From NCBI RefSeq assembly GCF_000743355.1, contig NZ_JQEI01000042.1, forward strand, positions 1 through 64,000: DNA of 64,000 nt, read 5' to 3'. The notes below the pieces were generated by a model. It was not told the DNA's origin. It searched no databases and saw only the letters and a program-made list of their open reading frames with translations. Each line of letters begins with the position of its first letter. Positions within the stretch are counted from its first letter, which is position 1. Position numbers and translations under genes: made by a program. Source of the stretch: Serratia sp. Ag1 (lineage in GTDB: Bacteria; Pseudomonadota; Gammaproteobacteria; Enterobacterales; Enterobacteriaceae). Shown here one piece after another: positions 1 through 64,000 of the stretch.

Positions 1-1632
1 ATTTTGTGATCCACTACAGCTTTCCCCGGCTTCGCCTGGCCAGAATCCTACCACAAGAGCCCCGATAGTGGTCGCAGCAGTCCCTGCTGTTACCGTCGGT
101 GCAGCCTCAGCCAATGCTACTGCTCCACGCGATATAGCACCAGATATAGAGCCCGACAGTGTGCGACCTGCCGTTAGAATACCTTCAGCGAAAGTAGATA
201 ACTGAGTCATCCCCGGGGCACGATTCATTACCAGTGCACCCGCAGCGGTTAAAGAAGCCTGAGCCAACTTAACCATTTCTGACGTATATACTGGCGTGGG
301 GTTTACGCCCGCTTTGGCCATCAGTGCCGCCAGTTTCGCTCGAGCTTCAGCCTCTGCTTTTGCCCTGGCCTCTGCCGCCGCTTTAGCCTCCGCCTCGGCC
401 TTTGCTGTAGCCTCAATCTTTTGTGCCAATTCCGCGGTGGCACTTTTGAGTTGCTCGCTCAGCGTACTAATCTCCCGCCACAATCCGTCAATCTGCATAC
501 GCCCTTCAGAAGCAGCTTTCTCAAAAGCAGCGGCGCGAGCATTAGCATCCATGCGCTCCTGGTTGTGATGACTCCCCAGAAGGCCAGCCACAGCTCGAGC
601 CGAGCGAGCTTGTGCATCTAGACGCTCCACTCTGGCCTGCGTGACAGCTAATAGTTGCTGCCTCTCAGCAAGGCGGGCCTCTGATGCTACCTTACGGCGC
701 TCATATTGAGTGACCTCCGCCACCCCACCTGCCCAATTCCAGGTTACGATTTGTTCAGCCTGCTCTCGTATGGCCCGACGTTGGTTAAGCTCCTCCTGAG
801 CCAGGCTTTCTTCCCGTTGGCGCAATTCAACCTCACTCAAAAGACGGGTCACAGAAATATAGACTGGATCCATGTTCAGCTCTTTTGGAAAGGTCACGAT
901 CGCATCACGAGTATTGCCCCCTTGCATTCTGTCAGACAAAGGCTTGGCAGACTGATCGGTAACTTTAGCAAAAGTCTTACTGTCTAGCTCTGGATTGGGC
1001 TGAACGGCTGACGGCTGTGCGACATCTAGTCGTAGCGGTGTACTCAGCCCTGGTACGGAAACATCAAACTGGCGAGGTTTACCCGTTGGTTTGGCTTGTA
1101 CCACTGGAGCCTTGGTCGGGGTACCTTTATCCCTCACAACTGCCAATACCTGCTTGCCATTATCGATGACATCACTCACATGTCCCTTGACCGAAGCCTC
1201 TGGCTGAGAGAACAGGGTATTTAGGTCAACAGTAACGATATCCTTGGCGGAGATCACCTGAGCAATTTGTTGCTGCTTTACACCAGCGCCAATGACACTC
1301 ATATCATCAGGAGCAATGGATGAAGGCCAAACCGCCGCAAGCGGGGCAAATGCCCTGCTCAATATGCTGCTGGCTACCGCAGCCAATGGTGTCGACGCCA
1401 GTTCACTCAGTGCTGCTGCACCTATGCCAAAAGCGAGAAAACCTTCGGTAAGTGAAAAGGTACCTGGAACCCCACTGGAAACCATCGTCGGAGCAGTCGA
1501 GTTGGAGCCACTGCCTTGACTACTGCCACCACCACTACTCGGCATTCCACCACCTGGTGCTGGAGTCTCCCCCCTTTCTTTACTCCAGGATGTGCCGTCC
1601 CCTGGTCCTCCACCATAATCAAATCCACCCAT
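1..1632 (-). CDS. E-colicin/cloacin-type bacteriocin, N-terminal part (runs off left edge)
   Basis: An open frame of 544 codons without a stop continues past position 1, so the C-terminal killing domain and any immunity gene lie outside the window. The start ATG (1632-1630) has an AAGGAG site at good spacing. Residues 1-50 are Gly/Ser-rich; the run DGTSWS at 12-17 resembles the TolB-binding epitope DGSGWS of E-type colicins. Residues about 60-275 follow the colicin E/cloacin translocation domain, with the hallmark stretch GGNTRDAIVTFPK (238-250) and VYISV after it. Residues about 262-440 are a charged, Ala-rich coiled coil like the receptor-binding hairpin of E colicins. Residues 445-535 are hydrophobic and do not resemble colicin E9 from memory. 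The family kills related bacteria after Tol-dependent uptake. Toxin type (nuclease, pore or other) cannot be told from what is visible. It probably shares a transcript with the gene at 1704-2843, since no separate promoter is evident in the 71-bp gap. Confidence 0.85.
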   Translation of the reverse strand, partial: MGGFDYGGGPGDGTSWSKERGETPAPGGGMPSSGGGSSQGSGSNSTAPTMVSSGVPGTFSLTEGFLAFGIGAAALSELASTPLAAVASSILSRAFAPLAAVWPSSIAPDDMSVIGAGVKQQQIAQVISAKDIVTVDLNTLFSQPEASVKGHVSDVIDNGKQVLAVVRDKGTPTKAPVVQAKPTGKPRQFDVSVPGLSTPLRLDVAQPSAVQPNPELDSKTFAKVTDQSAKPLSDRMQGGNTRDAIVTFPKELNMDPVYISVTRLLSEVELRQREESLAQEELNQRRAIREQAEQIVTWNWAGGVAEVTQYERRKVASEARLAERQQLLAVTQARVERLDAQARSARAVAGLLGSHHNQERMDANARAAAFEKAASEGRMQIDGLWREISTLSEQLKSATAELAQKIEATAKAEAEAKAAAEARAKAEAEARAKLAALMAKAGVNPTPVYTSEMVKLAQASLTAAGALVMNRAPGMTQLSTFAEGILTAGRTLSGSISGAISRGAVALAEAAPTVTAGTAATTIGALVVGFWPGEAGESCSGSQN

Positions 1633-1703
1633 ATTTATCTCCTTGCTTTTCTGTTAGTTGGGTAGTAAACGTACTGTTTCAATACAAAGAATCCTCTGAA
1701 TTA

Positions 1704-2843
1704 TCAGCTCTGGTTGCTGATGATTAATTCTTCCAGCATTGCCAATCGGGACTCCAACTGACGTCTCGCCTCACCTTCTTCTTTTAATGCTTCAATCAGA
1801 AGTGCCACAACACCATTAATATTGATCCCGCGGGCGTCTTTCAGTGTGTTACCGTCATTAAGCCTCAATTCTGTTGTAGTCACTGACTGTGGTAATACGT
1901 TCTCCACTTCCTGAGCAATTACCCCAGCCTCTGGAACCCCCTGCTTCAGATAGGTATACCCACTGATTTTTTGCAGCTTCTCCAGGGCTTCATCAATTTT
2001 CACGATTTCCGTTTTCATACGGGCATCAGAGCTACTATTCCAGCCGCCGTTGGCGAAGGCATAACCTGTGTGCAGGAACTCATACCAGGCATGCTGACCA
2101 TTATTATTGGCAACATGGATCCCCATCAGGTTATGTTTACCAATGCGTTCATAATGGTAGAGTTCTGAATTCAGGCCATTTTCCCCTTGAATACGAACCC
2201 CCTGCGTATAGCGATCCGCATTGTTATTAACAGATAGGGTTCCGGTAGCCAAAATCCATCCGTTGGCATTACGCTTGACGAACTGGCCAGCCGACACTTC
2301 ACTGTTTGCTCTAACATGAATTTCGTTCCTGTTTCCTAGCCGATCGAGATAGGAAAGTATGCCAAAGTCATCTTTTCCAGGAACGGTACGTGAAGTCATC
2401 AACATTGAAGTTGTCACGTTGCCGCTGGTGAAATCGGTATGTATGCCGGGTGCCTCATAGATTTGCCCATTGATTAGAGCGGCAGGACCGGCTGTCACCG
2501 CAGCAATGCCAGCGTTACTTGACACCACAGCACCACCAGATACCTCAACACCGTTACGAAGAGACACTTTGCCGGTGGCAAGATTGAAGGAGAAAGGACG
2601 CAGGGTGTTCCACTGCCCGTCCTGTGCTTGGCCACTTGGCGTGGTCAGGGCATAAAAATCCTGCCCATCGTTACGCAGGATCACGCCGGTATTTCCGTAT
2701 GCCAGACGAAAACCGTTTGGTGTTTTGGATACTATTTCCCCATCGCTGATAACACGCTTACGCAGCGTAGACAAAGATTTCAGTTCAGTAATATCGTCAT
2801 TCACACCGTTCAGTACCTGAGCGTTTTTCATTTCTACAGCCAT
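1704..2843 (-). CDS. Tail-fibre-like protein with C-terminal S74 intramolecular chaperone
   Basis: The 379-residue product resembles the distal part of phage tail fibres. The N-terminal ~270 residues are Gly/Asn/Thr-rich beta-structure. The C-terminal ~110 residues are a peptidase S74 (endosialidase-type) chaperone domain: the SDARMK motif at 272-277 supplies the Ser/Lys pair that in this family cuts the chaperone off after trimer folding, and a coiled coil (about 350-375) ends the protein. The ATG at 2843 has an AAGGAAA site. No other phage structural gene is nearby, so this is an isolated fibre gene, directly upstream of and co-oriented with the bacteriocin gene. From memory, phage-related ORFs precede some Klebsiella bacteriocin genes (klebicins C and D), so the pairing may be a recurrent cassette. 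Its role here is unknown: receptor specificity, co-secretion and a passive remnant are all possible. Confidence 0.8.
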   Translation of the reverse strand: MAVEMKNAQVLNGVNDDITELKSLSTLRKRVISDGEIVSKTPNGFRLAYGNTGVILRNDGQDFYALTTPSGQAQDGQWNTLRPFSFNLATGKVSLRNGVEVSGGAVVSSNAGIAAVTAGPAALINGQIYEAPGIHTDFTSGNVTTSMLMTSRTVPGKDDFGILSYLDRLGNRNEIHVRANSEVSAGQFVKRNANGWILATGTLSVNNNADRYTQGVRIQGENGLNSELYHYERIGKHNLMGIHVANNNGQHAWYEFLHTGYAFANGGWNSSSDARMKTEIVKIDEALEKLQKISGYTYLKQGVPEAGVIAQEVENVLPQSVTTTELRLNDGNTLKDARGININGVVALLIEALKEEGEARRQLESRLAMLEELIISNQS

Positions 2844-2961
2844 TGTTATTTTCCTTTTTGTACAGCCTGTTTTATGACGGTGAGCAGCATCATGCGACCT
2901 CCCTGTTATCAGGGGTAAAGTTCACGCGACTACTGCGAACCAGTAAAATATACAGAAAAAA

Positions 2962-2981
2962 TACTGTATATATAAACAGTG
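2962..2981 (-). promoter_or_regulatory. LexA (SOS) box upstream of the tail-fibre/bacteriocin genes
   Basis: The sequence reads TACTGTATATATAAACAGTG, a CTG-N10-CAG palindrome with the CTGT/ACAG arms and AT-rich centre of the enterobacterial LexA consensus. It lies about 120 bp upstream of the ATG at 2843. Colicin genes are classically repressed by LexA and induced by DNA damage, so SOS control of the whole unit is expected. On the minus strand a TATATT just downstream could be the -10. No second full overlapping LexA box, common at colicin promoters, was found. Confidence 0.85.
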
Positions 2982-3516
2982 CTTTATTCTTGTGAACGGG
3001 AGGTGTCAATGGTCATTTTTTGTGTGTAGCTGATACAACGATTGGAAAGAATTAGCGAAGTGGTCAGTGACGGGGAGTTTTTGTTGGCAAATAATGTAGG
3101 TTGAAAACCGCCATTGATTGCAGGTCGGGCGGCTTCCGATGTCAGGTCGCTACACGTAATGCTTGTCAATTAAGACTAACCAGTTCCCTATCACTTGGGC
3201 TGTCCAGCCAGGTGTAATGGTAATTGCAGTAAACAGAATGCATCCCATGAAATCACGGTGAACGTCCCCCGAATCTGTAACCACCGGGCAACCTTTACAG
3301 GGGTATTGATAACAATAGATTAGACATTATTGTCGGTGAGATGAGCACGGGGGTTGAGGCCATTGAAGGCGCCGAACGGAGACACCGCGCATAGGCGAAC
3401 GCGCCACGGACGGCGCGTTCAGGCGAGACAGTCAGGGACGACTGTCGTAGCCGGCCTTAATGCGCGGTGGCGGAGTGAGGGTAGTGGGCGAAGCCCACCG
3501 CCTGATATGGCAAGGG

Positions 3517-3653
3517 CCGGGGTGTTGGGGGCTGGCTCTTGAGCCCCCAACTCGGTCGTATTCACCCGCGTTACTGAATAAACACAAAAGGTATGGCGAC
3601 CGAAATAAACACACATCCCACAACAAACCTCAAGATGTGAATAAAAGACAGCC
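3517..3653. repeat. Dispersed ~135-bp repeat, copy 1
   Basis: This stretch closely matches 20050-20185 in the same orientation. Shared landmarks in order are GGGGTGTTGGGGGCTGGCT, the hairpin TTGGGGGCT/AGCCCCCAA, CTCGGTCG, CGTTACTGA, TAAACACAAAA, AATAAACACACAT and CCACAACAAACCTCAA. It lies just beyond the 3' end of the ascB gene; copy 2 lies beyond the 3' end of the autotransporter gene. Both host genes are transcribed leftward toward it. No transposase or terminal repeats are evident. Small open frames across both copies read similarly in one frame but lack translation signals. Confidence 0.8.
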
Positions 3654-3691
3654 AATGGGGTTAGAGGCTCTCCCTGCGGGGGCTACATTAA

Positions 3692-6585
<2,894 letters not shown>

Positions 6586-6605
6586 GAGGATAACTCTCAT
6601 AGATA

Positions 6606-6618
6606 GGTAACCGGTTCC
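6606..6618. promoter_or_regulatory. AscG-like operator in front of ascF
   Basis: The site GGTAACCGGTTCC has a perfect AACCGGTT core and lies about 20 bp upstream of the ascF start. LacI/GalR-family operators typically have a central CG in a palindrome, and from memory E. coli AscG recognises a TGAAACCGGTTTCA-like site. The position fits repression of ascFB by the AscG homologue encoded at 11705. No equally good copy was seen in front of the ascG gene itself. Confidence 0.6.
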
Positions 6619-6763
6619 ACACAAGAGTGTTTATATTGAAGTTGAATATCAATTTATAAATTTATTTATTGTCTATTTTGTGAAGAGGATCGGTTTATAG
6701 GGCTGAGGGCAAGCGTACAGCGAAAGCCGTAGGGGTAGAGGGATGGCAGAAGGGGAAGTCAGC

Positions 6764-8545
6764 CTAGCGTTTTTCTCGCGCGGCACGGCGATAAAGCGTG
6801 CTGCGAGCAATGCCTAACGCCTGAGCCGCTTTACTGACGTTGCCGTTATAGCGTTCCAGCGTTGCTGCAATGACCCGCTCGTCATGCAGGTGCAGAGCCA
6901 GCGGAGGCGTAACCTGTTTGGGGCGGTATTTTTCCGGCAACGCTTCGCAGGCCAATATCTCGCCGTCATCTGCCAGGGCAAACAACACCTTGAGCAAGCT
7001 TCGCAGTTCCCGCACATTACCCGGCCAGCAGTAATGACTCAGCACCTCTAACAAAGCCGGTGCGAGCTGGATACCGCGATCGATCCCGCCCAGTTCCCGC
7101 CACAGTTGCCCAATAAAAGCAGACAAGTCCGGCCATTCGCGCAGCGGCGGCAGCGTCAGGGCAAACTCTTGCAGCCGGTAGAGCAAGTCCTCACGGAATT
7201 CACCTTCGGCTACCCGTTGATTGAGATCCCGGTGCGTGGCGCTGATCACCGCAAAATTGACCGGCCAAGTGCAACTGGACCCCAGCGGCGCGACCTCTTT
7301 CTCTTGTAGCACCCGCAGCAGCCGGGTTTGCAGTGCTAATGGCATATCGCCAATTTCGTCCAGAAACAGCACTCCGCCATCGGCTTCGCGGATCTTGCCG
7401 ATATAACCGTTCTTGTTGGCACCGGTAAATGCCCCCGGCTGATAGCCAAACAGCTCCGACTCAATCAGCGGTTCTGGAATAGCAGCACAGTTAATGGCGA
7501 CAAACTTCCCGTCTCGCCACTGGCTTTGCTGATGCAGCGCCCGGCTGACGTACTCCTTGCCGCTGCCCGTTTCGCCGTGAATACACAGCGATATCCCCGC
7601 GTTCAACAACCGCACCAGTTTAGGCGTGTCGCGATGCAGAAACAGTGAAAGATCGGGCGCAACGGTTGGCGTAACGGCAATCTGCCTGCGGGCAGGTGCG
7701 CGCAGGTGGAAGAAATAGCGCTGTTGTTGATAAGTGAGGATCGACTGCGGCACGTTGTTCGCTTGCTGCTCGCCGTCGGGGAAAAGTTGCTGGAAGGTGA
7801 GCGAGCCCAAACGATCGGCGCTCAGTTGCAATTCGCGCATTGCCAAGCGGTTCGCCGCCATCAGCACGTTGTCAGAGAACACCAGCAGCATCTCCGTCAC
7901 GCTATCAATCCCCTGCACCTGCGCATGCAGGCTCATTAACCACTGTTCCGGGTGCAGGCTCTGTTTTACCCATAGATATTCAATCTGCTGCGCGGCTTGT
8001 TTCACCCAGGCCAGCGTATGCGGATGGGCATAATGTGCCGGCCCAGAAATATCCAGCACACCGGCAATCTGCCCGCTGGGTGACTGCAACGTCATGGCCG
8101 CGCAGTACAACCCCTGATTGCTGGTGAGATAGTGCTGATGCGCCAGAATTTCGCAACCGTCATCAATGGCCAACGCCGTACCGATGGCGTTAGTGCCACG
8201 GCCACATTCGCTCCATAAATTGCCGGGTGCCAAGGCAAAGCGTTGGGCTTTTTGCAGCGCCCGCATGTCACCAAAGGTATTCAGTATCAGGCCGCTGGCG
8301 TCGGAGAGCACCACAACGGATTGTTTATCGGCCACTTTTTCCGCCAGAGCTTTAACCGTTGGGTGGGCAAACTGCTGCAACTTGGCGTTATTTGCCAGCA
8401 CCTCGGCCAGCTCCGATTGATGGATACGCGGAAAGTCATCAGCCATGCGGTTTAAACCGTACCGCTCGCTGCGCAACCAGGAATCGCTGAGTAACAGCGT
8501 GTTGCCGGTGATGGAGTTATTGGTGGCTGACGCATTTCCGCGCAT
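6764..8545 (-). CDS. Sigma-54-dependent activator, AcoR family
   Basis: A 593-residue bacterial enhancer-binding protein. Residues about 75-195 are a GAF-type sensor domain. The AAA+ domain has Walker A GETGSGK (324-330), the sigma-54 contact loop GAFTGA (371-376) and Walker B GGVLFLDEIGD (390-400). The C-terminal Fis-type helix-turn-helix ends at AARSTLY-like residues (about 567-593). The start at 8545 is chosen for its GAGG site 6 bases upstream; a longer frame to 8623 would run through two palindromes that look like binding sites. It is divergent from the aldehyde dehydrogenase gene, whose -24/-12 promoter it presumably activates. AcoR relatives respond to acetoin, alcohols or aldehydes; the inducer here is not known. 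Confidence 0.85.
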   Translation of the reverse strand: MRGNASATNNSITGNTLLLSDSWLRSERYGLNRMADDFPRIHQSELAEVLANNAKLQQFAHPTVKALAEKVADKQSVVVLSDASGLILNTFGDMRALQKAQRFALAPGNLWSECGRGTNAIGTALAIDDGCEILAHQHYLTSNQGLYCAAMTLQSPSGQIAGVLDISGPAHYAHPHTLAWVKQAAQQIEYLWVKQSLHPEQWLMSLHAQVQGIDSVTEMLLVFSDNVLMAANRLAMRELQLSADRLGSLTFQQLFPDGEQQANNVPQSILTYQQQRYFFHLRAPARRQIAVTPTVAPDLSLFLHRDTPKLVRLLNAGISLCIHGETGSGKEYVSRALHQQSQWRDGKFVAINCAAIPEPLIESELFGYQPGAFTGANKNGYIGKIREADGGVLFLDEIGDMPLALQTRLLRVLQEKEVAPLGSSCTWPVNFAVISATHRDLNQRVAEGEFREDLLYRLQEFALTLPPLREWPDLSAFIGQLWRELGGIDRGIQLAPALLEVLSHYCWPGNVRELRSLLKVLFALADDGEILACEALPEKYRPKQVTPPLALHLHDERVIAATLERYNGNVSKAAQALGIARSTLYRRAAREKR

Positions 8546-8570
8546 TAGTAACCTCATCTTCGCCCGAGAG

Positions 8571-8620
8571 TGTTGCAACATTGTAGCAATTTGGTTTTTC
8601 CGGTGTTGCGATTTGCAACA
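8571..8620. promoter_or_regulatory. Paired palindromes, candidate activator binding sites
   Basis: Two related inverted repeats lie here: TGTTGCAACA at 8571-8580, a perfect palindrome, and TGTTGC-GATTT-GCAACA at 8604-8620. They are 107-156 bp upstream of the -24/-12 promoter, the usual range for enhancer-binding protein sites, and in the shared gap between the divergent regulator and dehydrogenase genes. They could also mediate autoregulation of the activator. Confidence 0.6.
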
Positions 8621-8726
8621 CAAATGGCAGATTCTTCTTTAGGGCGACACGGACCTTATCAGCCAAGAAAAAATAACCTGCTGATTTAACTATAAATTAA
8701 AGATTAAATTACCCTTATAAAAAGAA

Positions 8727-8742
8727 TGGCACGGCGGCTGCA
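8727..8742 (+). promoter_or_regulatory. Sigma-54 (-24/-12) promoter of the aldehyde dehydrogenase gene
   Basis: The sequence TGGCACGGCGGCTGCA matches the consensus TGGCAC-N5-TTGCA with one mismatch; the GG and GC elements are exactly 10 bp apart. It lies 78 bp upstream of the ATG at 8820 and downstream of the paired palindromes, with a sigma-54 activator gene divergent. Confidence 0.8.
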
Positions 8743-8819
8743 AGAGTCATGACGTAACCGCAATCACCCAGTAGCGGTTGCCACACTCTGACAACAACAC
8801 CCTACACAAGGAGTTTGCG

Positions 8820-10346
8820 ATGCGTTATGCACATCCCGGCACGCCGGACGCACTGGTCTCTCTCAAAGCCGCTTACGGCAACTACATTGGCGGCAAATTC
8901 GTAGAACCACTCGGCGGCCAATACTTTATGAACACATCGCCCGTGAACGGCAGCGACATTGGGTTGTTCCCGCGTTCCGATGCGCAGGATATTAACGCCG
9001 CGTTGGACGCAGCCCACCAAGCCGCAGAAGCCTGGGGCAAAACCAGCGTGCAGCACCGCTCCACGCTGTTGCTGAAAGTGGCCGATCGCATTGAAGCCAA
9101 TCTGGAATATCTTGCGGTTGCAGAAACCTGGGATAACGGGAAACCGATTCGTGAAACCCTGAACGCCGATCTGCCGTTGGCGATCGATCACTTTCGCTAC
9201 TTTGCCGGTTGCCTGCGCGCGCAGGAAGGCAGTACGGCAGAAATTGATGAGCACACCGTTGCCTATCACTTTCATGAGCCGTTGGGCGTGGTGGGCCAGA
9301 TAATCCCCTGGAACTTCCCCCTGTTAATGGCAGCCTGGAAGTTGGCACCGGCCCTTGCAGCGGGCAACTGCGTGGTGTTGAAACCGGCTGAGCAAACGCC
9401 GCTGGCCATCACACTGCTAGTGGAGCTGATCGGCGATCTGTTCCCTGCTGGCGTTCTCAATGTGGTGCAGGGTTATGGCCGCGAAGCGGGTGAAGCACTG
9501 GCGACCAGCAAGCGGATCGCCAAGATCGCCTTCACCGGCTCAACACCGGTTGGCCGCCACATCATGGCCTGTGCGGCGGAGAATATTATCCCCTGTACGG
9601 TCGAATTGGGGGGCAAATCACCGAACATCTATTTTGCCGACGTGATGGACGCCGAACCGGAGTTTATCGACAAAGCGGTGGAAGGGTTGGTGCTTGGCTT
9701 CTTTAACCAGGGTGAAGTTTGTACCTGCCCTTCACGTGCGCTGATTCATGAGTCTATCTATGCGCCGTTCATGGAACGCGTGATGGCGAAAGTCAAAAAC
9801 ATCCGCCGTGGCGATCCGCTGGATACCGACACCATGATTGGTGCGCAGGCTTCTCAGCAGCAGTTTGACAAAATCCTCTCCTACATCGACATCGCCCGCA
9901 ATGAAGGGGGGCAAATCCTGATCGGCGGCGAAAGAGCAAGCATCACTCCTGCCTTGGATAAGGGGTTCTATATTCAGCCCACGCTGATCAAAGGCGAAAA
10001 CCAGATGCGCTGTTTCCAAGAAGAGATTTTTGGCCCGGTCATTGGCGTCACGACGTTCAAAGATGAAGCCGAAGCCTTGGCCATCGCGAATGAAACCCAA
10101 TTCGGTCTGGGCGCGGGCGTCTGGACACGCGATACCAATCTGGCTTACCGCATGGGGCGCAACATTAAGGCTGGCCGCGTCTGGACTAACTGTTATCACG
10201 TCTACCCTGCTCATGCTGCGTTTGGCGGCTATAAGCAATCCGGCGTCGGGCGCGAAACACACAAAATGGCGTTAAACCAATACCAACAAACTAAAAACCT
10301 GCTGGTTAGCTATGGCACAGCACCTTTAGGCCTATACCCAAAATAA
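8820..10346 (+). CDS. NAD(P)-dependent aldehyde dehydrogenase (AldB/AcoD type)
   Basis: The 508-residue enzyme oxidises an aldehyde, most likely acetaldehyde, to the acid. Visible landmarks are the oxyanion/NAD region IIPWNFP, the general base Glu262 in VELGGKSP and the catalytic cysteine Cys301 in [11 protein letters not shown], a motif shared with AldB and AcoD. The start at 8820 follows an AAGGAG site; an upstream ATG at 8778 lacks one. A sigma-54 promoter precedes it. The stop codon and last few codons (LYPK) lie within the left end of an ERIC element, so the native C-terminus may have been changed slightly by that insertion. A zinc alcohol dehydrogenase gene follows at 10572, suggesting an alcohol-to-acid pathway. 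Confidence 0.9.
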
Positions 10347-10459
10347 TTCGAGTTGCTTGTAGGCGGCAACTGAACGAGGTCCCAGGAGCTTACTCAAGTA
10401 AGTGACTGGGGTGAGTGAAGGCAGCCAACACCCAAGCAACTTGAAGTATGACGGGTATA
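10333..10459 (+). repeat. Complete ERIC element (127 bp)
   Basis: The length is the canonical 127 bp. Ends are TATACCCAAAATAATTCGAG and CTTGAAGTATGACGGGTATA, and the centre holds the classic ERIC core with AAGTAAGTGACTGGGGTGAG. It overlaps the last 14 bp of the aldehyde dehydrogenase gene and provides its stop codon. The RNA would fold into a long hairpin between this gene and adhP. Confidence 0.95.
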
Positions 10460-10537
10460 TTTTGAAACATTTGTGCTGACACTTAAAGGGAAAGGCCCAC
10501 GGATGGGCCACGTCACCACACCAACGCGCCTACACCC

Positions 10538-10554
10538 GAAGTATGACGGGTATA
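10538..10554 (+). repeat. ERIC right-end scar
   Basis: GAAGTATGACGGGTATA repeats the right terminus of the complete ERIC 80 bp upstream. Between them at 10493-10508 is the palindromic GGCCCACGGATGGGCC, related to a stretch near 15167 that also lies beside an ERIC end. Confidence 0.7.
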
Positions 10555-10571
10555 CTTTTAAGGATTGAAAG

Positions 10572-11597
10572 ATGAATACGATGAAAGCCGCAGTAGTGAA
10601 AGCCTTCGGAGAGCCCTTGGTGATTGAACAGGTGCCGATCCCAAAAGCCGGGCCAGGTCAGTTGTTAGTGAAGATTGTCGCCACTGGCGTCTGCCATACC
10701 GACTTGCACGCCGCCGAGGGCGACTGGCCGGTCAAGCCGCAGCCACCGTTCATTCCTGGCCATGAAGGGGTGGGATATGTGGTGGCGGTGGGCGAAGGTG
10801 TAAAACACATCAAGGAAGGGGATCGGGTGGGTGTCCCTTGGCTGTACTCCGCCTGTGGCCACTGCGAACACTGCCTGGACAGTTGGGAAACCCTGTGCCA
10901 CTCGCAGCAGAACGCCGGTTATTCCGTCAACGGCAGCTTCGCTGAATATTGCCTGGCAGACGCGAACTATGTCGGCATTTTGCCGGATAACGTTGAGTAT
11001 CACGAGATCGCGCCAATTCTCTGCGCTGGCGTCACGGTCTATAAAGGCCTGAAAATGACCGATACCAAACCCGGCGACTGGGTGGTGGTTTCCGGTATTG
11101 GTGGGCTCGGCCATATGGCGATTCAGTATGCGGTTGCCATGGGGCTGAACGTGGCAGCGGTGGACATCGACGACAGCAAGTTGGCGTTTGCCAAGCGCTT
11201 GGGGGCCAGCGTGGTGGCGAACGCCAAGCATGTCGATCCGGCGAAGGTCTTCCACGAAAGCTTCGGTGGCGCACACGGAGTGTTGGTCACCGCCGTTTCG
11301 CCCAAAGCCTTCGAGCAGGCCATCGGGACCCTGCGCCGTGGTGGGACGATGGTGCTGAACGGGTTACCACCGGGCACTTTTGATCTGTCGATCTTTAATA
11401 TGGTGCTGGACGGTATTACCGTGCGCGGTTCGATTGTCGGCACCCGTAAAGATCTGCAAGAAGCCCTCGATTTTGCCGGGCGCAATAAGGTGGCGGCGAA
11501 TATCACCGTTGAGCCTTTAAGTAATATCAACGATATTTTCGCCCGGATGCACGCCGGTCAAATCGAAGGTCGCATCGTGGTCGACATGGCGCTGTAA
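10572..11597 (+). CDS. adhP: Zinc-dependent alcohol dehydrogenase, AdhP type
   Basis: A 341-residue medium-chain dehydrogenase that interconverts alcohols such as ethanol with aldehydes using NAD. Catalytic zinc ligands are Cys41 (GVCHTDLHA), His64 (PGHEGVG) and Cys151 ([10 protein letters not shown]). The structural zinc site is the four cysteines at 95, 98, 101 and 109. The nucleotide-binding fold shows [11 protein letters not shown]. Length and motifs match E. coli AdhP. It lies 225 bp downstream of the aldehyde dehydrogenase gene, the gap being filled by ERIC sequence, so it may be co-transcribed from the sigma-54 promoter or have its own start. A rho-independent terminator follows. Confidence 0.9.
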
Positions 11598-11626
11598 AAC
11601 ATCACCCTCGTCTGGTTAATCATCAA

Positions 11627-11661
11627 GCAGGTATCGCCTTTGGCTGTACCTGCTTTCTTTT
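11627..11661 (+). terminator. Rho-independent terminator after adhP
   Basis: The stem GCAGGTA/TACCTGC encloses a 13-base loop and is followed directly by TTTCTTTT. It separates adhP from the ascG promoter region. Confidence 0.8.
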
Positions 11662-11704
11662 GGGTATAGAATACCGGGCATGATTAAAAAGCCAGGAAAT
11701 ACCT

Positions 11705-12748
11705 ATGTCTACCATGCAGGAAGTGGCAAAAAAAGCAGGCGTCTCTAAAGCCACCGTATCACGTGTTCTTTCCGGTAAAGGATACGTCAGCGAAGCAACG
11801 AAAGATCAGGTATATAAAGCCATCGAAGAAGCGGGATATCGCCCGAATTTGCTGGCAAGAAATCTGGCCACCAATAAATCGCAATGCATTGGTCTGGTGG
11901 TAACCAATACGCTCTACAACGGCAGTTATTTTAGCGAACTGCTTTCCAAGGCAGCACAAAAGCTGGAAGAACATGGCCGTCAGCTCATTCTGGTGGATGG
12001 CAAACACAGTGCAGCAGAGGAGCAGGCGGCGATTCAATTCCTGCTTGATTTACGCTGCGACGCCATTATTATCTACCCGCGTTTTTTAAGCATTGATGTG
12101 ATGGACGGCATCATCGATCACTATAAACAGCCGATTATGGTGGTAAACAGAAGGCTGAGAAAACACCAAAGCCACTGTATTTGCTGCGATCACAAAGGGG
12201 CCAGCTTTAAGGCAACTCAATACCTGATCGCACGGGGCCATCGCGATATTGCCTTTATAACCGGTTCGCTGGATTCACCGACCGCCCTTGAGCGGCTTTC
12301 CGGCTATAAAGAGGCGCTAACGCAGCAAGGTATTGCGCTACGGGATGACCTGATCATTAACGGAAAATGGACGCCGAACAGCGGTGCCAGCGCAATCGAA
12401 AGGTTGCTGAACGGTGGAATAACCTTCAGCGCCGTGCTCGCCAGCAATGATGAGATGGCAATTGGGGCCATCAAGCAATTAAATCAGGCGGGCATCGCTG
12501 TGCCCCAGAATGTCTCTGTGATCGGTTTTGATAATATCCCCACCGCCCCCTATCTGCTCCCGGCATTATCCAGCGTTAAAGATCCCGTCAGCGATATGAT
12601 GAATGAAGTGATCGATCGGCTGATTTCCATGCTCGATGGCGGATATTTATCCAAGGATAATATTTTCACCTCAGATCTGCTGGTCAGGGATTCGGTGGCC
12701 GATGGGCCGTTTTGGGGTAATAGCCAAAATCATGCGGGTTGTTTTTAG
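11705..12748 (+). CDS. ascG: LacI-family repressor, AscG homologue
   Basis: A 347-residue LacI/GalR regulator. The N-terminal helix-turn-helix (residues 4-50, KKAGVSKATVSRVLSGKGYVS) and hinge are followed by a periplasmic-binding-type ligand domain. From memory it aligns through most of its length with E. coli AscG (for example YRPNLLARNLA, LDLRCDAI, VIGFDN). AscG represses the beta-glucoside operon ascFB. In E. coli ascG is divergent from and adjacent to ascFB; here the repressor gene lies more than 5 kb away, with the sigma-54 alcohol/aldehyde module in between. The start has an AGGA site 8 bases upstream. Confidence 0.85.
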   Translation: MSTMQEVAKKAGVSKATVSRVLSGKGYVSEATKDQVYKAIEEAGYRPNLLARNLATNKSQCIGLVVTNTLYNGSYFSELLSKAAQKLEEHGRQLILVDGKHSAAEEQAAIQFLLDLRCDAIIIYPRFLSIDVMDGIIDHYKQPIMVVNRRLRKHQSHCICCDHKGASFKATQYLIARGHRDIAFITGSLDSPTALERLSGYKEALTQQGIALRDDLIINGKWTPNSGASAIERLLNGGITFSAVLASNDEMAIGAIKQLNQAGIAVPQNVSVIGFDNIPTAPYLLPALSSVKDPVSDMMNEVIDRLISMLDGGYLSKDNIFTSDLLVRDSVADGPFWGNSQNHAGCF

Positions 12749-12779
12749 GCGGCCGCTGAGCGCAGCCACAGGCGTTGGC

Positions 12780-12884
12780 TCAAATCTGTGGCTCTTCGAT
12801 TGATTCGCCCAGCGCTTTTATTTTCACTGCCTTCTCAAAGTGATCCAGTTTCATGTCCTTGATCCACCAGGTAGCAGCTTCCAT
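12780..12884 (-). other. Unassigned 34-codon open frame
   Basis: A short frame beginning MEAATWWIKDMKLD and ending at a TGA lies in the gap between ascG and the LysR gene. Its composition is protein-like, but no ribosome binding site precedes the ATG and no family is recognised. It may be a remnant of a lost gene. Confidence 0.2.
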
Positions 12885-12939
12885 AAGCAGGAGCGACTAA
12901 AATGTGTCAACAATCATTTATATTAATGGATTAATATTA

Positions 12940-13848
12940 TTATTGATAATCTTCATATTCATATCTTAATTTATTGATGAACTTCCTCGCGATCTGTGTC
13001 AAAGGGAAACGTTGAGAGTAAATAAAGCTATAGTCAATATCCGGCAATGGCTCTTTTATCGATATAGGGTGTAACTCTTTATTAAAATAGGGAACTTTAA
13101 GTATTTCTTTCGCCCCTACGGTAAGATAATTTTCATTTAATACCAGTTGTAATGCCATCAGCATGGTATTGGAGCGCACCACGGTAGTCGTTCTTTCTTG
13201 TGTATCACAGAAAAGCTTCGAGTTTAGCTTATCGTAGTAGCCAATTTTTGACGAAGGCAGGCACCAGTTAGCACACTCCAATTCCTTCAGCGAAGTGGAT
13301 CTCGCCAGTGGGTGTTTTTTGTTTGTAAAGATATGCGCCGATGTCTTAAAAAATGGCTCTATGGTGATATCACTCAGCGTAAAATCTGTAGATATCGCAT
13401 CGATAATAAAATCCAGCTCGCCTTCACGCAAGGCTGGCAGCAGTTCAGACATCTGCCCTTCGGTGATATGGATTCTCACGTTAGGGTAGCGTTGCTGAAA
13501 CCGCTGTATAGAGGATGACAAGAACGTGAGAGGCAACAAAGAGGAGCATCCCAACGTTACAGCACCTTGAGAGGCCTCATTAATGATCTCGATCTCATTG
13601 ACAGCCCGCTCCAATTCTTTAATGACGAGCTGAGCACGGCCCTCGAAAATACGCCCCATTTCCGTGAGGACAATACCACGACTACCGCGAATAAATAATG
13701 GGCTGCCTAATGTTTTCTCGAGTTCTTTGATCGCTCGTGTAACACCGGGTTGCGTTTGCTTGAGTTCTAGGGCTGCCGCACGAATACTGCCACACTCGAT
13801 TATCTTTATGAAAATGCTAATCTGGTGAATTTTAGGTAAGCGTGTCAT
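12940..13848 (-). CDS. LysR-family regulator, TdcA-like
   Basis: The product (302 residues from the ATG at 13848) has a LysR winged helix (about 1-65, GSIRAAALELKQTQPGVTRAIKELE) and a LysR substrate-binding domain. The pattern ELLPALREGELDF resembles TdcA, the activator of threonine/serine degradation, and the LysR gene at 15198. The start is set by alignment with that paralogue (MTRLPKI versus MPHLPKI); a longer frame reaches 13890 and neither start has a strong ribosome site. AT content is higher than in flanking metabolic genes. No adjacent gene is an obvious target, so its function is open. Confidence 0.75.
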   Translation of the reverse strand: MTRLPKIHQISIFIKIIECGSIRAAALELKQTQPGVTRAIKELEKTLGSPLFIRGSRGIVLTEMGRIFEGRAQLVIKELERAVNEIEIINEASQGAVTLGCSSLLPLTFLSSSIQRFQQRYPNVRIHITEGQMSELLPALREGELDFIIDAISTDFTLSDITIEPFFKTSAHIFTNKKHPLARSTSLKELECANWCLPSSKIGYYDKLNSKLFCDTQERTTTVVRSNTMLMALQLVLNENYLTVGAKEILKVPYFNKELHPISIKEPLPDIDYSFIYSQRFPLTQIARKFINKLRYEYEDYQ

Positions 13849-14061
13849 GAAAAATCGATCCATTTTTATATTCCATATGCAACATGGCAAATCTGATAAT
13901 GATTTTTATAATCCTGATGTGTAGATATAAGTTAACAAGGTTGTTACTCATCTTTCTGGAGCGTTTCACTCCATAGTGATTAAAACAAGTTGCATAAAAA
14001 CGTAATGGAATGTGCTGTTCTTGTTAAAGGTCTATATCATATGATTAGCTAATGATTTATT

Positions 14062-14670
14062 TCAAAATGGGACAAATAGCGGATGAAGAGTCCGTATACC
14101 CAATTTGCTCATCGCCGAGCGCTTGTAGTGGCTGATAGTTTTGTAATTAAGCGAAAGCTCTTTGGCAACCAGAGAAATACTTTTACCATGCAGCAATTTT
14201 TTTAAAATAGTTAATTCACGTGTAGATAAGGCACAGGTTAGGCTGGCTACCGGTTCATTTAACGTGCCCTCAGCTCTGCGCACTCGCGACAGTTCGCGGC
14301 GGATTTTATCTAGAGGTACATCGACTTGAAGAATAGTATAGGTATTCTCCAACCCCTTCAGATGGCGCTTCAGTGCCTCGATACATTTATTATCTGTAAA
14401 AATGATAATTTTACTGTCAGGGTGATGTGCAGGAATGTGGCGACTCAGCACATCCAGGATCTCGGCAGCGTTATAGTAAACGCTATTTAACGTCAGGATA
14501 ATAACATCCAGACTGTCATTCATAATTAACATATCTTCAGCCTGTTCAAGGCTGCTGACGTTGGTCACGATGTTTATTCTGGTATCGGGATAATGGTCAT
14601 ATAACAAACCCATTACTCCAATTCGTGTAAATTCGCAGTGGCACTGTAGTAATATTTTCATACGCTCCAC
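14062..14670 (-). CDS. LuxR/FixJ-type response-regulator-like transcription factor
   Basis: A 202-residue protein with an N-terminal receiver-like region (MKILLQCHCEFTRIGVMGLL, then DVIILTLNS) and a C-terminal LuxR helix-turn-helix (about 145-195, LSTRELTILKKLLHGKSISLVAKELSLNYKTISHYK). The usual acidic pocket for phosphorylation is not clearly present, so it may act without a kinase, like several fimbrial and capsule regulators. A GTG start at 14670 has AAGGAT 8 bases upstream; an ATG at 14661 is the alternative. It lies between two LysR genes in the same orientation, with AT-rich codon use. Confidence 0.7.
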   Translation of the reverse strand: MERMKILLQCHCEFTRIGVMGLLYDHYPDTRINIVTNVSSLEQAEDMLIMNDSLDVIILTLNSVYYNAAEILDVLSRHIPAHHPDSKIIIFTDNKCIEALKRHLKGLENTYTILQVDVPLDKIRRELSRVRRAEGTLNEPVASLTCALSTRELTILKKLLHGKSISLVAKELSLNYKTISHYKRSAMSKLGIRTLHPLFVPF

Positions 14671-15197
14671 GTTTATTTATCCTTATATTTATTCACATTA
14701 TGTTGCAAGCAGATACTTTCCACTTACAAAACGGCATTTATTAGTTAAATATCTAACCTGATTCAATGATATGTCTACCTTTAGAAGGGAATAAAGCTTA
14801 CCCTTTATGATTAGGTTTATGATTTTTACATACTAAATAACCCGCTGGAGGAGGAAATCCCCCTCTAGTAAGGTGAATGCACTATAGGATTTATCTCGTG
14901 AAGCGGGAAGATGATATTTTGTTTAGTGTGATGCAAAAAAAGCATTTATTAAAAAAAATCATTACCAAACAGAATGATAAAAGCAATATCAATTAAATCC
15001 TGCCAGGAAAGCTAAGAAACCACTGAATATTACCTAAAAACGCTATTTTTACGCGTTACATCAATAAGAGTAATGGAAGGAGGTATTTATGTCAGCATTT
15101 AGTTTTTTATTGTCTATCTATACCTAAAATAATTCGTACAGTATACCCACTGGCTTTACCATTTTGCCCATCCGTGGGCCGCGCCGCAGTGTGTCCA
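14671..15197. other. AT-rich 527-bp gap with a vestigial gene start
   Basis: Most of this is AT-rich with no supported gene. At 15089-15127 on the plus strand a strong GGAGG site precedes an ATG and only 12 codons (MSAFSFLLSIYT) before a stop formed by an ERIC-end-like sequence, TATACCTAAAATAATTCG (15119-15136). This looks like a gene start whose body has been lost. A GCCCATCCGTGGGC palindrome at about 15167 matches one near 10493. Confidence 0.5.
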
Positions 15198-16121
15198 TCA
15201 GTCTATTTTCTGAATCACCTGTTTGCTGCATTCGAAGCGAATTTCGTTGATTAAATGTTTGGCCAACGGTGTCAAAGAGGCATCTTGGCGGTAGATCAGG
15301 CTGTATTTACCATGCGGGAATTTTTCTTTTACCGGAATAGTGCAAAATAGTTTGCTCATAAAGTCGATATCGAGCATTGCCAGTGGTGCGATAACCAGAT
15401 AGTCCGCCTCCATGACCAACCGTTCACCGACGGCAAAGGAGTCCCCCTTGAATACCACCGTCTCGGGCCCTTTTCCTGCAGGAAACAACAGTGCTTCAAG
15501 ATGGCTGTAGTACCCGGCATCCGCGACCGGGAGATACCACTTGGCATTACGCAACTCGACAAGCGACGTGCAATTGGCCAAAGGGTGGCCTTTTCTGGCA
15601 ACCACGCCAAATGGACAGGTCATCAAGGGTTCTTCCACGAACTCCCCCAGTGAGATCTCTTCAGAGATGATGCCGATAAAAAAATCCAGCCTGCCCACTC
15701 GCAGCGAGGGCAGTAGTTCAGACAGTTGCCCTTCATACAAAGAGACTAAAGCTTTAGGGTAAGCCGTATTAATACGCTGCATTACGCTGGGAATGATCCT
15801 CAACGTTTTAAGATGCGAGCATCCAAATGACACGGTTCCATGCTGCGATTGGTTGATCTGTTGTATTTCGTCAACGGAACGCTCCAATTCATACAGCACC
15901 AGCTTCATGCGAGCTTCAAAGACCCTTCCGGCATCCGTCAGCACAATACCACGGGTTCCTCTGACCATTAATGTGGCCCCGAGCGTTGCTTCAAGCTCCT
16001 GAAGCGTTCGCGTTATGCCTGGCTGAGTCTGGTTTAATGCTTTTGCAGCGGCCCGTATGCTGCCGTGCAAAATAATCGCTTCAAAAGCTCTAAGGTGATT
16101 TATTTTAGGTAAATGTGGCAT
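15198..16121 (-). CDS. LysR-family regulator, TdcA-like, second copy
   Basis: A 307-residue LysR regulator with helix-turn-helix in residues 1-65 (GSIRAAAKALNQTQPGITRTLQELE) and a substrate-binding domain containing YEGQLSELLPSLRVGRLDF. It is clearly paralogous to the LysR protein encoded at 12940 (LPKI at the start, TQPG-TR, RGIVLT-GR-FE, SELLP-LR-G-LDF). The start at 16121 follows a GAGGG site; the longer frame to 16175 does not have one. It is the outermost of three co-oriented regulator genes with no evident target nearby. Confidence 0.8.
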   Translation of the reverse strand: MPHLPKINHLRAFEAIILHGSIRAAAKALNQTQPGITRTLQELEATLGATLMVRGTRGIVLTDAGRVFEARMKLVLYELERSVDEIQQINQSQHGTVSFGCSHLKTLRIIPSVMQRINTAYPKALVSLYEGQLSELLPSLRVGRLDFFIGIISEEISLGEFVEEPLMTCPFGVVARKGHPLANCTSLVELRNAKWYLPVADAGYYSHLEALLFPAGKGPETVVFKGDSFAVGERLVMEADYLVIAPLAMLDIDFMSKLFCTIPVKEKFPHGKYSLIYRQDASLTPLAKHLINEIRFECSKQVIQKID

Positions 16122-16287
16122 AAGGCACCCTCTGCAGGTTTGGGCGAAACCATGAAGCATCCGTGCGCCTCCCACGTCAGGGTGGGGAAGATGTAAAGAT
16201 ATTGAGAAGTATAGTCGGGAGTTGTTTAATCCGGTGTGAGTATTCGTTGCTTCAAGGGGTTGGATAATTCAAAAGGCCGTGACAAAG

Positions 16288-16319
16288 GCTGTTCAAAAAT
16301 ACGGGCGTTTTTGAACAGC
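16288..16319. terminator. Perfect 12-bp hairpin downstream of yjiA
   Basis: GCTGTTCAAAAA and TTTTTGAACAGC flank an 8-base loop, giving a T-rich 3' arm on either strand. It lies 11 bp beyond the yjiA stop and probably ends that transcript. Confidence 0.65.
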
Positions 16320-16329
16320 AATTCGAATC

Positions 16330-17289
16330 TTATAGCGCTGCAAATGCTGCGCGAATTTCTTCTTCGGGCAAATCTATTCCAATAAACACCAGCGTACTTT
16401 GGCGCTCTTCACCCGGCAACCATTCGCGATCCCAATCCGCGTTATACAAACGCTGCACGCCCTGAAACAGCAGGCGGCGCGGTTCATCCTGAATCGATAA
16501 GATGCCTTTGTAACGTAAAAGATTATCAGCAAACTTCAGCAACAGTTCCTCCATCACGGCAGAAACCTGCATCAGTTCCAACGGTTGGTCGTGGTAAACC
16601 ACAATCGACCGGATATTATTCTGCGGCTGCGGAATCCGCCGAAACAGCGGAGCGGGTGCGGTCAGGTTCAGCCGATCGTTAAGCACAAATCCTTCAATAT
16701 TGAACAGAACGGCCAGATCAATATCACCCTGAATAACGTTATAGATCGGGGCACGAGCGTTCATCAGTTGCAAACGCTGGATCAGCGCTGCGTTATCCGT
16801 TGCCAGATCGGTTTTGGTCAGCAGAATACGGTCGGCGTAACCGACCTGCGCTTGCGAAATGGTGAATTGGTTGAGCTGTTGCTCGGCATGCACTGCGTCC
16901 ACCAGCGTGATAATGCCATCCAGCAGAAAACGCTCGCAGATCACGTCGTGCGAGAAAAAAGTCTGGGTAATCGGGCCAGGATCGGCCATCCCGGTGCATT
17001 CGATGATCAGCCGGTCAAACTCCAGTTGGCCTTGATCAAGCGCATCCAACAAATCCAACAACGCATCCGCCAGTTCATTAGACTTGCTGCAACAGATGCA
17101 GCCGTTGCTGAGGGTGGTGATGCGGCTGGCACGATCGCCGATCAGTGCGTTGTCGATCGGCACCTCACCGAATTCGTTTTCAATGACAGCGATTTTGTAA
17201 CCGTGATCTGCATTCAGGATATGGCGCAACAGCGTGGTTTTACCTGCGCCCAAAAAACCGGTCAGGACGGTGACGGCAATGGGTTTCAT
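16330..17289 (-). CDS. yjiA: COG0523 metal-chaperone GTPase YjiA
   Basis: A 319-residue G3E-family GTPase. The P-loop GFLGAGKTT is at 10-18, the metal-binding CxCC motif is in NGCICCSKS, and LTKTD serves as the base-recognition motif. The C-terminal CobW-type domain follows. COG0523 proteins deliver or sense metals such as zinc; the E. coli protein binds Zn, Co and Ni, its physiological role being unresolved. It lies 23 bp downstream of yjiX in the same direction, reproducing the E. coli order btsT-yjiX-yjiA. Confidence 0.9.
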   Translation of the reverse strand: MKPIAVTVLTGFLGAGKTTLLRHILNADHGYKIAVIENEFGEVPIDNALIGDRASRITTLSNGCICCSKSNELADALLDLLDALDQGQLEFDRLIIECTGMADPGPITQTFFSHDVICERFLLDGIITLVDAVHAEQQLNQFTISQAQVGYADRILLTKTDLATDNAALIQRLQLMNARAPIYNVIQGDIDLAVLFNIEGFVLNDRLNLTAPAPLFRRIPQPQNNIRSIVVYHDQPLELMQVSAVMEELLLKFADNLLRYKGILSIQDEPRRLLFQGVQRLYNADWDREWLPGEERQSTLVFIGIDLPEEEIRAAFAAL

Positions 17290-17312
17290 CTCTTTTCCTT
17301 AATCTACCAACA

Positions 17313-17516
17313 CTAACAGCAGCGCATGCCGCCTTTGCCATCCCCACCGTAACGGGCATCCTGGCGTTCACGGAAGAATTCTTTATAGGTCATCACCGGT
17401 TTGTCCGGATGATTGTCTTTCATATGCTGGACGTAAGTATCGTAGTCAGGTACGCCCACCAGCATGCGTGCTGCCTGCCCTAAATATTTACCGGCCTGGC
17501 CGAGGTTACCGAACAT
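17313..17516 (-). CDS. yjiX: YbdD/YjiX-family small protein
   Basis: A 67-residue DUF466 protein, nearly identical in length and ends to E. coli YjiX, including the C-terminal [13 protein letters not shown]. Proteins of this family are encoded next to CstA/BtsT-type transporters and are thought to assist pyruvate or peptide uptake, though the mechanism is not known to me. It lies between btsT and yjiA, with a strong terminator-like hairpin in the 60-bp gap after btsT. Confidence 0.92.
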
Positions 17517-17530
17517 TGACTCTCTCCAAA

Positions 17531-17562
17531 GAAAAAATACCCTGCATCATTATGCAGGGTAT
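17531..17562 (-). terminator. Terminator/attenuator between btsT and yjiX
   Basis: On the minus strand the 11-bp stem ATACCCTGCAT/ATGCAGGGTAT with a 4-base loop is followed by TTTTTTCTTT. It should stop many transcripts after btsT and lower expression of yjiX and yjiA. Confidence 0.85.
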
Positions 17563-17576
17563 CCATCAAATCACCA

Positions 17577-19730
17577 TCAGTGGTGCGACGAAACTTTGAC
17601 GCCCCCCTCAGGAACCGGCACGTATGGCGTCTCCTGATCGGTACGTTTCGGGTTTTTGTACGCCGCCATGGCCGTTTTGATGCCAAAGAAGATGATGCTG
17701 TATACCACCAGCAGGAACAGGATGCTCAAACCGGCGTTGGTGTAGTTGTTCACCACGATATGGTTCATGTTGGCAACCTGCTGAGCGGTCAGCTCTGCCC
17801 CACCTTCAGCGATTTTGCGCTTGTATTCGTTAGCCAGGAACAGGAAACCTTCCAGTTGCGGATTGTCGCTGAACAGCTTCAGACCGAGCGCATAGGTGGT
17901 GCAGATCAGCAGCCAAATGGCCGGAACGACGGTCACCCACACATACTTGGCGCGCTTCATCTTAATCAGCACGACGGTCGCCAGCACCAGCGCTACCGCC
18001 GCCAGCATCTGGTTGGAGATACCAAACAGCGGCCACAGGCTCTTCACGCCGCCGAGCGGATCAACCACGCCCTGATACAACAGGTACCCCCACAGGCCAA
18101 CACAACCTGCAGTCCCCACCATACCCGCCACCAGCGAGTCGGTTTTCTTCAGGAACGGCACAAAGTTACCCAGCAAATCCTGCAGCATAAAACGGCCAGA
18201 GCGGGTGCCTGCATCCAGAGCGGTAAGGATGAACAGCGCTTCAAACAGGATGCCGAAGTGATACCAGAAGCCCATATTGGCACCAGGAATGATCTGGTGG
18301 AATACGTGCGCAATCCCTACTGCCAAGGTCGGTGCGCCACCAGCACGGTTCAGCACCGAAGGTTCGCCGATGTCTTGTGCAGTTTGCAGGATCTGCTCTG
18401 GGCTAATCACAAAGCCCCAGGAACTGACGGTGGCCGCCGCATGAGCGGTGACATCACGCAAAGAGGCCATGATCATTGGCGCATCTTCGGTCCCCAAGCG
18501 GTGCAGATCTGGCATGGTGATGCCGAGTGCAGCCGGTGGCGTGTTCATCGCAAAGTACAGGCCAGGTTCGATGATCGAAGCCGCGACCAGCGCCATAATC
18601 GCCACGAAGGATTCCATCAGCATCGCGCCGTAACCGATAAAGCGCGCATCGGTTTCGTTGGCCAGCAGTTTAGGGGTGGTGCCGGAAGCGATCAGCGCGT
18701 GGAAGCCAGAAACGGCACCACAGGCAATGGTAATAAACAGGAACGGGAACAGAGTGCCTTTCCAAACCGGGCCAGTGCCATCCACAAACTGCGTCACAGC
18801 GGGCATTTTCAGGTCTGGGTTGAGGATCACAATACCGATCGCCAGCCCGACGATCACGCCGATTTTCAGGAAGGTCGCCAGGTAATCACGCGGTGCCAGG
18901 ATCAGCCACACTGGCAGCAGTGCAGAAATAAAGGCATAACCAATCAACGTGAAGGTAATGGTGGTGTCTTTAAAGGTCAACGCCGGGCCCCAGTACGGGT
19001 CATGGGCGATCACGCCACCAAACCAGATCGAGGCCACCAGCAGCACGATACCGATAACCGACACTTCCCCTACCCGGCCAGGGCGCAGGAAGCGCATGTA
19101 GATCCCCATAAACAGGGCGATCGGCACGGTGGAGCAGACGGTAAACACCCCCCACGGGCTTTCGGCCAGTGCTTTCACCACGATCAGCGCCAAGACCGCC
19201 AGGATGATGATCATAATCAGGAAGCAGCCAAACAGCGCAATGGTGCCGGGGATCGGGCCCATTTCCTTTTTGATGATCTCGCCCAAAGAAGCACCGTTAC
19301 GGCGCGAGGAGATAAACAGCACCATAAAGTCCTGTACCGCCCCCGCCAACACTACGCCGCCCAGCAGCCATAGCGTGCCGGGCAGATAGCCGACCTGTGC
19401 CGCCAACACCGGGCCAACCAATGGGCCAGCACCGGCGATCGCCGCAAAGTGGTGGCCGAACAGCACGTTCTTGTTGGTTGGCACATAGTTCAGGCCATCA
19501 TTATTCACCACTGCCGGAGTGGCACGGGTGGCATCCAACTGCATCACCTTGGTGGCGATGTAAAGGCTGTAATAACGATACGCCACCAGATAAACCGCCA
19601 CCGAAGCGACGATGATCCACAGCGCACTGATGCTCTCGCCACGGCGCAGTGCTACCACGCCCAGGCAGGAAGCACCCAGTATTCCCAGTAACATCCACGG
19701 GATATGTTTTAAAATTCCCTCGCGTTTCAT
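17577..19730 (-). CDS. btsT: Pyruvate/H+ symporter BtsT (carbon starvation family)
   Basis: A 717-residue CstA-family membrane protein that aligns from memory along its full length with E. coli BtsT (YjiY, 716 residues), from KHIPW near the N-terminus to EGGVKVSSHH at the end. It has about 16-18 hydrophobic segments. In E. coli BtsT imports pyruvate and is induced by the BtsS/BtsR two-component system; those genes are not in the window. Serratia-type paralogue CstA is less similar and lacks this C-terminus. The start has an AAGGA site. Part of btsT-yjiX-yjiA. Confidence 0.92.
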   Translation of the reverse strand: MKREGILKHIPWMLLGILGASCLGVVALRRGESISALWIIVASVAVYLVAYRYYSLYIATKVMQLDATRATPAVVNNDGLNYVPTNKNVLFGHHFAAIAGAGPLVGPVLAAQVGYLPGTLWLLGGVVLAGAVQDFMVLFISSRRNGASLGEIIKKEMGPIPGTIALFGCFLIMIIILAVLALIVVKALAESPWGVFTVCSTVPIALFMGIYMRFLRPGRVGEVSVIGIVLLVASIWFGGVIAHDPYWGPALTFKDTTITFTLIGYAFISALLPVWLILAPRDYLATFLKIGVIVGLAIGIVILNPDLKMPAVTQFVDGTGPVWKGTLFPFLFITIACGAVSGFHALIASGTTPKLLANETDARFIGYGAMLMESFVAIMALVAASIIEPGLYFAMNTPPAALGITMPDLHRLGTEDAPMIMASLRDVTAHAAATVSSWGFVISPEQILQTAQDIGEPSVLNRAGGAPTLAVGIAHVFHQIIPGANMGFWYHFGILFEALFILTALDAGTRSGRFMLQDLLGNFVPFLKKTDSLVAGMVGTAGCVGLWGYLLYQGVVDPLGGVKSLWPLFGISNQMLAAVALVLATVVLIKMKRAKYVWVTVVPAIWLLICTTYALGLKLFSDNPQLEGFLFLANEYKRKIAEGGAELTAQQVANMNHIVVNNYTNAGLSILFLLVVYSIIFFGIKTAMAAYKNPKRTDQETPYVPVPEGGVKVSSHH

Positions 19731-20221
19731 TGAGGTGTCCTTATTTCTATCTGCAAAAATGAGTGATGAATCCGGTTATTTGTTGTTGCAGGCAGACAGC
19801 CGCCTGTTGTCGGACCTAGATGTTGTTGCGTTTTCCCCCTGGTAGGGGCAGGTAGAGGAACAGCGCTATCATCCCCGCAGGCAGCGGTACATAACATCTG
19901 AATTTCAGTTAGCGGTTTAATACGCGGGCTGAGCGGTTGGAATCGGACGGTGAGTGGTGTAGGGGCAGAGCATGCCCTAGGGTGGGCCTGGCAGATTACT
20001 GCGTTCGTACCTCATCCCAGCTTAAAACGAAGCGAGCCAGGTACCAGGGGCGGGGTGTTGGGGGCTGGCTTTTGAGCCCCCAACTCGGTCGCGTTCACCG
20101 CGTTACTGAGTAAACACAAAAAGCGTAGCGACCGCAATAAACACACATTCCACAACAAACCTCAAAATGTGCACAAGACACAGCCTTTTCGGAGAGAGGA
20201 CACGTCCTGTTGCTAATCTGA
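19731..20221. other. 490-bp gap between btsT and the autotransporter gene
   Basis: The right-hand ~250 bp next to btsT should hold its promoter and leader, though no confident -35/-10 pair or CRP site was picked out. The part beside the autotransporter gene contains copy 2 of the dispersed repeat. No gene is supported here. Confidence 0.5.
20050..20185. repeat. Dispersed ~135-bp repeat, copy 2
   Basis: Matches 3517-3653 in the same orientation with scattered substitutions. The hairpin TTGGGGGCT/AGCCCCCAA occupies 20058-20083. It lies 37 bp beyond the autotransporter stop codon, so it may double as that gene's transcript end. The extra hairpins found left of copy 1 are absent here, which defines the shared unit. 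Confidence 0.8.
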
Positions 20222-23200
20222 TTAGAAGCGCCAGGTAAAGCCAGCCTCGACGCGGTTATCCTGATGGTTTTGTGATAGCAAGCCACCGTATCCCAGCGAC
20301 AGCGTAGCATCCTTGCCAACGGCAACCTCTGCACTGGCCTTCAACACCGCGCCATCACGGGATACCGGTACACTGCGGATCACAAACGATGAACTGCTGT
20401 CGTTGAACATCAACCCGGTAGCACGATCCAACTCGCCATACTGATGTTGCCAACCCAGCTCACCGCGCAATATGACGGCTTGCAGCCGGGTGTCAGCACG
20501 TAACCCCAACGTTGAAACCGTCGTGTCGGTGTGCTGCTTATCTCCCCGCAGCGCGGTAGCAGCACCATGTTCAGCAATACCGCTATTCTGGAAATTAACG
20601 TAGGCCAGATTAACAAATGGCTCAAGGTTAACTGCTGCTGTCTTGATGCCGTAACCCGCCTCAGCGAACAACTGCTGAGTGCGGGCGCTATACTTGGCAG
20701 AAGTGCGGTCAGACTGAGCGACATAATTGATGGTGCGATCGGTATCAATGCGGTGCCAGGTGTAGGTACTGCCAGCACGTAGCGCCAGTTCACCAAACTG
20801 TTTATCGCCATACACGCCTAGATGGTAATTGTCGCTGTCGGCGCTAGAACCGTAAGTGCCATCAAGCGAAGTACGGGTATAACCTGTCGCCACACCGAGT
20901 TGCCCATCTCCGGTATAGGCAGAGTCAAGCCCCATCAAGACGCCGTAGGTTGATGCCTGATAGCCAGTGGCGTTAGCATTGCCGGATGCGTGATCCCAAG
21001 CTCCTAACCATTGCGCCCAAACACCGCCTGCGCTCGTTTTTATCTCCGGTGAACTGCCCACCCCTTCAGCCTGGCGCAACCGCCCATTGAGGGCTTCACG
21101 CAGATAACGGCTTTCATTTATCTGAGCCGAAGCGATATCGGCATGGATCTGCCCCGACAGTTGGTGAAACGCTTGCCGGGCTGCCCAAGGTGTGCTGCTG
21201 GTCAGAATGCTTTCGTAGACCGGGTTCCCTGCTCCCAACGTTTCAGCAGCGCGGGCAACCGCGCGTTCGTTCTGCGTTTGTGCGACATCGGCGAAGGCGG
21301 TAGCGCTGCGTCCTACGTTCAGCAGCACCTGATTGGTTTGATAGCTCAAGGTGCTGCCCAGGAACAGATAATCAGGCCGTACGCTATCAAACTGCCCACT
21401 GATGCCTTGCTGCGCGCTCAGGATGGTATATTGCTGGCCCAGCAGGCTGCGCACGTCACTCTTGCTGAGCAGATTGCCCTGGTTTTCCAGTGAAACATTC
21501 ACTTCGCCACCGTGCAGTATCGCAACCCCACCGCTCTGGATCAGATCGCTGCTTCCATTGGTGGCGACTTCGACGGCATAGTGCGAGCCCGGCTGAAAGG
21601 TGACACCATTAGCCACCTGCAAGGTACCTATTGAATTACCCGGCGCGATAATCGCGCCAGACTGCGCGGTCAATGTCCCAACCGTACCAGAACCACCGAG
21701 CAAGGCGCCATGATCAACCGTGACGGCAGAATTGCCGTGATAGCCATTGACCAGCAGTGAACCACCGGCAACCTCGGTCGTACCGGAAAAACGGTTATTG
21801 CCAGTGAGTTCGAGAGTACCCGACCCGTTTTTCACAAAGTTACCGTTACCCGCGATGTCATTGTTCCAGGCATCATAGGCGCTGAAGCCCCCCAGGCTGG
21901 CGTCCATCGCGACGGTAATGTTGCCATTAAAAGCACCATAGCCGTCGGCGGCGGCATAAAGATTGAGGCGCGCCCATCCAGAGCCATTATCCAGTGCATG
22001 GCCTGATTCGATCTCCGTGGTGGCGAGCACCTCACGCCGCTGTTCTGCGGTCAGATAGGGGAAACGGCTGGCGAGCAAAACTTCGGCCCCTTCCGGCACG
22101 ACCGGGGCGAGATCGGTGGGGCCGATTGAGGCGAGGCCGTAGGTCAGGCTATAAGTGTAATCAGCCTTGTTACGTGCCGCCTGCTGTAAGCGCTCCGCGT
22201 TGTCGGCGGCTGAACATGCCGCCAGCGTGGTGCCACACCCTTGCTCCAGCAGCGTGCGCAGATCCGTCTGTGCCGTGGCCATCAACCCTTGGAAATCGGT
22301 GGTGGTGGTCATCGGGGTTCCGAATAGGCTCGCAATATTCTGCCCTACATAGTCCGGGTTATTATTGAGGATCTGCGCCATGGCATAGGTGGTCATGATA
22401 CGTGCACCGATAACGTCTAGCGCATAGTGAGCGCCTAGCGTGACACGGCTGTTACCGTATTCAGCACCGCGCAGGAGAAACTCCTGAAAACGTTCCGGCA
22501 CCATTTCTGCAAACAGATAGGTGCTGGCGAAGCCAAAAGCCGTATGTCCGCTGGGGAAAGATGCATTTCCTTTAAGGGTTGGCAGGATTGATACTGCGCT
22601 GTCGGTTGGTACTCCAAAGAAATCAAGCGCGCTGAAGCTCTCGATCCTGTCCGGTGCAACCTGCACTGGCCGCGAGTCGCCTACGGTGTTACGGTTTTCC
22701 TCTGTAGGCTGGTAAGCCAAATCGTAAACGTTATACACCCCACCTGCTGGCAGGTTGATGCCGGTGGCCTGCAGCGCCGGGTTGCCGTTGATACTGCCAT
22801 TAGCGAAATAGTTTTTGGCAAAGCTTGAATCTATCTGGATCAGTGCATTCACCTGTGAAAACAGGGCGGCGAAACTGGGAGAGAAGGTACTAGCCTTGTA
22901 GGTCGCGGCGTTGATGTTGTTATGAGCCGCAAAAATTTCATACATCTTCGGCCCCAGCGCATTTGCCACCAGCAGGCCGTTATCCATGGAGCCGATCAGG
23001 GCCGCTATCGTATTGTCCGCAATGGCCCTGGCCCGTTGGGCAGAGGAAGCGTTATTGTTGATGGCGATTGAGGTATTGAGGTTTTCACTCAGGGCAGTTT
23101 GCCCTTTTGCGCTGTTGTTCAGTTGGCTGAACCCAGAGATCAGCTCTGTCGCCTTGATGGTACGGCCATCCACTGAATAGGCCGTGTTGACAGAAAAAAT

Positions 23201-23242
23201 CACTGCAATAGCGATTGCTGAAAGTGTTGCGCCTTTTAACAT
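20222..23242 (-). CDS. Autotransporter with PAP2-type acid phosphatase passenger
   Basis: A 1006-residue outer-membrane autotransporter. Residues 1-24 are a signal peptide ending in NTAYS. The passenger shows all three class A acid phosphatase/PAP2 motifs: R184-x6-R191-P192 (K replaced by R at the first position), SFPSGHTAFGFA at 228-239 with His233, and SRVTLGAHYALD at 265-276 with His272 and Asp276. One pertactin-like stretch with autotransporter beta-strand repeats (about 470-590, FVKNGSGTLELTG) leads to a beta-barrel domain (about 740-1006) ending in Phe, FTWRF. Secretion through the outer membrane would place a phosphatase on the cell surface. Substrate is unknown. An internally deleted ERIC lies 16 bp upstream of the start, and a GGGAAG ribosome site precedes the ATG. 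Confidence 0.88.
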   Translation of the reverse strand: MLKGATLSAIAIAVIFSVNTAYSVDGRTIKATELISGFSQLNNSAKGQTALSENLNTSIAINNNASSAQRARAIADNTIAALIGSMDNGLLVANALGPKMYEIFAAHNNINAATYKASTFSPSFAALFSQVNALIQIDSSFAKNYFANGSINGNPALQATGINLPAGGVYNVYDLAYQPTEENRNTVGDSRPVQVAPDRIESFSALDFFGVPTDSAVSILPTLKGNASFPSGHTAFGFASTYLFAEMVPERFQEFLLRGAEYGNSRVTLGAHYALDVIGARIMTTYAMAQILNNNPDYVGQNIASLFGTPMTTTTDFQGLMATAQTDLRTLLEQGCGTTLAACSAADNAERLQQAARNKADYTYSLTYGLASIGPTDLAPVVPEGAEVLLASRFPYLTAEQRREVLATTEIESGHALDNGSGWARLNLYAAADGYGAFNGNITVAMDASLGGFSAYDAWNNDIAGNGNFVKNGSGTLELTGNNRFSGTTEVAGGSLLVNGYHGNSAVTVDHGALLGGSGTVGTLTAQSGAIIAPGNSIGTLQVANGVTFQPGSHYAVEVATNGSSDLIQSGGVAILHGGEVNVSLENQGNLLSKSDVRSLLGQQYTILSAQQGISGQFDSVRPDYLFLGSTLSYQTNQVLLNVGRSATAFADVAQTQNERAVARAAETLGAGNPVYESILTSSTPWAARQAFHQLSGQIHADIASAQINESRYLREALNGRLRQAEGVGSSPEIKTSAGGVWAQWLGAWDHASGNANATGYQASTYGVLMGLDSAYTGDGQLGVATGYTRTSLDGTYGSSADSDNYHLGVYGDKQFGELALRAGSTYTWHRIDTDRTINYVAQSDRTSAKYSARTQQLFAEAGYGIKTAAVNLEPFVNLAYVNFQNSGIAEHGAATALRGDKQHTDTTVSTLGLRADTRLQAVILRGELGWQHQYGELDRATGLMFNDSSSSFVIRSVPVSRDGAVLKASAEVAVGKDATLSLGYGGLLSQNHQDNRVEAGFTWRF

Positions 23243-23258
23243 GTTTAATCTTCCCTAA

Positions 23259-23297
23259 TATCCCCAAAATAATTCGAGTCGAAGTATGACGGGTATA
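23259..23297 (+). repeat. Internally deleted ERIC (39 bp)
   Basis: TATCCCCAAAATAATTCGAG is joined directly to TCGAAGTATGACGGGTATA, that is, the two ERIC termini without the centre. It sits between the start codon of the autotransporter gene and its presumed promoter, inside the likely leader. Confidence 0.8.
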
Positions 23298-23377
23298 AGC
23301 CAATGAATTATCAGGGCAAGTTATTAGCAGTTTTTAATGACAGTTTGATGAACGGGGATGGAGGCGAGGTGACAAGA

Positions 23378-23397
23378 AGGGGCGCTGCTGCGCCCCT
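23378..23397 (-). terminator. Rho-independent terminator of yncE
   Basis: The stem AGGGGCGC/GCGCCCCT with a 4-base loop is followed on the minus strand by TTCTTG, just beyond the yncE stop. Confidence 0.7.
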
Positions 23398-23402
23398 GAA
23401 AA

Positions 23403-24467
23403 TTACTTCAATGCAATACGGATCACATCGTCTGGTTCCGTAGCTTCTTTATCGCGGCTGGCGGCCTGCTTCACACTCACATATAAAGTCTGCCCATCCG
23501 GGGATAATGCCAGGCTGTTCGGATGAACTGGGGTTTTGTAGGTGGTCAGCAACTTATAGCTTTTAGCATCAATCACGCTTACCGTGCCTTCTTGGCGATG
23601 CGTGACATACACTTCATCACGCGCCGGATTAAACAAGACGGCCAGCGATTCCGGCAGGTCGATTTTCTGCAAGATATTGCCGTCGCGGGTATCGACCACC
23701 AGCACCTGCGGCTGTTTGGAGTCGGTGATAAACGCACGATCCGTAGCCGGATCCAGGCTGATATTCAGGAAGAAATGCTCTTTCGATTCATCCAGCTTTT
23801 TACGTGACAAAATCTTGTTGGTTTTGGTGTCGATGGTTACCAGTTCGCCTTCGGCATTGGTCACGTACAGGCGGTTTGCCGCCGCATCCAACGCCAAACC
23901 GGTACCCAATTTGCCGGTATCAGTAATTGTGGTGCGCAGGGTCAGCTCTTTGCCATCCACCACCCACACCACGCTGGATTCCCCCAGGCCGGTGATATAC
24001 AGGGTGTCGGTAGTAGCATCGGCTACCAGCTCGCGCGGGGCCAGCGGTTTGACCGTATCAGAACGTTTGCGGGCATCCAGCAGCAAGCGGCCTTTCACTT
24101 CGCCGGTTTTGCTGTCGATAGCGGTGACCGAGTTACTCACGGTATTGCCAAAATAGAGCGTACCGGTTTGCTGATTGATGGCTGCGCCAAAAGGCTTCAG
24201 GTCGTTATGAATAACTTGTGTGATATCCAGCGTTTGTGGTTCAAGGCGATAAACGACGCCCCCTTTATCCAGTTTGCGGCTCTGTGAGGTGGCCAGATAC
24301 AGCGCATTTTCGCTTTGGCTGTAGACCATCTCGTAAGCCCCTTTACCGGTCGGTTTACGCAGCAATTCTGTTGCCGTCTGCGCCCGCAACGTGGTGGTAA
24401 ACATCAGGGTAGTCAGGAGTAACAAAGGATAAACCGCGCGGCGGCTAAGTGTCGTCACAACATTCAT
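23403..24467 (-). CDS. yncE: Periplasmic beta-propeller protein YncE
   Basis: A 354-residue protein with a signal peptide (cleavage near TLRAQ, residue 30) and about seven WD/YVTN-type propeller blades (repeats such as LYVTNAEGELVTIDTKTNKIL, cut here to the motif YVTN-x-VxxID). It corresponds in length and order to E. coli YncE, a Fur-regulated periplasmic protein reported to bind single-stranded DNA in vitro and of unknown cellular role. In E. coli it is beside the TonB-dependent receptor gene yncD; no receptor gene is adjacent here. A Fur box lies upstream. Confidence 0.87.
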   Translation of the reverse strand: MNVVTTLSRRAVYPLLLLTTLMFTTTLRAQTATELLRKPTGKGAYEMVYSQSENALYLATSQSRKLDKGGVVYRLEPQTLDITQVIHNDLKPFGAAINQQTGTLYFGNTVSNSVTAIDSKTGEVKGRLLLDARKRSDTVKPLAPRELVADATTDTLYITGLGESSVVWVVDGKELTLRTTITDTGKLGTGLALDAAANRLYVTNAEGELVTIDTKTNKILSRKKLDESKEHFFLNISLDPATDRAFITDSKQPQVLVVDTRDGNILQKIDLPESLAVLFNPARDEVYVTHRQEGTVSVIDAKSYKLLTTYKTPVHPNSLALSPDGQTLYVSVKQAASRDKEATEPDDVIRIALK

Positions 24468-24595
24468 ACAGGCTCCATTTCATCAAAGTACAGATCGCCG
24501 CAGGGCATCAGCTCCGGCGGCCAAATTCAGGCTCAGCATTGAATCAAAGATAAACATCCGATCGGTCACGGCGTTGCATGCCAATCTTTTTATTT

Positions 24596-24614
24596 GGTAA
24601 TGATAATCATTATT
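24596..24614. promoter_or_regulatory. Fur box upstream of yncE
   Basis: GGTAATGATAATCATTATT matches the 19-bp Fur consensus GATAATGATAATCATTATC at 16 of 19 positions, with the central ATGATAATCAT palindrome intact. It is about 130 bp upstream of yncE and 53 bp downstream of the LysR gene's stop, so control of yncE by iron is the natural reading. Confidence 0.85.
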
Positions 24615-24666
24615 AACAAAGAAGGGGAGCGTTTTTACTGTTGCAGACGGTGAAAGGCCGATTGGG

Positions 24667-25554
24667 TTAATATTCGCCTTGTTCGATGGTGTCTGCCAGC
24701 GCCTGTGCGGCGGTGGAAAGCTGGTGTTGCGCCAGCCGGATCAGCCCTACCCGTTTTTCGATCTGCGGCGCTGTCAACGGCACGCACTGTGCCCCCAATT
24801 CCCCCATCTGTTTCACACACAGGGCGGGCACTGCGCTGACGCCTAAACCACTGGCCACCATGCGGCCAACTGTGACCAGCTGATGGCTTTCAAATGCTAC
24901 ATCTAACTTTTTCCCACTGCGCAGTAACTCCTGCTCCAGCAATAACCGCACCGCCGAAGGGCGTTGCAACGCGATGAAATCCATCGCCAGCAGTTCGCGC
25001 CAGGTCACGTGGCTTTTGCTGGCTAATGCCGAGTCTTTAGGCACGATAGCGACGAAACGGTCGGTACACAGCGGGGTGAAATGCAAGGTATCGCTAGGCT
25101 CGGGTTCAAAGGCGATGCCCATCTCCACGCGTCCTTCGCGGATCATTTCGAAAACCTGCTCGTTAATCACGTCATGGACGGTCACGTTGATCCCGGTATA
25201 GCGATCGCTGAACGCTTTAAGCAAAGGCGGGAGCTGGTTGGCAGCGAAAGAAGGCATCGCGGCAATCGCCACCTTACCCCGTTGTAACGTAAAACGTTGC
25301 CGCAGCGTTTCTTCGGCGTTATCCCAGTCGGCCAGCAGTTGCCGGGCAATGGGGAACAGCGTCGCGCCCTCTGGGGTTAACGTCACGCGCCGGGTGGTGC
25401 GTAACAGCAGTGGCCCGCCGAGCGACTCTTCCAGCCCGCGAATCGCCAGGCTCAATGCTGGTTGCGAAAGGTTCAATTGCGCGCTCGCTTGGGCAAAGTT
25501 GAGAGTGTGAGCTACCGCTAAAAACGCGCGTAACTGCTTGACGCTCATTTTCAT
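24667..25554 (-). CDS. LysR-family regulator of the 3-hydroxybutyrate operon
   Basis: A 295-residue LysR protein: helix-turn-helix within residues 1-60 (LNFAQASAQLNLSQPALSLAIRGLEE) and a substrate-binding domain after about 90. The ATG at 25554 follows GAGGTG; a longer frame starts with TTG at 25569. It is divergent from the CoA-transferase genes, the standard position for a LysR activator and its target; the 168-bp shared gap contains AT-rich inverted sequence (GGTTAACATTATATTAATA) suitable for a LysR T-N11-A site. The ligand, perhaps acetoacetate or 3-hydroxybutyrate, is inferred from the neighbours only. Confidence 0.82.
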   Translation of the reverse strand: MKMSVKQLRAFLAVAHTLNFAQASAQLNLSQPALSLAIRGLEESLGGPLLLRTTRRVTLTPEGATLFPIARQLLADWDNAEETLRQRFTLQRGKVAIAAMPSFAANQLPPLLKAFSDRYTGINVTVHDVINEQVFEMIREGRVEMGIAFEPEPSDTLHFTPLCTDRFVAIVPKDSALASKSHVTWRELLAMDFIALQRPSAVRLLLEQELLRSGKKLDVAFESHQLVTVGRMVASGLGVSAVPALCVKQMGELGAQCVPLTAPQIEKRVGLIRLAQHQLSTAAQALADTIEQGEY

Positions 25555-25722
25555 TTCCACCTCACCCAACCTGTTGTTAAATAATGGTTAACATTATATT
25601 AATAAAAATTCCAAATCAATGAAGCATAAAAACAAAATTAACAAATCATTGTTGCGAGCTGATGATGCCTGCACACGGAGAAAGCACACCGCTTTCGCCA
25701 CACCATTTTCAGAGGCAAGAGT

Positions 25723-26421
25723 ATGGCAGGGCTCGATAAACGCGTCGGTAGCTATCAGGAAGCACTGGATGGCCTGACGGATAACATGACGGTGCTGGCA
25801 GGGGGATTTGGCCTGTGCGGCATTGCAGAAAACCTGATTGGCGAAATCCGCCGCCGTGGGGTCAGCGGGCTGACGGTGGTCTCGAATAATTGCGGTGTTG
25901 ATGGCTTCGGCCTTGGCCTGCTGCTGGAAAACCGGCAGATCCGCAAAATCATTGCCTCCTACGTCGGTGAGAATGCGCTGTTCGAGCAGTTGGCGATCAA
26001 CGGTGAACTGGAGGTGGAACTGACTCCGCAAGGTACGCTGGCAGAGAAGGTACGCGCAGGCGGTGCAGGCATCCCGGCCTTCTTCACCGCCACCGGCTAC
26101 GGCACCCCGATTGCCGAGGGCAAAGAGGTGCGCGAATTCAATCAGCGCCCTTACATTCTGGAACAGGCGATCACCGGCGATTTCGCCATCATCAAAGGCT
26201 GGAAGGCCGATCACTACGGCAACGTCATTTATCGCCATACGGCGCAGAACTTCAATCCGCTGATGGCGACCGCCGCACGCATCACGGTGGTAGAAGTAGA
26301 AGAGATCGTGGCCCCCGGCGAGCTGGATCCTGCCGCGATCCACACCCCCGGTATTTATGTCGATCGCCTGATCCAAGGCACTTTCGAAAAGCGCATCGAA
26401 CAGCGCACCCTGCGCTCCTGA
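25723..26421 (+). CDS. 3-oxoacid (acetoacetyl) CoA-transferase subunit A
   Basis: The 232-residue alpha subunit of a class I CoA-transferase (ScoA/AtoD family), with the signature [13 protein letters not shown] near residues 27-39 and the downstream [16 protein letters not shown] segment. With subunit B it moves CoA from succinyl-CoA or acetyl-CoA to acetoacetate, activating it for thiolysis. It is the first gene of a five-gene operon. The closer likeness to succinyl-CoA:3-ketoacid transferase than to E. coli AtoD is a visual judgement, so no gene symbol is assigned. Confidence 0.9.
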
Positions 26422-26431
26422 GGAGAATCAG

Positions 26432-27085
26432 ATGCTTACCCGTGAACAAATGGCGCAACGCGTGGCGCAAGAGCTGCGTGATGGTGACTACGTCAATCTG
26501 GGGATCGGTATCCCGACGCTAGTAGCCAACTATGTCCCGCAGGGGATGGACGTGATGTTGCAGTCCGAGAACGGGCTGCTGGGGATGGGGGAATTCCCCA
26601 CCGAGGCGCAACTGGATGCCGACATGATCAACGCAGGCAAACAGACCGTGACCGCGCGATTGGGAGCGGCAATTTTCGATTCGGCGCAGTCTTTCGCCAT
26701 GATCCGGGGTGGCCATGTGGATCTCACCGTACTGGGGGCGTTTGAAGTGGATGTGGCGGGCAACATCGCCTCGTGGATGATCCCCGGCAAGTTGGTGAAA
26801 GGCATGGGCGGCGCGATGGATCTTGTGGCGGGGGCAGAAAACATCATCGTGGTGATGACCCATGCCTCAAAGAATGGCGAATCCAAATTGCTGCCGCGCT
26901 GCACGTTGCCGCTGACCGGGGCCAATTGCATTCGCCGGGTGCTGACCGATCTGGCCTATCTGGAGATTGAACAAGGGGCGTTTGTGCTGCGTGAACGAGC
27001 ACCGGGCGTCAGCGTAGAAGAGATCGTTGCCAAAACGGCGGGTGAGTTGATCGTACCCGATCAGGTTCCCGAAATGCGCTTCTGA
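26432..27085 (+). CDS. 3-oxoacid (acetoacetyl) CoA-transferase subunit B
   Basis: The 217-residue beta subunit. The catalytic glutamate is Glu46 in QSENGLLGMG, which forms the enzyme-CoA thioester in this family; GGHVDLTVLGAFEVD follows as expected. It begins 10 bp after subunit A with a GAGGAG site and is 14 bp from the thiolase gene. The two subunits form a heteromer in the cytoplasm. Confidence 0.92.
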   Translation: MLTREQMAQRVAQELRDGDYVNLGIGIPTLVANYVPQGMDVMLQSENGLLGMGEFPTEAQLDADMINAGKQTVTARLGAAIFDSAQSFAMIRGGHVDLTVLGAFEVDVAGNIASWMIPGKLVKGMGGAMDLVAGAENIIVVMTHASKNGESKLLPRCTLPLTGANCIRRVLTDLAYLEIEQGAFVLRERAPGVSVEEIVAKTAGELIVPDQVPEMRF

Positions 27086-27099
27086 TAGCGGAGGTTAAC

Positions 27100-28281
27100 A
27101 TGCAAGACGTGGTGATTGTGGCGGCGACCCGCACACCGGTAGGCCGTTTCCAAGGAGCGCTGGCACCACTATCAGCGGTGGATCTCGGCACGGTGGTGGT
27201 GAAAGCCCTGCTGGCCAGCAGCGGTGTGGCGGCAGAGAGCGTGGATGAAGTGATTTTGGGGCAGGTGCTCACTGCTGGTTGCGGCCAGAACCCGGCGCGG
27301 CAAACGGCGCTGAACGCTGGCCTGCCCTGCAGCGTACCGGCGGTAACGCTCAACAAAGTGTGCGGTTCAGGGTTGAAGGCAGTGCATCTGGCGGCTCAGG
27401 CGATCCGCTGCGGCGACGCGCAGATTGTGATTGCTGGCGGGCAGGAAAGCATGAGCCAGGCACCTTATCTGATGGCCGGAGCCCGTGCCGGGCTGCGCTT
27501 AGGCCATGCCCAGATGATCGACAGCGTGATCCACGATGGCCTGTGGGATGCGTTCAATGACTACCACATGGGCGTGACCGCCGAGAATCTGGCACAGCGC
27601 TATGACATCAGCCGTGCGGAGCAGGATCGCTTTGCCGTGCAGTCACAACAAAAAGCCCATGCCGCACAGGAGGCCGGGCGCTTTAAACCGGAAATCACCC
27701 CGGTGCGAGTTCCGCGAACTAAACAGGAACCGTTGTGGATCGAGCAGGACGAACAACCGCGCGCAGACACCACCGACGAGCTCCTCAGCCGTTTACGCCC
27801 GGCGTTCCATCCGCAAGGCTCGGTCACCGCAGGCAATGCCTCCTCCCTTAACGATGGCGCAGCGGCGGTGCTGCTGATGAGTGCGCAAAAGGCGGCAGAA
27901 CTGGGGCTCCCGGTGTTAGCTCGGGTTGCCGCTTATGCCTCGGCGGGTGTCGATCCGGCAATCATGGGGATCGGCCCGGTCGACGCTGCACGCCGCACAT
28001 TGGCCAAGGCCGGTTGGGCGCTGGATGAGGTCGATCTGATCGAAGCCAACGAAGCCTTTGCCGCACAGGCGCTGGCCGTGGGTAAAGCATTGGCCTGGGA
28101 CAGTGAACGGGTGAACGTCAACGGCGGAGCCATTGCACTCGGCCACCCGATCGGCGCTTCCGGTTGCCGCATTCTGGTGACGTTATTGCACGAAATGCAG
28201 CGTCGCACAGCCCAAAAAGGGCTGGCAATGCTGTGTATCGGTGGTGGGCAAGGGGTGGCGCTGGCCGTTGAGCGTGCTTAA
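27100..28281 (+). CDS. Acetyl-CoA C-acetyltransferase (thiolase II)
   Basis: A 393-residue biosynthetic/degradative thiolase. The acyl-accepting Cys88 is in NKVCGSGLKAVHLA, the GHPIGASG histidine motif is near 340-350, and the second cysteine is near residue 379 in MLCIGGGQG. It splits acetoacetyl-CoA into two acetyl-CoA, completing acetoacetate use started by the CoA-transferase. AtoB-like in size and motifs. Confidence 0.93.
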   Translation: MQDVVIVAATRTPVGRFQGALAPLSAVDLGTVVVKALLASSGVAAESVDEVILGQVLTAGCGQNPARQTALNAGLPCSVPAVTLNKVCGSGLKAVHLAAQAIRCGDAQIVIAGGQESMSQAPYLMAGARAGLRLGHAQMIDSVIHDGLWDAFNDYHMGVTAENLAQRYDISRAEQDRFAVQSQQKAHAAQEAGRFKPEITPVRVPRTKQEPLWIEQDEQPRADTTDELLSRLRPAFHPQGSVTAGNASSLNDGAAAVLLMSAQKAAELGLPVLARVAAYASAGVDPAIMGIGPVDAARRTLAKAGWALDEVDLIEANEAFAAQALAVGKALAWDSERVNVNGGAIALGHPIGASGCRILVTLLHEMQRRTAQKGLAMLCIGGGQGVALAVERA

Positions 28282-28323
28282 GCAATCTGTACTCGAAAAT
28301 AATAATTAAATGAGGAGTCATTG

Positions 28324-29715
28324 ATGAGCGTCTCAATCGCCCTGGCCGCACTGGCCGTTCTGATGCTGGCAGCCTATCGCGGCTACAGCGTGATTCTGTT
28401 TGCACCAATCGCCGCACTGGGGGCGGTATTATTAACCGACCCTGGCGCGGTCGCCCCGACCTTTACCGGGCTGTTTATGGAAAAGATGGTCGGCTTTATC
28501 AAACTCTATTTTCCGGTATTCCTGCTAGGAGCGGTGTTTGGCAAGTTGATTGAGCTTTCTGGTTTCTCGCGTTCGATTGTCGCGGCGGCAATTGGCATCC
28601 TGGGGCGTCGCCATGCCATTCCGGTAATCGTCCTGGTTTGTGCGCTGCTGACCTACGGCGGGGTTTCTCTGTTCGTGGTGGTGTTTGCGGTGTATCCGTT
28701 TGCTGCCGAACTGTTTCGCCAGAGCGGTATTCCAAAACGCCTGATCCCGGCTACCGTGGCGCTGGGGGCTTTTTCTTTCACCATGGATGCGTTACCCGGC
28801 ACTCCGCAGATCCAGAACATCATTCCCACCAGCTTTTTTGGCACCACCGCCTGGGCGGCCCCTTGGCTGGGGCTGATTGGTTCGCTGTTTATTGTGATTG
28901 TCGGCCTGGCCTACCTTGAGCGCCAGCGCCACAAGGCGCAGTTGCGCGGTGAAGGTTATGGCACTGCGCTGCTCAATGAACCGGAAACGGCAGAAGACAT
29001 CAATCTGCCCAATCCGTGGATTGCCATTATGCCGCTGATCCTGGTTGGGTTGCTGAACCTCGGTTTCACACGCTGGATCCCACATTGGTATGGCCCCAGC
29101 CATGAACTGTTGCTGGCTGGCCTGGCCAAACCGATCACCGTTGAAGTGAGCAAACTGACCGCCATCTGGGCGGTGCAGGCAGCGTTGTTGAGCGGCATCG
29201 TGGTGGTGTTACTGTTTGGCTGGCGCAATATCCGTGGTCGCTTGGCAGAAGGCAGTAAAAACGCCGTCGGGGGAGCAATGCTGGCAGCGATGAATACTGC
29301 GTCGGAATACGGTTTTGGCGCGGTGATCGCGGCTTTGCCTGGGTTTCTGGTGCTCTCCAAAGCGCTGGCGACCATCCCCGATCCACTGCTGAACGAAGCG
29401 ATCAGCGTGACGCTGCTGGCCGGTATTACCGGTTCAGCTTCCGGTGGCATGAGTATTGCGCTGGCGGCGATGTCGGATTCCTTCATTGCCGCTGCCCATG
29501 CGGCGGATATTCCACTGGAAGTGCTGCACCGCGTGGCTTCCATGGCCAGCGGCGGCATGGACACTCTGCCGCACAACGGGGCGGTAATCACCCTGTTGGC
29601 GATTACCGGCTTGAGCCATCGGCAAGCCTATGGCGGTATTTTTGCCATCACATTGATCAAGAGCGCAGCGGTGCTGTTTGTTATCGGGGTGTTCTACCTG
29701 ACCGGCATTGTATAA
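28324..29715 (+). CDS. GntP-family permease, probable 3-hydroxybutyrate/acetoacetate transporter
   Basis: A 463-residue inner-membrane permease with about 12-14 hydrophobic segments and the GntP-family features YGGVSLFVVVFAVYP and LPHNGAVITLLAITGLSH. The family transports gluconate and other organic acids by H+ symport. Placement between the thiolase and 3-hydroxybutyrate dehydrogenase genes suggests uptake of 3-hydroxybutyrate or acetoacetate. E. coli uses an unrelated permease, AtoE, at the equivalent place. The start at 28324 has a GAGGAG site; a TTG immediately before it is the less likely start. Confidence 0.87.
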   Translation: MSVSIALAALAVLMLAAYRGYSVILFAPIAALGAVLLTDPGAVAPTFTGLFMEKMVGFIKLYFPVFLLGAVFGKLIELSGFSRSIVAAAIGILGRRHAIPVIVLVCALLTYGGVSLFVVVFAVYPFAAELFRQSGIPKRLIPATVALGAFSFTMDALPGTPQIQNIIPTSFFGTTAWAAPWLGLIGSLFIVIVGLAYLERQRHKAQLRGEGYGTALLNEPETAEDINLPNPWIAIMPLILVGLLNLGFTRWIPHWYGPSHELLLAGLAKPITVEVSKLTAIWAVQAALLSGIVVVLLFGWRNIRGRLAEGSKNAVGGAMLAAMNTASEYGFGAVIAALPGFLVLSKALATIPDPLLNEAISVTLLAGITGSASGGMSIALAAMSDSFIAAAHAADIPLEVLHRVASMASGGMDTLPHNGAVITLLAITGLSHRQAYGGIFAITLIKSAAVLFVIGVFYLTGIV

Positions 29716-29727
29716 AGGAGCATTAAC

Positions 29728-30498
29728 ATGAAATTACAGGGCAAAACGGCACTGATCACCGGTTCAACCAGCGGGATCGGCCTGGGTTTAGCCTCCGCGC
29801 TGGCAGCGGCAGGGGCACAGGTGATCCTTAACGGTTTCGGCGAGGTCGAACGAGCAAAGGATCACATCGCCAGCCTGGGCAAAGCGCCCGGTTACCATGC
29901 GGCGGATCTCAGCGATCCGCAGCAGATCGGCGACATGATGGAGTATGTCAACCGCGAGTTTGGCGGTGCCGATATTCTGATCAACAACGCCGGGATCCAG
30001 CACGTGGCCAAGGTAGAGGCGTTCCCGCTGGAAAAATGGGACGCGATCCTCGCGATCAATCTTTCCTCGGTGTTCCATACCAGCCGCCTGGCCTTGCCCG
30101 GCATGCGCGAGCGTGGTTGGGGGCGCATCATCAACGTGGCATCGGTACATGGGTTGGTGGCTTCCAAAGAGAAATCAGCCTATGTGGCAGCCAAACACGG
30201 TGTGATTGGCTTAACCAAAACCCTGGCGCTGGAAACCGCGCGCACCGCAATCACCTGTAATGCCATCTGCCCAGGCTGGGTGTTGACCCCCTTGGTGCAG
30301 CAGCAGATCGATCAGCGTATCGCCGCAGGGATCGATCCACAGCAGGCGCGTGATGACCTGTTGGCGGAGAAACAGCCTTCGCAGGAATTTGTCACCCCGG
30401 AACAATTAGGGGAACTGGCACTGTTCCTGTGCAGTGATGCCGCTCTGCAGGTGCGCGGTGCTGCGTGGAATATGGATGGGGGTTGGCTGGCCCAGTGA
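29728..30498 (+). CDS. 3-hydroxybutyrate dehydrogenase (SDR)
   Basis: A 256-residue short-chain dehydrogenase. The NAD-binding TGSTSGIG is at 11-18, NNAG at 87-90, and the catalytic Ser139, Tyr152 and Lys156 are in place (SAYVAAKHG). Family traits of D-3-hydroxybutyrate dehydrogenase include NAICPGWVLTPLVQQQI and the C-terminal GAAWNMDGGW. It oxidises 3-hydroxybutyrate to acetoacetate, feeding the CoA-transferase and thiolase of the same operon. Last gene; a GC-rich hairpin follows. Confidence 0.9.
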   Translation: MKLQGKTALITGSTSGIGLGLASALAAAGAQVILNGFGEVERAKDHIASLGKAPGYHAADLSDPQQIGDMMEYVNREFGGADILINNAGIQHVAKVEAFPLEKWDAILAINLSSVFHTSRLALPGMRERGWGRIINVASVHGLVASKEKSAYVAAKHGVIGLTKTLALETARTAITCNAICPGWVLTPLVQQQIDQRIAAGIDPQQARDDLLAEKQPSQEFVTPEQLGELALFLCSDAALQVRGAAWNMDGGWLAQ

Positions 30499-30515
30499 TG
30501 AGGTGGTGCATATCA

Positions 30516-30540
30516 GGCCCAGATTTGGTATTTCTGGGCC
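30516..30540. terminator. Hairpin after the 3-hydroxybutyrate operon
   Basis: GGCCCAG/CTGGGCC pair around an 11-base loop 17 bp after the last stop codon. The downstream sequence lacks a T-tract, so termination is likely but not certain. Confidence 0.45.
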
Positions 30541-30634
30541 GATAAAAGCAAAAAGTTCCCTTGGCAGCACACTTAGCTACAAAAAAATGTGATATTTGCT
30601 CCAGTAATGTTTCACTCTTGGGTGGAAGTGCACA

Positions 30635-30640
30635 TATAAT
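30635..30640 (+). promoter_or_regulatory. Candidate -10 element of ldtB
   Basis: A perfect TATAAT lies 132 bp upstream of the ldtB start with TTCACT 18 bp before it as a weak -35. The ERIC-related repeat at 30666-30726 would then lie in the mRNA leader. Confidence 0.45.
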
Positions 30641-30665
30641 GCGCATCCGGTCACACTTGGCCGGC

Positions 30666-30726
30666 TATACCCAGCGCCCTTCAAGCCGCAGCCAATAACC
30701 AAGCAACTTGAAGTATGACGGGTATA
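30666..30726 (+). repeat. ERIC-related element upstream of ldtB
   Basis: The left end TATACCCAGCGCCCTTCAAG is the variant end also seen near 49249, and the right end CAACTTGAAGTATGACGGG-TATA is the standard ERIC terminus. The centre is missing. Confidence 0.7.
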
Positions 30727-30771
30727 AAAACATATTAATCCTAGCCAGTGCGGCACCACTCCAATACAAAG

Positions 30772-31692
30772 ATGAAAATGAGCATTCGTAAATTATTAAC
30801 ACTGTTTACGGCACTGGCTGCATTTAGCCAGGCTGCCCTCGCCGTTGTATACCCTTTACCTGCCAAAAATAGTCGTCTGATTGGCGAAAATATCCAGATT
30901 ACCATTCCAGCAGACAGCACACTGCCTCTGGAAAGCTTTGCGGCTCAATACCAGATGGGGTTGAGCAATATGATGGAAGCCAACCCGGGTGTGGATCCGT
31001 ACCTGCCGTTACCGGGCAGCACGCTGACTATTCCACATCAACTGATCCTGCCGGATACTCCGCGCGAAGGCATCATTGTCAACAGCGCTGAAATGCGTCT
31101 GTACTATTACCCGAAAGGCAGTAACACCGTCGTCGTGCTGCCCATTGGTATTGGCCAATTGGGCAAAGATACTCCGTCTAACTGGGTAACCAGCGTACAA
31201 CGCAAGAAAGATGGCCCAACCTGGACGCCGACCGCCAAAATGCGTGAAGAATATGCGGCAGAAGGTGAAATTATACCTGCAGTTTACCCAGCAGGGCCGG
31301 ATAACCCAATGGGCTTGTATGCATTATACGTGGGCCGCCTGTATGCCATTCACGGTACCAATGCCAACTTCGGTATCGGCCTGCGCGTGAGCCATGGCTG
31401 TGTGCGTCTGCGCGCTGACGACATCAAGTACCTGTTCGACAGCGTGCCAGTTGGTACCCGTGTGCAGTTTATCAACGAGCCGGTGAAAGCCACCGTTGAG
31501 CCAGACGGTTCCCGTTACCTGGAAGTGCATAACCCACTGTCGGCTAACGAAGAAGAGCTGAAGTCGAAAGAGCCAGTGCCGATCATTTTCTCTGAGGCCG
31601 TTGGTAAAACGCTGATGGACCCGAGCGTTGATCAGAATGAAGTGAAATCAGCGGTTGATGCGCGTTTGGGCTTCCCAGTCCGCGTCGGCTGA
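30772..31692 (+). CDS. ldtB: L,D-transpeptidase LdtB (YbiS type)
   Basis: A 306-residue periplasmic protein with a signal peptide (cleavage near ALAVV, residue 24), a LysM-like segment (about 40-90) and a YkuD catalytic domain. The active site is His208/Cys210 in VSHGCVRLR. It aligns from memory with E. coli YbiS through [24 protein letters not shown] and [17 protein letters not shown]. These enzymes attach Braun lipoprotein to peptidoglycan. The start is placed at the ATG at 30772; an upstream in-frame ATG at 30748 would extend the signal peptide unnaturally. Confidence 0.88.
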
Positions 31693-31710
31693 TGGTTTTG
31701 ATCGATTAAA

Positions 31711-31726
31711 AGCGCCTACGGGCGCT
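31711..31726 (+). terminator. Hairpin after ldtB
   Basis: AGCGCC-TACG-GGCGCT follows the ldtB stop by 18 bp, then TTGAGTTTGA. A near-duplicate of this stem with a better T-tract lies on the far side of the inserted MITE-like element. Confidence 0.5.
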
Positions 31727-31735
31727 TGAGTTTGA

Positions 31736-31850
31736 TGACAAAGTAGTCTTTTAAACCGAGATACTCGGGCCTAGCGCACCGAGGGGCGCTCCGGCGGCTT
31801 ACGCCGCTACGACCCCTTCGGCACGCTCTCCCTAATATCTAACTTTGTCA
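31736..31850. mobile_element. 115-bp MITE-like element
   Basis: Perfect 9-bp terminal inverted repeats TGACAAAGT (31736-31744) and ACTTTGTCA (31842-31850) bound a GC-rich, strongly folding interior: CCGAG/CTCGG at 31756-31768, then an outer CCGAGGGG/CCCCTTCGG stem enclosing GGCGGC-TTAC-GCCGC. There is no coding capacity. It separates two copies of a GCGCC hairpin between ldtB and mngR. No target duplication is obvious. Small non-autonomous elements of this form are moved by transposases supplied elsewhere; the source family is not recognised. Confidence 0.6.
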
Positions 31851-31858
31851 GCCGTCTG

Positions 31859-31878
31859 AAGCGCCTGCGGGCGCTTTT
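31859..31878 (+). terminator. Rho-independent terminator between ldtB and mngR
   Basis: AAGCGCC-TGC-GGGCGCTT is followed by TTT, giving a classic GC stem and T-tract on the plus strand. It lies in the gap between the convergent ldtB and mngR genes. Confidence 0.75.
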
Positions 31879-31899
31879 TACGGCAGTTAACGCCAGGGT

Positions 31900-32616
31900 T
31901 CAGCGTCCGCGTTTTGCCACCAGCGTAAACTTGTAGTCTTCGCTTTTAAAGAAATTACGGCTGAACTCAAATACCGTGCCATCGCTCAAAAAGCCGGTAG
32001 AGACTTTCTCCAAAATCGGTTTTTGCGGGTCAATCCCTAATGCGTTCACCGCATCTTCAGAGGGCATCACCGGAATGATCTCCTGCTCGCTACGGTCGAT
32101 CACCAGCTTTTTTACCTGCTCAATATAGTGGTATTTGGATTTCTGCATCACTTCGTAGCTGAGATCGGGGAACAGTGCCAGCGGCATCCAGGTTTCTTCG
32201 AGCGTCACCGGCTTCTGCTTGATGTAACGCACCCGCTTCACGTAATACACCTTATCGTCAGTGGTCAGACGCAGTGCTTCGGCGATCGCCGGGCTGGCTT
32301 TGGCGACCTGAAAGATCAGCACATCGCTGTGGGTTTCCACATTACGATCCGCCAGTTTTTCATAAAAACTGGTCAACTGATAAATGTCGTAATTCACCCG
32401 CTCTTCTTTCACATACCAGCCACTGCCCTGCAGGCTTTCGATCACCCGTTCTTCGGTCAGCAACTTGAGTGCCTGACGTACCGTGACCCGGCTGACCCCA
32501 TACTGCTCGCACAATAGCGCTTCTGTTGGCAGCGCATCACCCGGCTTCAGATCCCCATTAGCAACCTGTTGGCGCAGAATATCCGCAATCTGGCGGTAAA
32601 TAGGCTTCTTGCTCAA
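31900..32616 (-). CDS. mngR: GntR/HutC-family repressor MngR
   Basis: A 238-residue regulator with a GntR winged helix (residues 5-70, GDALPTEALLCEQYGVSRVTVRQALKLL) and a UbiC/UTRA effector domain (about 90-230). It resembles E. coli MngR (FarR), which represses mngAB and is released by 2-O-alpha-mannosyl-D-glycerate. Gene order mngR, then divergent mngA-mngB, is as in E. coli. Confidence 0.88.
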   Translation of the reverse strand: MSKKPIYRQIADILRQQVANGDLKPGDALPTEALLCEQYGVSRVTVRQALKLLTEERVIESLQGSGWYVKEERVNYDIYQLTSFYEKLADRNVETHSDVLIFQVAKASPAIAEALRLTTDDKVYYVKRVRYIKQKPVTLEETWMPLALFPDLSYEVMQKSKYHYIEQVKKLVIDRSEQEIIPVMPSEDAVNALGIDPQKPILEKVSTGFLSDGTVFEFSRNFFKSEDYKFTLVAKRGR

Positions 32617-32767
32617 TCTGTTGGCATCCCGTAACTCGTATGGCGTTCTGCCTGCATTCTAGCCTTCACACCGTGATAAACAAACCAGTATGCCTATCTT
32701 TCGTTGAGTCATGGCATTCTTGTAATTAAAATGAATTAATACAAATTAAATACAAAAATAACTGTTA

Positions 32768-32810
32768 ATTGAAATTGATCACAAAATGGTATGGTTTAGC
32801 TTGTTATGAT
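32768..32810 (+). promoter_or_regulatory. mngA promoter with CRP-like site
   Basis: ATTGA-AATTGA-TCACA (32768-32783) fits the CRP pattern TGTGA-N6-TCACA with the right arm perfect and three of five left bases. A TATGAT -10 lies at 32805-32810. With a start near 32817 the CRP centre would be at about -41.5, the class II position. The adjacent ATACAAATTAAATACAAA direct repeat upstream is a candidate for MngR binding. Confidence 0.5.
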
Positions 32811-32875
32811 CGCCGCCTGTCTGGTGATGGAGCCGTGTTGGCTTCACCGCGAAAGTAGTTAAACCGAGGATAGCG

Positions 32876-34801
32876 ATGAACCTAAGCAGCCTGACCCACC
32901 CCAGCCTGATCAACCTGCAAACGGAGTTTACGGGGCGCGATCAGGCCATTCATCTGCTGACAGAACAACTGGCCGCGCAAGGCAAATTACACGACAAACA
33001 GGCTTTTCTGCAGGCGGTATTCGCCCGTGAAGCACAGGGCCCAACCGCGTTGGGAGAAGGGCTGGCGGTACCGCACGGTAAAAGTGATGCCGTCAAAGAG
33101 GCGGCGTTTGCCGTTGCCACGCTGAAAACCCCAGTGGAATGGGAAGGCATCGATGGCCCGGAAAGCGTCAACCTGATTTTCTTGCTGGCGATCCCGCAAG
33201 ATCAGGCCGGTTCCACCCATATGCAGCTGCTCACTACGCTGACGACCGCGCTGGTGGATGACGATATTCGCGCAGCGGTATTGCAGGCCACTACGGCGGA
33301 GCAGTTGCTGGCTCTGTTGTCGCAGGGGGTTGTAGAGCCTGAACCGCTGCAACAGGAGGCGACTCGGCCAACGATCGTTTGCGTGACCGCCTGCCCGGCG
33401 GGCATTGCCCACACTTACATGGCAGCGGAATATCTGGAAAAGGCCGGGCGCAAGCTTGGGATTAACGTTTATGTCGAAAAGCAGGGAGCCAACGGTATCG
33501 AAGGCCGCCTGACGGCAGAACAACTGAATCAGGCCACCGCCTGCGTGTTTGCCGCTGAAGTAGCGATCAAAGAAGTGGAGCGTTTTAACGGCATTCCACG
33601 CGTTGCCACACCGGTAGCGGAACCGATCAAACACGCTGAGCGTATTCTCAACCAAGCGCTGGAAGCGGGTAAATCCGGCAACGCTGCAGAACGTATTAAG
33701 CGGCAAGATGAACCCGCGCAGAAAATCAGCGTGAAAACTGAACTCAAGCAGGCGCTACTGAGCGGCATCTCTTTTGCCGTGCCGCTGATTGTCGCCGGGG
33801 GCACGGTGCTGGCGGTAGCGGTCTTGCTGGCGCAGATCCTCGGGCTGCAACATCTGTTCGATCAGGAGAACTCCTGGCTGTGGATGTATCGCAAACTGGG
33901 TGGTGGCATGCTCGGCACCCTGATGGTGCCGGTGCTGGCCGCTTACACCGCCTATTCACTGGCCGATAAACCGGCGTTAGGCCCCGGCTTTGCCGCCGGG
34001 CTGGCGGCGAACATGATTGGCTCCGGTTTTCTCGGCGGCGTAGTCGGTGGTTTGATCGCCGGTTACCTGATGCGTTGGGTAAAAAACCATGTCCGCCTCA
34101 GCCCCAATTTCAACGGCTTTCTGACGTTTTACCTGTCCCCGGTCATTGGCACTTTAGTAGCAGGTAGCCTGATGCTGTTTGTGATTGGCCAGCCGGTGGC
34201 CTGGCTGAACAACGGCCTCACCCACTGGCTCAACGGCCTATCCGGCACCAATGCGCTGGTGCTGGGGGCGATCCTCGGTTTTATGTGCTCGTTCGATCTC
34301 GGTGGCCCGGTGAATAAGGCGGCTTACGCCTTCTGCTTAGGGGCGATGGCTAACGGGGTGTTTGGCCCTTATGCGATCTTCGGCGCAGTCAAAATGGTGT
34401 CTGCTTTCACGGTGACCGCTTCTACGCTGTTAGCACCGCGTCTGTTCCAGCAGTTTGAAATTGAGACCGGTAAATCGACCTGGCTCTTGGGCCTGGCGGG
34501 CATTACCGAAGGGGCGATCCCGATGGCAATTGAAGATCCGCTGCGGGTGATCGGCTCCTTCCTGGTGGGATCGGTGGTAACGGGCGCTATCGTTGGGGGA
34601 ATGGGGATCGGCCTGTCGACACCGGGCGCGGGGATCTTCTCGCTGTTCCTGCTGCATGACAACGGCCTGGGCGGGCTACTGTCGGCGGCTATCTGGCTGG
34701 GCGCAGCGCTGATTGGCACGGTGATCTCTACGCTGGTGCTGATCATCTGGCGGCGTCAGGCAACCAAGCAGGGCAAATACACTGTTGTTCAAGCTGATTG
34801 A
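32876..34801 (+). CDS. mngA: PTS 2-O-alpha-mannosyl-D-glycerate permease, EIIABC
   Basis: A 641-residue fructose-family PTS permease with three fused parts: EIIA (about 1-150, phosphohistidine His67 in LAVPHGK), EIIB (about 165-265, Cys173 in VTACPAGIAHTYMAAEYL) and EIIC (about 290-630, many hydrophobic segments). In E. coli MngA imports mannosylglycerate as the 6-phospho form for MngB. The adjacent MngR and MngB homologues support this substrate over fructose. Confidence 0.9.
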   Translation: MNLSSLTHPSLINLQTEFTGRDQAIHLLTEQLAAQGKLHDKQAFLQAVFAREAQGPTALGEGLAVPHGKSDAVKEAAFAVATLKTPVEWEGIDGPESVNLIFLLAIPQDQAGSTHMQLLTTLTTALVDDDIRAAVLQATTAEQLLALLSQGVVEPEPLQQEATRPTIVCVTACPAGIAHTYMAAEYLEKAGRKLGINVYVEKQGANGIEGRLTAEQLNQATACVFAAEVAIKEVERFNGIPRVATPVAEPIKHAERILNQALEAGKSGNAAERIKRQDEPAQKISVKTELKQALLSGISFAVPLIVAGGTVLAVAVLLAQILGLQHLFDQENSWLWMYRKLGGGMLGTLMVPVLAAYTAYSLADKPALGPGFAAGLAANMIGSGFLGGVVGGLIAGYLMRWVKNHVRLSPNFNGFLTFYLSPVIGTLVAGSLMLFVIGQPVAWLNNGLTHWLNGLSGTNALVLGAILGFMCSFDLGGPVNKAAYAFCLGAMANGVFGPYAIFGAVKMVSAFTVTASTLLAPRLFQQFEIETGKSTWLLGLAGITEGAIPMAIEDPLRVIGSFLVGSVVTGAIVGGMGIGLSTPGAGIFSLFLLHDNGLGGLLSAAIWLGAALIGTVISTLVLIIWRRQATKQGKYTVVQAD

Positions 34802-34807
34802 TTTTTG

Positions 34808-34825
34808 GCGCGGCGAAAGCCGCGC
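34808..34825 (+). other. GC hairpin between mngA and mngB
   Basis: GCGCGGC-GAAA-GCCGCGC is a 7-bp stem with a GNRA tetraloop and no T-tract. It probably stabilises the upstream message or modulates mngB level rather than ending transcription. Confidence 0.55.
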
Positions 34826-34843
34826 ACTATTTAGGAATTGAAG

Positions 34844-37480
34844 ATGAAAGCAGTATCACGGGTTCATATTACCCCGCATATGCATTGGGATCGTGAGTGG
34901 TATTTTACCACCGAGGAGTCACGCATCCTGCTGATTAACAATATGGAAGAGATCCTGACCCGGTTGGAAACCGATGCCGAATACCGGTTCTATGTGCTGG
35001 ATGGGCAAACCGCCGTGCTGGAAGACTATTTTGCTATCAAACCAGAAAATACCGAACGGGTTAAAGCGCTGGTGCAGGCAGGCAAGCTGATTATCGGCCC
35101 GTGGTATAGCCAGACCGATACCATGGTGGTCTCCGGTGAATCCATCGTGCGTAACCTGATGTACGGCATGCGCGATTGCCTGAGTTTTGGCGAACCGATG
35201 AAAATTGGTTACTTGCCGGATTCTTTCAGCATGTCCTCGCAGCTACCGCACATTTTCAACGGCTTTGGCATTACGCGCGCCATGTTCTGGCGCGGTTGTT
35301 CCGAGCGCCACGGTACCGACAAAACCGAGTTCCTGTGGCAGAGCAACGACGGCAGTGAAGTGGCAGCGCAGGTGCTGCCATTGGGCTACGCCATCGGCAA
35401 ATATCTACCGGAAGATGAGGCCGGATTGCGCAAACGGTTGGACAGCTACTTCAAGGTGCTGGAAAACGCCTCGGTCACCCAAGACATCCTGCTGCCCAAC
35501 GGCCACGATCAGATGCCGTTGCAACAGAATATCTTCGCGGTGATGGCAAAACTGCGCGAAATCTACCCGCAACGTGAATTTGTCATGAGCCGTTTTGAAC
35601 AGGTGTTCGAACGCATCGAAGCCAACCGGGAACGCCTGGCGACGCTGAAAGGTGAATTCAACGATGGCAAGTACATGCGCGTGCATCGCACCATCTCCTC
35701 CACCCGTATGGACATCAAAATCGCCCATGCGCAGATCGAAAACAAGATTGTCAATGTCCTCGAACCGCTGGCGGCGATCGCCTGGTCGCTGGGCTTTGAG
35801 TATCACCACGGCCTGTTGGAGAAAATGTGGAAAGAGATCCTGAAAAACCACGCGCACGACAGCATCGGCTGTTGCTGTAGTGACAAGGTGCATCAGGAGA
35901 TTATGACGCGCTTCATTCTGGCGGATGATATGGCCGAGAATCTGGTGCGTTTCTACATGCGCAAGATTGTCGACAACATGCCGGTGCAGCACGCTGATGC
36001 AGACAAACTGACCTTCTTCAATCTGTTGCCTTACGCCCGTGAAGAAGTGATCAACACCACAATCCGTATTCGTGCCCAGCAGTTCTCGCTGGTGGACGAT
36101 CAAGGTCAACCGGTGGAATACTTTATCCGCGCAGCACGGGAGATCGATCCCGGTTTGGTGGATCGCCAAATCGTCCATTACGGTAACTACGATCCGTTTA
36201 TGGAATACGATATTCAGCTACAACAGCCGTTACCGGCGATGGGCTATTGCACGCTGCATATCCATGCCAATCAGGCTGGGGCTGTGCAGCAACCCACTGA
36301 GCAACCGGCAGATCTGCTGGAAAACCGCTATTACCGCATCAGCCTGAATGCTAACGGCACGCTGGATATTGCAGATAAACAGACCGGTTGCCGTTATCAG
36401 CAGGTGCTGCAACTGGAAGATGGCTCGGACGATGGCGACGAATATGACTATTCCCCTTCGCGCGAGGAATGGCTGATCTATTCAACGCAGAGCGCCGTGG
36501 CCACTGCCGTTAAGCACGAAGCCTGGCAGAGCACTGCCACCCTGGCCCTGCGTATGGTGCTGCCTGCTAACCTGCAACAGCGTGCCGCGCGCCAAACCGA
36601 TGGTTATCTGGATGTGCAGTGCCAGATCACGCTGGCGCTCGACAGCCGCCGCATCGACATTGAAATGCAGTTGGATAATCAGGCCGACGATCACCGCGTG
36701 CGCGTGCTGATCCCGACGCCATTTGCCAGCAAAACCGTGCTGGCGGATAACCAGTTTGGCAGCATTACCCGCCCGGTGGACGATCCGGCGATGGCGTACT
36801 GGCAACAAGAAGGCTGGAAGGAAGCACCAATCCCGGTGTGGCAACTGATGAACTTTGCTGCGCTGCATGACGATCGCTACGGCTTGGCGCTGTTCACCGA
36901 AGGGCTGCGTGAGTTTGAGATTATCGGTGAACGCCGCGATACCTTTGCGCTGACGCTGTTCCGCTCGGTGGGCGTGCTGGGTAAAGAAGAACTGCTGCTG
37001 CGGCCAGGCCGCCCTTCCGGCATCAAACTGCCGACGCCGGATTCGCAAATGCGCGGCAAACTGCACTGCCGCTTCAGCCTGTTCAGCTTTGCGGGCGATC
37101 CACATCAGGCCGGCGTGATGCAGCAAGCGCGGGCCTACGTTACCCCAGTGCGTTGCTACAACAAGATCCCGTTCGACGCGATGAAGCTGAACCTGGCAGC
37201 ATTCCGCACCCCGCAGCGTTTCAGCCTGCTGTCGATGGCGGAATCAGGCCCGGTGCTCAGCGTGTTGAAAAAAGCCGAGGATGCCGATGCGTTGATTATC
37301 CGCGTCTACAATCCTTCAGAACAGGTGACCATTGGCGGGCAGTTGACGTTGGCAAAACCACCGCAGGAATGGCTGGAAACCGCTATGGATGAACGGCCAC
37401 TGGCGCAGCAGAGCGCGGCAAGTGGGGATTTTGGCCCGCTTGCGCCATGCCAGTCGCGCACCTTTCGGTTTATGCGCTAG
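34844..37480 (+). CDS. mngB: Alpha-mannosidase MngB (GH38)
   Basis: An 878-residue cytoplasmic GH38 enzyme that splits 6-phospho-mannosylglycerate into mannose-6P and glycerate. Metal-binding and active-site motifs are [12 protein letters not shown] at residues 8-19, [17 protein letters not shown] with the nucleophile Asp, and [10 protein letters not shown]. The start is the ATG at 34844 with AGGA 8 bases upstream; a TTG two codons earlier is in frame. Length matches E. coli MngB (877). Second gene of the operon with mngA, after a 42-bp gap. Confidence 0.9.
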
Positions 37481-37490
37481 CAGGCAGAAC

Positions 37491-37516
37491 CAGAGGCGTG
37501 GTAAATCACGCCTCTG
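37491..37516. terminator. Bidirectional hairpin between mngB and the deacetylase gene
   Basis: CAGAGGCGTG/CACGCCTCTG form a perfect 10-bp stem around a 6-base loop in the 43-bp gap of two convergent genes. Confidence 0.7.
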
Positions 37517-37523
37517 CAGAAAA

Positions 37524-38636
37524 CTAGAACCCAAACTCCCGCGCTAACCGATCGAGTGCAGCGCGCTGGAACTGGTTGAAGGCATCCCTCGGTTGCTGTT
37601 GCTGAATAAAGCCTAACAGCGGATCCTGCACTTCGGTGCGGATCCCGCTCAATGATTCCATCACCGCTAACCCGCAGAACGGCACATAAGCTTCGGCGTA
37701 TCCCCCTTCGTGCACCATCACCAGTTTGCCGCCACACAACCGATCGGCGGCGCTTTGCACCGATGCAGTCATCGCGCGGAAACTGTCGCTGTGCAGTTGC
37801 ATACGCGCCAGCGGATCGAGGGCGTTGGCATCATAACCGCAGGCGATGATGATCAGTTCCGGCTTGAAGCGTTCCAACGCCGGGATCACAATCTGTTGCA
37901 TGGCGTACTGATAACCATCGTCACCGGCACCGGCCAGCAGCGGAATATTGAGGTTATAACCGTAACCGGCACCTTGCCCACGATCCTGCTCACCGGCATA
38001 GCCCGCAGGGAAACAGCCGTCCTGATGCAGTGAAATGGTCAGCACATCATCCCGTTGCCAGTAAATATGCTGAGTACCGTTGCCGTGATGCACATCCCAG
38101 TCGATTACCGCCACTTTGCCCAGCCCCAGTTTGGCCTGAGCGCGTTCGATGACGATCGGGATATTAGCGAGAAAACAGAACCCCATCGATTGATCCGGCA
38201 GGCAGTGGTGGCCCGGTGGGCGCGACAGCGAGTAAGCATTGTCCAACGCACCTTTCAGCACCGCTTCGACGGCGGCGCAGGCCAACCCGGCAGAAAGCTT
38301 GGCGATTTCGTAGCTACCCGGCCCCAATGGAGCCTCCTCCCCCAACATACCACCACCGTTATCGCTTAGTTGCTTGAAGCGTTGCAGGTAGTGCGCCGGG
38401 TGGATACGCAGCAGATCCTCTTCCTCTGCACACTCGGCGCTCAACAGGCTGAGCTGGCGCGACAGGCCAGAAACGTCCATCAGGTTTTTCATCCGCCGCT
38501 TGGTTTCCGGCGATTCTGCATGGCCTGCGCCCGAAGGCGGTTGCACCCAGCCGCCCACCGGCAAAGTAGTCGCGTGCAGACCGGTGCTGTGCCAGAAGCA
38601 ACGTTCATCAAAGAAGAAACCGGTTTTTCTTTTCAC
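37524..38636 (-). CDS. Histone-deacetylase-family amidohydrolase
   Basis: A 370-residue class II HDAC-like hydrolase. Zinc-site and catalytic motifs include RPPGHHCLPDQSMGFCFLANIPI, the ligand stretch VIDWDVHHGNGTQ and SLHQDGCFPAGYAG; HEGGYAEAYVPFCG is near the C-terminus. Bacterial members remove acetyl groups from polyamines or other small amines, or from lysine side chains; the substrate here is unknown. Its start overlaps the end of the MFS transporter gene by 4 bp (ATGA type), so translation is coupled. With the LuxR gene at 40008 the three probably form one functional unit. Confidence 0.85.
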   Translation of the reverse strand: MKRKTGFFFDERCFWHSTGLHATTLPVGGWVQPPSGAGHAESPETKRRMKNLMDVSGLSRQLSLLSAECAEEEDLLRIHPAHYLQRFKQLSDNGGGMLGEEAPLGPGSYEIAKLSAGLACAAVEAVLKGALDNAYSLSRPPGHHCLPDQSMGFCFLANIPIVIERAQAKLGLGKVAVIDWDVHHGNGTQHIYWQRDDVLTISLHQDGCFPAGYAGEQDRGQGAGYGYNLNIPLLAGAGDDGYQYAMQQIVIPALERFKPELIIIACGYDANALDPLARMQLHSDSFRAMTASVQSAADRLCGGKLVMVHEGGYAEAYVPFCGLAVMESLSGIRTEVQDPLLGFIQQQQPRDAFNQFQRAALDRLAREFGF

Positions 38637-39823
38637 TTTATGACTCCTGTTAAACGGCGCGGCATGCGCGGTGAAGCCAGTAAGATCAGCAGCAACGACA
38701 GTAGCGCACAGGCAAACGCACCGGCCAGCAAGGTGCCGACCCCACCGGAAGATTCGATCAGATAACCCGCCAACGTTGGGCCAATCGCCATACCACCGCC
38801 GATCACCAGGTTGATGCTGTTCATCAGTTTGCCGTCGTTATCCAGCGCAGCGACGCGCGCCAGCATGAACGGCAGCACAAAGGTCCAGGTGAATTTGAAT
38901 ATCACTGCGGCGAGCGTGAAGCGAATGAGCAAGGGATCGCGGCTCAGTAACACAATGCTGGCGATCAGCAGGCTGTAACCGATCCACAGTAGCGGTTTGT
39001 GGCTACGCCGCGTGCCAATCAACGCAGCACACCCGGCACCGATAATGCCAAACAGGGTAGCCGCCGCCAGCACCTGCCCACTGCGCACCAGTGAAAGGCC
39101 TGCGGTGGCGGCGATGTTGCCGATAAAGGTCCAGACTGCGCTCAGGCTGATATAGAAGGTTAAAACCGCCAACACGGCATACAGCTTGCTACTGAACGGG
39201 GCCGCAGGAAACTGGCTGGAAGTGCCGCTGGCCTGGTGGAATCCGCTGGGGAACGCGCGGATCAATGGCAGGCAGCACAGCATCATCGCCGCCAGAATCA
39301 AGTACACCACTTTCAGGCCGAAATGAGCGAACAGCGGCGGCAATGCCAGCAGTCCGATCGCGCCGAGCAGCAGTTGGCCCAACACCCAAAAGGCATATAC
39401 CCGGCTAGGGTTGGCGGTTCCGGCAGCGCAGGTGATGCATAGGATCATCAGCGTACCGCCTGCCAGTGAGGCGATAAAACGCAGTATCAGTAGCAGACTG
39501 TAATCATTGACCATCGCCGAGGCCAGATTGCCGAACAGAAATACCGCAGCTGCCAGCGCCGCGATCCGGCGCCAGTTGATCCGGTTGATCCACCACCAGG
39601 CAGGGAGTGTCGCCAGGCTCATGGCACCCAGTTCAGTGGAAAACAAACGGCCAATCTGGCCGGGGTTGAGTTGCCATTGCAGTGCCAACTGCGTCGCGAT
39701 GGCCGGTGCAGTCATTAAGATCCCCGGTGCGATGGCAGCAAAGACAATGATTGCCGTGAGCAATCCGGGTGGGCAAAAGAGTACGGCACCGGTAGCAGGC
39801 ATTACGATTGAGTGTTTGGACAT
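38633..39823 (-). CDS. MFS transporter
   Basis: A 396-residue protein with about 12 hydrophobic segments typical of the major facilitator superfamily, in two six-helix halves. The start at 39823 (MSKHSIVMP) is favoured by AGGA spacing; an ATG at 39832 is in frame. Tight coupling to a deacetylase-family gene suggests import of an acetylated small molecule that the enzyme then hydrolyses, which is inference. The substrate is not recognisable from sequence. Confidence 0.8.
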   Translation of the reverse strand: MSKHSIVMPATGAVLFCPPGLLTAIIVFAAIAPGILMTAPAIATQLALQWQLNPGQIGRLFSTELGAMSLATLPAWWWINRINWRRIAALAAAVFLFGNLASAMVNDYSLLLILRFIASLAGGTLMILCITCAAGTANPSRVYAFWVLGQLLLGAIGLLALPPLFAHFGLKVVYLILAAMMLCCLPLIRAFPSGFHQASGTSSQFPAAPFSSKLYAVLAVLTFYISLSAVWTFIGNIAATAGLSLVRSGQVLAAATLFGIIGAGCAALIGTRRSHKPLLWIGYSLLIASIVLLSRDPLLIRFTLAAVIFKFTWTFVLPFMLARVAALDNDGKLMNSINLVIGGGMAIGPTLAGYLIESSGGVGTLLAGAFACALLSLLLILLASPRMPRRLTGVIK

Positions 39824-39846
39824 AGTTAACATCCTTGATTTTCATC

Positions 39847-39908
39847 TATACCCGTCATACTTCAAGCTGCTTGGGTGAGCGCGAGCAACTCGAATTATTG
39901 TGGGTATA
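39847..39908 (-). repeat. Internally deleted ERIC element
   Basis: TATACCCGTCATACTTCAAG at the left and GAGCAACTCGAATTATTGTG-GGTATA at the right are the two ERIC termini in reverse orientation with most of the centre lost. It lies upstream of the MFS gene, probably in its leader or promoter. Confidence 0.8.
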
Positions 39909-40007
39909 TAAATATCCGTAACGCCGTTTTTTAAACATACGGAAGCCACGCCCGGCAAAGAGAATTAATACCGGTGCTCATTCCTGATATTGGGTGGTTG
40001 AAATCAA

Positions 40008-40667
40008 TCAGCCTTGGGCGATAAAACCGCTGGAAACCAGTTCAGTGCGGTTAACCACCGCCGTTTTGGCAAAGATATTACGCATATGTGTTTTCACCGT
40101 TGAGAGCGAAATCCCCAGCTTCAAGGCGATGCGCTTATTGCTCGCGCCGTCGCGCACCATATTGACGATCTCCTGCTCTTTGGCGGTAAGCAGCGGTGTT
40201 TCTGCATCGGGCAGCAGATCGCGCGTGGCCAGTTCGATCAAGGGCATAACCGCCCGCAACCGGCTGCGTTCAAGCTCGGTGAAAGGAGTGTCGCGGATCA
40301 GCGAAACGCCAGCGATAATCCGTTTGCGCTGGCGAATAAAAATCTCGGTCATATCGCGCATCTGATTCGGTAACATAAAGTCATGGTAGTAATGGCTGTT
40401 ATCAGCGAATACTGCCGGGCCCATGCCCACCACGGTGACCTCCTGCTGGTGGAAATTGGCAGGCCGATGCGGATCCAACTGCTGAAAATGATCCAGATAT
40501 TGCTGGTGGGTATTATCGGAAATACCGTGCAGGATATAGTGATCAGGCCTCAGAGTAGGATCGACCAAATAGAATACCGCCGCAGAAACCGGGATCAGGT
40601 GCGCGATAGTATTCAGACAGCTTGAGATAAAAGCGTCGTTACGCATGGGGGATGATGTGGCTGACAT
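40008..40667 (-). CDS. LuxR-family transcriptional regulator
   Basis: A 219-residue regulator with a poorly defined N-terminal sensor region (1-150) and a C-terminal LuxR helix-turn-helix (about 155-215, LLTAKEQEIVNMVRDGASNKRIALKLGISLSTVKTHMRNI, motif TAKE...STVKTH). The N-terminal part shows no clear acyl-homoserine-lactone signature. A GGAGG site lies 9 bases before the ATG. It is upstream of and co-oriented with the MFS and deacetylase genes and likely controls them. Confidence 0.8.
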   Translation of the reverse strand: MSATSSPMRNDAFISSCLNTIAHLIPVSAAVFYLVDPTLRPDHYILHGISDNTHQQYLDHFQQLDPHRPANFHQQEVTVVGMGPAVFADNSHYYHDFMLPNQMRDMTEIFIRQRKRIIAGVSLIRDTPFTELERSRLRAVMPLIELATRDLLPDAETPLLTAKEQEIVNMVRDGASNKRIALKLGISLSTVKTHMRNIFAKTAVVNRTELVSSGFIAQG

Positions 40668-40980
40668 GTTTCATTTCCTCCCTTGATCGCTCGGAGTGTA
40701 GGGCTTGGCCTGTGCAATATGTGAACGCATTCAGCATAGTTGCAGCAAATAATTAACACAATAAAAACATATTAACAACGTGAGCCTCATTCCACAAAAT
40801 GCATGAATAACAACATATCTATGGCATTTCACTCCGCTTTAATTTGCACAAAACAGCCATTTTGTTAATACATTAATAAATTTGATGTACCAAAAAAATC
40901 GAGTTGCTTGTAAACTGGCTGCGTGTTGTCACACCAACCTACCTACAAGCAACTCGAATTATTTTAGGTACCGCGTGATA
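40668..40980. other. 313-bp AT-rich gap with facing ERIC ends
   Basis: AT-rich, presumably the LuxR gene's promoter region. At 40900-40956 the sequences CGAGTTGCTTGTA and TACAAGCAACTCG form a perfect 13-bp inverted repeat; with flanks they are two ERIC left ends facing each other across about 30 bp, close to the 3' end of yhbS. No gene is supported. Confidence 0.6.
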
Positions 40981-41484
40981 TTAAAACCGATTAAACGGAG
41001 CAGAATACTCCACCAGCCCACTTACCTCGTTCAGGGCACTTTCTGCCAGCGGGTAAACCTGAAACGCCGCTTCAGCCCCCGGCCAACGGCAGTGCAGATG
41101 GTACTGGGCGGCGGTTTTAAAACCAAAACGCCCGTAGTAGGCCGGATCGCCCAGCACAACAACGGCGGCATAGCTGAACTCGTTCAGCGCATCCAACCCT
41201 TCGTATACCAGCTTTTCACCCAGCCCCTGGCGGCGCAGGCTTGCGTCAACCGCTAATGGCGCCAGCCCAACCCACTGGCGATCAACACCCGCCACGTCAA
41301 CCGGGCTGAAGGCCGCATAGCCAACCACACCGCCTTCATCGTCGGTGGCAACAATGCCCAGCGTCAGCAGGCCATCTTCACGCAGTTGCTGCACTAAATC
41401 GGCTTCATCATCACGCCCGAACGCCTTGCGCAGCAACGCATCAATGCCTGCCGCATCAACCGGAATCTCTACGCGGATCAGCAT
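40981..41484 (-). CDS. yhbS: GNAT N-acetyltransferase YhbS
   Basis: A 167-residue GNAT acetyltransferase: acetyl-CoA loop RRQGLGEKLV follows VGLAPLAVD. It matches E. coli YhbS nearly end to end from memory (MLIRVEIP at the start, VEYSAPFNRF at the end). Substrate unknown. It overlaps the end of ubiT by 7 bp and follows it in one operon, as in E. coli. Confidence 0.9.
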   Translation of the reverse strand: MLIRVEIPVDAAGIDALLRKAFGRDDEADLVQQLREDGLLTLGIVATDDEGGVVGYAAFSPVDVAGVDRQWVGLAPLAVDASLRRQGLGEKLVYEGLDALNEFSYAAVVVLGDPAYYGRFGFKTAAQYHLHCRWPGAEAAFQVYPLAESALNEVSGLVEYSAPFNRF

Positions 41485-42005
41485 GGCTGTGGTACACGGG
41501 AGGATTGCACCGTGCCCTCCTGCAAACCCGCTTCAACAAAGGCCGCCAATTGCAACAGGCCAACGCGCAACGGCGCAGGCATGGCATCCAGATCGATGGC
41601 GTCCATCAAGTTTTTTACATACAGACCCAATTCAGTGTCCCCTTCAATCTGTAGCCGACGCTGGAAAAACAGCGTATCAGGATCTTGCTTGCGCGCGGCG
41701 ATCAAGATCAGATCGTTGGCGTCGCCGCTGAAGCTGACATCGGCTTCAGCCTGCTGGCTCACCACCAACCTGCCGTTTTCAACCGTCATAAACCAGTGCA
41801 GCGCCAGATCGCGCACTTCGATTTTCAGCCAACGCGACTCGAGAAACGCCAAATCACCGTCCGCCAATGCCTGACGAAACTGCCAGCCCAGCACCTGTTC
41901 CAGAAGCTGGCGCTGCAGAGCAAACGGCGTGAATTTTAGCGGTACGCGCAGCAGCGACGGCCCCTGACGCACAATACGTGCCCGTAGTTTTTCCAACACT
42001 GTCAT
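41478..42005 (-). CDS. ubiT: UbiT, lipid-binding factor for O2-independent ubiquinone synthesis
   Basis: A 175-residue SCP2-domain protein (YhbT). The start at 42005 (MTVLEKLRARIV) has an AAGGAG site and matches the E. coli protein; the longer frame to 42092 is not needed. The SCP2 fold segment includes AARKQDPDTLFFQRRLQIEGDTELG. UbiT, with UbiU and UbiV, permits ubiquinone synthesis without oxygen, probably by binding isoprenoid intermediates. It is divergent from ubiU. Confidence 0.92.
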   Translation of the reverse strand: MTVLEKLRARIVRQGPSLLRVPLKFTPFALQRQLLEQVLGWQFRQALADGDLAFLESRWLKIEVRDLALHWFMTVENGRLVVSQQAEADVSFSGDANDLILIAARKQDPDTLFFQRRLQIEGDTELGLYVKNLMDAIDLDAMPAPLRVGLLQLAAFVEAGLQEGTVQSSRVPQPC

Positions 42006-42264
42006 CCACTCCTTTTCACTCAGTTTGCGCCTATTTTGCCATATTGATGCGCTGCGGAACCGGCTTATATCAACAAATAGTGCATTTAACATTCGCCACT
42101 GCCTTCTATCAATACGCCAGAAACTGCCTCAAATCAAAGCCTGTTAGCGACAGGTTCACTAAAATTATCCCCCCGTTGACCCTATTGCCGGGCGGAAAAC
42201 AGGCCGGCAACCACTACCACAGCGTATGCCTGGGCTGGCGTACCGCTGAATCAGGATTGAATCT

Positions 42265-43260
42265 ATGGAGCTGCTATGCCCCGCCGGTAATCTGCCGGCC
42301 TTGAAAGCTGCGGTGGATAATGGCGCAGATGCCGTTTATATCGGCCTGAAAGACGATACCAACGCACGCCACTTCGCCGGGCTGAATTTTACCGAAAAAA
42401 AACTGCAGGAAGCCGCCGATTATGTCCATCGGCACGGGCGAAAACTGCATATTGCCATCAATACTTTCGCTCATCCCGATGGTTACGCCCGCTGGCAGCG
42501 CGCCGTGGATATGGCTGCGCAACTGGGAGCCGATGCGCTGATCCTGGCAGACTTGGCGATGCTGGAGTATGCCGCCCAGCGCTACCCGCAGCTTGAGCGC
42601 CACGTTTCAGTACAGGCTTCGGCCACCAATGAAGAAGCTATCCGTTTTTATCAGCGCCATTTCGATGTCGCGCGTGTGGTGCTGCCAAGGGTGCTGTCGA
42701 TGCACCAGGTCAAACAGCTTTCACGCACCAGCCCGGTGCCGCTGGAGGTATTCGCGTTTGGCAGCCTGTGCATCATGGCCGAAGGGCGCTGTTATCTTTC
42801 GTCCTATCTGACCGGCGAGTCCCCCAATACCGTCGGAGCCTGTTCGCCCGCACGCTTTGTGCGCTGGCAGCAAACGCCGCAGGGGATGGAATCACGCCTG
42901 AACAACGTGCTGATCGACCGTTATCAGGACGGTGAAAACGCCGGTTATCCGACGCTGTGTAAAGGCCGTTACCAAGTGGATGACGTGCTTTATCACCCGC
43001 TGGAAGAACCCACCAGCCTGAATACGCTGGAGCTGTTACCGGAACTGCTGGCTGCCAATATCGCCTCGGTGAAGATCGAAGGCCGCCAGCGCAGCCCGGC
43101 GTATGTCAGCCAGGTGGCGCGCGTATGGCGTCAGGCCATTGATCGCTGCCTGGCCAATCCGGCCACCTATCAGGCCGATCCTGCCTGGATGGATACGCTC
43201 GGCGCAATGTCCGAAGGCACCCAAACCACGCTCGGTGCCTATCACCGCAAATGGCAGTAG
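42265..43260 (+). CDS. ubiU: UbiU, O2-independent ubiquinone hydroxylation protein (U32 family)
   Basis: A 331-residue peptidase-U32-family protein. Cysteines in EGRCYLSSYLTGES, GACSPARF and PTLCKGRY are those that hold a 4Fe-4S cluster in the UbiU-UbiV complex. The complex carries out oxygen-independent hydroxylation in ubiquinone synthesis. The ATG is preceded by TTGAATCT, a weak ribosome site, but the start MELLCPAGNLPAL is the family start. It lies 11 bp before ubiV. Confidence 0.93.
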   Translation: MELLCPAGNLPALKAAVDNGADAVYIGLKDDTNARHFAGLNFTEKKLQEAADYVHRHGRKLHIAINTFAHPDGYARWQRAVDMAAQLGADALILADLAMLEYAAQRYPQLERHVSVQASATNEEAIRFYQRHFDVARVVLPRVLSMHQVKQLSRTSPVPLEVFAFGSLCIMAEGRCYLSSYLTGESPNTVGACSPARFVRWQQTPQGMESRLNNVLIDRYQDGENAGYPTLCKGRYQVDDVLYHPLEEPTSLNTLELLPELLAANIASVKIEGRQRSPAYVSQVARVWRQAIDRCLANPATYQADPAWMDTLGAMSEGTQTTLGAYHRKWQ

Positions 43261-43271
43261 CAGGAGAAACC

Positions 43272-44150
43272 ATGAAATATGCATTAGGCCCGGTGCTCTA
43301 CTACTGGCCAAAAAACGATGTGGAGGCGTTTTATCAGCAGGCCTCCAAAAGCAGCGCCGATATTATCTATCTTGGTGAAAGCGTCTGTACCAAACGGCGC
43401 GAAATGAAAGTCGGTGACTGGCTGACGCTGGCGCAGGAGATTGCTAAATCCGGCAAACAGGTGGTGATCTCAACCCTGGCGTTGCTGCAAGCGCCTTCAG
43501 AACTGAATGAGTTGAAACGTTATGTGGATAACGGTGAGTTCCTGATCGAGGCCAACGATCTCGGCACGGTTAATCTGGCCGCCGAACGCGGGTTGCCGTT
43601 TGTCGCCGGGCATGCCCTGAATTGCTACAATGCCTACACGCTGCGCCTGTTGCATAAGCAGGGAATGACGCGCTGGTGCATGCCGGTAGAGCTTTCTCGC
43701 GACTGGCTGGTGAACTTGCTGAACCAATGCGAAGAGCTGAAGTTCCGCCAGCAATTTGAGGTGGAAGTGCTGAGTTACGGCCATCTGCCGCTGGCTTACT
43801 CCGCACGTTGCTTTACCGCCCGCTCAGAAAACCGTGGTAAGGACGAATGCGAAACCTGTTGCATCAAATATCCACAAGGGCGGGTAGTTAACTCGCAGGA
43901 GAACCAGCAGGTCTTTGTGCTGAACGGTATTCAAACGATGAGCGGTTACTGTTACAACCTGGGTAATGAGTTAGCCGGAATGCACGGGCTGGTGGATATT
44001 GTCCGCCTGTCACCGCAAGGCGAAGAGACTCTGACGATGCTCGATCGCTTCCGCGCCAACCAGCAAGGAACCCAGCCCCTAACGCTGGCTGACCGCGCAG
44101 AATGCAACGGTTACTGGCGGCGCGTGGCCGGGCTGGAACTGGTGCCATAA
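43272..44150 (+). CDS. ubiV: UbiV, O2-independent ubiquinone hydroxylation protein (U32 family)
   Basis: A 292-residue partner of UbiU. Cluster cysteines are in ESVCTKRREMK, SARCFTARS and DECETCCIKYP. The start at 43272 (MKYALGPVLYYW) has an AGGAGAAACC site; an in-frame ATG at 43251 overlaps ubiU and is less likely. In E. coli ubiUV are induced anaerobically by FNR; no complete FNR site was found upstream of ubiU here. Confidence 0.93.
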   Translation: MKYALGPVLYYWPKNDVEAFYQQASKSSADIIYLGESVCTKRREMKVGDWLTLAQEIAKSGKQVVISTLALLQAPSELNELKRYVDNGEFLIEANDLGTVNLAAERGLPFVAGHALNCYNAYTLRLLHKQGMTRWCMPVELSRDWLVNLLNQCEELKFRQQFEVEVLSYGHLPLAYSARCFTARSENRGKDECETCCIKYPQGRVVNSQENQQVFVLNGIQTMSGYCYNLGNELAGMHGLVDIVRLSPQGEETLTMLDRFRANQQGTQPLTLADRAECNGYWRRVAGLELVP

Positions 44151-44158
44151 TTCCTGGC

Positions 44159-44184
44159 GGTGGGGAGAACAGTGCCTCCCCACC
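44159..44184. terminator. Bidirectional hairpin between ubiV and the fimbrial operon
   Basis: GGTGGGGAG/CTCCCCACC pair around an 8-base loop in the 39-bp gap between convergent genes. No strong T-tract is present. Confidence 0.6.
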
Positions 44185-44189
44185 CTCCA

Positions 44190-44732
44190 TCAATCGTATG
44201 AGATATTAAACTGTACCGCGCTCTTCACTTTACCGGGAGTCGCCAGCCCGGTAGCGTAATACTCATATTCAATATCACACTGGCTCTGGTTATTGACGAT
44301 AACCGCACAATCGACCCGTGGACTGGTGCGCAGATCTAATGGCGTGTCCTTCATCAACAGCCTGATCTCCACATTCTCGGCCTCATTACTCAGGGTATTG
44401 ATCAGATTACCGGTGTTCGCACTGACGGTCGCCCCGTTATTCAACGTGATATAAGGGGTATACCCGTTAGTACAGCGTGCCCCACCAATATGGATGCTGC
44501 CCTGTGCCCGGCCATGGGTCATACCTGGGCTGTTCAGGTTGCCCATGAACACCTGCGGCAGCACCCAGTCGTAGGTTTTCTGCTCTTGCCCTGGGACGCT
44601 GTCGAAATAACAGGTGGCGAGCTTGATGGAGCCCGTCACATTCAGCACACCAGTGGAAGACGCCTGCACACCCGCGCCATAACAGACCAGTGCCAGCAGG
44701 GAGAGGTTTCTCAACGTACTCACTATATGCAT
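44190..44732 (-). CDS. Minor fimbrial subunit
   Basis: A 180-residue pilin-like protein: signal peptide ending near VQASS (about residue 25), paired cysteines (ATCYF and GARCTNG), and the C-terminal beta-strand pattern VQFNISYD recognised by usher-chaperone systems. It is the last gene of the fimbrial operon, 14 bp after the putative adhesin gene. It may be an anchor, terminator or tip-adaptor subunit; position alone does not decide. Confidence 0.8.
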   Translation of the reverse strand: MHIVSTLRNLSLLALVCYGAGVQASSTGVLNVTGSIKLATCYFDSVPGQEQKTYDWVLPQVFMGNLNSPGMTHGRAQGSIHIGGARCTNGYTPYITLNNGATVSANTGNLINTLSNEAENVEIRLLMKDTPLDLRTSPRVDCAVIVNNQSQCDIEYEYYATGLATPGKVKSAVQFNISYD

Positions 44733-44745
44733 TTCACGCTCCCGA

Positions 44746-45873
44746 TCACTGATAGGTGATCATAAACTCGATTTGAGCATCAGCCTTGCCCGCCCGGATC
44801 GGGGTCGCAGTCTGAATATACGTGGCCTTAACCCCTAAGTTGTAATCACTGCCGCGATCCTCAAGGAAGGTTATATAATCGGCCAGATCGATATCCTGAT
44901 TGAATTTAGCTAACTGATAGTTGCCGTTTTCCTGCTTAAAGCTCAACTGTACGCCAACCCCTTCAGCGGCATCGCCGCCTGCCACATTCAGCTTCGAGAT
45001 CCCCTGTTCGGCATTTTCGAACCCATTGCGTGGCGTCAGCTTGATGCTGATGACGTTCGGCTTGAATACGCTATAAGAGGTTCTGCCATAGAAAGCCGGG
45101 CAACCCGAGAGGACAATCTGAGTTTCAGCGCTGCCGGCGGTGCTGCCAACGCCATTGAATTCATCCGGATAGTGTTCACCCAGCGGCAGGTAATAGTTAC
45201 TGCCCACGTTGCAGGTGGCCGGAATGACCGTCAGGCTGCCGCTGATCGACGTTTTCTGGTAGACAAAATTCTCGCCATTGCCATTCAGTGACGTCTCAAA
45301 ACTGGGCAAATCACTTCGGCTAATCGTGCCGCTGCCAACGCTGCTGGCGGTTTTGATAAATTCAATGTTAAAGCTGACCGAGGCATCACTCTGGCTGGTG
45401 AAGCTGAAAACGCTGCTGCTGCTATTTGATAAATAACCTGTGAGGCTGCCTGGGATCAGCAGGCGTGCGCTGCCGCCGTCGGGCGTGCCCTGCCACAACG
45501 CTACCCCAATGCCTGGGATATTGGTATTGAACACGAACGGAAACGTGGGGTCACTGTAGCTGGATTGACCATAAGGCGTGCTGGTAAAAGAACTCACCAG
45601 GTCATAAATACCCGCCTGGCAAAATAGTTTGGCACCGTTACCGCTGGTTTGGATACGCTGGGAATAGATGACGCTACCGACCGGCAAATCTTCCCCCACG
45701 GTCACCGAGCCACCGATAGTCAAACGGGTGTCGAGTGGGGAAAAAATGGCAGAAGTACTGTCCCAATCACAACCAGGGGTCACCGCTAGCGCGCTTTGTG
45801 CATATAAGCCTGCACAGAGTATCAACGATACCGCCACTCTTGACGCGATTATTGTTTTCATCTGTTTTCTCAT
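44746..45873 (-). CDS. Two-domain fimbrial protein, probable tip adhesin
   Basis: A 375-residue exported protein with a signal peptide (cleavage near SALAV). At twice the pilin size, it has an N-terminal domain (about 30-210) with its own cysteine pair and a C-terminal pilin domain (about 215-375, starting VIPATCNVG and ending AQIEFMITYQ). This layout is that of tip adhesins, where the first domain binds the receptor. An in-frame ATG at 45861 is an alternative start. No specific receptor can be suggested. Confidence 0.82.
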   Translation of the reverse strand: MRKQMKTIIASRVAVSLILCAGLYAQSALAVTPGCDWDSTSAIFSPLDTRLTIGGSVTVGEDLPVGSVIYSQRIQTSGNGAKLFCQAGIYDLVSSFTSTPYGQSSYSDPTFPFVFNTNIPGIGVALWQGTPDGGSARLLIPGSLTGYLSNSSSSVFSFTSQSDASVSFNIEFIKTASSVGSGTISRSDLPSFETSLNGNGENFVYQKTSISGSLTVIPATCNVGSNYYLPLGEHYPDEFNGVGSTAGSAETQIVLSGCPAFYGRTSYSVFKPNVISIKLTPRNGFENAEQGISKLNVAGGDAAEGVGVQLSFKQENGNYQLAKFNQDIDLADYITFLEDRGSDYNLGVKATYIQTATPIRAGKADAQIEFMITYQ

Positions 45874-45889
45874 TAATCTTGGCGCTCGG

Positions 45890-48445
45890 TTATTGGCAGA
45901 TACCCTGAATCACAGGTTTGCTTTCGTCAGGTGAGAATGCGGGTAACGAATAATGGATACTGCAATGTTCCGTCTGCTCATCTCCCCATCTGACCTGCAA
46001 GATCCCTGACTGAGCCAGATCGTGCGCCACCACCAGGCTCGCCTGCCCGACAATACCGATGGCATTGTTCTGCGCATCATAAACATTGGCGGCAAAAGGC
46101 AGTGGCTTGCCATCTGGGCGCTTCGCCTTGATGTAGGTCACTACACTGTGCTTGGTTTCATAATCGAGCAACACCAACGCACCAGCGCGAGGAACCGCAG
46201 TACTTTTGCTGGACAGCAACTCAACGTCCTGCGACGTGCCTTTAGGGTCAATATCCACCTGATTAAAGTAGTAAGGGCGCAGATAAGGCACTATCGCATA
46301 ACCAAAGCGATCGACCTCCACGCCGGATGCACTGGTAACCTGTGCGCCTTTGGCACCAGGAGCACGTACCAGGCCGCTGGTTTCCCCCAGTGTTTGCCCC
46401 AGCGTAATCCCCCCCCGGTGAACCACAATCGCGCCATCAATATTGGACGACAACTGCCGGTTGCCTTGACCATAGCTGTAGCTGGCACCCATATTCGCTT
46501 GTGGAGCGCGATAGCCCACACCGCTGTTAAAGAAGTTACCATTCGATGCGGTATCGCGGCTGGTACTGACGACATAGTTGAACTGGTTCTGCTCGCCCGC
46601 ATTCCCCGATAGGCCAATCAGGCCATTACTGCCCTTACTGTCGGTGGTTCCGGTCATATTCAGCGTAGGCGCGTGGGTACTTGCCCCTAACGGCAACGAG
46701 AGGCTTAGCGAATATTGGGTTTCACGCCGATCCAGCGTGTCGCCCTGTACCCCTGAGAACTGTCCGCTCAAGGTGCGGTTGATCGAGAGGGTGTAGCTGA
46801 GGTTCTGCCAGAAATTGCTGTAGCCGATTTGCATACTCTGCTGTGAACCATTCTGGTTCCAGTAAGTAATATGGTTACCGGTGGCATACAGGCTGCCCCA
46901 ATGCTCGCCCAGCGGCTGGCTCACAGAAAGCGTAAACATGCTGCGCTGCCGCCCATAGCCTTCAATATCTTCATTACGCAGAGCCAGATCGCGCAATTGC
47001 ACCGCGTCGTTCAAGTTCAGGAAGCCATCGGTTGAGTAGCGATATGCCATCACCGAGAAACTGGTTTGCGTTTCCGCATAAACCTGGCTGAACCCGACAC
47101 GATAACTTTGCCCTGAACGCTGATCCTGTTCAGGCAAGCGGGCGATCGACTGGGTGATGTCCAAAGAAAGTGCACCGATTGGCGTGTTCAGCGCTCCCCC
47201 CATCAAAGCGGAGAAATAACTCTCACTACCGACGACGCCGGTATACCCCGTCACCAGATTATTCAGGCCAAGCTGATACGTCAGGCTGCCAAAGTCGGGT
47301 TTATCAACCAACCCGGAAGTATTGATCTTACCGGCGGCCATCTCGTAACGGCTCACGCCGGGCCGCAGCATCTGTGTCACTGACGCATAAGGCACAGCAA
47401 AGGATCGGATCAGGCCATTAGCTTCCTCAATCCGTACCGTCAGTTCACCGCCATAGCTGGTGGGATAGAGGTCGTTAATCTCAAACGGCCCTGGGGAAAC
47501 GGTGGTGGTGTAGATGGTGAATCCATTCTGCACGATGGTCACTCTGGCGTTGGTATTGGCAACACCACGCACCACGGGCGCATAGCCGCGCAGGGAATCC
47601 GGTAGCATACGATCGTCGGAATAAATCCTGACACCGCGAAAACGGATCCCGTCAAACAACTCACCGCTGGTGAACGCATCGCCGATAATCAATTGCGACT
47701 TAATCGCAGGAATATCACGGCCAACATAGGTAGAGTTACTCTTGTAACCGCCACTGCCACCGTCTGAAACCCAGTTGACGGAGCCATTATTACGCACGCG
47801 CCAAGCGCCCACGTTCAACCCATTACGCAACCCAAGATAGCCATAAGTGTTAGTATTTTCCCGCTGCTTGGATTGGTAGACGTTGGCGTTATAGTTAACC
47901 ATCAGGGCGGTCAAGCCATCTTCCCACAGTTTGGGGCTGACATAACCGCGTGGCGTTTTATTCAGCAACAATTGTGGTATCGATACCGTCAGCTTTTGCT
48001 CGCCGGAATCAAAACTGGCTGAAGCGCCGGGCAGGATGTCGCTGAGCGAGCCGCAATACCCTTCAGCCTCTAACCGACTCAGTTGCTGCGGTGGCTTTTG
48101 CTCAAGCAGCATCTTTTCGCTCAGATTAAGCAGAGAAAAGAAACTGCCGCTGTAGCACGGCGTAGTGGCATATTGACTGCCAGACTGGGCTTTAAAACGG
48201 ATCTCTTCGTTGCCGATAGGTTGTCCATTGAGCTCAATTGACGCGTTGTAAACGCCAGGAACCACGATATTACCGCGGCTGAACTGGGCGGGATCGAATT
48301 TCCCGGCCTTGCCACCGGGGAAGAAGCTGGGATCAAATTTTACTTCTTCCGGCGCTTCTGCAGCGTAGGCAGACGAGGCCGAAATCATGGCATAAGACAA
48401 GAGCCATTTCAGTCCCGTTTTTTTTGCTGGTTTATGCGTAGTCAT
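45890..48445 (-). CDS. Fimbrial outer-membrane usher
   Basis: An 851-residue usher of the FimD/PapC family: signal peptide ending near AYAAE, N-terminal chaperone-binding domain (about 35-160, VKFDPSFFPGG), a 24-strand beta-barrel with plug domain, and C-terminal domains with a cysteine pair (EHCSIHY and IQGICQ). Ushers assemble pilins delivered by the periplasmic chaperone and translocate them to the surface. It starts 52 bp after the chaperone gene. Confidence 0.92.
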   Translation of the reverse strand: MTTHKPAKKTGLKWLLSYAMISASSAYAAEAPEEVKFDPSFFPGGKAGKFDPAQFSRGNIVVPGVYNASIELNGQPIGNEEIRFKAQSGSQYATTPCYSGSFFSLLNLSEKMLLEQKPPQQLSRLEAEGYCGSLSDILPGASASFDSGEQKLTVSIPQLLLNKTPRGYVSPKLWEDGLTALMVNYNANVYQSKQRENTNTYGYLGLRNGLNVGAWRVRNNGSVNWVSDGGSGGYKSNSTYVGRDIPAIKSQLIIGDAFTSGELFDGIRFRGVRIYSDDRMLPDSLRGYAPVVRGVANTNARVTIVQNGFTIYTTTVSPGPFEINDLYPTSYGGELTVRIEEANGLIRSFAVPYASVTQMLRPGVSRYEMAAGKINTSGLVDKPDFGSLTYQLGLNNLVTGYTGVVGSESYFSALMGGALNTPIGALSLDITQSIARLPEQDQRSGQSYRVGFSQVYAETQTSFSVMAYRYSTDGFLNLNDAVQLRDLALRNEDIEGYGRQRSMFTLSVSQPLGEHWGSLYATGNHITYWNQNGSQQSMQIGYSNFWQNLSYTLSINRTLSGQFSGVQGDTLDRRETQYSLSLSLPLGASTHAPTLNMTGTTDSKGSNGLIGLSGNAGEQNQFNYVVSTSRDTASNGNFFNSGVGYRAPQANMGASYSYGQGNRQLSSNIDGAIVVHRGGITLGQTLGETSGLVRAPGAKGAQVTSASGVEVDRFGYAIVPYLRPYYFNQVDIDPKGTSQDVELLSSKSTAVPRAGALVLLDYETKHSVVTYIKAKRPDGKPLPFAANVYDAQNNAIGIVGQASLVVAHDLAQSGILQVRWGDEQTEHCSIHYSLPAFSPDESKPVIQGICQ

Positions 48446-48497
48446 AGCATCCTTGACGACTCAGATAAGCCAATAATTCTGAAAAAACTGACGAACG

Positions 48498-49223
48498 CTA
48501 ACGAGTTAGCGGGTATGTTTTTTCAACAAAAGCGCCATAGTCAGTGATCGCATCAGCCGTTATGGTGTTTGGCAACCCACCAGTGGCGTTATTAGTGCGT
48601 TTGACCTGAAAAGCCTGTTCAGAGAAGGGGGCAATCATGCCACCATCGCTCCCCGCCACCACGGCTTTCCCTGTGCCCACGACCCGCACAGAGGCATAAC
48701 TGATGTAATAAGGGGTCGGGTTTTTACCGATGAGCTGATCCCCTTGCAGACGCCAACTGACCTTTCCCATGGTTTCTGGAGACAGGCTTTTCAACGCTGC
48801 CGGGCGGTAAAACACTTTCAGGCGATTGCGATAGGCGATAGAGAGGTAATTACTGTCACCTTTAGACTGGGGAGGCACTTCCAGCACGTTAATCCAGTAA
48901 AGCGTTTCACGATCGGTGGCCTGATTTTTCGTCGGCGTCGCACTGATACGCAGCGTTTGCGCTTTGGTGGATTCAATGCGTGAAACCGGTGGCATCACGG
49001 TAAAAGGAACCTCACTGTCCTCAGGAGAGGAGTTGGCATCTCCACTATCAATCCAGGATTGTACCAATAGAGGAACCTTGCTTTTATTTTCCAGCTTCAG
49101 CGTCACTTCTTTTTCATTGGAGGGATAAACCACGCGAGTGCCAGAAATAACAATACCTGCATGCAGGCATGAGGAAAATAACCCGGCGACCAGCACCAAT
49201 GATGACAACCAATATCTTTCCAT
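48498..49223 (-). CDS. Periplasmic fimbrial chaperone
   Basis: A 241-residue PapD-family chaperone. Signal peptide residues 1-22 (cleavage after LHAG region), then two Ig-like domains. The G1-strand signature VLEVPPQSKGDSNYLSIAYRNRLKVFYRP contains the alternating hydrophobic residues that complete pilin folds, and Arg/Lys residues that anchor the subunit C-terminus are present (TRVVYPSNEKE; RLKVFYRP). Short F1-G1 loop, so FGS type. It lies 137 bp downstream of the major pilin gene, after an attenuator-like hairpin. Confidence 0.9.
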   Translation of the reverse strand: MERYWLSSLVLVAGLFSSCLHAGIVISGTRVVYPSNEKEVTLKLENKSKVPLLVQSWIDSGDANSSPEDSEVPFTVMPPVSRIESTKAQTLRISATPTKNQATDRETLYWINVLEVPPQSKGDSNYLSIAYRNRLKVFYRPAALKSLSPETMGKVSWRLQGDQLIGKNPTPYYISYASVRVVGTGKAVVAGSDGGMIAPFSEQAFQVKRTNNATGGLPNTITADAITDYGAFVEKTYPLTR

Positions 49224-49248
49224 GAAGAATCTAACCGCCTTGTAAGTA

Positions 49249-49307
49249 TATCCCCAATGCCCTTCGAACCGCAGGCCATAGGCTGCAGTTTGAAAGGCCA
49301 GGGTATA
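49249..49307 (+). repeat. ERIC-related element between pilin and chaperone genes
   Basis: The left end TATCCCCAATGCCCTTCGAA resembles the variant end at 30666 (TATACCCAGCGCCCTTCAAG), and the right end is GGGTATA. CCGCAGGC-C-ATAGGCTGCAG in the centre is partly palindromic. It lies in the transcribed spacer of the fimbrial operon. Confidence 0.6.
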
Positions 49308-49317
49308 GCGTTATTAA

Positions 49318-49345
49318 ACAGGGCCCTGTTTGAGCAGGCCCCTGT
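49318..49345 (-). terminator. Attenuator-like hairpin after the major pilin gene
   Basis: ACAGGGCC and GGCCCCTGT pair, with one bulge, and on the minus strand TTTAATAA follows. Partial termination here would give the excess of major pilin over chaperone and usher that fimbrial operons need. Confidence 0.55.
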
Positions 49346-49360
49346 CACTACTCTGCTATA

Positions 49361-49933
49361 TTATTGGTAAACAATACTGTATTTAACTGTAGAGGCTACC
49401 GGGCCTGAAGTTGCCGGGCCATTCACTGCAATATACTGACCAAAGTACGAGTACTCTGCCGTATGATTCGCGATGGTTTTCGGCGCATAGTTATTGTTGC
49501 CAGAGAACAAATTGATTGGGCTGTTAGTCTCTCCATTCAGGATTTGCACCTGAACGTTTTGAGCCGGGTTAGATGCCGCAGGTGCGGTATTCTTCAGCCA
49601 GCCAGTAGTTCTGTCAATCGCTGGGCTAGTCGGTTCGAAATACACCTCAGCAATCTTCCCATTGGTGCAATTGGTATCAGTATCGCCACCCAGCGTTATT
49701 TTAAACGGTGTAGCGTTTGCAGTAGCGCCTGCAAAATTCAGCGCACCGACCTGAACCTGTTTCAAGTCGACATCAACGTTTACAGCACCATTTGGGGTCT
49801 GACCGTTGATCAGGCAAGTGGTATCAATAACTTCACCCGTGAAGTTAATGTTACCATCAATTGCAAAAGCAGAAGTCGCAGTCAGGCCACCCATGACACA
49901 TGCAATCGTCATTAATAAAGCATTCTTTTTCAT
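49361..49933 (-). CDS. Major fimbrial subunit (type 1 pilin family)
   Basis: A 190-residue pilin. Signal peptide ends at TSAFA (residue 24). The first cysteine, in TTCLINGQ, and the second, in DTNCTNGK, form the family disulfide; the C-terminus ASTVKYSIVYQ with penultimate tyrosine is the chaperone-recognised strand. It is the first structural gene, 58 bp after the regulator gene, and is separated from the assembly genes by a hairpin. Confidence 0.9.
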   Translation of the reverse strand: MKKNALLMTIACVMGGLTATSAFAIDGNINFTGEVIDTTCLINGQTPNGAVNVDVDLKQVQVGALNFAGATANATPFKITLGGDTDTNCTNGKIAEVYFEPTSPAIDRTTGWLKNTAPAASNPAQNVQVQILNGETNSPINLFSGNNNYAPKTIANHTAEYSYFGQYIAVNGPATSGPVASTVKYSIVYQ

Positions 49934-49991
49934 TTAAATCACTATCCTGTTAATTGTCCTTAAACACTCTGAAACCTTGGGCTCAGAGCCA

Positions 49992-50486
49992 TTATTTCAC
50001 TTTACAGTGAAATTCTGTCTCCCTATTAGACGCACCTAGAAAACTATATAAAGGCACAATCAATGCTCCTTGCAATGTATATCCCTTTCCGCGAGAGGCT
50101 TTAATAAAACCATCATCTATACCAATTGTTGCCAAACGCGTCTTCAGTTCACTCATCACCTGTGTCAACCTGGTTGAAGAGGATGACAGGTTATAGTTTT
50201 CCCACACATTAACCATTATCTCTTCATTCGAGATATAGCCAAAACTTGCATTTTCCAATAAATAAAGTAACAATCTCATCATCGTTTCACGCAACTTAAA
50301 ATAATTACTAAAACGTTGGTCATCTTGATTACTATATTCTATAGTATTATATAACTTTATTACCGAGCTTGACTTTATATCAACCTGGAATTCATCGTTA
50401 ACAACATAGCCAAAAAGCATCAATTTCTTTGTATCAAGCCGAACAATTGATTTTTCTGCTTCTCTTTTTTGGCTTGCGGTATCCAT
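49992..50486 (-). CDS. Winged-helix regulator of the fimbrial operon
   Basis: A 164-residue protein with a C-terminal OmpR/CadC-type winged helix (about 70-150, YISNEEIMVNVWENYNLSSSSTRLTQVMSELKTRL and ASRGKGYTL; motif SRGKGY at the wing). No receiver domain or membrane segment is visible, so it is a stand-alone DNA-binding protein. It is AT-rich relative to flanking genes. The start at 50486 has a GGAG site 6 bases upstream; a GTG two codons earlier is in frame. Position at the head of the operon suggests it controls pilin expression. Confidence 0.78.
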   Translation of the reverse strand: MDTASQKREAEKSIVRLDTKKLMLFGYVVNDEFQVDIKSSSVIKLYNTIEYSNQDDQRFSNYFKLRETMMRLLLYLLENASFGYISNEEIMVNVWENYNLSSSSTRLTQVMSELKTRLATIGIDDGFIKASRGKGYTLQGALIVPLYSFLGASNRETEFHCKVK

Positions 50487-51195
50487 TATCACTCCATCAC
50501 ATTACTGCTGTAACCACTTAGATATTTTATTTTTTGGTTAGGAATCATTACCTATATATTATCGGCCCGGTCTATATTATGGGCTGGGATTATAATGTCA
50601 ATTCATAAAGACAAAAAAAACAGCACGCAAAAGAGAATTAAAATCCAAAATTGGTCGTAAAAATAAATTAAATAGAATATAAAACCAAATAAATTAATTT
50701 TTTGGTTAAAAAAACCATTCATGCAGATAAATTAATGCATAAGCATGAAATTCTTTTTTTGTCATTTATTTGGAGAGGTCTATTGCTTTTTTTAGGTTAA
50801 AATCTCATTGACTAACATTAAAAAACACACTGCTTTCTTATATCACCACATTTCGGGTTTCCTGCATAACTTTCTTGCTTAATTTATCTCCGTATTTATT
50901 AACGGCGTGACTAGTCAGTACCGTGAATTATTTCGAGGAAATACAATAGACAACCAATTAATTCTGATGATGTGTATTAAATTATTAATTTCTTTCATTA
51001 ATGCTTTCTTTAAACCCAATGACACACAAAGTATATGGCTATTTAGTCTTCATCAAGCACAGATATCCCCTTTTCCCATCGCAAATTAGATTATGCTTCA
51101 ACAACCCGCAGATCCCTGCACTCGCCCTTTAAGCGAAAGCCATACGCCGCGCTCTGCAATAGCAAGAAACGGCGCTAAGTAAAATGGACGACGAG
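50487..51195. other. AT-rich 700-bp gap upstream of the fimbrial operon
   Basis: Very AT-rich up to about 51080, a likely H-NS-bound control region. It contains a promoter for the regulator gene and two direct copies of ATTTTTTGGTTA (about 50529 and 50696). No inverted repeats for an invertible switch and no recombinase gene were seen. A 60-codon frame at 50907 lacks a ribosome site. The right end is the yhbW leader. Confidence 0.5.
50574..50601 (-). promoter_or_regulatory. Sigma-70 promoter of the fimbrial regulator gene
   Basis: On the minus strand a perfect TTGACA (50596-50601) is followed after 16 bp by TAATAT (50574-50579). It lies about 90 bp upstream of the regulator start. Confidence 0.6.
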
Positions 51196-52209
51196 ATGAC
51201 TGAAAATACAAAGGTATTACTTTCCATACTGGATTTATCCCCGATTCCCCAAGGCGCTAAACCACGGGATGCATTCCATTCCTCACTGGATTTGGTGCAG
51301 CATGCCGAAAATTGGGGATATCAGCGTTATTGGCTGGCAGAACACCACAATATGCCTGGCATTGGCAGCGCGGCAACGTCAGTGCTGCTGGGTTACCTGG
51401 CAGCAGGCACGACTCGCATTCGCCTCGGTTCCGGTGGCGTGATGCTCCCCAACCATGCACCACTGGTGATTGCAGAACAATTCGGGACGCTGGAGTCACT
51501 CTATCCAGGCCGGATCGATCTGGGGCTTGGCCGTGCCCCGGGAACCGATCAACGTACCATGATGGCGTTACGCCGCCATCTCTCTGGTGACGTGGATAAT
51601 TTCCCCCGCGATGTGCAGGAACTGCAACGCTACTTCGGTGACGTGCAGCCAGACCAGGCAGTGCAAGCTGTGCCGGGCCAGGGGCTGCATGTACCAATCT
51701 GGCTGTTGGGTTCCAGCCTGTACAGCGCACAACTGGCCGCACAACTCGGTCTGCCCTTTGCGTTTGCCTCCCACTTCGCGCCAGACATGCTGTTCCAGGC
51801 ATTGAACCTGTACCGTGAAAATTTTGCTCCTTCTACACAATGCCAGCAGCCGCACGCTATGGTTTGCGTGAACGTGATTGCAGCCGACAGCGATCGTGAT
51901 GCACGCTTCCTGTTTACCTCAATGCAGCAACAGTTCATCAATCTGCGCCGAGGTTCGCCAGGGCCGCTACCGCCACCGGTAGACAATATCCACGCTTTAT
52001 GGACTGCAGGTGAGCAATATGGCGTTGATCAGGCACTGCGTATGTCAATTGTCGGCGGCGAAGATACGGTGCGCCAAGGGCTGCAAGCGCTGCTGCGTGC
52101 CACTGATGCCGATGAGATCATGGTGAACGGCCAGATCTTTGATCATCAGGCACGCTTGCGATCGTTTGAGATCGTCGCAGGTTTGAAAGGCGAGTTGGTG
52201 AAAGGGTGA
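51184..52209 (+). CDS. yhbW: Luciferase-like flavin monooxygenase YhbW
   Basis: A 341-residue LLM-class flavin-dependent oxidoreductase from an ATG at 51184, or 337 residues from the ATG at 51196 that better fits family length. The TIM-barrel landmarks [40 protein letters not shown] (motif AEHH and [10 protein letters not shown]) and [10 protein letters not shown] match E. coli YhbW from memory. Its substrate is unknown. In E. coli it directly follows ubiV; here the fimbrial operon separates them. Confidence 0.88.
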
Positions 52210-52221
52210 TTGGAATAGGGG

Positions 52222-52273
52222 ATTGCTGACAAACGGGTTTTGTCAGCAATTGGTGGGCACCGTGATGGTGCCC
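52222..52273. terminator. Tandem hairpins between yhbW and yeeD
   Basis: ATTGCTGACAAA/TTTGTCAGCAAT is a perfect 12-bp stem (52222-52250); GGGCACC/GGTGCCC (52255-52273) follows. Both lie between convergent genes and can terminate in either direction. Confidence 0.7.
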
Positions 52274-52280
52274 GGTTCTA

Positions 52281-52520
52281 TCAGCGTTGAATCAGGTAGC
52301 GAATCGTCGGGCCATCCTGCTGAATATCTAGCACCTGGTAACCATGATTACGAGCATCCAACGGGATGTTATTGATCGATTGCGGGCAATCACTGATCAC
52401 TTCCAGTATTTCACCCGGCTTAAGCTGCGGCATCGCCTCCAGCGTGGCCACTGCCGGATAAGGGCAAGGTTCACCCACCATATCCAGACGATAATCCGGC
52501 ACGATCTCTGCCTGTTTCAT
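52281..52520 (-). CDS. yeeD: TusA-like sulfurtransferase YeeD
   Basis: A 79-residue TusA-family protein with the sulfur-carrying cysteine in VGEPCPYPAVATLE. It overlaps the end of the tsuA gene by 4 bp. In known systems YeeD works with the thiosulfate transporter TsuA (YeeE) by handling the incoming sulfur in the cytoplasm. Confidence 0.9.
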   Translation of the reverse strand: MKQAEIVPDYRLDMVGEPCPYPAVATLEAMPQLKPGEILEVISDCPQSINNIPLDARNHGYQVLDIQQDGPTIRYLIQR

Positions 52521-53734
52521 GATGCACTCCTCTTTAAGTCAGCAGCCTGCGCAGCAGATTTTGCGCGGAAAAAACGCTTTTCCCACCACAGCATGGCGGC
52601 AAAAGCCAATGCCAACAGCAGATAAGTAACCAGCAATCCGCCGATCGGGCCGAAGGTATCCAATAAGTTAATTTTATCGTAATCGGTGGCAAGCGCCGGA
52701 GCCAGATCGTCCCAGTAATAAGCCAGCAAGGTTGCTCCAATGATATTACCCAAGCCAACCCACCAGTAGTGGATCTGCCCTTCTACCGCGCGGTACATCC
52801 AACCGGTTTCACAGCCACCGGCCAACACAATGCCAAAACCAAACAGCAAGCCGCCAATTACCGCATTCGGCCCCGCCCACATGATTTTTGGCGCAACCCC
52901 CAATTGCACATAGCTGAAGATACCTATCGCGCTCACTGCCATGCCAAGAATAATCGCTTTAGCCATATGAGTGCGGCCAGTGATCCACAGATCGCGGAAC
53001 GCCGAGGTGAAGCAGATCTGCGCTCGTTCAATCAGCAAACCGAAGCCAATACCAAATAACATAGCGATGCCGAGCTTCGGCGCATCAAACAAAGTCCATA
53101 ATGACCAAACCACACTCAGGCAAAAAATCACCATCCCTAAACGAAAACGGCGGCGTGCTTGCGTTGGTTTCTGCGTTAACGGTGCAGCAGCATTCACTTT
53201 TTGCAGTTTTACAGGGATGCGGAACAGCGGTAACAGAGTGAATTTGGCCCCAAAATAAGAACCTGCTGCCGTCGCCAGCGCAAAGAACCAAGCGTGCAAA
53301 GAAAACTGTGGGATCCCGGTGAAAAAGGCCGCCAGGTTACACCCCATCGCCAAGCGGGCGCCAAAACCGGCAATAATGCCGCCCAACAACGCCTGTACAA
53401 TACGGATGCGATGCTGGGGCATGCGCAGCTTGAGGTTATTGGCCCACAGCGCGGCAGCCAGGCAACCGGCAAACATGCCGATAATCATCCGGCCATCGAT
53501 ACGCTCAAGTGGCGTTCCCTGTAGGCCAATCACTTTAAAATAACCCCACTGCTCAGGATGGAAGCCCAATCCCTGCAGCACATGACCGCCCCAGCGGGTG
53601 AACTCGCCAGTTACCGCCCAGAAAGTCCCCGTGATACCGAAGTAATAGGTAGAAAGGATCCCGGCAGCTATCACAGCCGGTAATGGTGCCCAAAAACGCA
53701 CCAGATATTGAGATTTGAATTGCTGCCAGCTCAT
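52517..53734 (-). CDS. tsuA: Thiosulfate transporter TsuA (YeeE/YedE family)
   Basis: A 405-residue membrane protein of the YeeE/YedE family with two repeats of hydrophobic segments. Conserved cysteines are in MGCNLAAFFTGI, AQICFTSAF and GGCETGWMYR, the residues that relay thiosulfate in characterised YeeE. With YeeD it imports thiosulfate as a sulfur source. In E. coli the tryptophan permease gene mtr lies between yhbW and deaD; here this pair occupies that place. Confidence 0.88.
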   Translation of the reverse strand: MSWQQFKSQYLVRFWAPLPAVIAAGILSTYYFGITGTFWAVTGEFTRWGGHVLQGLGFHPEQWGYFKVIGLQGTPLERIDGRMIIGMFAGCLAAALWANNLKLRMPQHRIRIVQALLGGIIAGFGARLAMGCNLAAFFTGIPQFSLHAWFFALATAAGSYFGAKFTLLPLFRIPVKLQKVNAAAPLTQKPTQARRRFRLGMVIFCLSVVWSLWTLFDAPKLGIAMLFGIGFGLLIERAQICFTSAFRDLWITGRTHMAKAIILGMAVSAIGIFSYVQLGVAPKIMWAGPNAVIGGLLFGFGIVLAGGCETGWMYRAVEGQIHYWWVGLGNIIGATLLAYYWDDLAPALATDYDKINLLDTFGPIGGLLVTYLLLALAFAAMLWWEKRFFRAKSAAQAADLKRSAS

Positions 53735-53815
53735 GGCATCTCCTGTACTTTACATCCGTAAGGTAAACCTTGCGGATGATACGCCATTTATTTCTTTTAA
53801 CCGCTATTCAGGTAT

Positions 53816-53840
53816 AAAAAAACCAGCCCGCAGGCTGGTT
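53816..53840 (-). terminator. Rho-independent terminator of deaD
   Basis: On the minus strand AACCAGCC-TGC-GGGCTGGTT is followed by TTTTT. It lies 36 bp beyond the deaD stop. Confidence 0.88.
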
Positions 53841-53876
53841 TCCAAAGTGATTAACCACGAACGGTTAAATCAGCAG

Positions 53877-55793
53877 TTATGCATCACCAAAGCGGCGACG
53901 TGCTGTAGCCGGTGCGGCATCGTCACGGCGCGGTGCTGGCTTGCGGCGTTCGCCACCGGCAGTATTACCGCCTTCACGACGCTCACCGAAAGAACGACGC
54001 GGAGCACCTGCCCCTTCACGGCGCTCGCCGTTGAATGAACGGCCACCACGACGCTCACCACCGTTACCGCCTGCAGGACGCTCACGGCGTTCATGCGGCT
54101 GTGCATCACCCAGCAACTGCATGTTCATCGGCTTGTTCAGAATGCGCGTGCGAGTAAAGTGATTCAGGATCTCGCCCGGCATGCCTTTTGGCAGCTCGAT
54201 GGTGGAGTGGGAAGCAAACAGCTTGATGTTACCGATATAACGGCTGCTGATATCACCTTCGTTAGCGATAGCACCAACGATGTGACGAACTTCCACGCCA
54301 TCATCCCGACCCACTTCAATGCGGTACAACTGCATTTCACCAACGTCACGACGCTCACGACGTGGGCGATCGCCACCGTCACGGCTATCTGAACGGGCAT
54401 CACGACGACGATCGCCGCCGCGATCATCACGCTCGTTGAACTCACGGCGTTGACGCGGTTTGAACACCGGATCCGGTGGCAGGATCAGAGGACGCTCGCC
54501 CTGGGCCATTTTCAGCAAGGCTGCGGCCAAGGTTTCCATATCCAGCTCTTCTGCCGGTTGCAGCTTAGTCAGCAGCGCACGGTACATATCCAGATCACTG
54601 CTTTCCAGTTGCTGCTGCACTTTGGCTGCAAACTTGGCCAGACGGCGCTCACCCAGCAGTTCTGCGTTCGGCAGCTCAACTTCTGGAATGGTCAGCTTCA
54701 TGGTGCGTTCAATGTTACGCAGCAGGCGGCGTTCACGGTTCTCCACGAACAGCAGCGCACGGCCAGCACGGCCAGCACGGCCTGTACGACCGATACGGTG
54801 AACGTAAGACTCTGAATCCATAGGGATGTCATAGTTGACAACCAGACTGATACGCTCAACGTCCAGCCCACGGGCCGCAACGTCGGTAGCGATCAGGATA
54901 TCCAGGCGACCATCTTTCAGGCGCTCCAGAGTCTGCTCACGCAGGGCCTGGTTCATGTCACCGTTCAGAGCAGCGCTGTTGTAACCACTGCGCTCCAGCG
55001 CTTCGGCCACTTCCAGCGTCGCGTTTTTGGTACGCACGAAGATGATCGCAGCGTCAAAATCTTCTGATTCCAGGAAACGCACCAGCGCTTCGTTTTTACG
55101 CATGCCGTGCACAGTCCAATAGCTCTGGCTGATGTCTGGGCGGGTCGTCACGCTGGATTGAATACGAACTTCCTGCGGCTCTTTCATAAAGCGGCGGGTA
55201 ATACGGCGAATCGCTTCCGGCATGGTAGCAGAGAACAGCGCGGTCTGATGTTCAGCCGGGATCTCTGCCATGATGGTTTCTACGTCTTCGATAAAGCCCA
55301 TACGCAGCATTTCGTCGGCTTCGTCCAGCACCAAACCTTTCAGGCTGGAAAGGTTCAAAGTACCGCGCTTCAGGTGATCCAACAGACGGCCTGGGGTACC
55401 GACCACAATTTGTGGGCCTTGGCGCAGAGCGCGCAGTTGCACGTCATAACGCTGGCCACCGTACAGGGCCACCACGTTCACGCCATGCATGTGTTTAGAG
55501 AAATCGGTCATTGCTTCAGCAACCTGAACCGCCAGTTCGCGGGTCGGTGCCAGCACCAGGATTTGTGGCGCTTTCAGGGCTGCATCAAGATTGTGCAGCA
55601 GTGGCAACGAGAACGCCGCCGTTTTACCGCTACCGGTCTGCGCCATGCCCAGCACGTCGCGACCGTTCAACAGGTGAGGAATACACTCAGCCTGGATCGG
55701 TGATGGTTTTTCATAGCCCAAATCGGTCAGGGCAGAAATAATTGGAGCAGACAGCCCCAGGTCAGCAAAAGAGGTTTCAAACTCAGTAGTCAT
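53877..55793 (-). CDS. deaD: DEAD-box RNA helicase DeaD/CsdA
   Basis: A 638-residue cold-shock helicase. Motifs in order are [10 protein letters not shown] (Q), AQTGSGKTA (I), PTRELA (Ia), DEADEML (II), SATMP (III), [10 protein letters not shown] (V) and [11 protein letters not shown] (VI). A DbpA-like RNA-binding fold follows (about 485-555), and the C-terminus (about 565-638) is a low-complexity Arg/Gly tail with repeated GERREG units. It unwinds structured RNA in ribosome assembly and mRNA decay. The ATG at 55793 ([13 protein letters not shown]) matches the E. coli start; an in-frame ATG at 55808 exists. Confidence 0.95.
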
Positions 55794-55890
55794 GTACACG
55801 TGCCTCATTAATAATGGCAGCCAGTCTACATAACTCGTCGAGAAAACTTTCAGTCATTTTCATTGAAAAGTGTGAACCGGCTCAAATTAG

Positions 55891-55896
55891 ATTATA
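55891..55896 (-). promoter_or_regulatory. Candidate -10 element of deaD
   Basis: A perfect TATAAT on the minus strand lies about 100 bp upstream of the deaD start, with no clear -35. It follows directly after the nlpI terminator. Confidence 0.45.
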
Positions 55897-55904
55897 AAAC
55901 AGAC

Positions 55905-55930
55905 AAAAAAGCCCTCGCCCGCCAAGGCGA
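55905..55930 (-). terminator. Terminator between nlpI and deaD
   Basis: A short GC-rich hairpin (GCCTTG...CGAGGGC on the minus strand) is followed by TTTTTTG, 50-75 bp past the nlpI stop. Confidence 0.6.
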
Positions 55931-55980
55931 TTACTTTGGTCAAAAAACCAATGTAATTCAGGCTGATAAATGTCCGTCAG

Positions 55981-56865
55981 CTATTGCTGGTCCGATTCCG
56001 ATAGGTCGTCTTGTTCTTGGCTCAACATCGCCAATTCCAACAATGCATAGCGGTGCTCAACAAAGTTATGAACGTTGTTAGCTACCGTCAGTTTGAACAG
56101 CGCCGAAGCGGTGTCCTTGTCCCCCAGACTTAGGTAATGTTTACCTAAATAGAAGTCAGTTTCACTGAGATGCTCAGCGAGCGAAGTGTTATCCGTTGCA
56201 TCTGCCTTGAGGCGTTCCATCAGCGATTTTTCGCTGATTTTGCCCAGGTAGAATTCGACAATATTCCATCCCCATTGCCCTCTGTTTGCCTTTTCATAAC
56301 GCTGCTGGAGCGATATGGCGGCTTTCTTGGGATCGATTTCTCTTTCCACCAGATAAAGCCACAACGAACGGAAGGGATCATTTGGATCGTCTTGATAAAA
56401 CGCCTGCAGATCATCCTGCGCCAACGGGAAGCGACCACCATAATACAGTGCGATGCCCCGGTTTAAACGCGCGTAATTGTAAGTTGGATCAAGCTCTAGT
56501 ACAGAATCAAACGCTTCATAGGCAGCATCAAAATTGCCTGCCTGCGTAAAGTAAATGCCCAGGTAGTTGAAAACTTCCGGCATATCAGGACGTATCGCCA
56601 GCGCTTGCGAGAAATCATTGCGCGCTAGTGCACGTAGCCCGAGGCTATCATACAACACACCGCGCTCATATAAAAGCTGCGCGCGCTCATCGTCCGTCAG
56701 TGCCCGGCTGGCAAGTATTTGTTCCATGCGCGCCAGGATCACTTCCTGCTGCAGCGTTGGCTGCAACGGAATAGCCAAAACGTCGTCTTTACGCCAATCA
56801 TGGTTGCTGCATCCTGCCAGCATGAGTGCTGTCGCAACATAACACCAGCGCAAGAAAGGCTTCAT
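55981..56865 (-). CDS. nlpI: Lipoprotein NlpI
   Basis: A 294-residue outer-membrane lipoprotein. The lipobox is LMLAGC (Cys19 or close to it), then TPR repeats (about 60-200, [18 protein letters not shown]). NlpI organises peptidoglycan hydrolases and acts as adaptor for the protease Prc in enterobacteria. The start at 56865 ([10 protein letters not shown]) has a GGGAG site; the longer frame to 56958 precedes any sensible signal peptide. Gene order pnp-nlpI-deaD is conserved. Confidence 0.94.
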
Positions 56866-56948
56866 TTCCCACTCCCGAAGACAAACATTGGATGAACGTC
56901 CTGTCCTCCGCTTGCTAATACGTGGATATCCTACCCACGCGATAAGGA

Positions 56949-56976
56949 CAGCTCCCAACCCCAGGGCGGGGAGCTG
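56949..56976 (-). terminator. Hairpin after pnp
   Basis: CAGCTCCC/GGGAGCTG pair 18 bp beyond the pnp stop without a T-tract; likely a 3' end or stabilising structure upstream of nlpI. Confidence 0.45.
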
Positions 56977-56993
56977 TAAAACTTCTGATACAG

Positions 56994-59114
56994 TTATTCT
57001 GCTTCAGGAGCTGGCGCAGCCGCCGTTTCTGGCGCTGTCGCTTCTTTGATACTCAGGCGCACACGGCCCTGACGATCAACTTCCAGCACCTTAACTGGCA
57101 CTTCCTGGCCCATCTGCAGATAGTCGGTCACTTTCTCAACGCGCTTGTCAGCGATTTGAGAGATATGTACCAGACCTTCTTTACCGCCGCCAATGGCCAC
57201 AAAAGCACCAAAATCAACGATACGGGTCACTTTACCCTGATACACGCGGCCAACTTCGATCTCAGCAGTGATCTCTTCGATGCGGCGAATCGCGTATTTC
57301 GCTTTCTCACCATCGGTAGCAGCAATTTTCACTGTACCATCATCTTCAATTTCAATGGTAGTGCCGGTCTCTTCGGTTAACGCACGGATGACCGAACCCC
57401 CTTTACCAATCACATCTTTGATCTTGTCTGGATTGATACGGATGGTGTGGATACGCGGTGCAAACTCAGAGATATCGCCACGCGGCGTGCTGATTGCCTG
57501 TTCCATAACGCCCAGAATGTGCAAACGCGCACCCTTGGCCTGGTTCAGAGCCACCTGCATGATTTCGCGGGTGATACCTTCAATTTTAATATCCATCTGC
57601 AGCGCGGTGATACCTGCACGGCTACCGGCAACTTTGAAATCCATGTCACCCAGGTGATCTTCGTCACCCAGAATGTCAGACAGCACGACAAAGTTGTCCT
57701 GCTCTTTCACCAAGCCCATCGCGATACCCGCAACCGCAGCTTTGATTGGCACACCAGCATCCATCAGCGCCAGAGAAGCACCACATACCGAAGCCATGGA
57801 AGAAGAACCGTTAGATTCAGTGATTTCAGATACCACACGCACGGTGTATGGGAAATCTTCTGGCTTAGGCATCATAGCCAATACGCCGCGTTTCGCCAGT
57901 CGACCGTGACCAATTTCACGACGCTTAGGTGAACCCACCATGCCGGTTTCACCGACAGAGTACGGAGGGAAGTTGTAGTGGAACAGGAAGGTATCGGTCT
58001 TCTCGCCCATCAGTTCATCGATGTTCTGAGCATCACGCGTCGTCCCCAGAGTGGCGGTCACCAGCGCCTGAGTTTCACCACGGGTAAACAGCGCTGAACC
58101 GTGAGTACGTGGCAATACGCCAGTACGCACGTCCAAACCACGGATCATGTCTTTTTCGCGGCCATCGATACGCGGCTCGCCACGCAGCACTCGGCTACGC
58201 ACCACGTTTTTCTCAACGTTACCCAGGATGTCCTGAATCTCTGCGGCATCCAGCGTTTCATCTTGTGCCAGCAGAGTTTCTACTACGCTGTCTTTGATCG
58301 CATCAACCTGAGCATAACGCTCTTGCTTCTCGGTGATGTGATAAGCATCGCCCAGACGGCTTTCTGCCAACTCAGCCACGCGCGCGTGCAGCGCTTCATT
58401 GACTGGCGCAGGCTGCCAATCCCACTTCGGTTTGCCCGCTTCAGCAACCAGAGCGTTAATATTCTCGATAACGACCTGCTGTTGATCGTGGCCGAATACC
58501 ACCGCACCCAGCATTTGATCTTCGCTCAGCACGTCGGCTTCAGATTCCACCATCAGCACGGCACCAGCAGTACCTGCAACAACCAGATCCAGACGGCTTA
58601 CTTTCAGCTCATCGGTAGTTGGGTTCAGCACATACTGATCGTTGATGTAACCCACGCGTGCTGCACCGATTGGGCCATTGAACGGAATACCGGACAGGCT
58701 CAGGGCAGCAGAGGCACCGATCATCGCAACGATGTCCGGGTTAATCTGTGGATTAACAGAAACCACGGTGGCGATAACCTGCACTTCGTTCAGGAAGCTA
58801 TCTGGGAACAGTGGGCGGATCGGGCGGTCAATCAGGCGAGAGGTCAGGGTTTCGCCTTCGCTCGGGCGGCCTTCACGACGGAAGAAGCTGCCTGGGATAC
58901 GGCCAGCAGCGTAAGTACGCTCCTGATAGTTCACAGTCAGCGGGAAGAAGCTCTGGCCTGGTTTGGCTTTTTTCTGGCCTACAACGGTCACGAATACGGC
59001 GGTGTCATCCATGCTCACCATAACGGCGGCGGTGGCCTGACGTGCCATCATACCGGTTTCAAGAGTAACGGTATGCTGGCCATACTGGAATTTGCGAATG
59101 ATCGGTGTCAGCAA
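56994..59114 (-). CDS. pnp: Polynucleotide phosphorylase
   Basis: A 706-residue 3'-5' exoribonuclease of the degradosome: two RNase PH domains (about 1-230 and 315-545), KH domain (about 550-615, with [17 protein letters not shown]) and S1 domain (about 620-690, [20 protein letters not shown]). The start is a TTG at 59114, read as Met, after an AAGGAT site; the family start [10 protein letters not shown] supports it, and E. coli pnp also begins with UUG as remembered. A conserved RNase III hairpin lies in its leader. Confidence 0.96.
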
Positions 59115-59193
59115 AATTTAATCCTTAATTGACGGCGCGCAATCGTAATGACGACTCGACACGCCAGTGACTCAACTTGCCTTCACATTACAT

Positions 59194-59254
59194 CCTCGCG
59201 ACTAATGACAACCCTTATCTGCGCCTGAGATAAAGCCTCTCATTAGCCGCGCGA
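59194..59254 (-). ncRNA. pnp leader hairpin (RNase III/PNPase autoregulation)
   Basis: On the minus strand GCGGCTAATGA pairs with TCATTAGTCGC around GAGGCTTTATCTCAGGCGC-type loop sequence. The arms match the E. coli pnp leader from memory while the loop differs. In E. coli RNase III cuts this stem and PNPase then destabilises its own message. Conservation of the arms with loop drift supports the same control here. Confidence 0.75.
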
Positions 59255-59313
59255 ACCTCTGTAACGGAAGGACCTGATAATACATTAACCCAATTTACTT
59301 ATTCTTCGTAGAA

Positions 59314-59339
59314 GAAAGGGGCCAAATTAGGCCCCTTTC
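59314..59339 (-). terminator. Terminator between rpsO and pnp
   Basis: GAAAGGGGCC/GGCCCCTTTC with a 6-base loop, then TTCTTC on the minus strand. It corresponds to the partial terminator t1 of E. coli rpsO that limits readthrough into pnp. Confidence 0.85.
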
Positions 59340-59356
59340 TACTGAAACTTGCTCGA

Positions 59357-59626
59357 TTAGCGGCGCAGACCCAGACGCTCGATCAGGCTGGTGTAACGTG
59401 CTACATCTTTACGCTTCAGGTAGTCCAGCAGCTTACGACGCTGAGAAACCATACGCAGCAGACCACGACGGCTGTGGTGATCTTTCTTGTGCTCTGAGAA
59501 GTGGCCTTGCAGATGGTTGATCTGCGCAGTCAACAGGGCAACCTGAACTTCGGTAGAACCGCTGTCGTTAGTACCACGACCAAAGTCAGCTACGATTTTA
59601 GCTTTAGCTTCAACACTTAGAGACAT
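59357..59626 (-). CDS. rpsO: 30S ribosomal protein S15
   Basis: The 89-residue protein matches E. coli S15 in length and motifs ([21 protein letters not shown], then [25 protein letters not shown]; key motif HHSRRGLL). It binds 16S rRNA early in 30S assembly. The ATG at 59626 (MSLSVEAK) follows GGAG by 8 bases; an ATG two codons earlier is in frame but too close to the site. Confidence 0.97.
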
Positions 59627-59711
59627 TGTCATACTCCAAATTATAGATAATAAATACAGGCGCCGATCTCTAATTCAGCAACCCAATGCATAAGCTGCGC
59701 CATTCTACTCC

Positions 59712-59735
59712 TATCCCCGCCATCCTTCAAGTTGC
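59712..59735 (-). repeat. ERIC-end remnant upstream of rpsO
   Basis: TATCCCCGCCATCCTTCAAG with GTTGC after it resembles one reverse ERIC terminus (TATACCCGTCATACTTCAAG). No second end was found. Confidence 0.4.
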
Positions 59736-59759
59736 CGGGGAGCAGCGTAGCCAAGGCGA

Positions 59760-60704
59760 TCAGTCGAAATATTCTACCACCAGGCGGCGCGGCGCGACTC
59801 GCCCATCATCGGCAATCTCGCCAATGCCAATAAATTTGCGCTCTTCGCCTTCGGTGATACGGACAAGGCCAGCAGATGGCGCACCCGCAACCTGCACTGG
59901 CTGCCCCTGTTTGACATACCCTGCGACGACTGGCAGCAAATTCACTTCGGGGAAGTCTTCGGCGGGGCTATCCATCGGCATCAGCAGCGGATCAAGCAGC
60001 TCGCTTGCAGCGATCCCCTGCTCCTCGGCCTGTGCGACCAAAGCATGCAACTGTTCTAATGTCACCATACGAGCGATAGGATACTTCGCCACCTGCAAGC
60101 GACGCAGGTAAATCACATGTGCACCACACCCCAGCAATTCGCCGAGATCGTCGGTGATAGTACGAATATAGGTCCCTTTCGAACAATGGACTTCCAGCTC
60201 CAACTCATCCCCTTCCCAGCGGATAAATTGCAATTCGTAAACGGTGATACTGCGTGCCTCACGCGGTACTTCGATACCTTGTCGCGCATATTCATACAGC
60301 TTTTTACCCTGATATTTCAGCGCTGAATACATCGACGGCACCTGCTGGATATTCCCCCGGAATGTCTCCAGAGCAGCATCAAGCTGGGCTTGCGTGAAAT
60401 TCACAGGCCGTTCCTGTACCACTTGCCCATCCGCATCCGACGTATCAGTGCGCTGGCCAAGACGGGCAATCACGCGGTAACGCTTGTCAGAATCGAGCAG
60501 GTATTGTGAGAACTTGGTTGCCTCGCCCAGGCAAATCGGCAGCATGCCGGTTGCCAGCGGATCGAGCGCGCCAGTATGGCCCGCCCGATTAGCATTATAG
60601 AGGCGCTTTACTTTTTGCAGGGCGTCGTTGGACGACAGCCCTTGCGGTTTATCCAGCAACAGTACACCGTGGATATCACGGCCACGGCGACGCGGACGAC
60701 TCAT
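59760..60704 (-). CDS. truB: tRNA pseudouridine-55 synthase
   Basis: A 314-residue TruB: the catalytic aspartate is in [20 protein letters not shown] and the C-terminal PUA-like region is present. It makes pseudouridine 55 in tRNA. Its ATG shares the last base of the rbfA stop (TAATG overlap), so the two are translationally coupled. Confidence 0.96.
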
Positions 60705-61114
60705 TAAGCCTCCTCGTCATCGCCTGATGCAGAACGGCGCTCAGCATCATTTTTCACTACGTTGGTCACCAGGTTAGACATGCGCATCCCTTCAACCAAT
60801 GAGTTGTCGTAAGCGAAAGTCAGTTCAGGCACCACACGCAGGCGCATGGCTTTGCCCAACAGGGTGCGGATATAGCCGGAAGCGTCCTGCAACGCTTTAA
60901 TGCCATTGGTCACCAGGTCGGGATCGTGATTCTCGGTCAATACGTTCAGGAAAGTCACATAAACCTTGGCATAGGCCAAATCACGAGACACTTCTACCCC
61001 TGAAACGGTCGCCATACCAATGCGCGGATCTTTGACTTCACGCTGCAAAATGATCGCAATCTCTTTTTGCATCTCTTGTGCCACACGCTGGCCACGGCTG
61101 AATTCTTTTGCCAT
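60704..61114 (-). CDS. rbfA: Ribosome-binding factor A
   Basis: The 136-residue RbfA has the single KH-like fold ([19 protein letters not shown] at the start, [20 protein letters not shown]). It assists maturation of the 30S subunit, especially in the cold. It lies 129 bp after infB with a strong hairpin and an ERIC remnant in between. Confidence 0.96.
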
Positions 61115-61136
61115 TTGAGTATCCTCCAGACAAATC

Positions 61137-61156
61137 GGGGGGCCATAAGGCCCCCC
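61137..61156 (-). other. GC hairpin in the infB-rbfA spacer
   Basis: GGGGGGCC-ATAA-GGCCCCCC is a perfect 8-bp stem with no T-tract on the minus strand, 23 bp upstream of rbfA. It may protect the infB message or affect rbfA translation. Confidence 0.55.
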
Positions 61157-61173
61157 AGAACAAATTTAAGCGT

Positions 61174-61235
61174 TATATCCATCATACTTCAGGCTGCTTC
61201 TCTGTTAGCTTGCAGCTTGAATCATTTAGGGTATA
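61174..61235 (-). repeat. Deleted ERIC element inside the infB-rbfA spacer
   Basis: TATATCCATCATACTTCAGG and CTTGAATCATTTAGGGTATA are the two ERIC termini with most of the centre missing. It begins just after the infB stop and is part of the infB-rbfA transcript. Confidence 0.7.
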
Positions 61236-61243
61236 TACCAAGC

Positions 61244-63931
61244 TTAAGCGATGGTGCGCTGGATCTCGATAATTTCGAACACTTCGATCATATCGCCAAC
61301 GCGCACGTCGTTGTAGTTCTTAACGCCGATACCACATTCCATACCGTTACGGACTTCATTGACGTCATCTTTGAAGCGGCGCAGGGATTCCAGCTCGCCT
61401 TCGTAGATAACCACGTTGTCACGCAGCACACGAATTGGGTTGTGGCGCTTAATCGTACCTTCAGTAACCATACAGCCAGCAACTGCGCCGAACTTAGGTG
61501 ATTTGAACACGTCACGCACTTCAGCCAAACCGATAATCTGCTGTTTGTACTCAGGCGCCAACATACCGCTCATCGCCTGCTTCACTTCGTCGATCAAGTT
61601 ATAGATCACGGAGTAGTAACGCAGATCCAGGCTTTCTGCTTCGATCACGCGGCGCGCAGAAGCGTCGGCACGCACGTTAAAGCCCAGGATAATGGCGTTA
61701 GATGCGGCGGCCAGAGTCGCGTCGGTTTCGGTGATCCCACCTACGCCAGAGCCGACAATCTTCACTTTCACTTCGTCGGTAGAAAGTTTCTGCAGTGAGT
61801 CAGAAATCGCCTCACATGTACCCTGTACGTCAGTTTTCAGGACGATGTTCAGTTCAGAAACTTCACCTTCGGTCATGTTAGCAAACATGTTCTCCAGTTT
61901 GGATTTCTGCTGGCGGGCCAGTTTAACTTCACGGAACTTGCCTTGACGGTACAGCGCAACTTCACGCGCTTTCTTCTCGTCACGCACCACGGTCGCTTCA
62001 TCACCCGCCGCTGGAACGCTGGACAGGCCCAGAATCTCAACCGGGATAGAAGGACCAGCAGAGGTCACTTCACGGCCCAGTTCGTCGCGCATCGCACGCA
62101 CGCGGCCATATTCGAAGCCACACAGCACGATATCGCCTTTGTTCAGCGTACCTTCCTGAACCAGCACGGTGGCTACCGGGCCACGGCCTTTATCCAGGAA
62201 CGATTCGATCACTACGCCGCTAGCCATACCGCTGCGAACCGCTTTCAGTTCAAGAACTTCAGCCTGCAGCAGGATAGCGTTCAGCAGTTCGTCGATCCCC
62301 GTACCCGCTTTCGCAGAAACGTGGACGAACTGAGCTTCACCGCCCCACTCTTCTGGCATAACACCATACTGGGACAGCTCTTGCTTGACGCGATCCGGAT
62401 CGGCCTCTGGCTTATCGATTTTGTTAACCGCAACCACCAATGGCACTTTCGCTGCCTGAGCATGCTGAATGGCTTCGATGGTTTGTGGCATCACGCCATC
62501 ATCAGCAGCGACGACCAGAACCACGATATCGGTCGCCTGAGCACCACGGGCACGCATAGAAGTAAAGGCTGCGTGGCCAGGGGTATCCAGGAAGGTGATC
62601 ATACCGTTTTCGGTTTCTACGTGATAAGCACCGATATGTTGGGTAATACCGCCAGCTTCACCCACGGCCACTTTAGTGGAGCGAATGTAGTCAAGCAGAG
62701 AGGTTTTACCGTGGTCAACGTGGCCCATGATGGTCACAACCGGCGCACGCGCTTCGGCTGCAGCACCCGTGTCACGATCGCTCATCAGCGCTTCTTCCAG
62801 CTCGTTCTCACGACGCAGGATAACTTTGTGGCCCATCTCTTCGGCAACCAGCTGTGCGGTTTCCTGGTCGAGAACCTGGTTGATGGTGGCCATGGCACCC
62901 AGCTTCATCATCGCTTTGATGACCTGAGAACCTTTTACTGCCATCTTGTTAGCCAATTCAGCAACGGTGATGGTTTCACCGATGATAACGTCACGGTTAA
63001 CCGCCTGCACCGGCTTGTTGAAGCCCTGCTGCAGAGTACTTGGCTTGCGCTTGCTTTTACCACCACGGGTCACCGCACGCGCTTCTTCACGGTCTGCTTT
63101 CGACTCGGAGAGCTTGTTGCCTTTCTTCTGTTTGGTCGCTTTACCACCGCGAGTGCGGCTGCGGCGTTCGCCTTCAACCTTGGCGTCGTTTTCATCTTCG
63201 GCAGCACGGGCGTGCTGAGAAGTGGTCACGTGGTAATCGGCGGTTTCAACTTCAGCGCTCGCTGCTTCAGCTTCGGCCCATTTATCGCCGTTTTCTTCGG
63301 CCATACGGCGCGCTTCTTCAGCGACGCGTTTGGCGTCTTCTTCAACCTTACGGCGCACTTCTTCTTCCGCTTTACGCTTCAGTTCAGCGGCTTCGGCTTC
63401 ACGGCGTGCTTTTTCTGCCTGAGCTGGCTTGGTCATTTCGTCGGTACGTTGATTGGTCACTTTTTCTTTTTCCGCTGAATTACGCTTAGCAATCTCCGCG
63501 GCCTCACGTTTGGCTTGCTCTTCGGCTGCGCGCTTCGCTTCTGCTTCGCGTTTCGCTAACTCTTCTGCTTCGCGCCGTGCCCGCTCTTCCGCTTCACGCT
63601 GTGCCTGCTCTGCCGCTTCAGCCTGTTGAGCTTCTTGCGTATCGCGATTTACATAAGTGCGTTTCTTGCGGACCTCAATTTGCACCGATTTACTTTTACC
63701 GCCGGTGCTCGGAATATTCAAGGTGCTGCGCGTTTTGCGCTGCAATGTGAGTTTACCTGGTGCACTACCGTGTTCACGGTTCAAGTGCGCCAGCAAGGTT
63801 TCTTTCTCATGCTGGGTGACAGAGTCATTCTCTGACTTGTTGATCCCAGCATCAGCAAACTGCTGTACCAGGCGATCAACTGGAGTCTGAATCTCTGCTG
63901 CCAGCGATTTTACGGTTACATCTGTCGTCAT
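61244..63931 (-). CDS. infB: Translation initiation factor IF-2
   Basis: The 895-residue IF-2 has the N-terminal IF2N module, a long Ala/Glu/Arg/Lys-rich helical linker (about 95-300), and the GTPase core: [16 protein letters not shown] (G1), DTPGHAAF (G3) and NKIDK (G4). C-terminal domains that bind formyl-Met-tRNA follow. E. coli makes shorter forms from internal starts; in-frame candidates were not resolved here. Located between nusA and rbfA as in other enterobacteria. Confidence 0.97.
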
Positions 63932-63955
63932 GCTGTTCCTTCCTGCTACAGTTTA

Positions 63956-64000
63956 TTACGCGTTGTCGCCAAACCAACAGATATTACGGGCGGCCATAAT
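63956..64000 (-). CDS. nusA: NusA, C-terminal end (runs off right edge)
   Basis: Fifteen codons read IMAARNICWFGDNA then stop, matching the conserved C-terminus of enterobacterial NusA (AARNICWFGD). It lies 24 bp upstream of infB in the same direction, the universal order. Confidence 0.9.
   Translation of the reverse strand: MMAARNICWFGDNA

What the first reader, a model, noticed from the sequence alone, without database searches (positions are those of the whole stretch)
1..2843. SOS-controlled pair: S74-type tail-fibre gene followed by an E-colicin-like gene
An isolated tail-fibre gene with a self-cleaving chaperone domain is in one apparent operon with a Tol-dependent bacteriocin gene, with a 71-bp gap and one upstream LexA box. 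Co-expression of a phage receptor-binding protein with a colicin suggests the fibre may have a role in targeting, release or immunity, or that the cassette was captured from a prophage. From memory, phage-associated ORFs precede klebicin C/D genes, so the theme may be recurrent, with function unexplained.
Basis: partly seen in the sequence, partly recalled or inferred. Interest (0 to 1): 0.75.

Follow-up and report, generated by a model that had tools for sequence, protein, structure and literature searches.

The report
Tail-fibre gene leading a bacteriocin operon
A Serratia chromosome carries a known type of bacteria-killing cassette (the klebicin C/D type) in which a borrowed phage tail-fibre gene sits under a DNA-damage switch in front of a colicin-like toxin gene; comparison with relatives suggests the fibre is a kept, working part, but not the part that chooses the toxin's receptor.

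Summary
The pair is real. A 379-aa S74 tail-fibre gene (1704-2843, -) is followed after 71 bp by a gene for a colicin-E/cloacin-like bacteriocin (1-1632, -). One strong LexA box (2962-2981) precedes the fibre. The bacteriocin gene runs off the contig; its C-terminal part and an immunity-like ORF lie at the end of another contig, and the gene is probably interrupted by an insertion element.

This is a chromosomal Serratia member of the klebicin C/D "phage-associated bacteriocin" cassette, not a new kind. Near-full-length fibre genes of this family were followed by a bacteriocin in 43 of 45 decidable loci. The reverse fails: 8 of 85 Pyocin_S-bearing genomes have the fibre. Fibres are under purifying selection (median dN/dS 0.145), with an exchanged tip. 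Very similar fibres sit with unrelated bacteriocin import modules, so the fibre does not set the toxin's receptor; a published KlebC hybrid protein kills without it.

Best reading: a co-released accessory surface-binding protein, generic to the cassette (function inferred). In the klebicin C prophage the cassette sits before Q and lysis genes, 32 kb from the J-type tail gene.

The parts
2962..2981 (-). LexA (SOS) box, CACTGTTTATATATACAGTA on the - strand, upstream of the fibre gene
   Evidence: 18/20 to the recalled consensus; a box upstream of the fibre in 41 of 54 loci
2947..2976 (-). sigma-70-like promoter (TTTATA-18-TATATT) overlapping the LexA box
   Evidence: consensus match only; 5 found on both strands against 2.4 expected by shuffling
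1704..2843 (-). tail-fibre gene of the klebicin C phage-associated protein (Kcp) type, 379 aa
   Evidence: full-length relatives 62-94% identical
2550..2843 (-). fibre residues 1-98: conserved cap and Gp34_trimer domain, also matching 'Tail fiber protein S' (5yvq; phage Mu, recalled)
2049..2273 (-). fibre residues 191-265: variable, exchanged tip
1707..2048 (-). fibre residues 266-379: S74 chaperone/protease domain with invariant S271 S272 D273 ... K277
1633..1703 (-). 71-bp gap with a Shine-Dalgarno-like AGGAGA; no minus-strand promoter-like site; one weak LexA-like site (14/20)
1..1632 (-). 5' part of the bacteriocin gene (544 aa), cut by the contig end
1570..1599 (-). TolB-box-like stretch DGTSWSKERG (named by eye)
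   Evidence: residues 1-58 match the colicin A chain 3iax_B, E 9.6e-7. That 3iax is a TolB-box complex is recalled
805..1614 (-). Cloacin (PF03515) translocation domain
316..816 (-). region with the composition of a coiled coil (TolA-model match below cut-off, residues 273-439)
   Evidence: E3/E9 alignment
25..405 (-). central domain; residues 421-524 match colicin D (5znm); found in 34 of 34 non-redundant fibre-paired bacteriocins
1..18 (.). contig-end sequence resembling, in inverted orientation, the end of contig C2: probable edge of an insertion element in the bacteriocin gene
   Evidence: by eye; element itself not seen

Best explanation
It is a chromosomal Serratia member of the klebicin C/D-type phage-associated bacteriocin cassette: LexA-controlled promoter, Kcp-type tail fibre, bacteriocin, immunity gene. 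Shown by comparison: the SOS box precedes the fibre, not the bacteriocin, so DNA damage should switch on both together; the fibre is maintained as a protein; the fibre tip, the bacteriocin's import module and its toxin are exchanged separately around a shared frame. Inferred: the fibre forms a trimer, the S74 domain removes itself, and the short soluble fibre is released with the bacteriocin at lysis as an accessory surface-binding protein. It would bind a variable surface structure such as O-antigen or capsule and concentrate or admit the bacteriocin, while the bacteriocin finds its own receptor and import route. In this strain the bacteriocin gene is probably interrupted, so this copy may no longer kill.
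For: Pairing: a bacteriocin follows the fibre in 7 of 9 plasmid records, 18 of 18 genome contigs and 18 of 18 viral contigs where it can be decided (1 more contig ends at the fibre). Fibre (E <= 1e-40) in 8 of 392 family genomes, all 8 with Pyocin_S (E <= 1e-15), which is in 85 of 392. No fibre-profile match (E <= 1) in the fetched upstream DNA of 70 fibre-less bacteriocins. SOS: a box upstream of the fibre in 41 of 54 loci; 9 of the other 13 have, by eye, two overlapping boxes; 1 weak site in any gap. Bacteriocin start overlaps the fibre stop by 4 bp in 13 of 46. Protein-level constraint: median dN/dS 0.145 overall, 0.090 N part, 0.197 tip, 0.133 S74. Tip exchanged, as expected of a receptor-binding tip. 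A Klebsiella island in 2 genomes holds S24 repressor, N-like antiterminator, holins, endolysin, fibre, bacteriocin and immunity between a pyruvate:flavodoxin oxidoreductase gene and META-domain/D-2-hydroxyacid dehydrogenase genes, with no tail gene recognised among its ORFs.
Against: I found no experiment on the fibre. A purified KlebC-E9 hybrid with Im9 kills Klebsiella and E. coli (PMC8324772, passages), so the fibre is at most accessory. Nothing shows that fibre and bacteriocin touch: the fibre N part and the bacteriocin central domain show no special co-variation (partial r 0.11, against 0.37 for the S74 part, which lies nearer on the DNA). The tip is not wholly independent of the bacteriocin: weak correlation with the Pyocin_S part (r 0.25, p 0.001) and the central domain (r 0.12, p 0.023), and a weak link to the import-module group (p 0.014, groups split by hand, no phylogeny correction). 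The fibre structure model is poor (mean pLDDT 52). No surface ligand is identified.
Confidence: 0.45

Rival explanations
1. The fibre is a decoy or exclusion factor: released soluble tips occupy phage receptors on kin (or on competitors), so the SOS-induced lysis that frees the bacteriocin does not let phages sweep the producer's clone. It acts beside the bacteriocin, not on it.
For: Tip and import module are exchanged largely independently; cassettes occur as cargo in prophages, in one case beside a BstA abortive-infection gene; a KlebC hybrid kills with no fibre.
Against: Near-full-length fibres of this family were without a bacteriocin in only 2 of 45 decidable loci; a pure anti-phage factor should also travel alone.
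Confidence: 0.2
2. The fibre is a carrier or assembly partner inside the producer: its conserved N part holds the shared central domain of the bacteriocin, for folding, storage or export, whatever the import module.
For: The central domain occurs in 34 of 34 non-redundant paired bacteriocins, against 5 of 70 fibre-less ones examined; the fibre N part is its most conserved segment.
Against: The central domain matches that of colicin D, which works without a fibre (recalled); no special co-variation; shared descent explains the association, and the profile was built from the paired set; a variable tip is not needed for this.
Confidence: 0.12
3. The fibre gene is only a recombination anchor or passenger: it gives upstream homology that lets bacteriocin import modules be swapped, as the 2005 title on klebicin diversification suggests.
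For: Import modules really are swapped between fibre and central domain: 8 groups in 34 bacteriocins; S74-end similarity tracks the neighbouring import module.
Against: An anchor needs DNA identity, but synonymous sites are near saturation while the protein is conserved (median dS 1.2 in 136 pairs with dS 0.05-1.5, dN/dS 0.145); S271, S272, D273 and K277 are invariant in 27 rows.
Confidence: 0.13
4. The fibre is an alternative tail fibre put on phage or tailocin particles that are induced by SOS in the same cell.
For: It is homologous to phage long tail fibres and to tail fibre protein S; cassettes occur in prophages.
Against: It starts just before the gp34-like domain, so the part that attaches to a tail seems to be missing (the match in the 504-residue protein S chain starts at 251); it is co-inherited with a bacteriocin, not with tail genes, which lie 28-33 kb away in 7 of 11 records.
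Confidence: 0.07

Closest known systems
Klebicin C cassette (kcp-kca-kci, AY578793; Chavan et al. 2005, not held; described in passages of PMC10269471)
   Same: Kcp-type fibre, then activity gene, then immunity gene; central domain shared; window fibre 66-67% identical to that of L068, whose bacteriocin residues 1-254 are identical to the solved klebicin C chain 7ng8
   Different: Window import module is E-colicin/Tol type, not the TolC/TonB type of KlebC; chromosomal, no prophage next to it; no known toxin domain matched on the C2 piece; gene probably interrupted
Klebicin D cassette (kdp-kda-kdi, AY578792) and the Serratia marcescens WW4 locus (PMC3717176, section 17 read)
   Same: [quoted passage not shown] WW4 shows the pair was already noted in Serratia in 2013
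   Different: Colicin D-type tRNase (klebicin D) or colicin-DNase-like toxin (WW4); the role of the fibre gene was not tested in the section read
E colicins / cloacin DF13 (PF03515)
   Same: Translocation domain and TolB-box-like stretch
   Different: Classical E colicin operons are not led by a fibre gene and carry a lysis lipoprotein gene (recalled); a lipobox pattern found only 2 chance-like small ORFs within about 1.6 kb after 34 cassettes
Phage long tail fibres with S74 chaperone (T4 gp34/gp37 type and relatives)
   Same: Gp34_trimer-like and S74 domains
   Different: All 1493 phage records matched are below 60% identity; tail-attachment part seems missing; linked to a bacteriocin

Membership tests
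klebicin C/D-type phage-associated bacteriocin cassette | Kcp-type fibre gene directly upstream of and co-directional with the bacteriocin gene | tested here: met
   71-bp gap
klebicin C/D-type phage-associated bacteriocin cassette | activity gene with central and Pyocin_S domains | tested here: met
   central domain on the window; Pyocin_S on the separate piece at the end of contig C2; pieces not joined, that they are one gene is inferred
klebicin C/D-type phage-associated bacteriocin cassette | immunity gene after the activity gene | tested here: inconclusive
   91-aa ORF of the right place and size at L084 8451-8726, no Pfam match; by eye a similar ORF follows the fibre-less L158 bacteriocin
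klebicin C/D-type phage-associated bacteriocin cassette | SOS control through a LexA box ahead of the fibre | tested here: met
   by sequence only
group A (Tol-dependent) E-colicin-like bacteriocin | Cloacin translocation domain and TolB box | tested here: met
   by homology only
group A (Tol-dependent) E-colicin-like bacteriocin | killing that needs TolA/TolB | not testable with these tools
   no experiment
S74 self-cleaving tail fibre | S74 domain with conserved serine/lysine motif | tested here: met
   that cleavage occurs is inferred
tail module of a resident prophage | fibre adjacent to tail genes | tested here: not met
   next genes on the window are a GH1 glycosidase and a PTS gene, on the C2 side Cas1f and Cas2-3; in prophage records the J-type gene is 28-33 kb away in 7 of 11 and not found in 4

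The most novel reading that the evidence does not exclude
The cassette makes a two-protein bacteriocin: a domesticated, trimeric phage receptor-binding tip acts in trans as a generic, exchangeable surface-docking subunit for a line of colicins whose import modules and toxins are exchanged independently. That would be a third way, besides fused receptor domains and tailocins, of aiming a bacteriocin at a cell surface.
Probability: 0.3. Interest if true: 0.8.

Novelty: new member of a known kind. Interest (0 to 1): 0.5.

Why it matters
A phage-associated gene has been known in front of klebicins C and D since 2005 (recalled; cited in PMC10269471), and I found no experiment on it in the library searched (most subscription papers are missing there). 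The comparison turns it into a testable question. The fibre is a constant, selected partner of one bacteriocin lineage across chromosomes, plasmids and prophages, but it is uncoupled from the receptor the toxin uses. If it aids access through capsule or O-antigen, tests of such bacteriocins that use the toxin alone have left out part of the natural product.

Tried and rejected
Rejected or not supported: the fibre as the last gene of a prophage; the fibre as the bacteriocin's receptor subunit; a fibre-bacteriocin docking signal by co-variation (no special signal); a conserved leader peptide between LexA box and fibre (none seen in 19 loci); a colicin-type lysis lipoprotein after the cassette (2 pattern hits in 34, both look like chance); the fibre in E. 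coli genomes (no match); a wide spread outside the family (2 of 394 order-wide genomes, the window's own and one more of its genus). The pairs come mostly from Serratia and Klebsiella, with a few Erwinia, Enterobacter and Rouxiella.

Results against the reading or limiting it: 13 of 54 loci lack the LexA box by the rule used, and the 9 overlapping double boxes were read by eye in near-identical Klebsiella prophage promoters. The window has one weak LexA-like site in the gap. 5 of 70 fibre-less bacteriocins carry the central domain, so that domain does not require the fibre. 2 of 9 plasmid fibre records have no bacteriocin (L036, L044), L024 has a split bacteriocin and L039 a broken fibre though both count as paired; fibre fragments also occur (L040-L042, L063, L064; L041 and L063 without a match to another bacteriocin). 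Of 145 Pyocin_S places listed (my hand count), 9 belong to fibre cassettes; of the other 136 I fetched and examined 70, hand-picked with frames of about 450 aa or more, not all that qualify. The loci are not independent: sets overlap and hold near-identical strains. The 3 same-module, different-tip pairs are in effect one comparison, because L071, L072 and L074 are near copies. For the label test I split the 8 import-module groups by hand into 11. Rows dropped before the 34-member counts: L039 and L063 (broken); L043, L045, L049, L052, L055, L069, L070, L073, L078, L079, L080, L081, L083 (duplicates or near copies); L024, L036, L044, L065, L082 gave no bacteriocin ORF by my rule; L085-L089 were checked for pairing only.
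Full report
What is there. The window begins at base 1 of contig C42 of a 5.35-Mb genome in 109 contigs. The genus is Serratia, judged from same-genus contigs that reappear under named records of the same length (for example G003:C81 and Serratia oryzae J11-6, 229,799 bases). On the minus strand lie a tail-fibre ORF (1704-2843, 379 aa) and, 71 bp on, a bacteriocin ORF (1-1632) cut by the contig end. Pfam gives Gp34_trimer and Peptidase_S74 for the fibre and Cloacin for the bacteriocin. Residues 1-58 match the colicin A chain 3iax_B, and the domain behind matches colicins E3 and E9, so a Tol route is likely by homology. A LexA box (2962-2981) lies 138 to 119 bp before the fibre start and overlaps a promoter-like site.

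The other half. The rest of the bacteriocin is inferred to be at the end of contig C2, the one Pyocin_S place found in the genome at E <= 1e-15: a Pyocin_S-bearing frame, then a 91-aa immunity-like ORF, then Cas1f and Cas2-3 of a type I-F CRISPR system. At both contig ends a short similar sequence appears in inverted orientation. An insertion element inside the gene explains this best; the element was not seen and not named. An intact relative exists (L028, the same place as L052, 802 aa, 68% identical over the shared part). The two pieces were not joined.

Recurrence. Plasmids: 9 records carry the fibre at 60% identity or more over 80% or more of its length, 7 with a bacteriocin behind it; in L036 a Tn5403 transposase gene follows the fibre at once, in L044 there are about 2.7 kb without listed genes (that gene table is incomplete) and then IS26. 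Named genome contigs: 18 of 18 full-length fibres are followed by a bacteriocin; 2 further loci are fragments from one Enterobacter genome. Viral contigs: 18 of 18 decidable, 1 contig ends right after the fibre. These sets overlap and hold near-identical strains, so they are not independent events. In 392 family genomes the fibre occurs in 8 (9 places, one of them partial); all 8 non-window places have Pyocin_S downstream on the same strand, while Pyocin_S occurs in 85 genomes. None of 70 fibre-less bacteriocins examined has a fibre-profile match upstream. The fibre depends on the bacteriocin, not the reverse.

Control. A LexA box lies within 250 bp upstream of the fibre in 41 of 54 loci (4 of the 54 are second copies of one place); about 0.3 would be expected from the background rate. 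Of the other 13, by eye, 9 have two overlapping boxes, 1 a box with shortened spacing (L046), 1 is cut at its 5' end (L044), and 2 (L059, L062) sit behind an S24-type phage repressor, holins and endolysin. Among 70 fibre-less bacteriocins, 6 have such a box near the called ORF start. In 13 of 46 loci the bacteriocin start overlaps the fibre stop by 4 bp.

Selection and shuffling. In 34 non-redundant fibres the N part is 79% identical on average, the middle 68%, the tip 59% (lowest 22%), the S74 part 71%. Median dN/dS is 0.145 for the whole and 0.090, 0.164, 0.197 and 0.133 for the four parts, from pairs with dS of 0.05 to 1.5 (136, 191, 135, 82 and 151 pairs). The bacteriocins carry 8 groups of import module (34 proteins) and 6 groups of toxin part (33 proteins), with one shared central domain of the colicin D type (34 of 34; 5 of 70 fibre-less). 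Of 561 pairs of cassettes, 19 have fibre tips more than 85% identical with unrelated import modules (no BLAST match in 18, a 31-residue match in 1); the window and Serratia oryzae have identical tips. In 3 pairs, in effect one comparison, the import module is the same (about 97%) and the tip only 64%; in 5 pairs both are alike. Over 33 cassettes, fibre frame and bacteriocin frame share history (r 0.39 to 0.52), while the tip is uncoupled from the fibre N and S74 parts (r 0.02, 0.03) and only weakly tied to the fibre middle (0.21), the central domain (0.12) and the Pyocin_S part (0.25). So the cassette has a constant frame and separately exchanged slots: fibre tip, import module, toxin.

Where cassettes sit. 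In Serratia: between treR and treB in 6 loci (L046, L047, L048, L050, L051, L054), while L031 has treR and treB side by side; in L045 between a glycogen phosphorylase and a glycerol-3-phosphate dehydrogenase gene. Klebicin C itself, recognised because residues 1-254 of the L068 bacteriocin are identical to the solved chain 7ng8, sits in a prophage in the order BstA, fibre, klebicin C, immunity (by position), Q, holin, endolysin, with the J-type tail gene 32 kb away. In L059 and L062 (Klebsiella michiganensis and K. grimontii) an island of about 7 kb holds repressor, N-like antiterminator, holins, endolysin, fibre, bacteriocin and immunity between a pyruvate:flavodoxin oxidoreductase gene and META-domain and D-2-hydroxyacid dehydrogenase genes. 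That the fibre is kept there without tail or head genes recognised is the best hint that it works with the bacteriocin; not every small ORF of the island was annotated.

Mechanism. A KlebC-E9 hybrid, purified as a complex with Im9, kills Klebsiella and E. coli; KlebC is TonB-dependent and uses TolC (PMC8324772, passages seen; the terms phage and fiber gave no hit in it). That no fibre was present is my reading of these passages. The fibre is therefore not required for killing such strains and does not set the receptor. Bacteriocins that first bind a polysaccharide and then use a transporter are mentioned in PMC10906532 (passage). A separate fibre could do that first step here. This is inference.

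Known or new. The arrangement is known from klebicins C and D and was described again in 2023 (PMC10269471, passages), where the authors inferred a binding role for kcp from similarity. A gene similar to the klebicin C phage-associated protein was annotated in Serratia marcescens in 2013 (PMC3717176, section 17). The 2005 paper is not held, so its content is recalled or taken from citing papers. Searches for work on the fibre's role showed me no experiment on it; I opened passages or sections of only some of the papers listed. The window's member is a new member with an E-colicin-type import module. What seems new is the comparative picture: one-way dependence, protein-level selection, and independence of fibre tip and import module.

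Noticed in passing
L084 3825-8083 (contig C2 of the window's genome): The cassette's far side borders a type I-F CRISPR system (Cas1f and Cas2-3).
   Followed up: partly
L059 2916-9549 and L062 2952-9331: Small Klebsiella chromosomal islands with S24 repressor, holins, endolysin, fibre, bacteriocin and immunity look like prophages pared down to a bacteriocin factory.
   Followed up: partly
L068 4255-10311: Klebicin C lies in a prophage between a BstA abortive-infection gene and the Q antiterminator.
   Followed up: partly
L053 9893-12905; also L048 10248-10787 and L054 9592-10269: Orphan C-terminal bacteriocin pieces behind the cassette, a possible store for toxin exchange.
   Followed up: no
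L046, L047, L048, L050, L051, L054; L031; L158: The cassette repeatedly occupies the treR-treB interval in Serratia; L031 has the two genes side by side, and by eye the fibre-less bacteriocin of L158 also sits beside a treB-like gene.
   Followed up: partly
L027, L030, L032 bacteriocin residues about 1-250: An import module without a confident Pfam match (weak PqqD-like hits in L030 and L032 only), possibly an undescribed kind.
   Followed up: no
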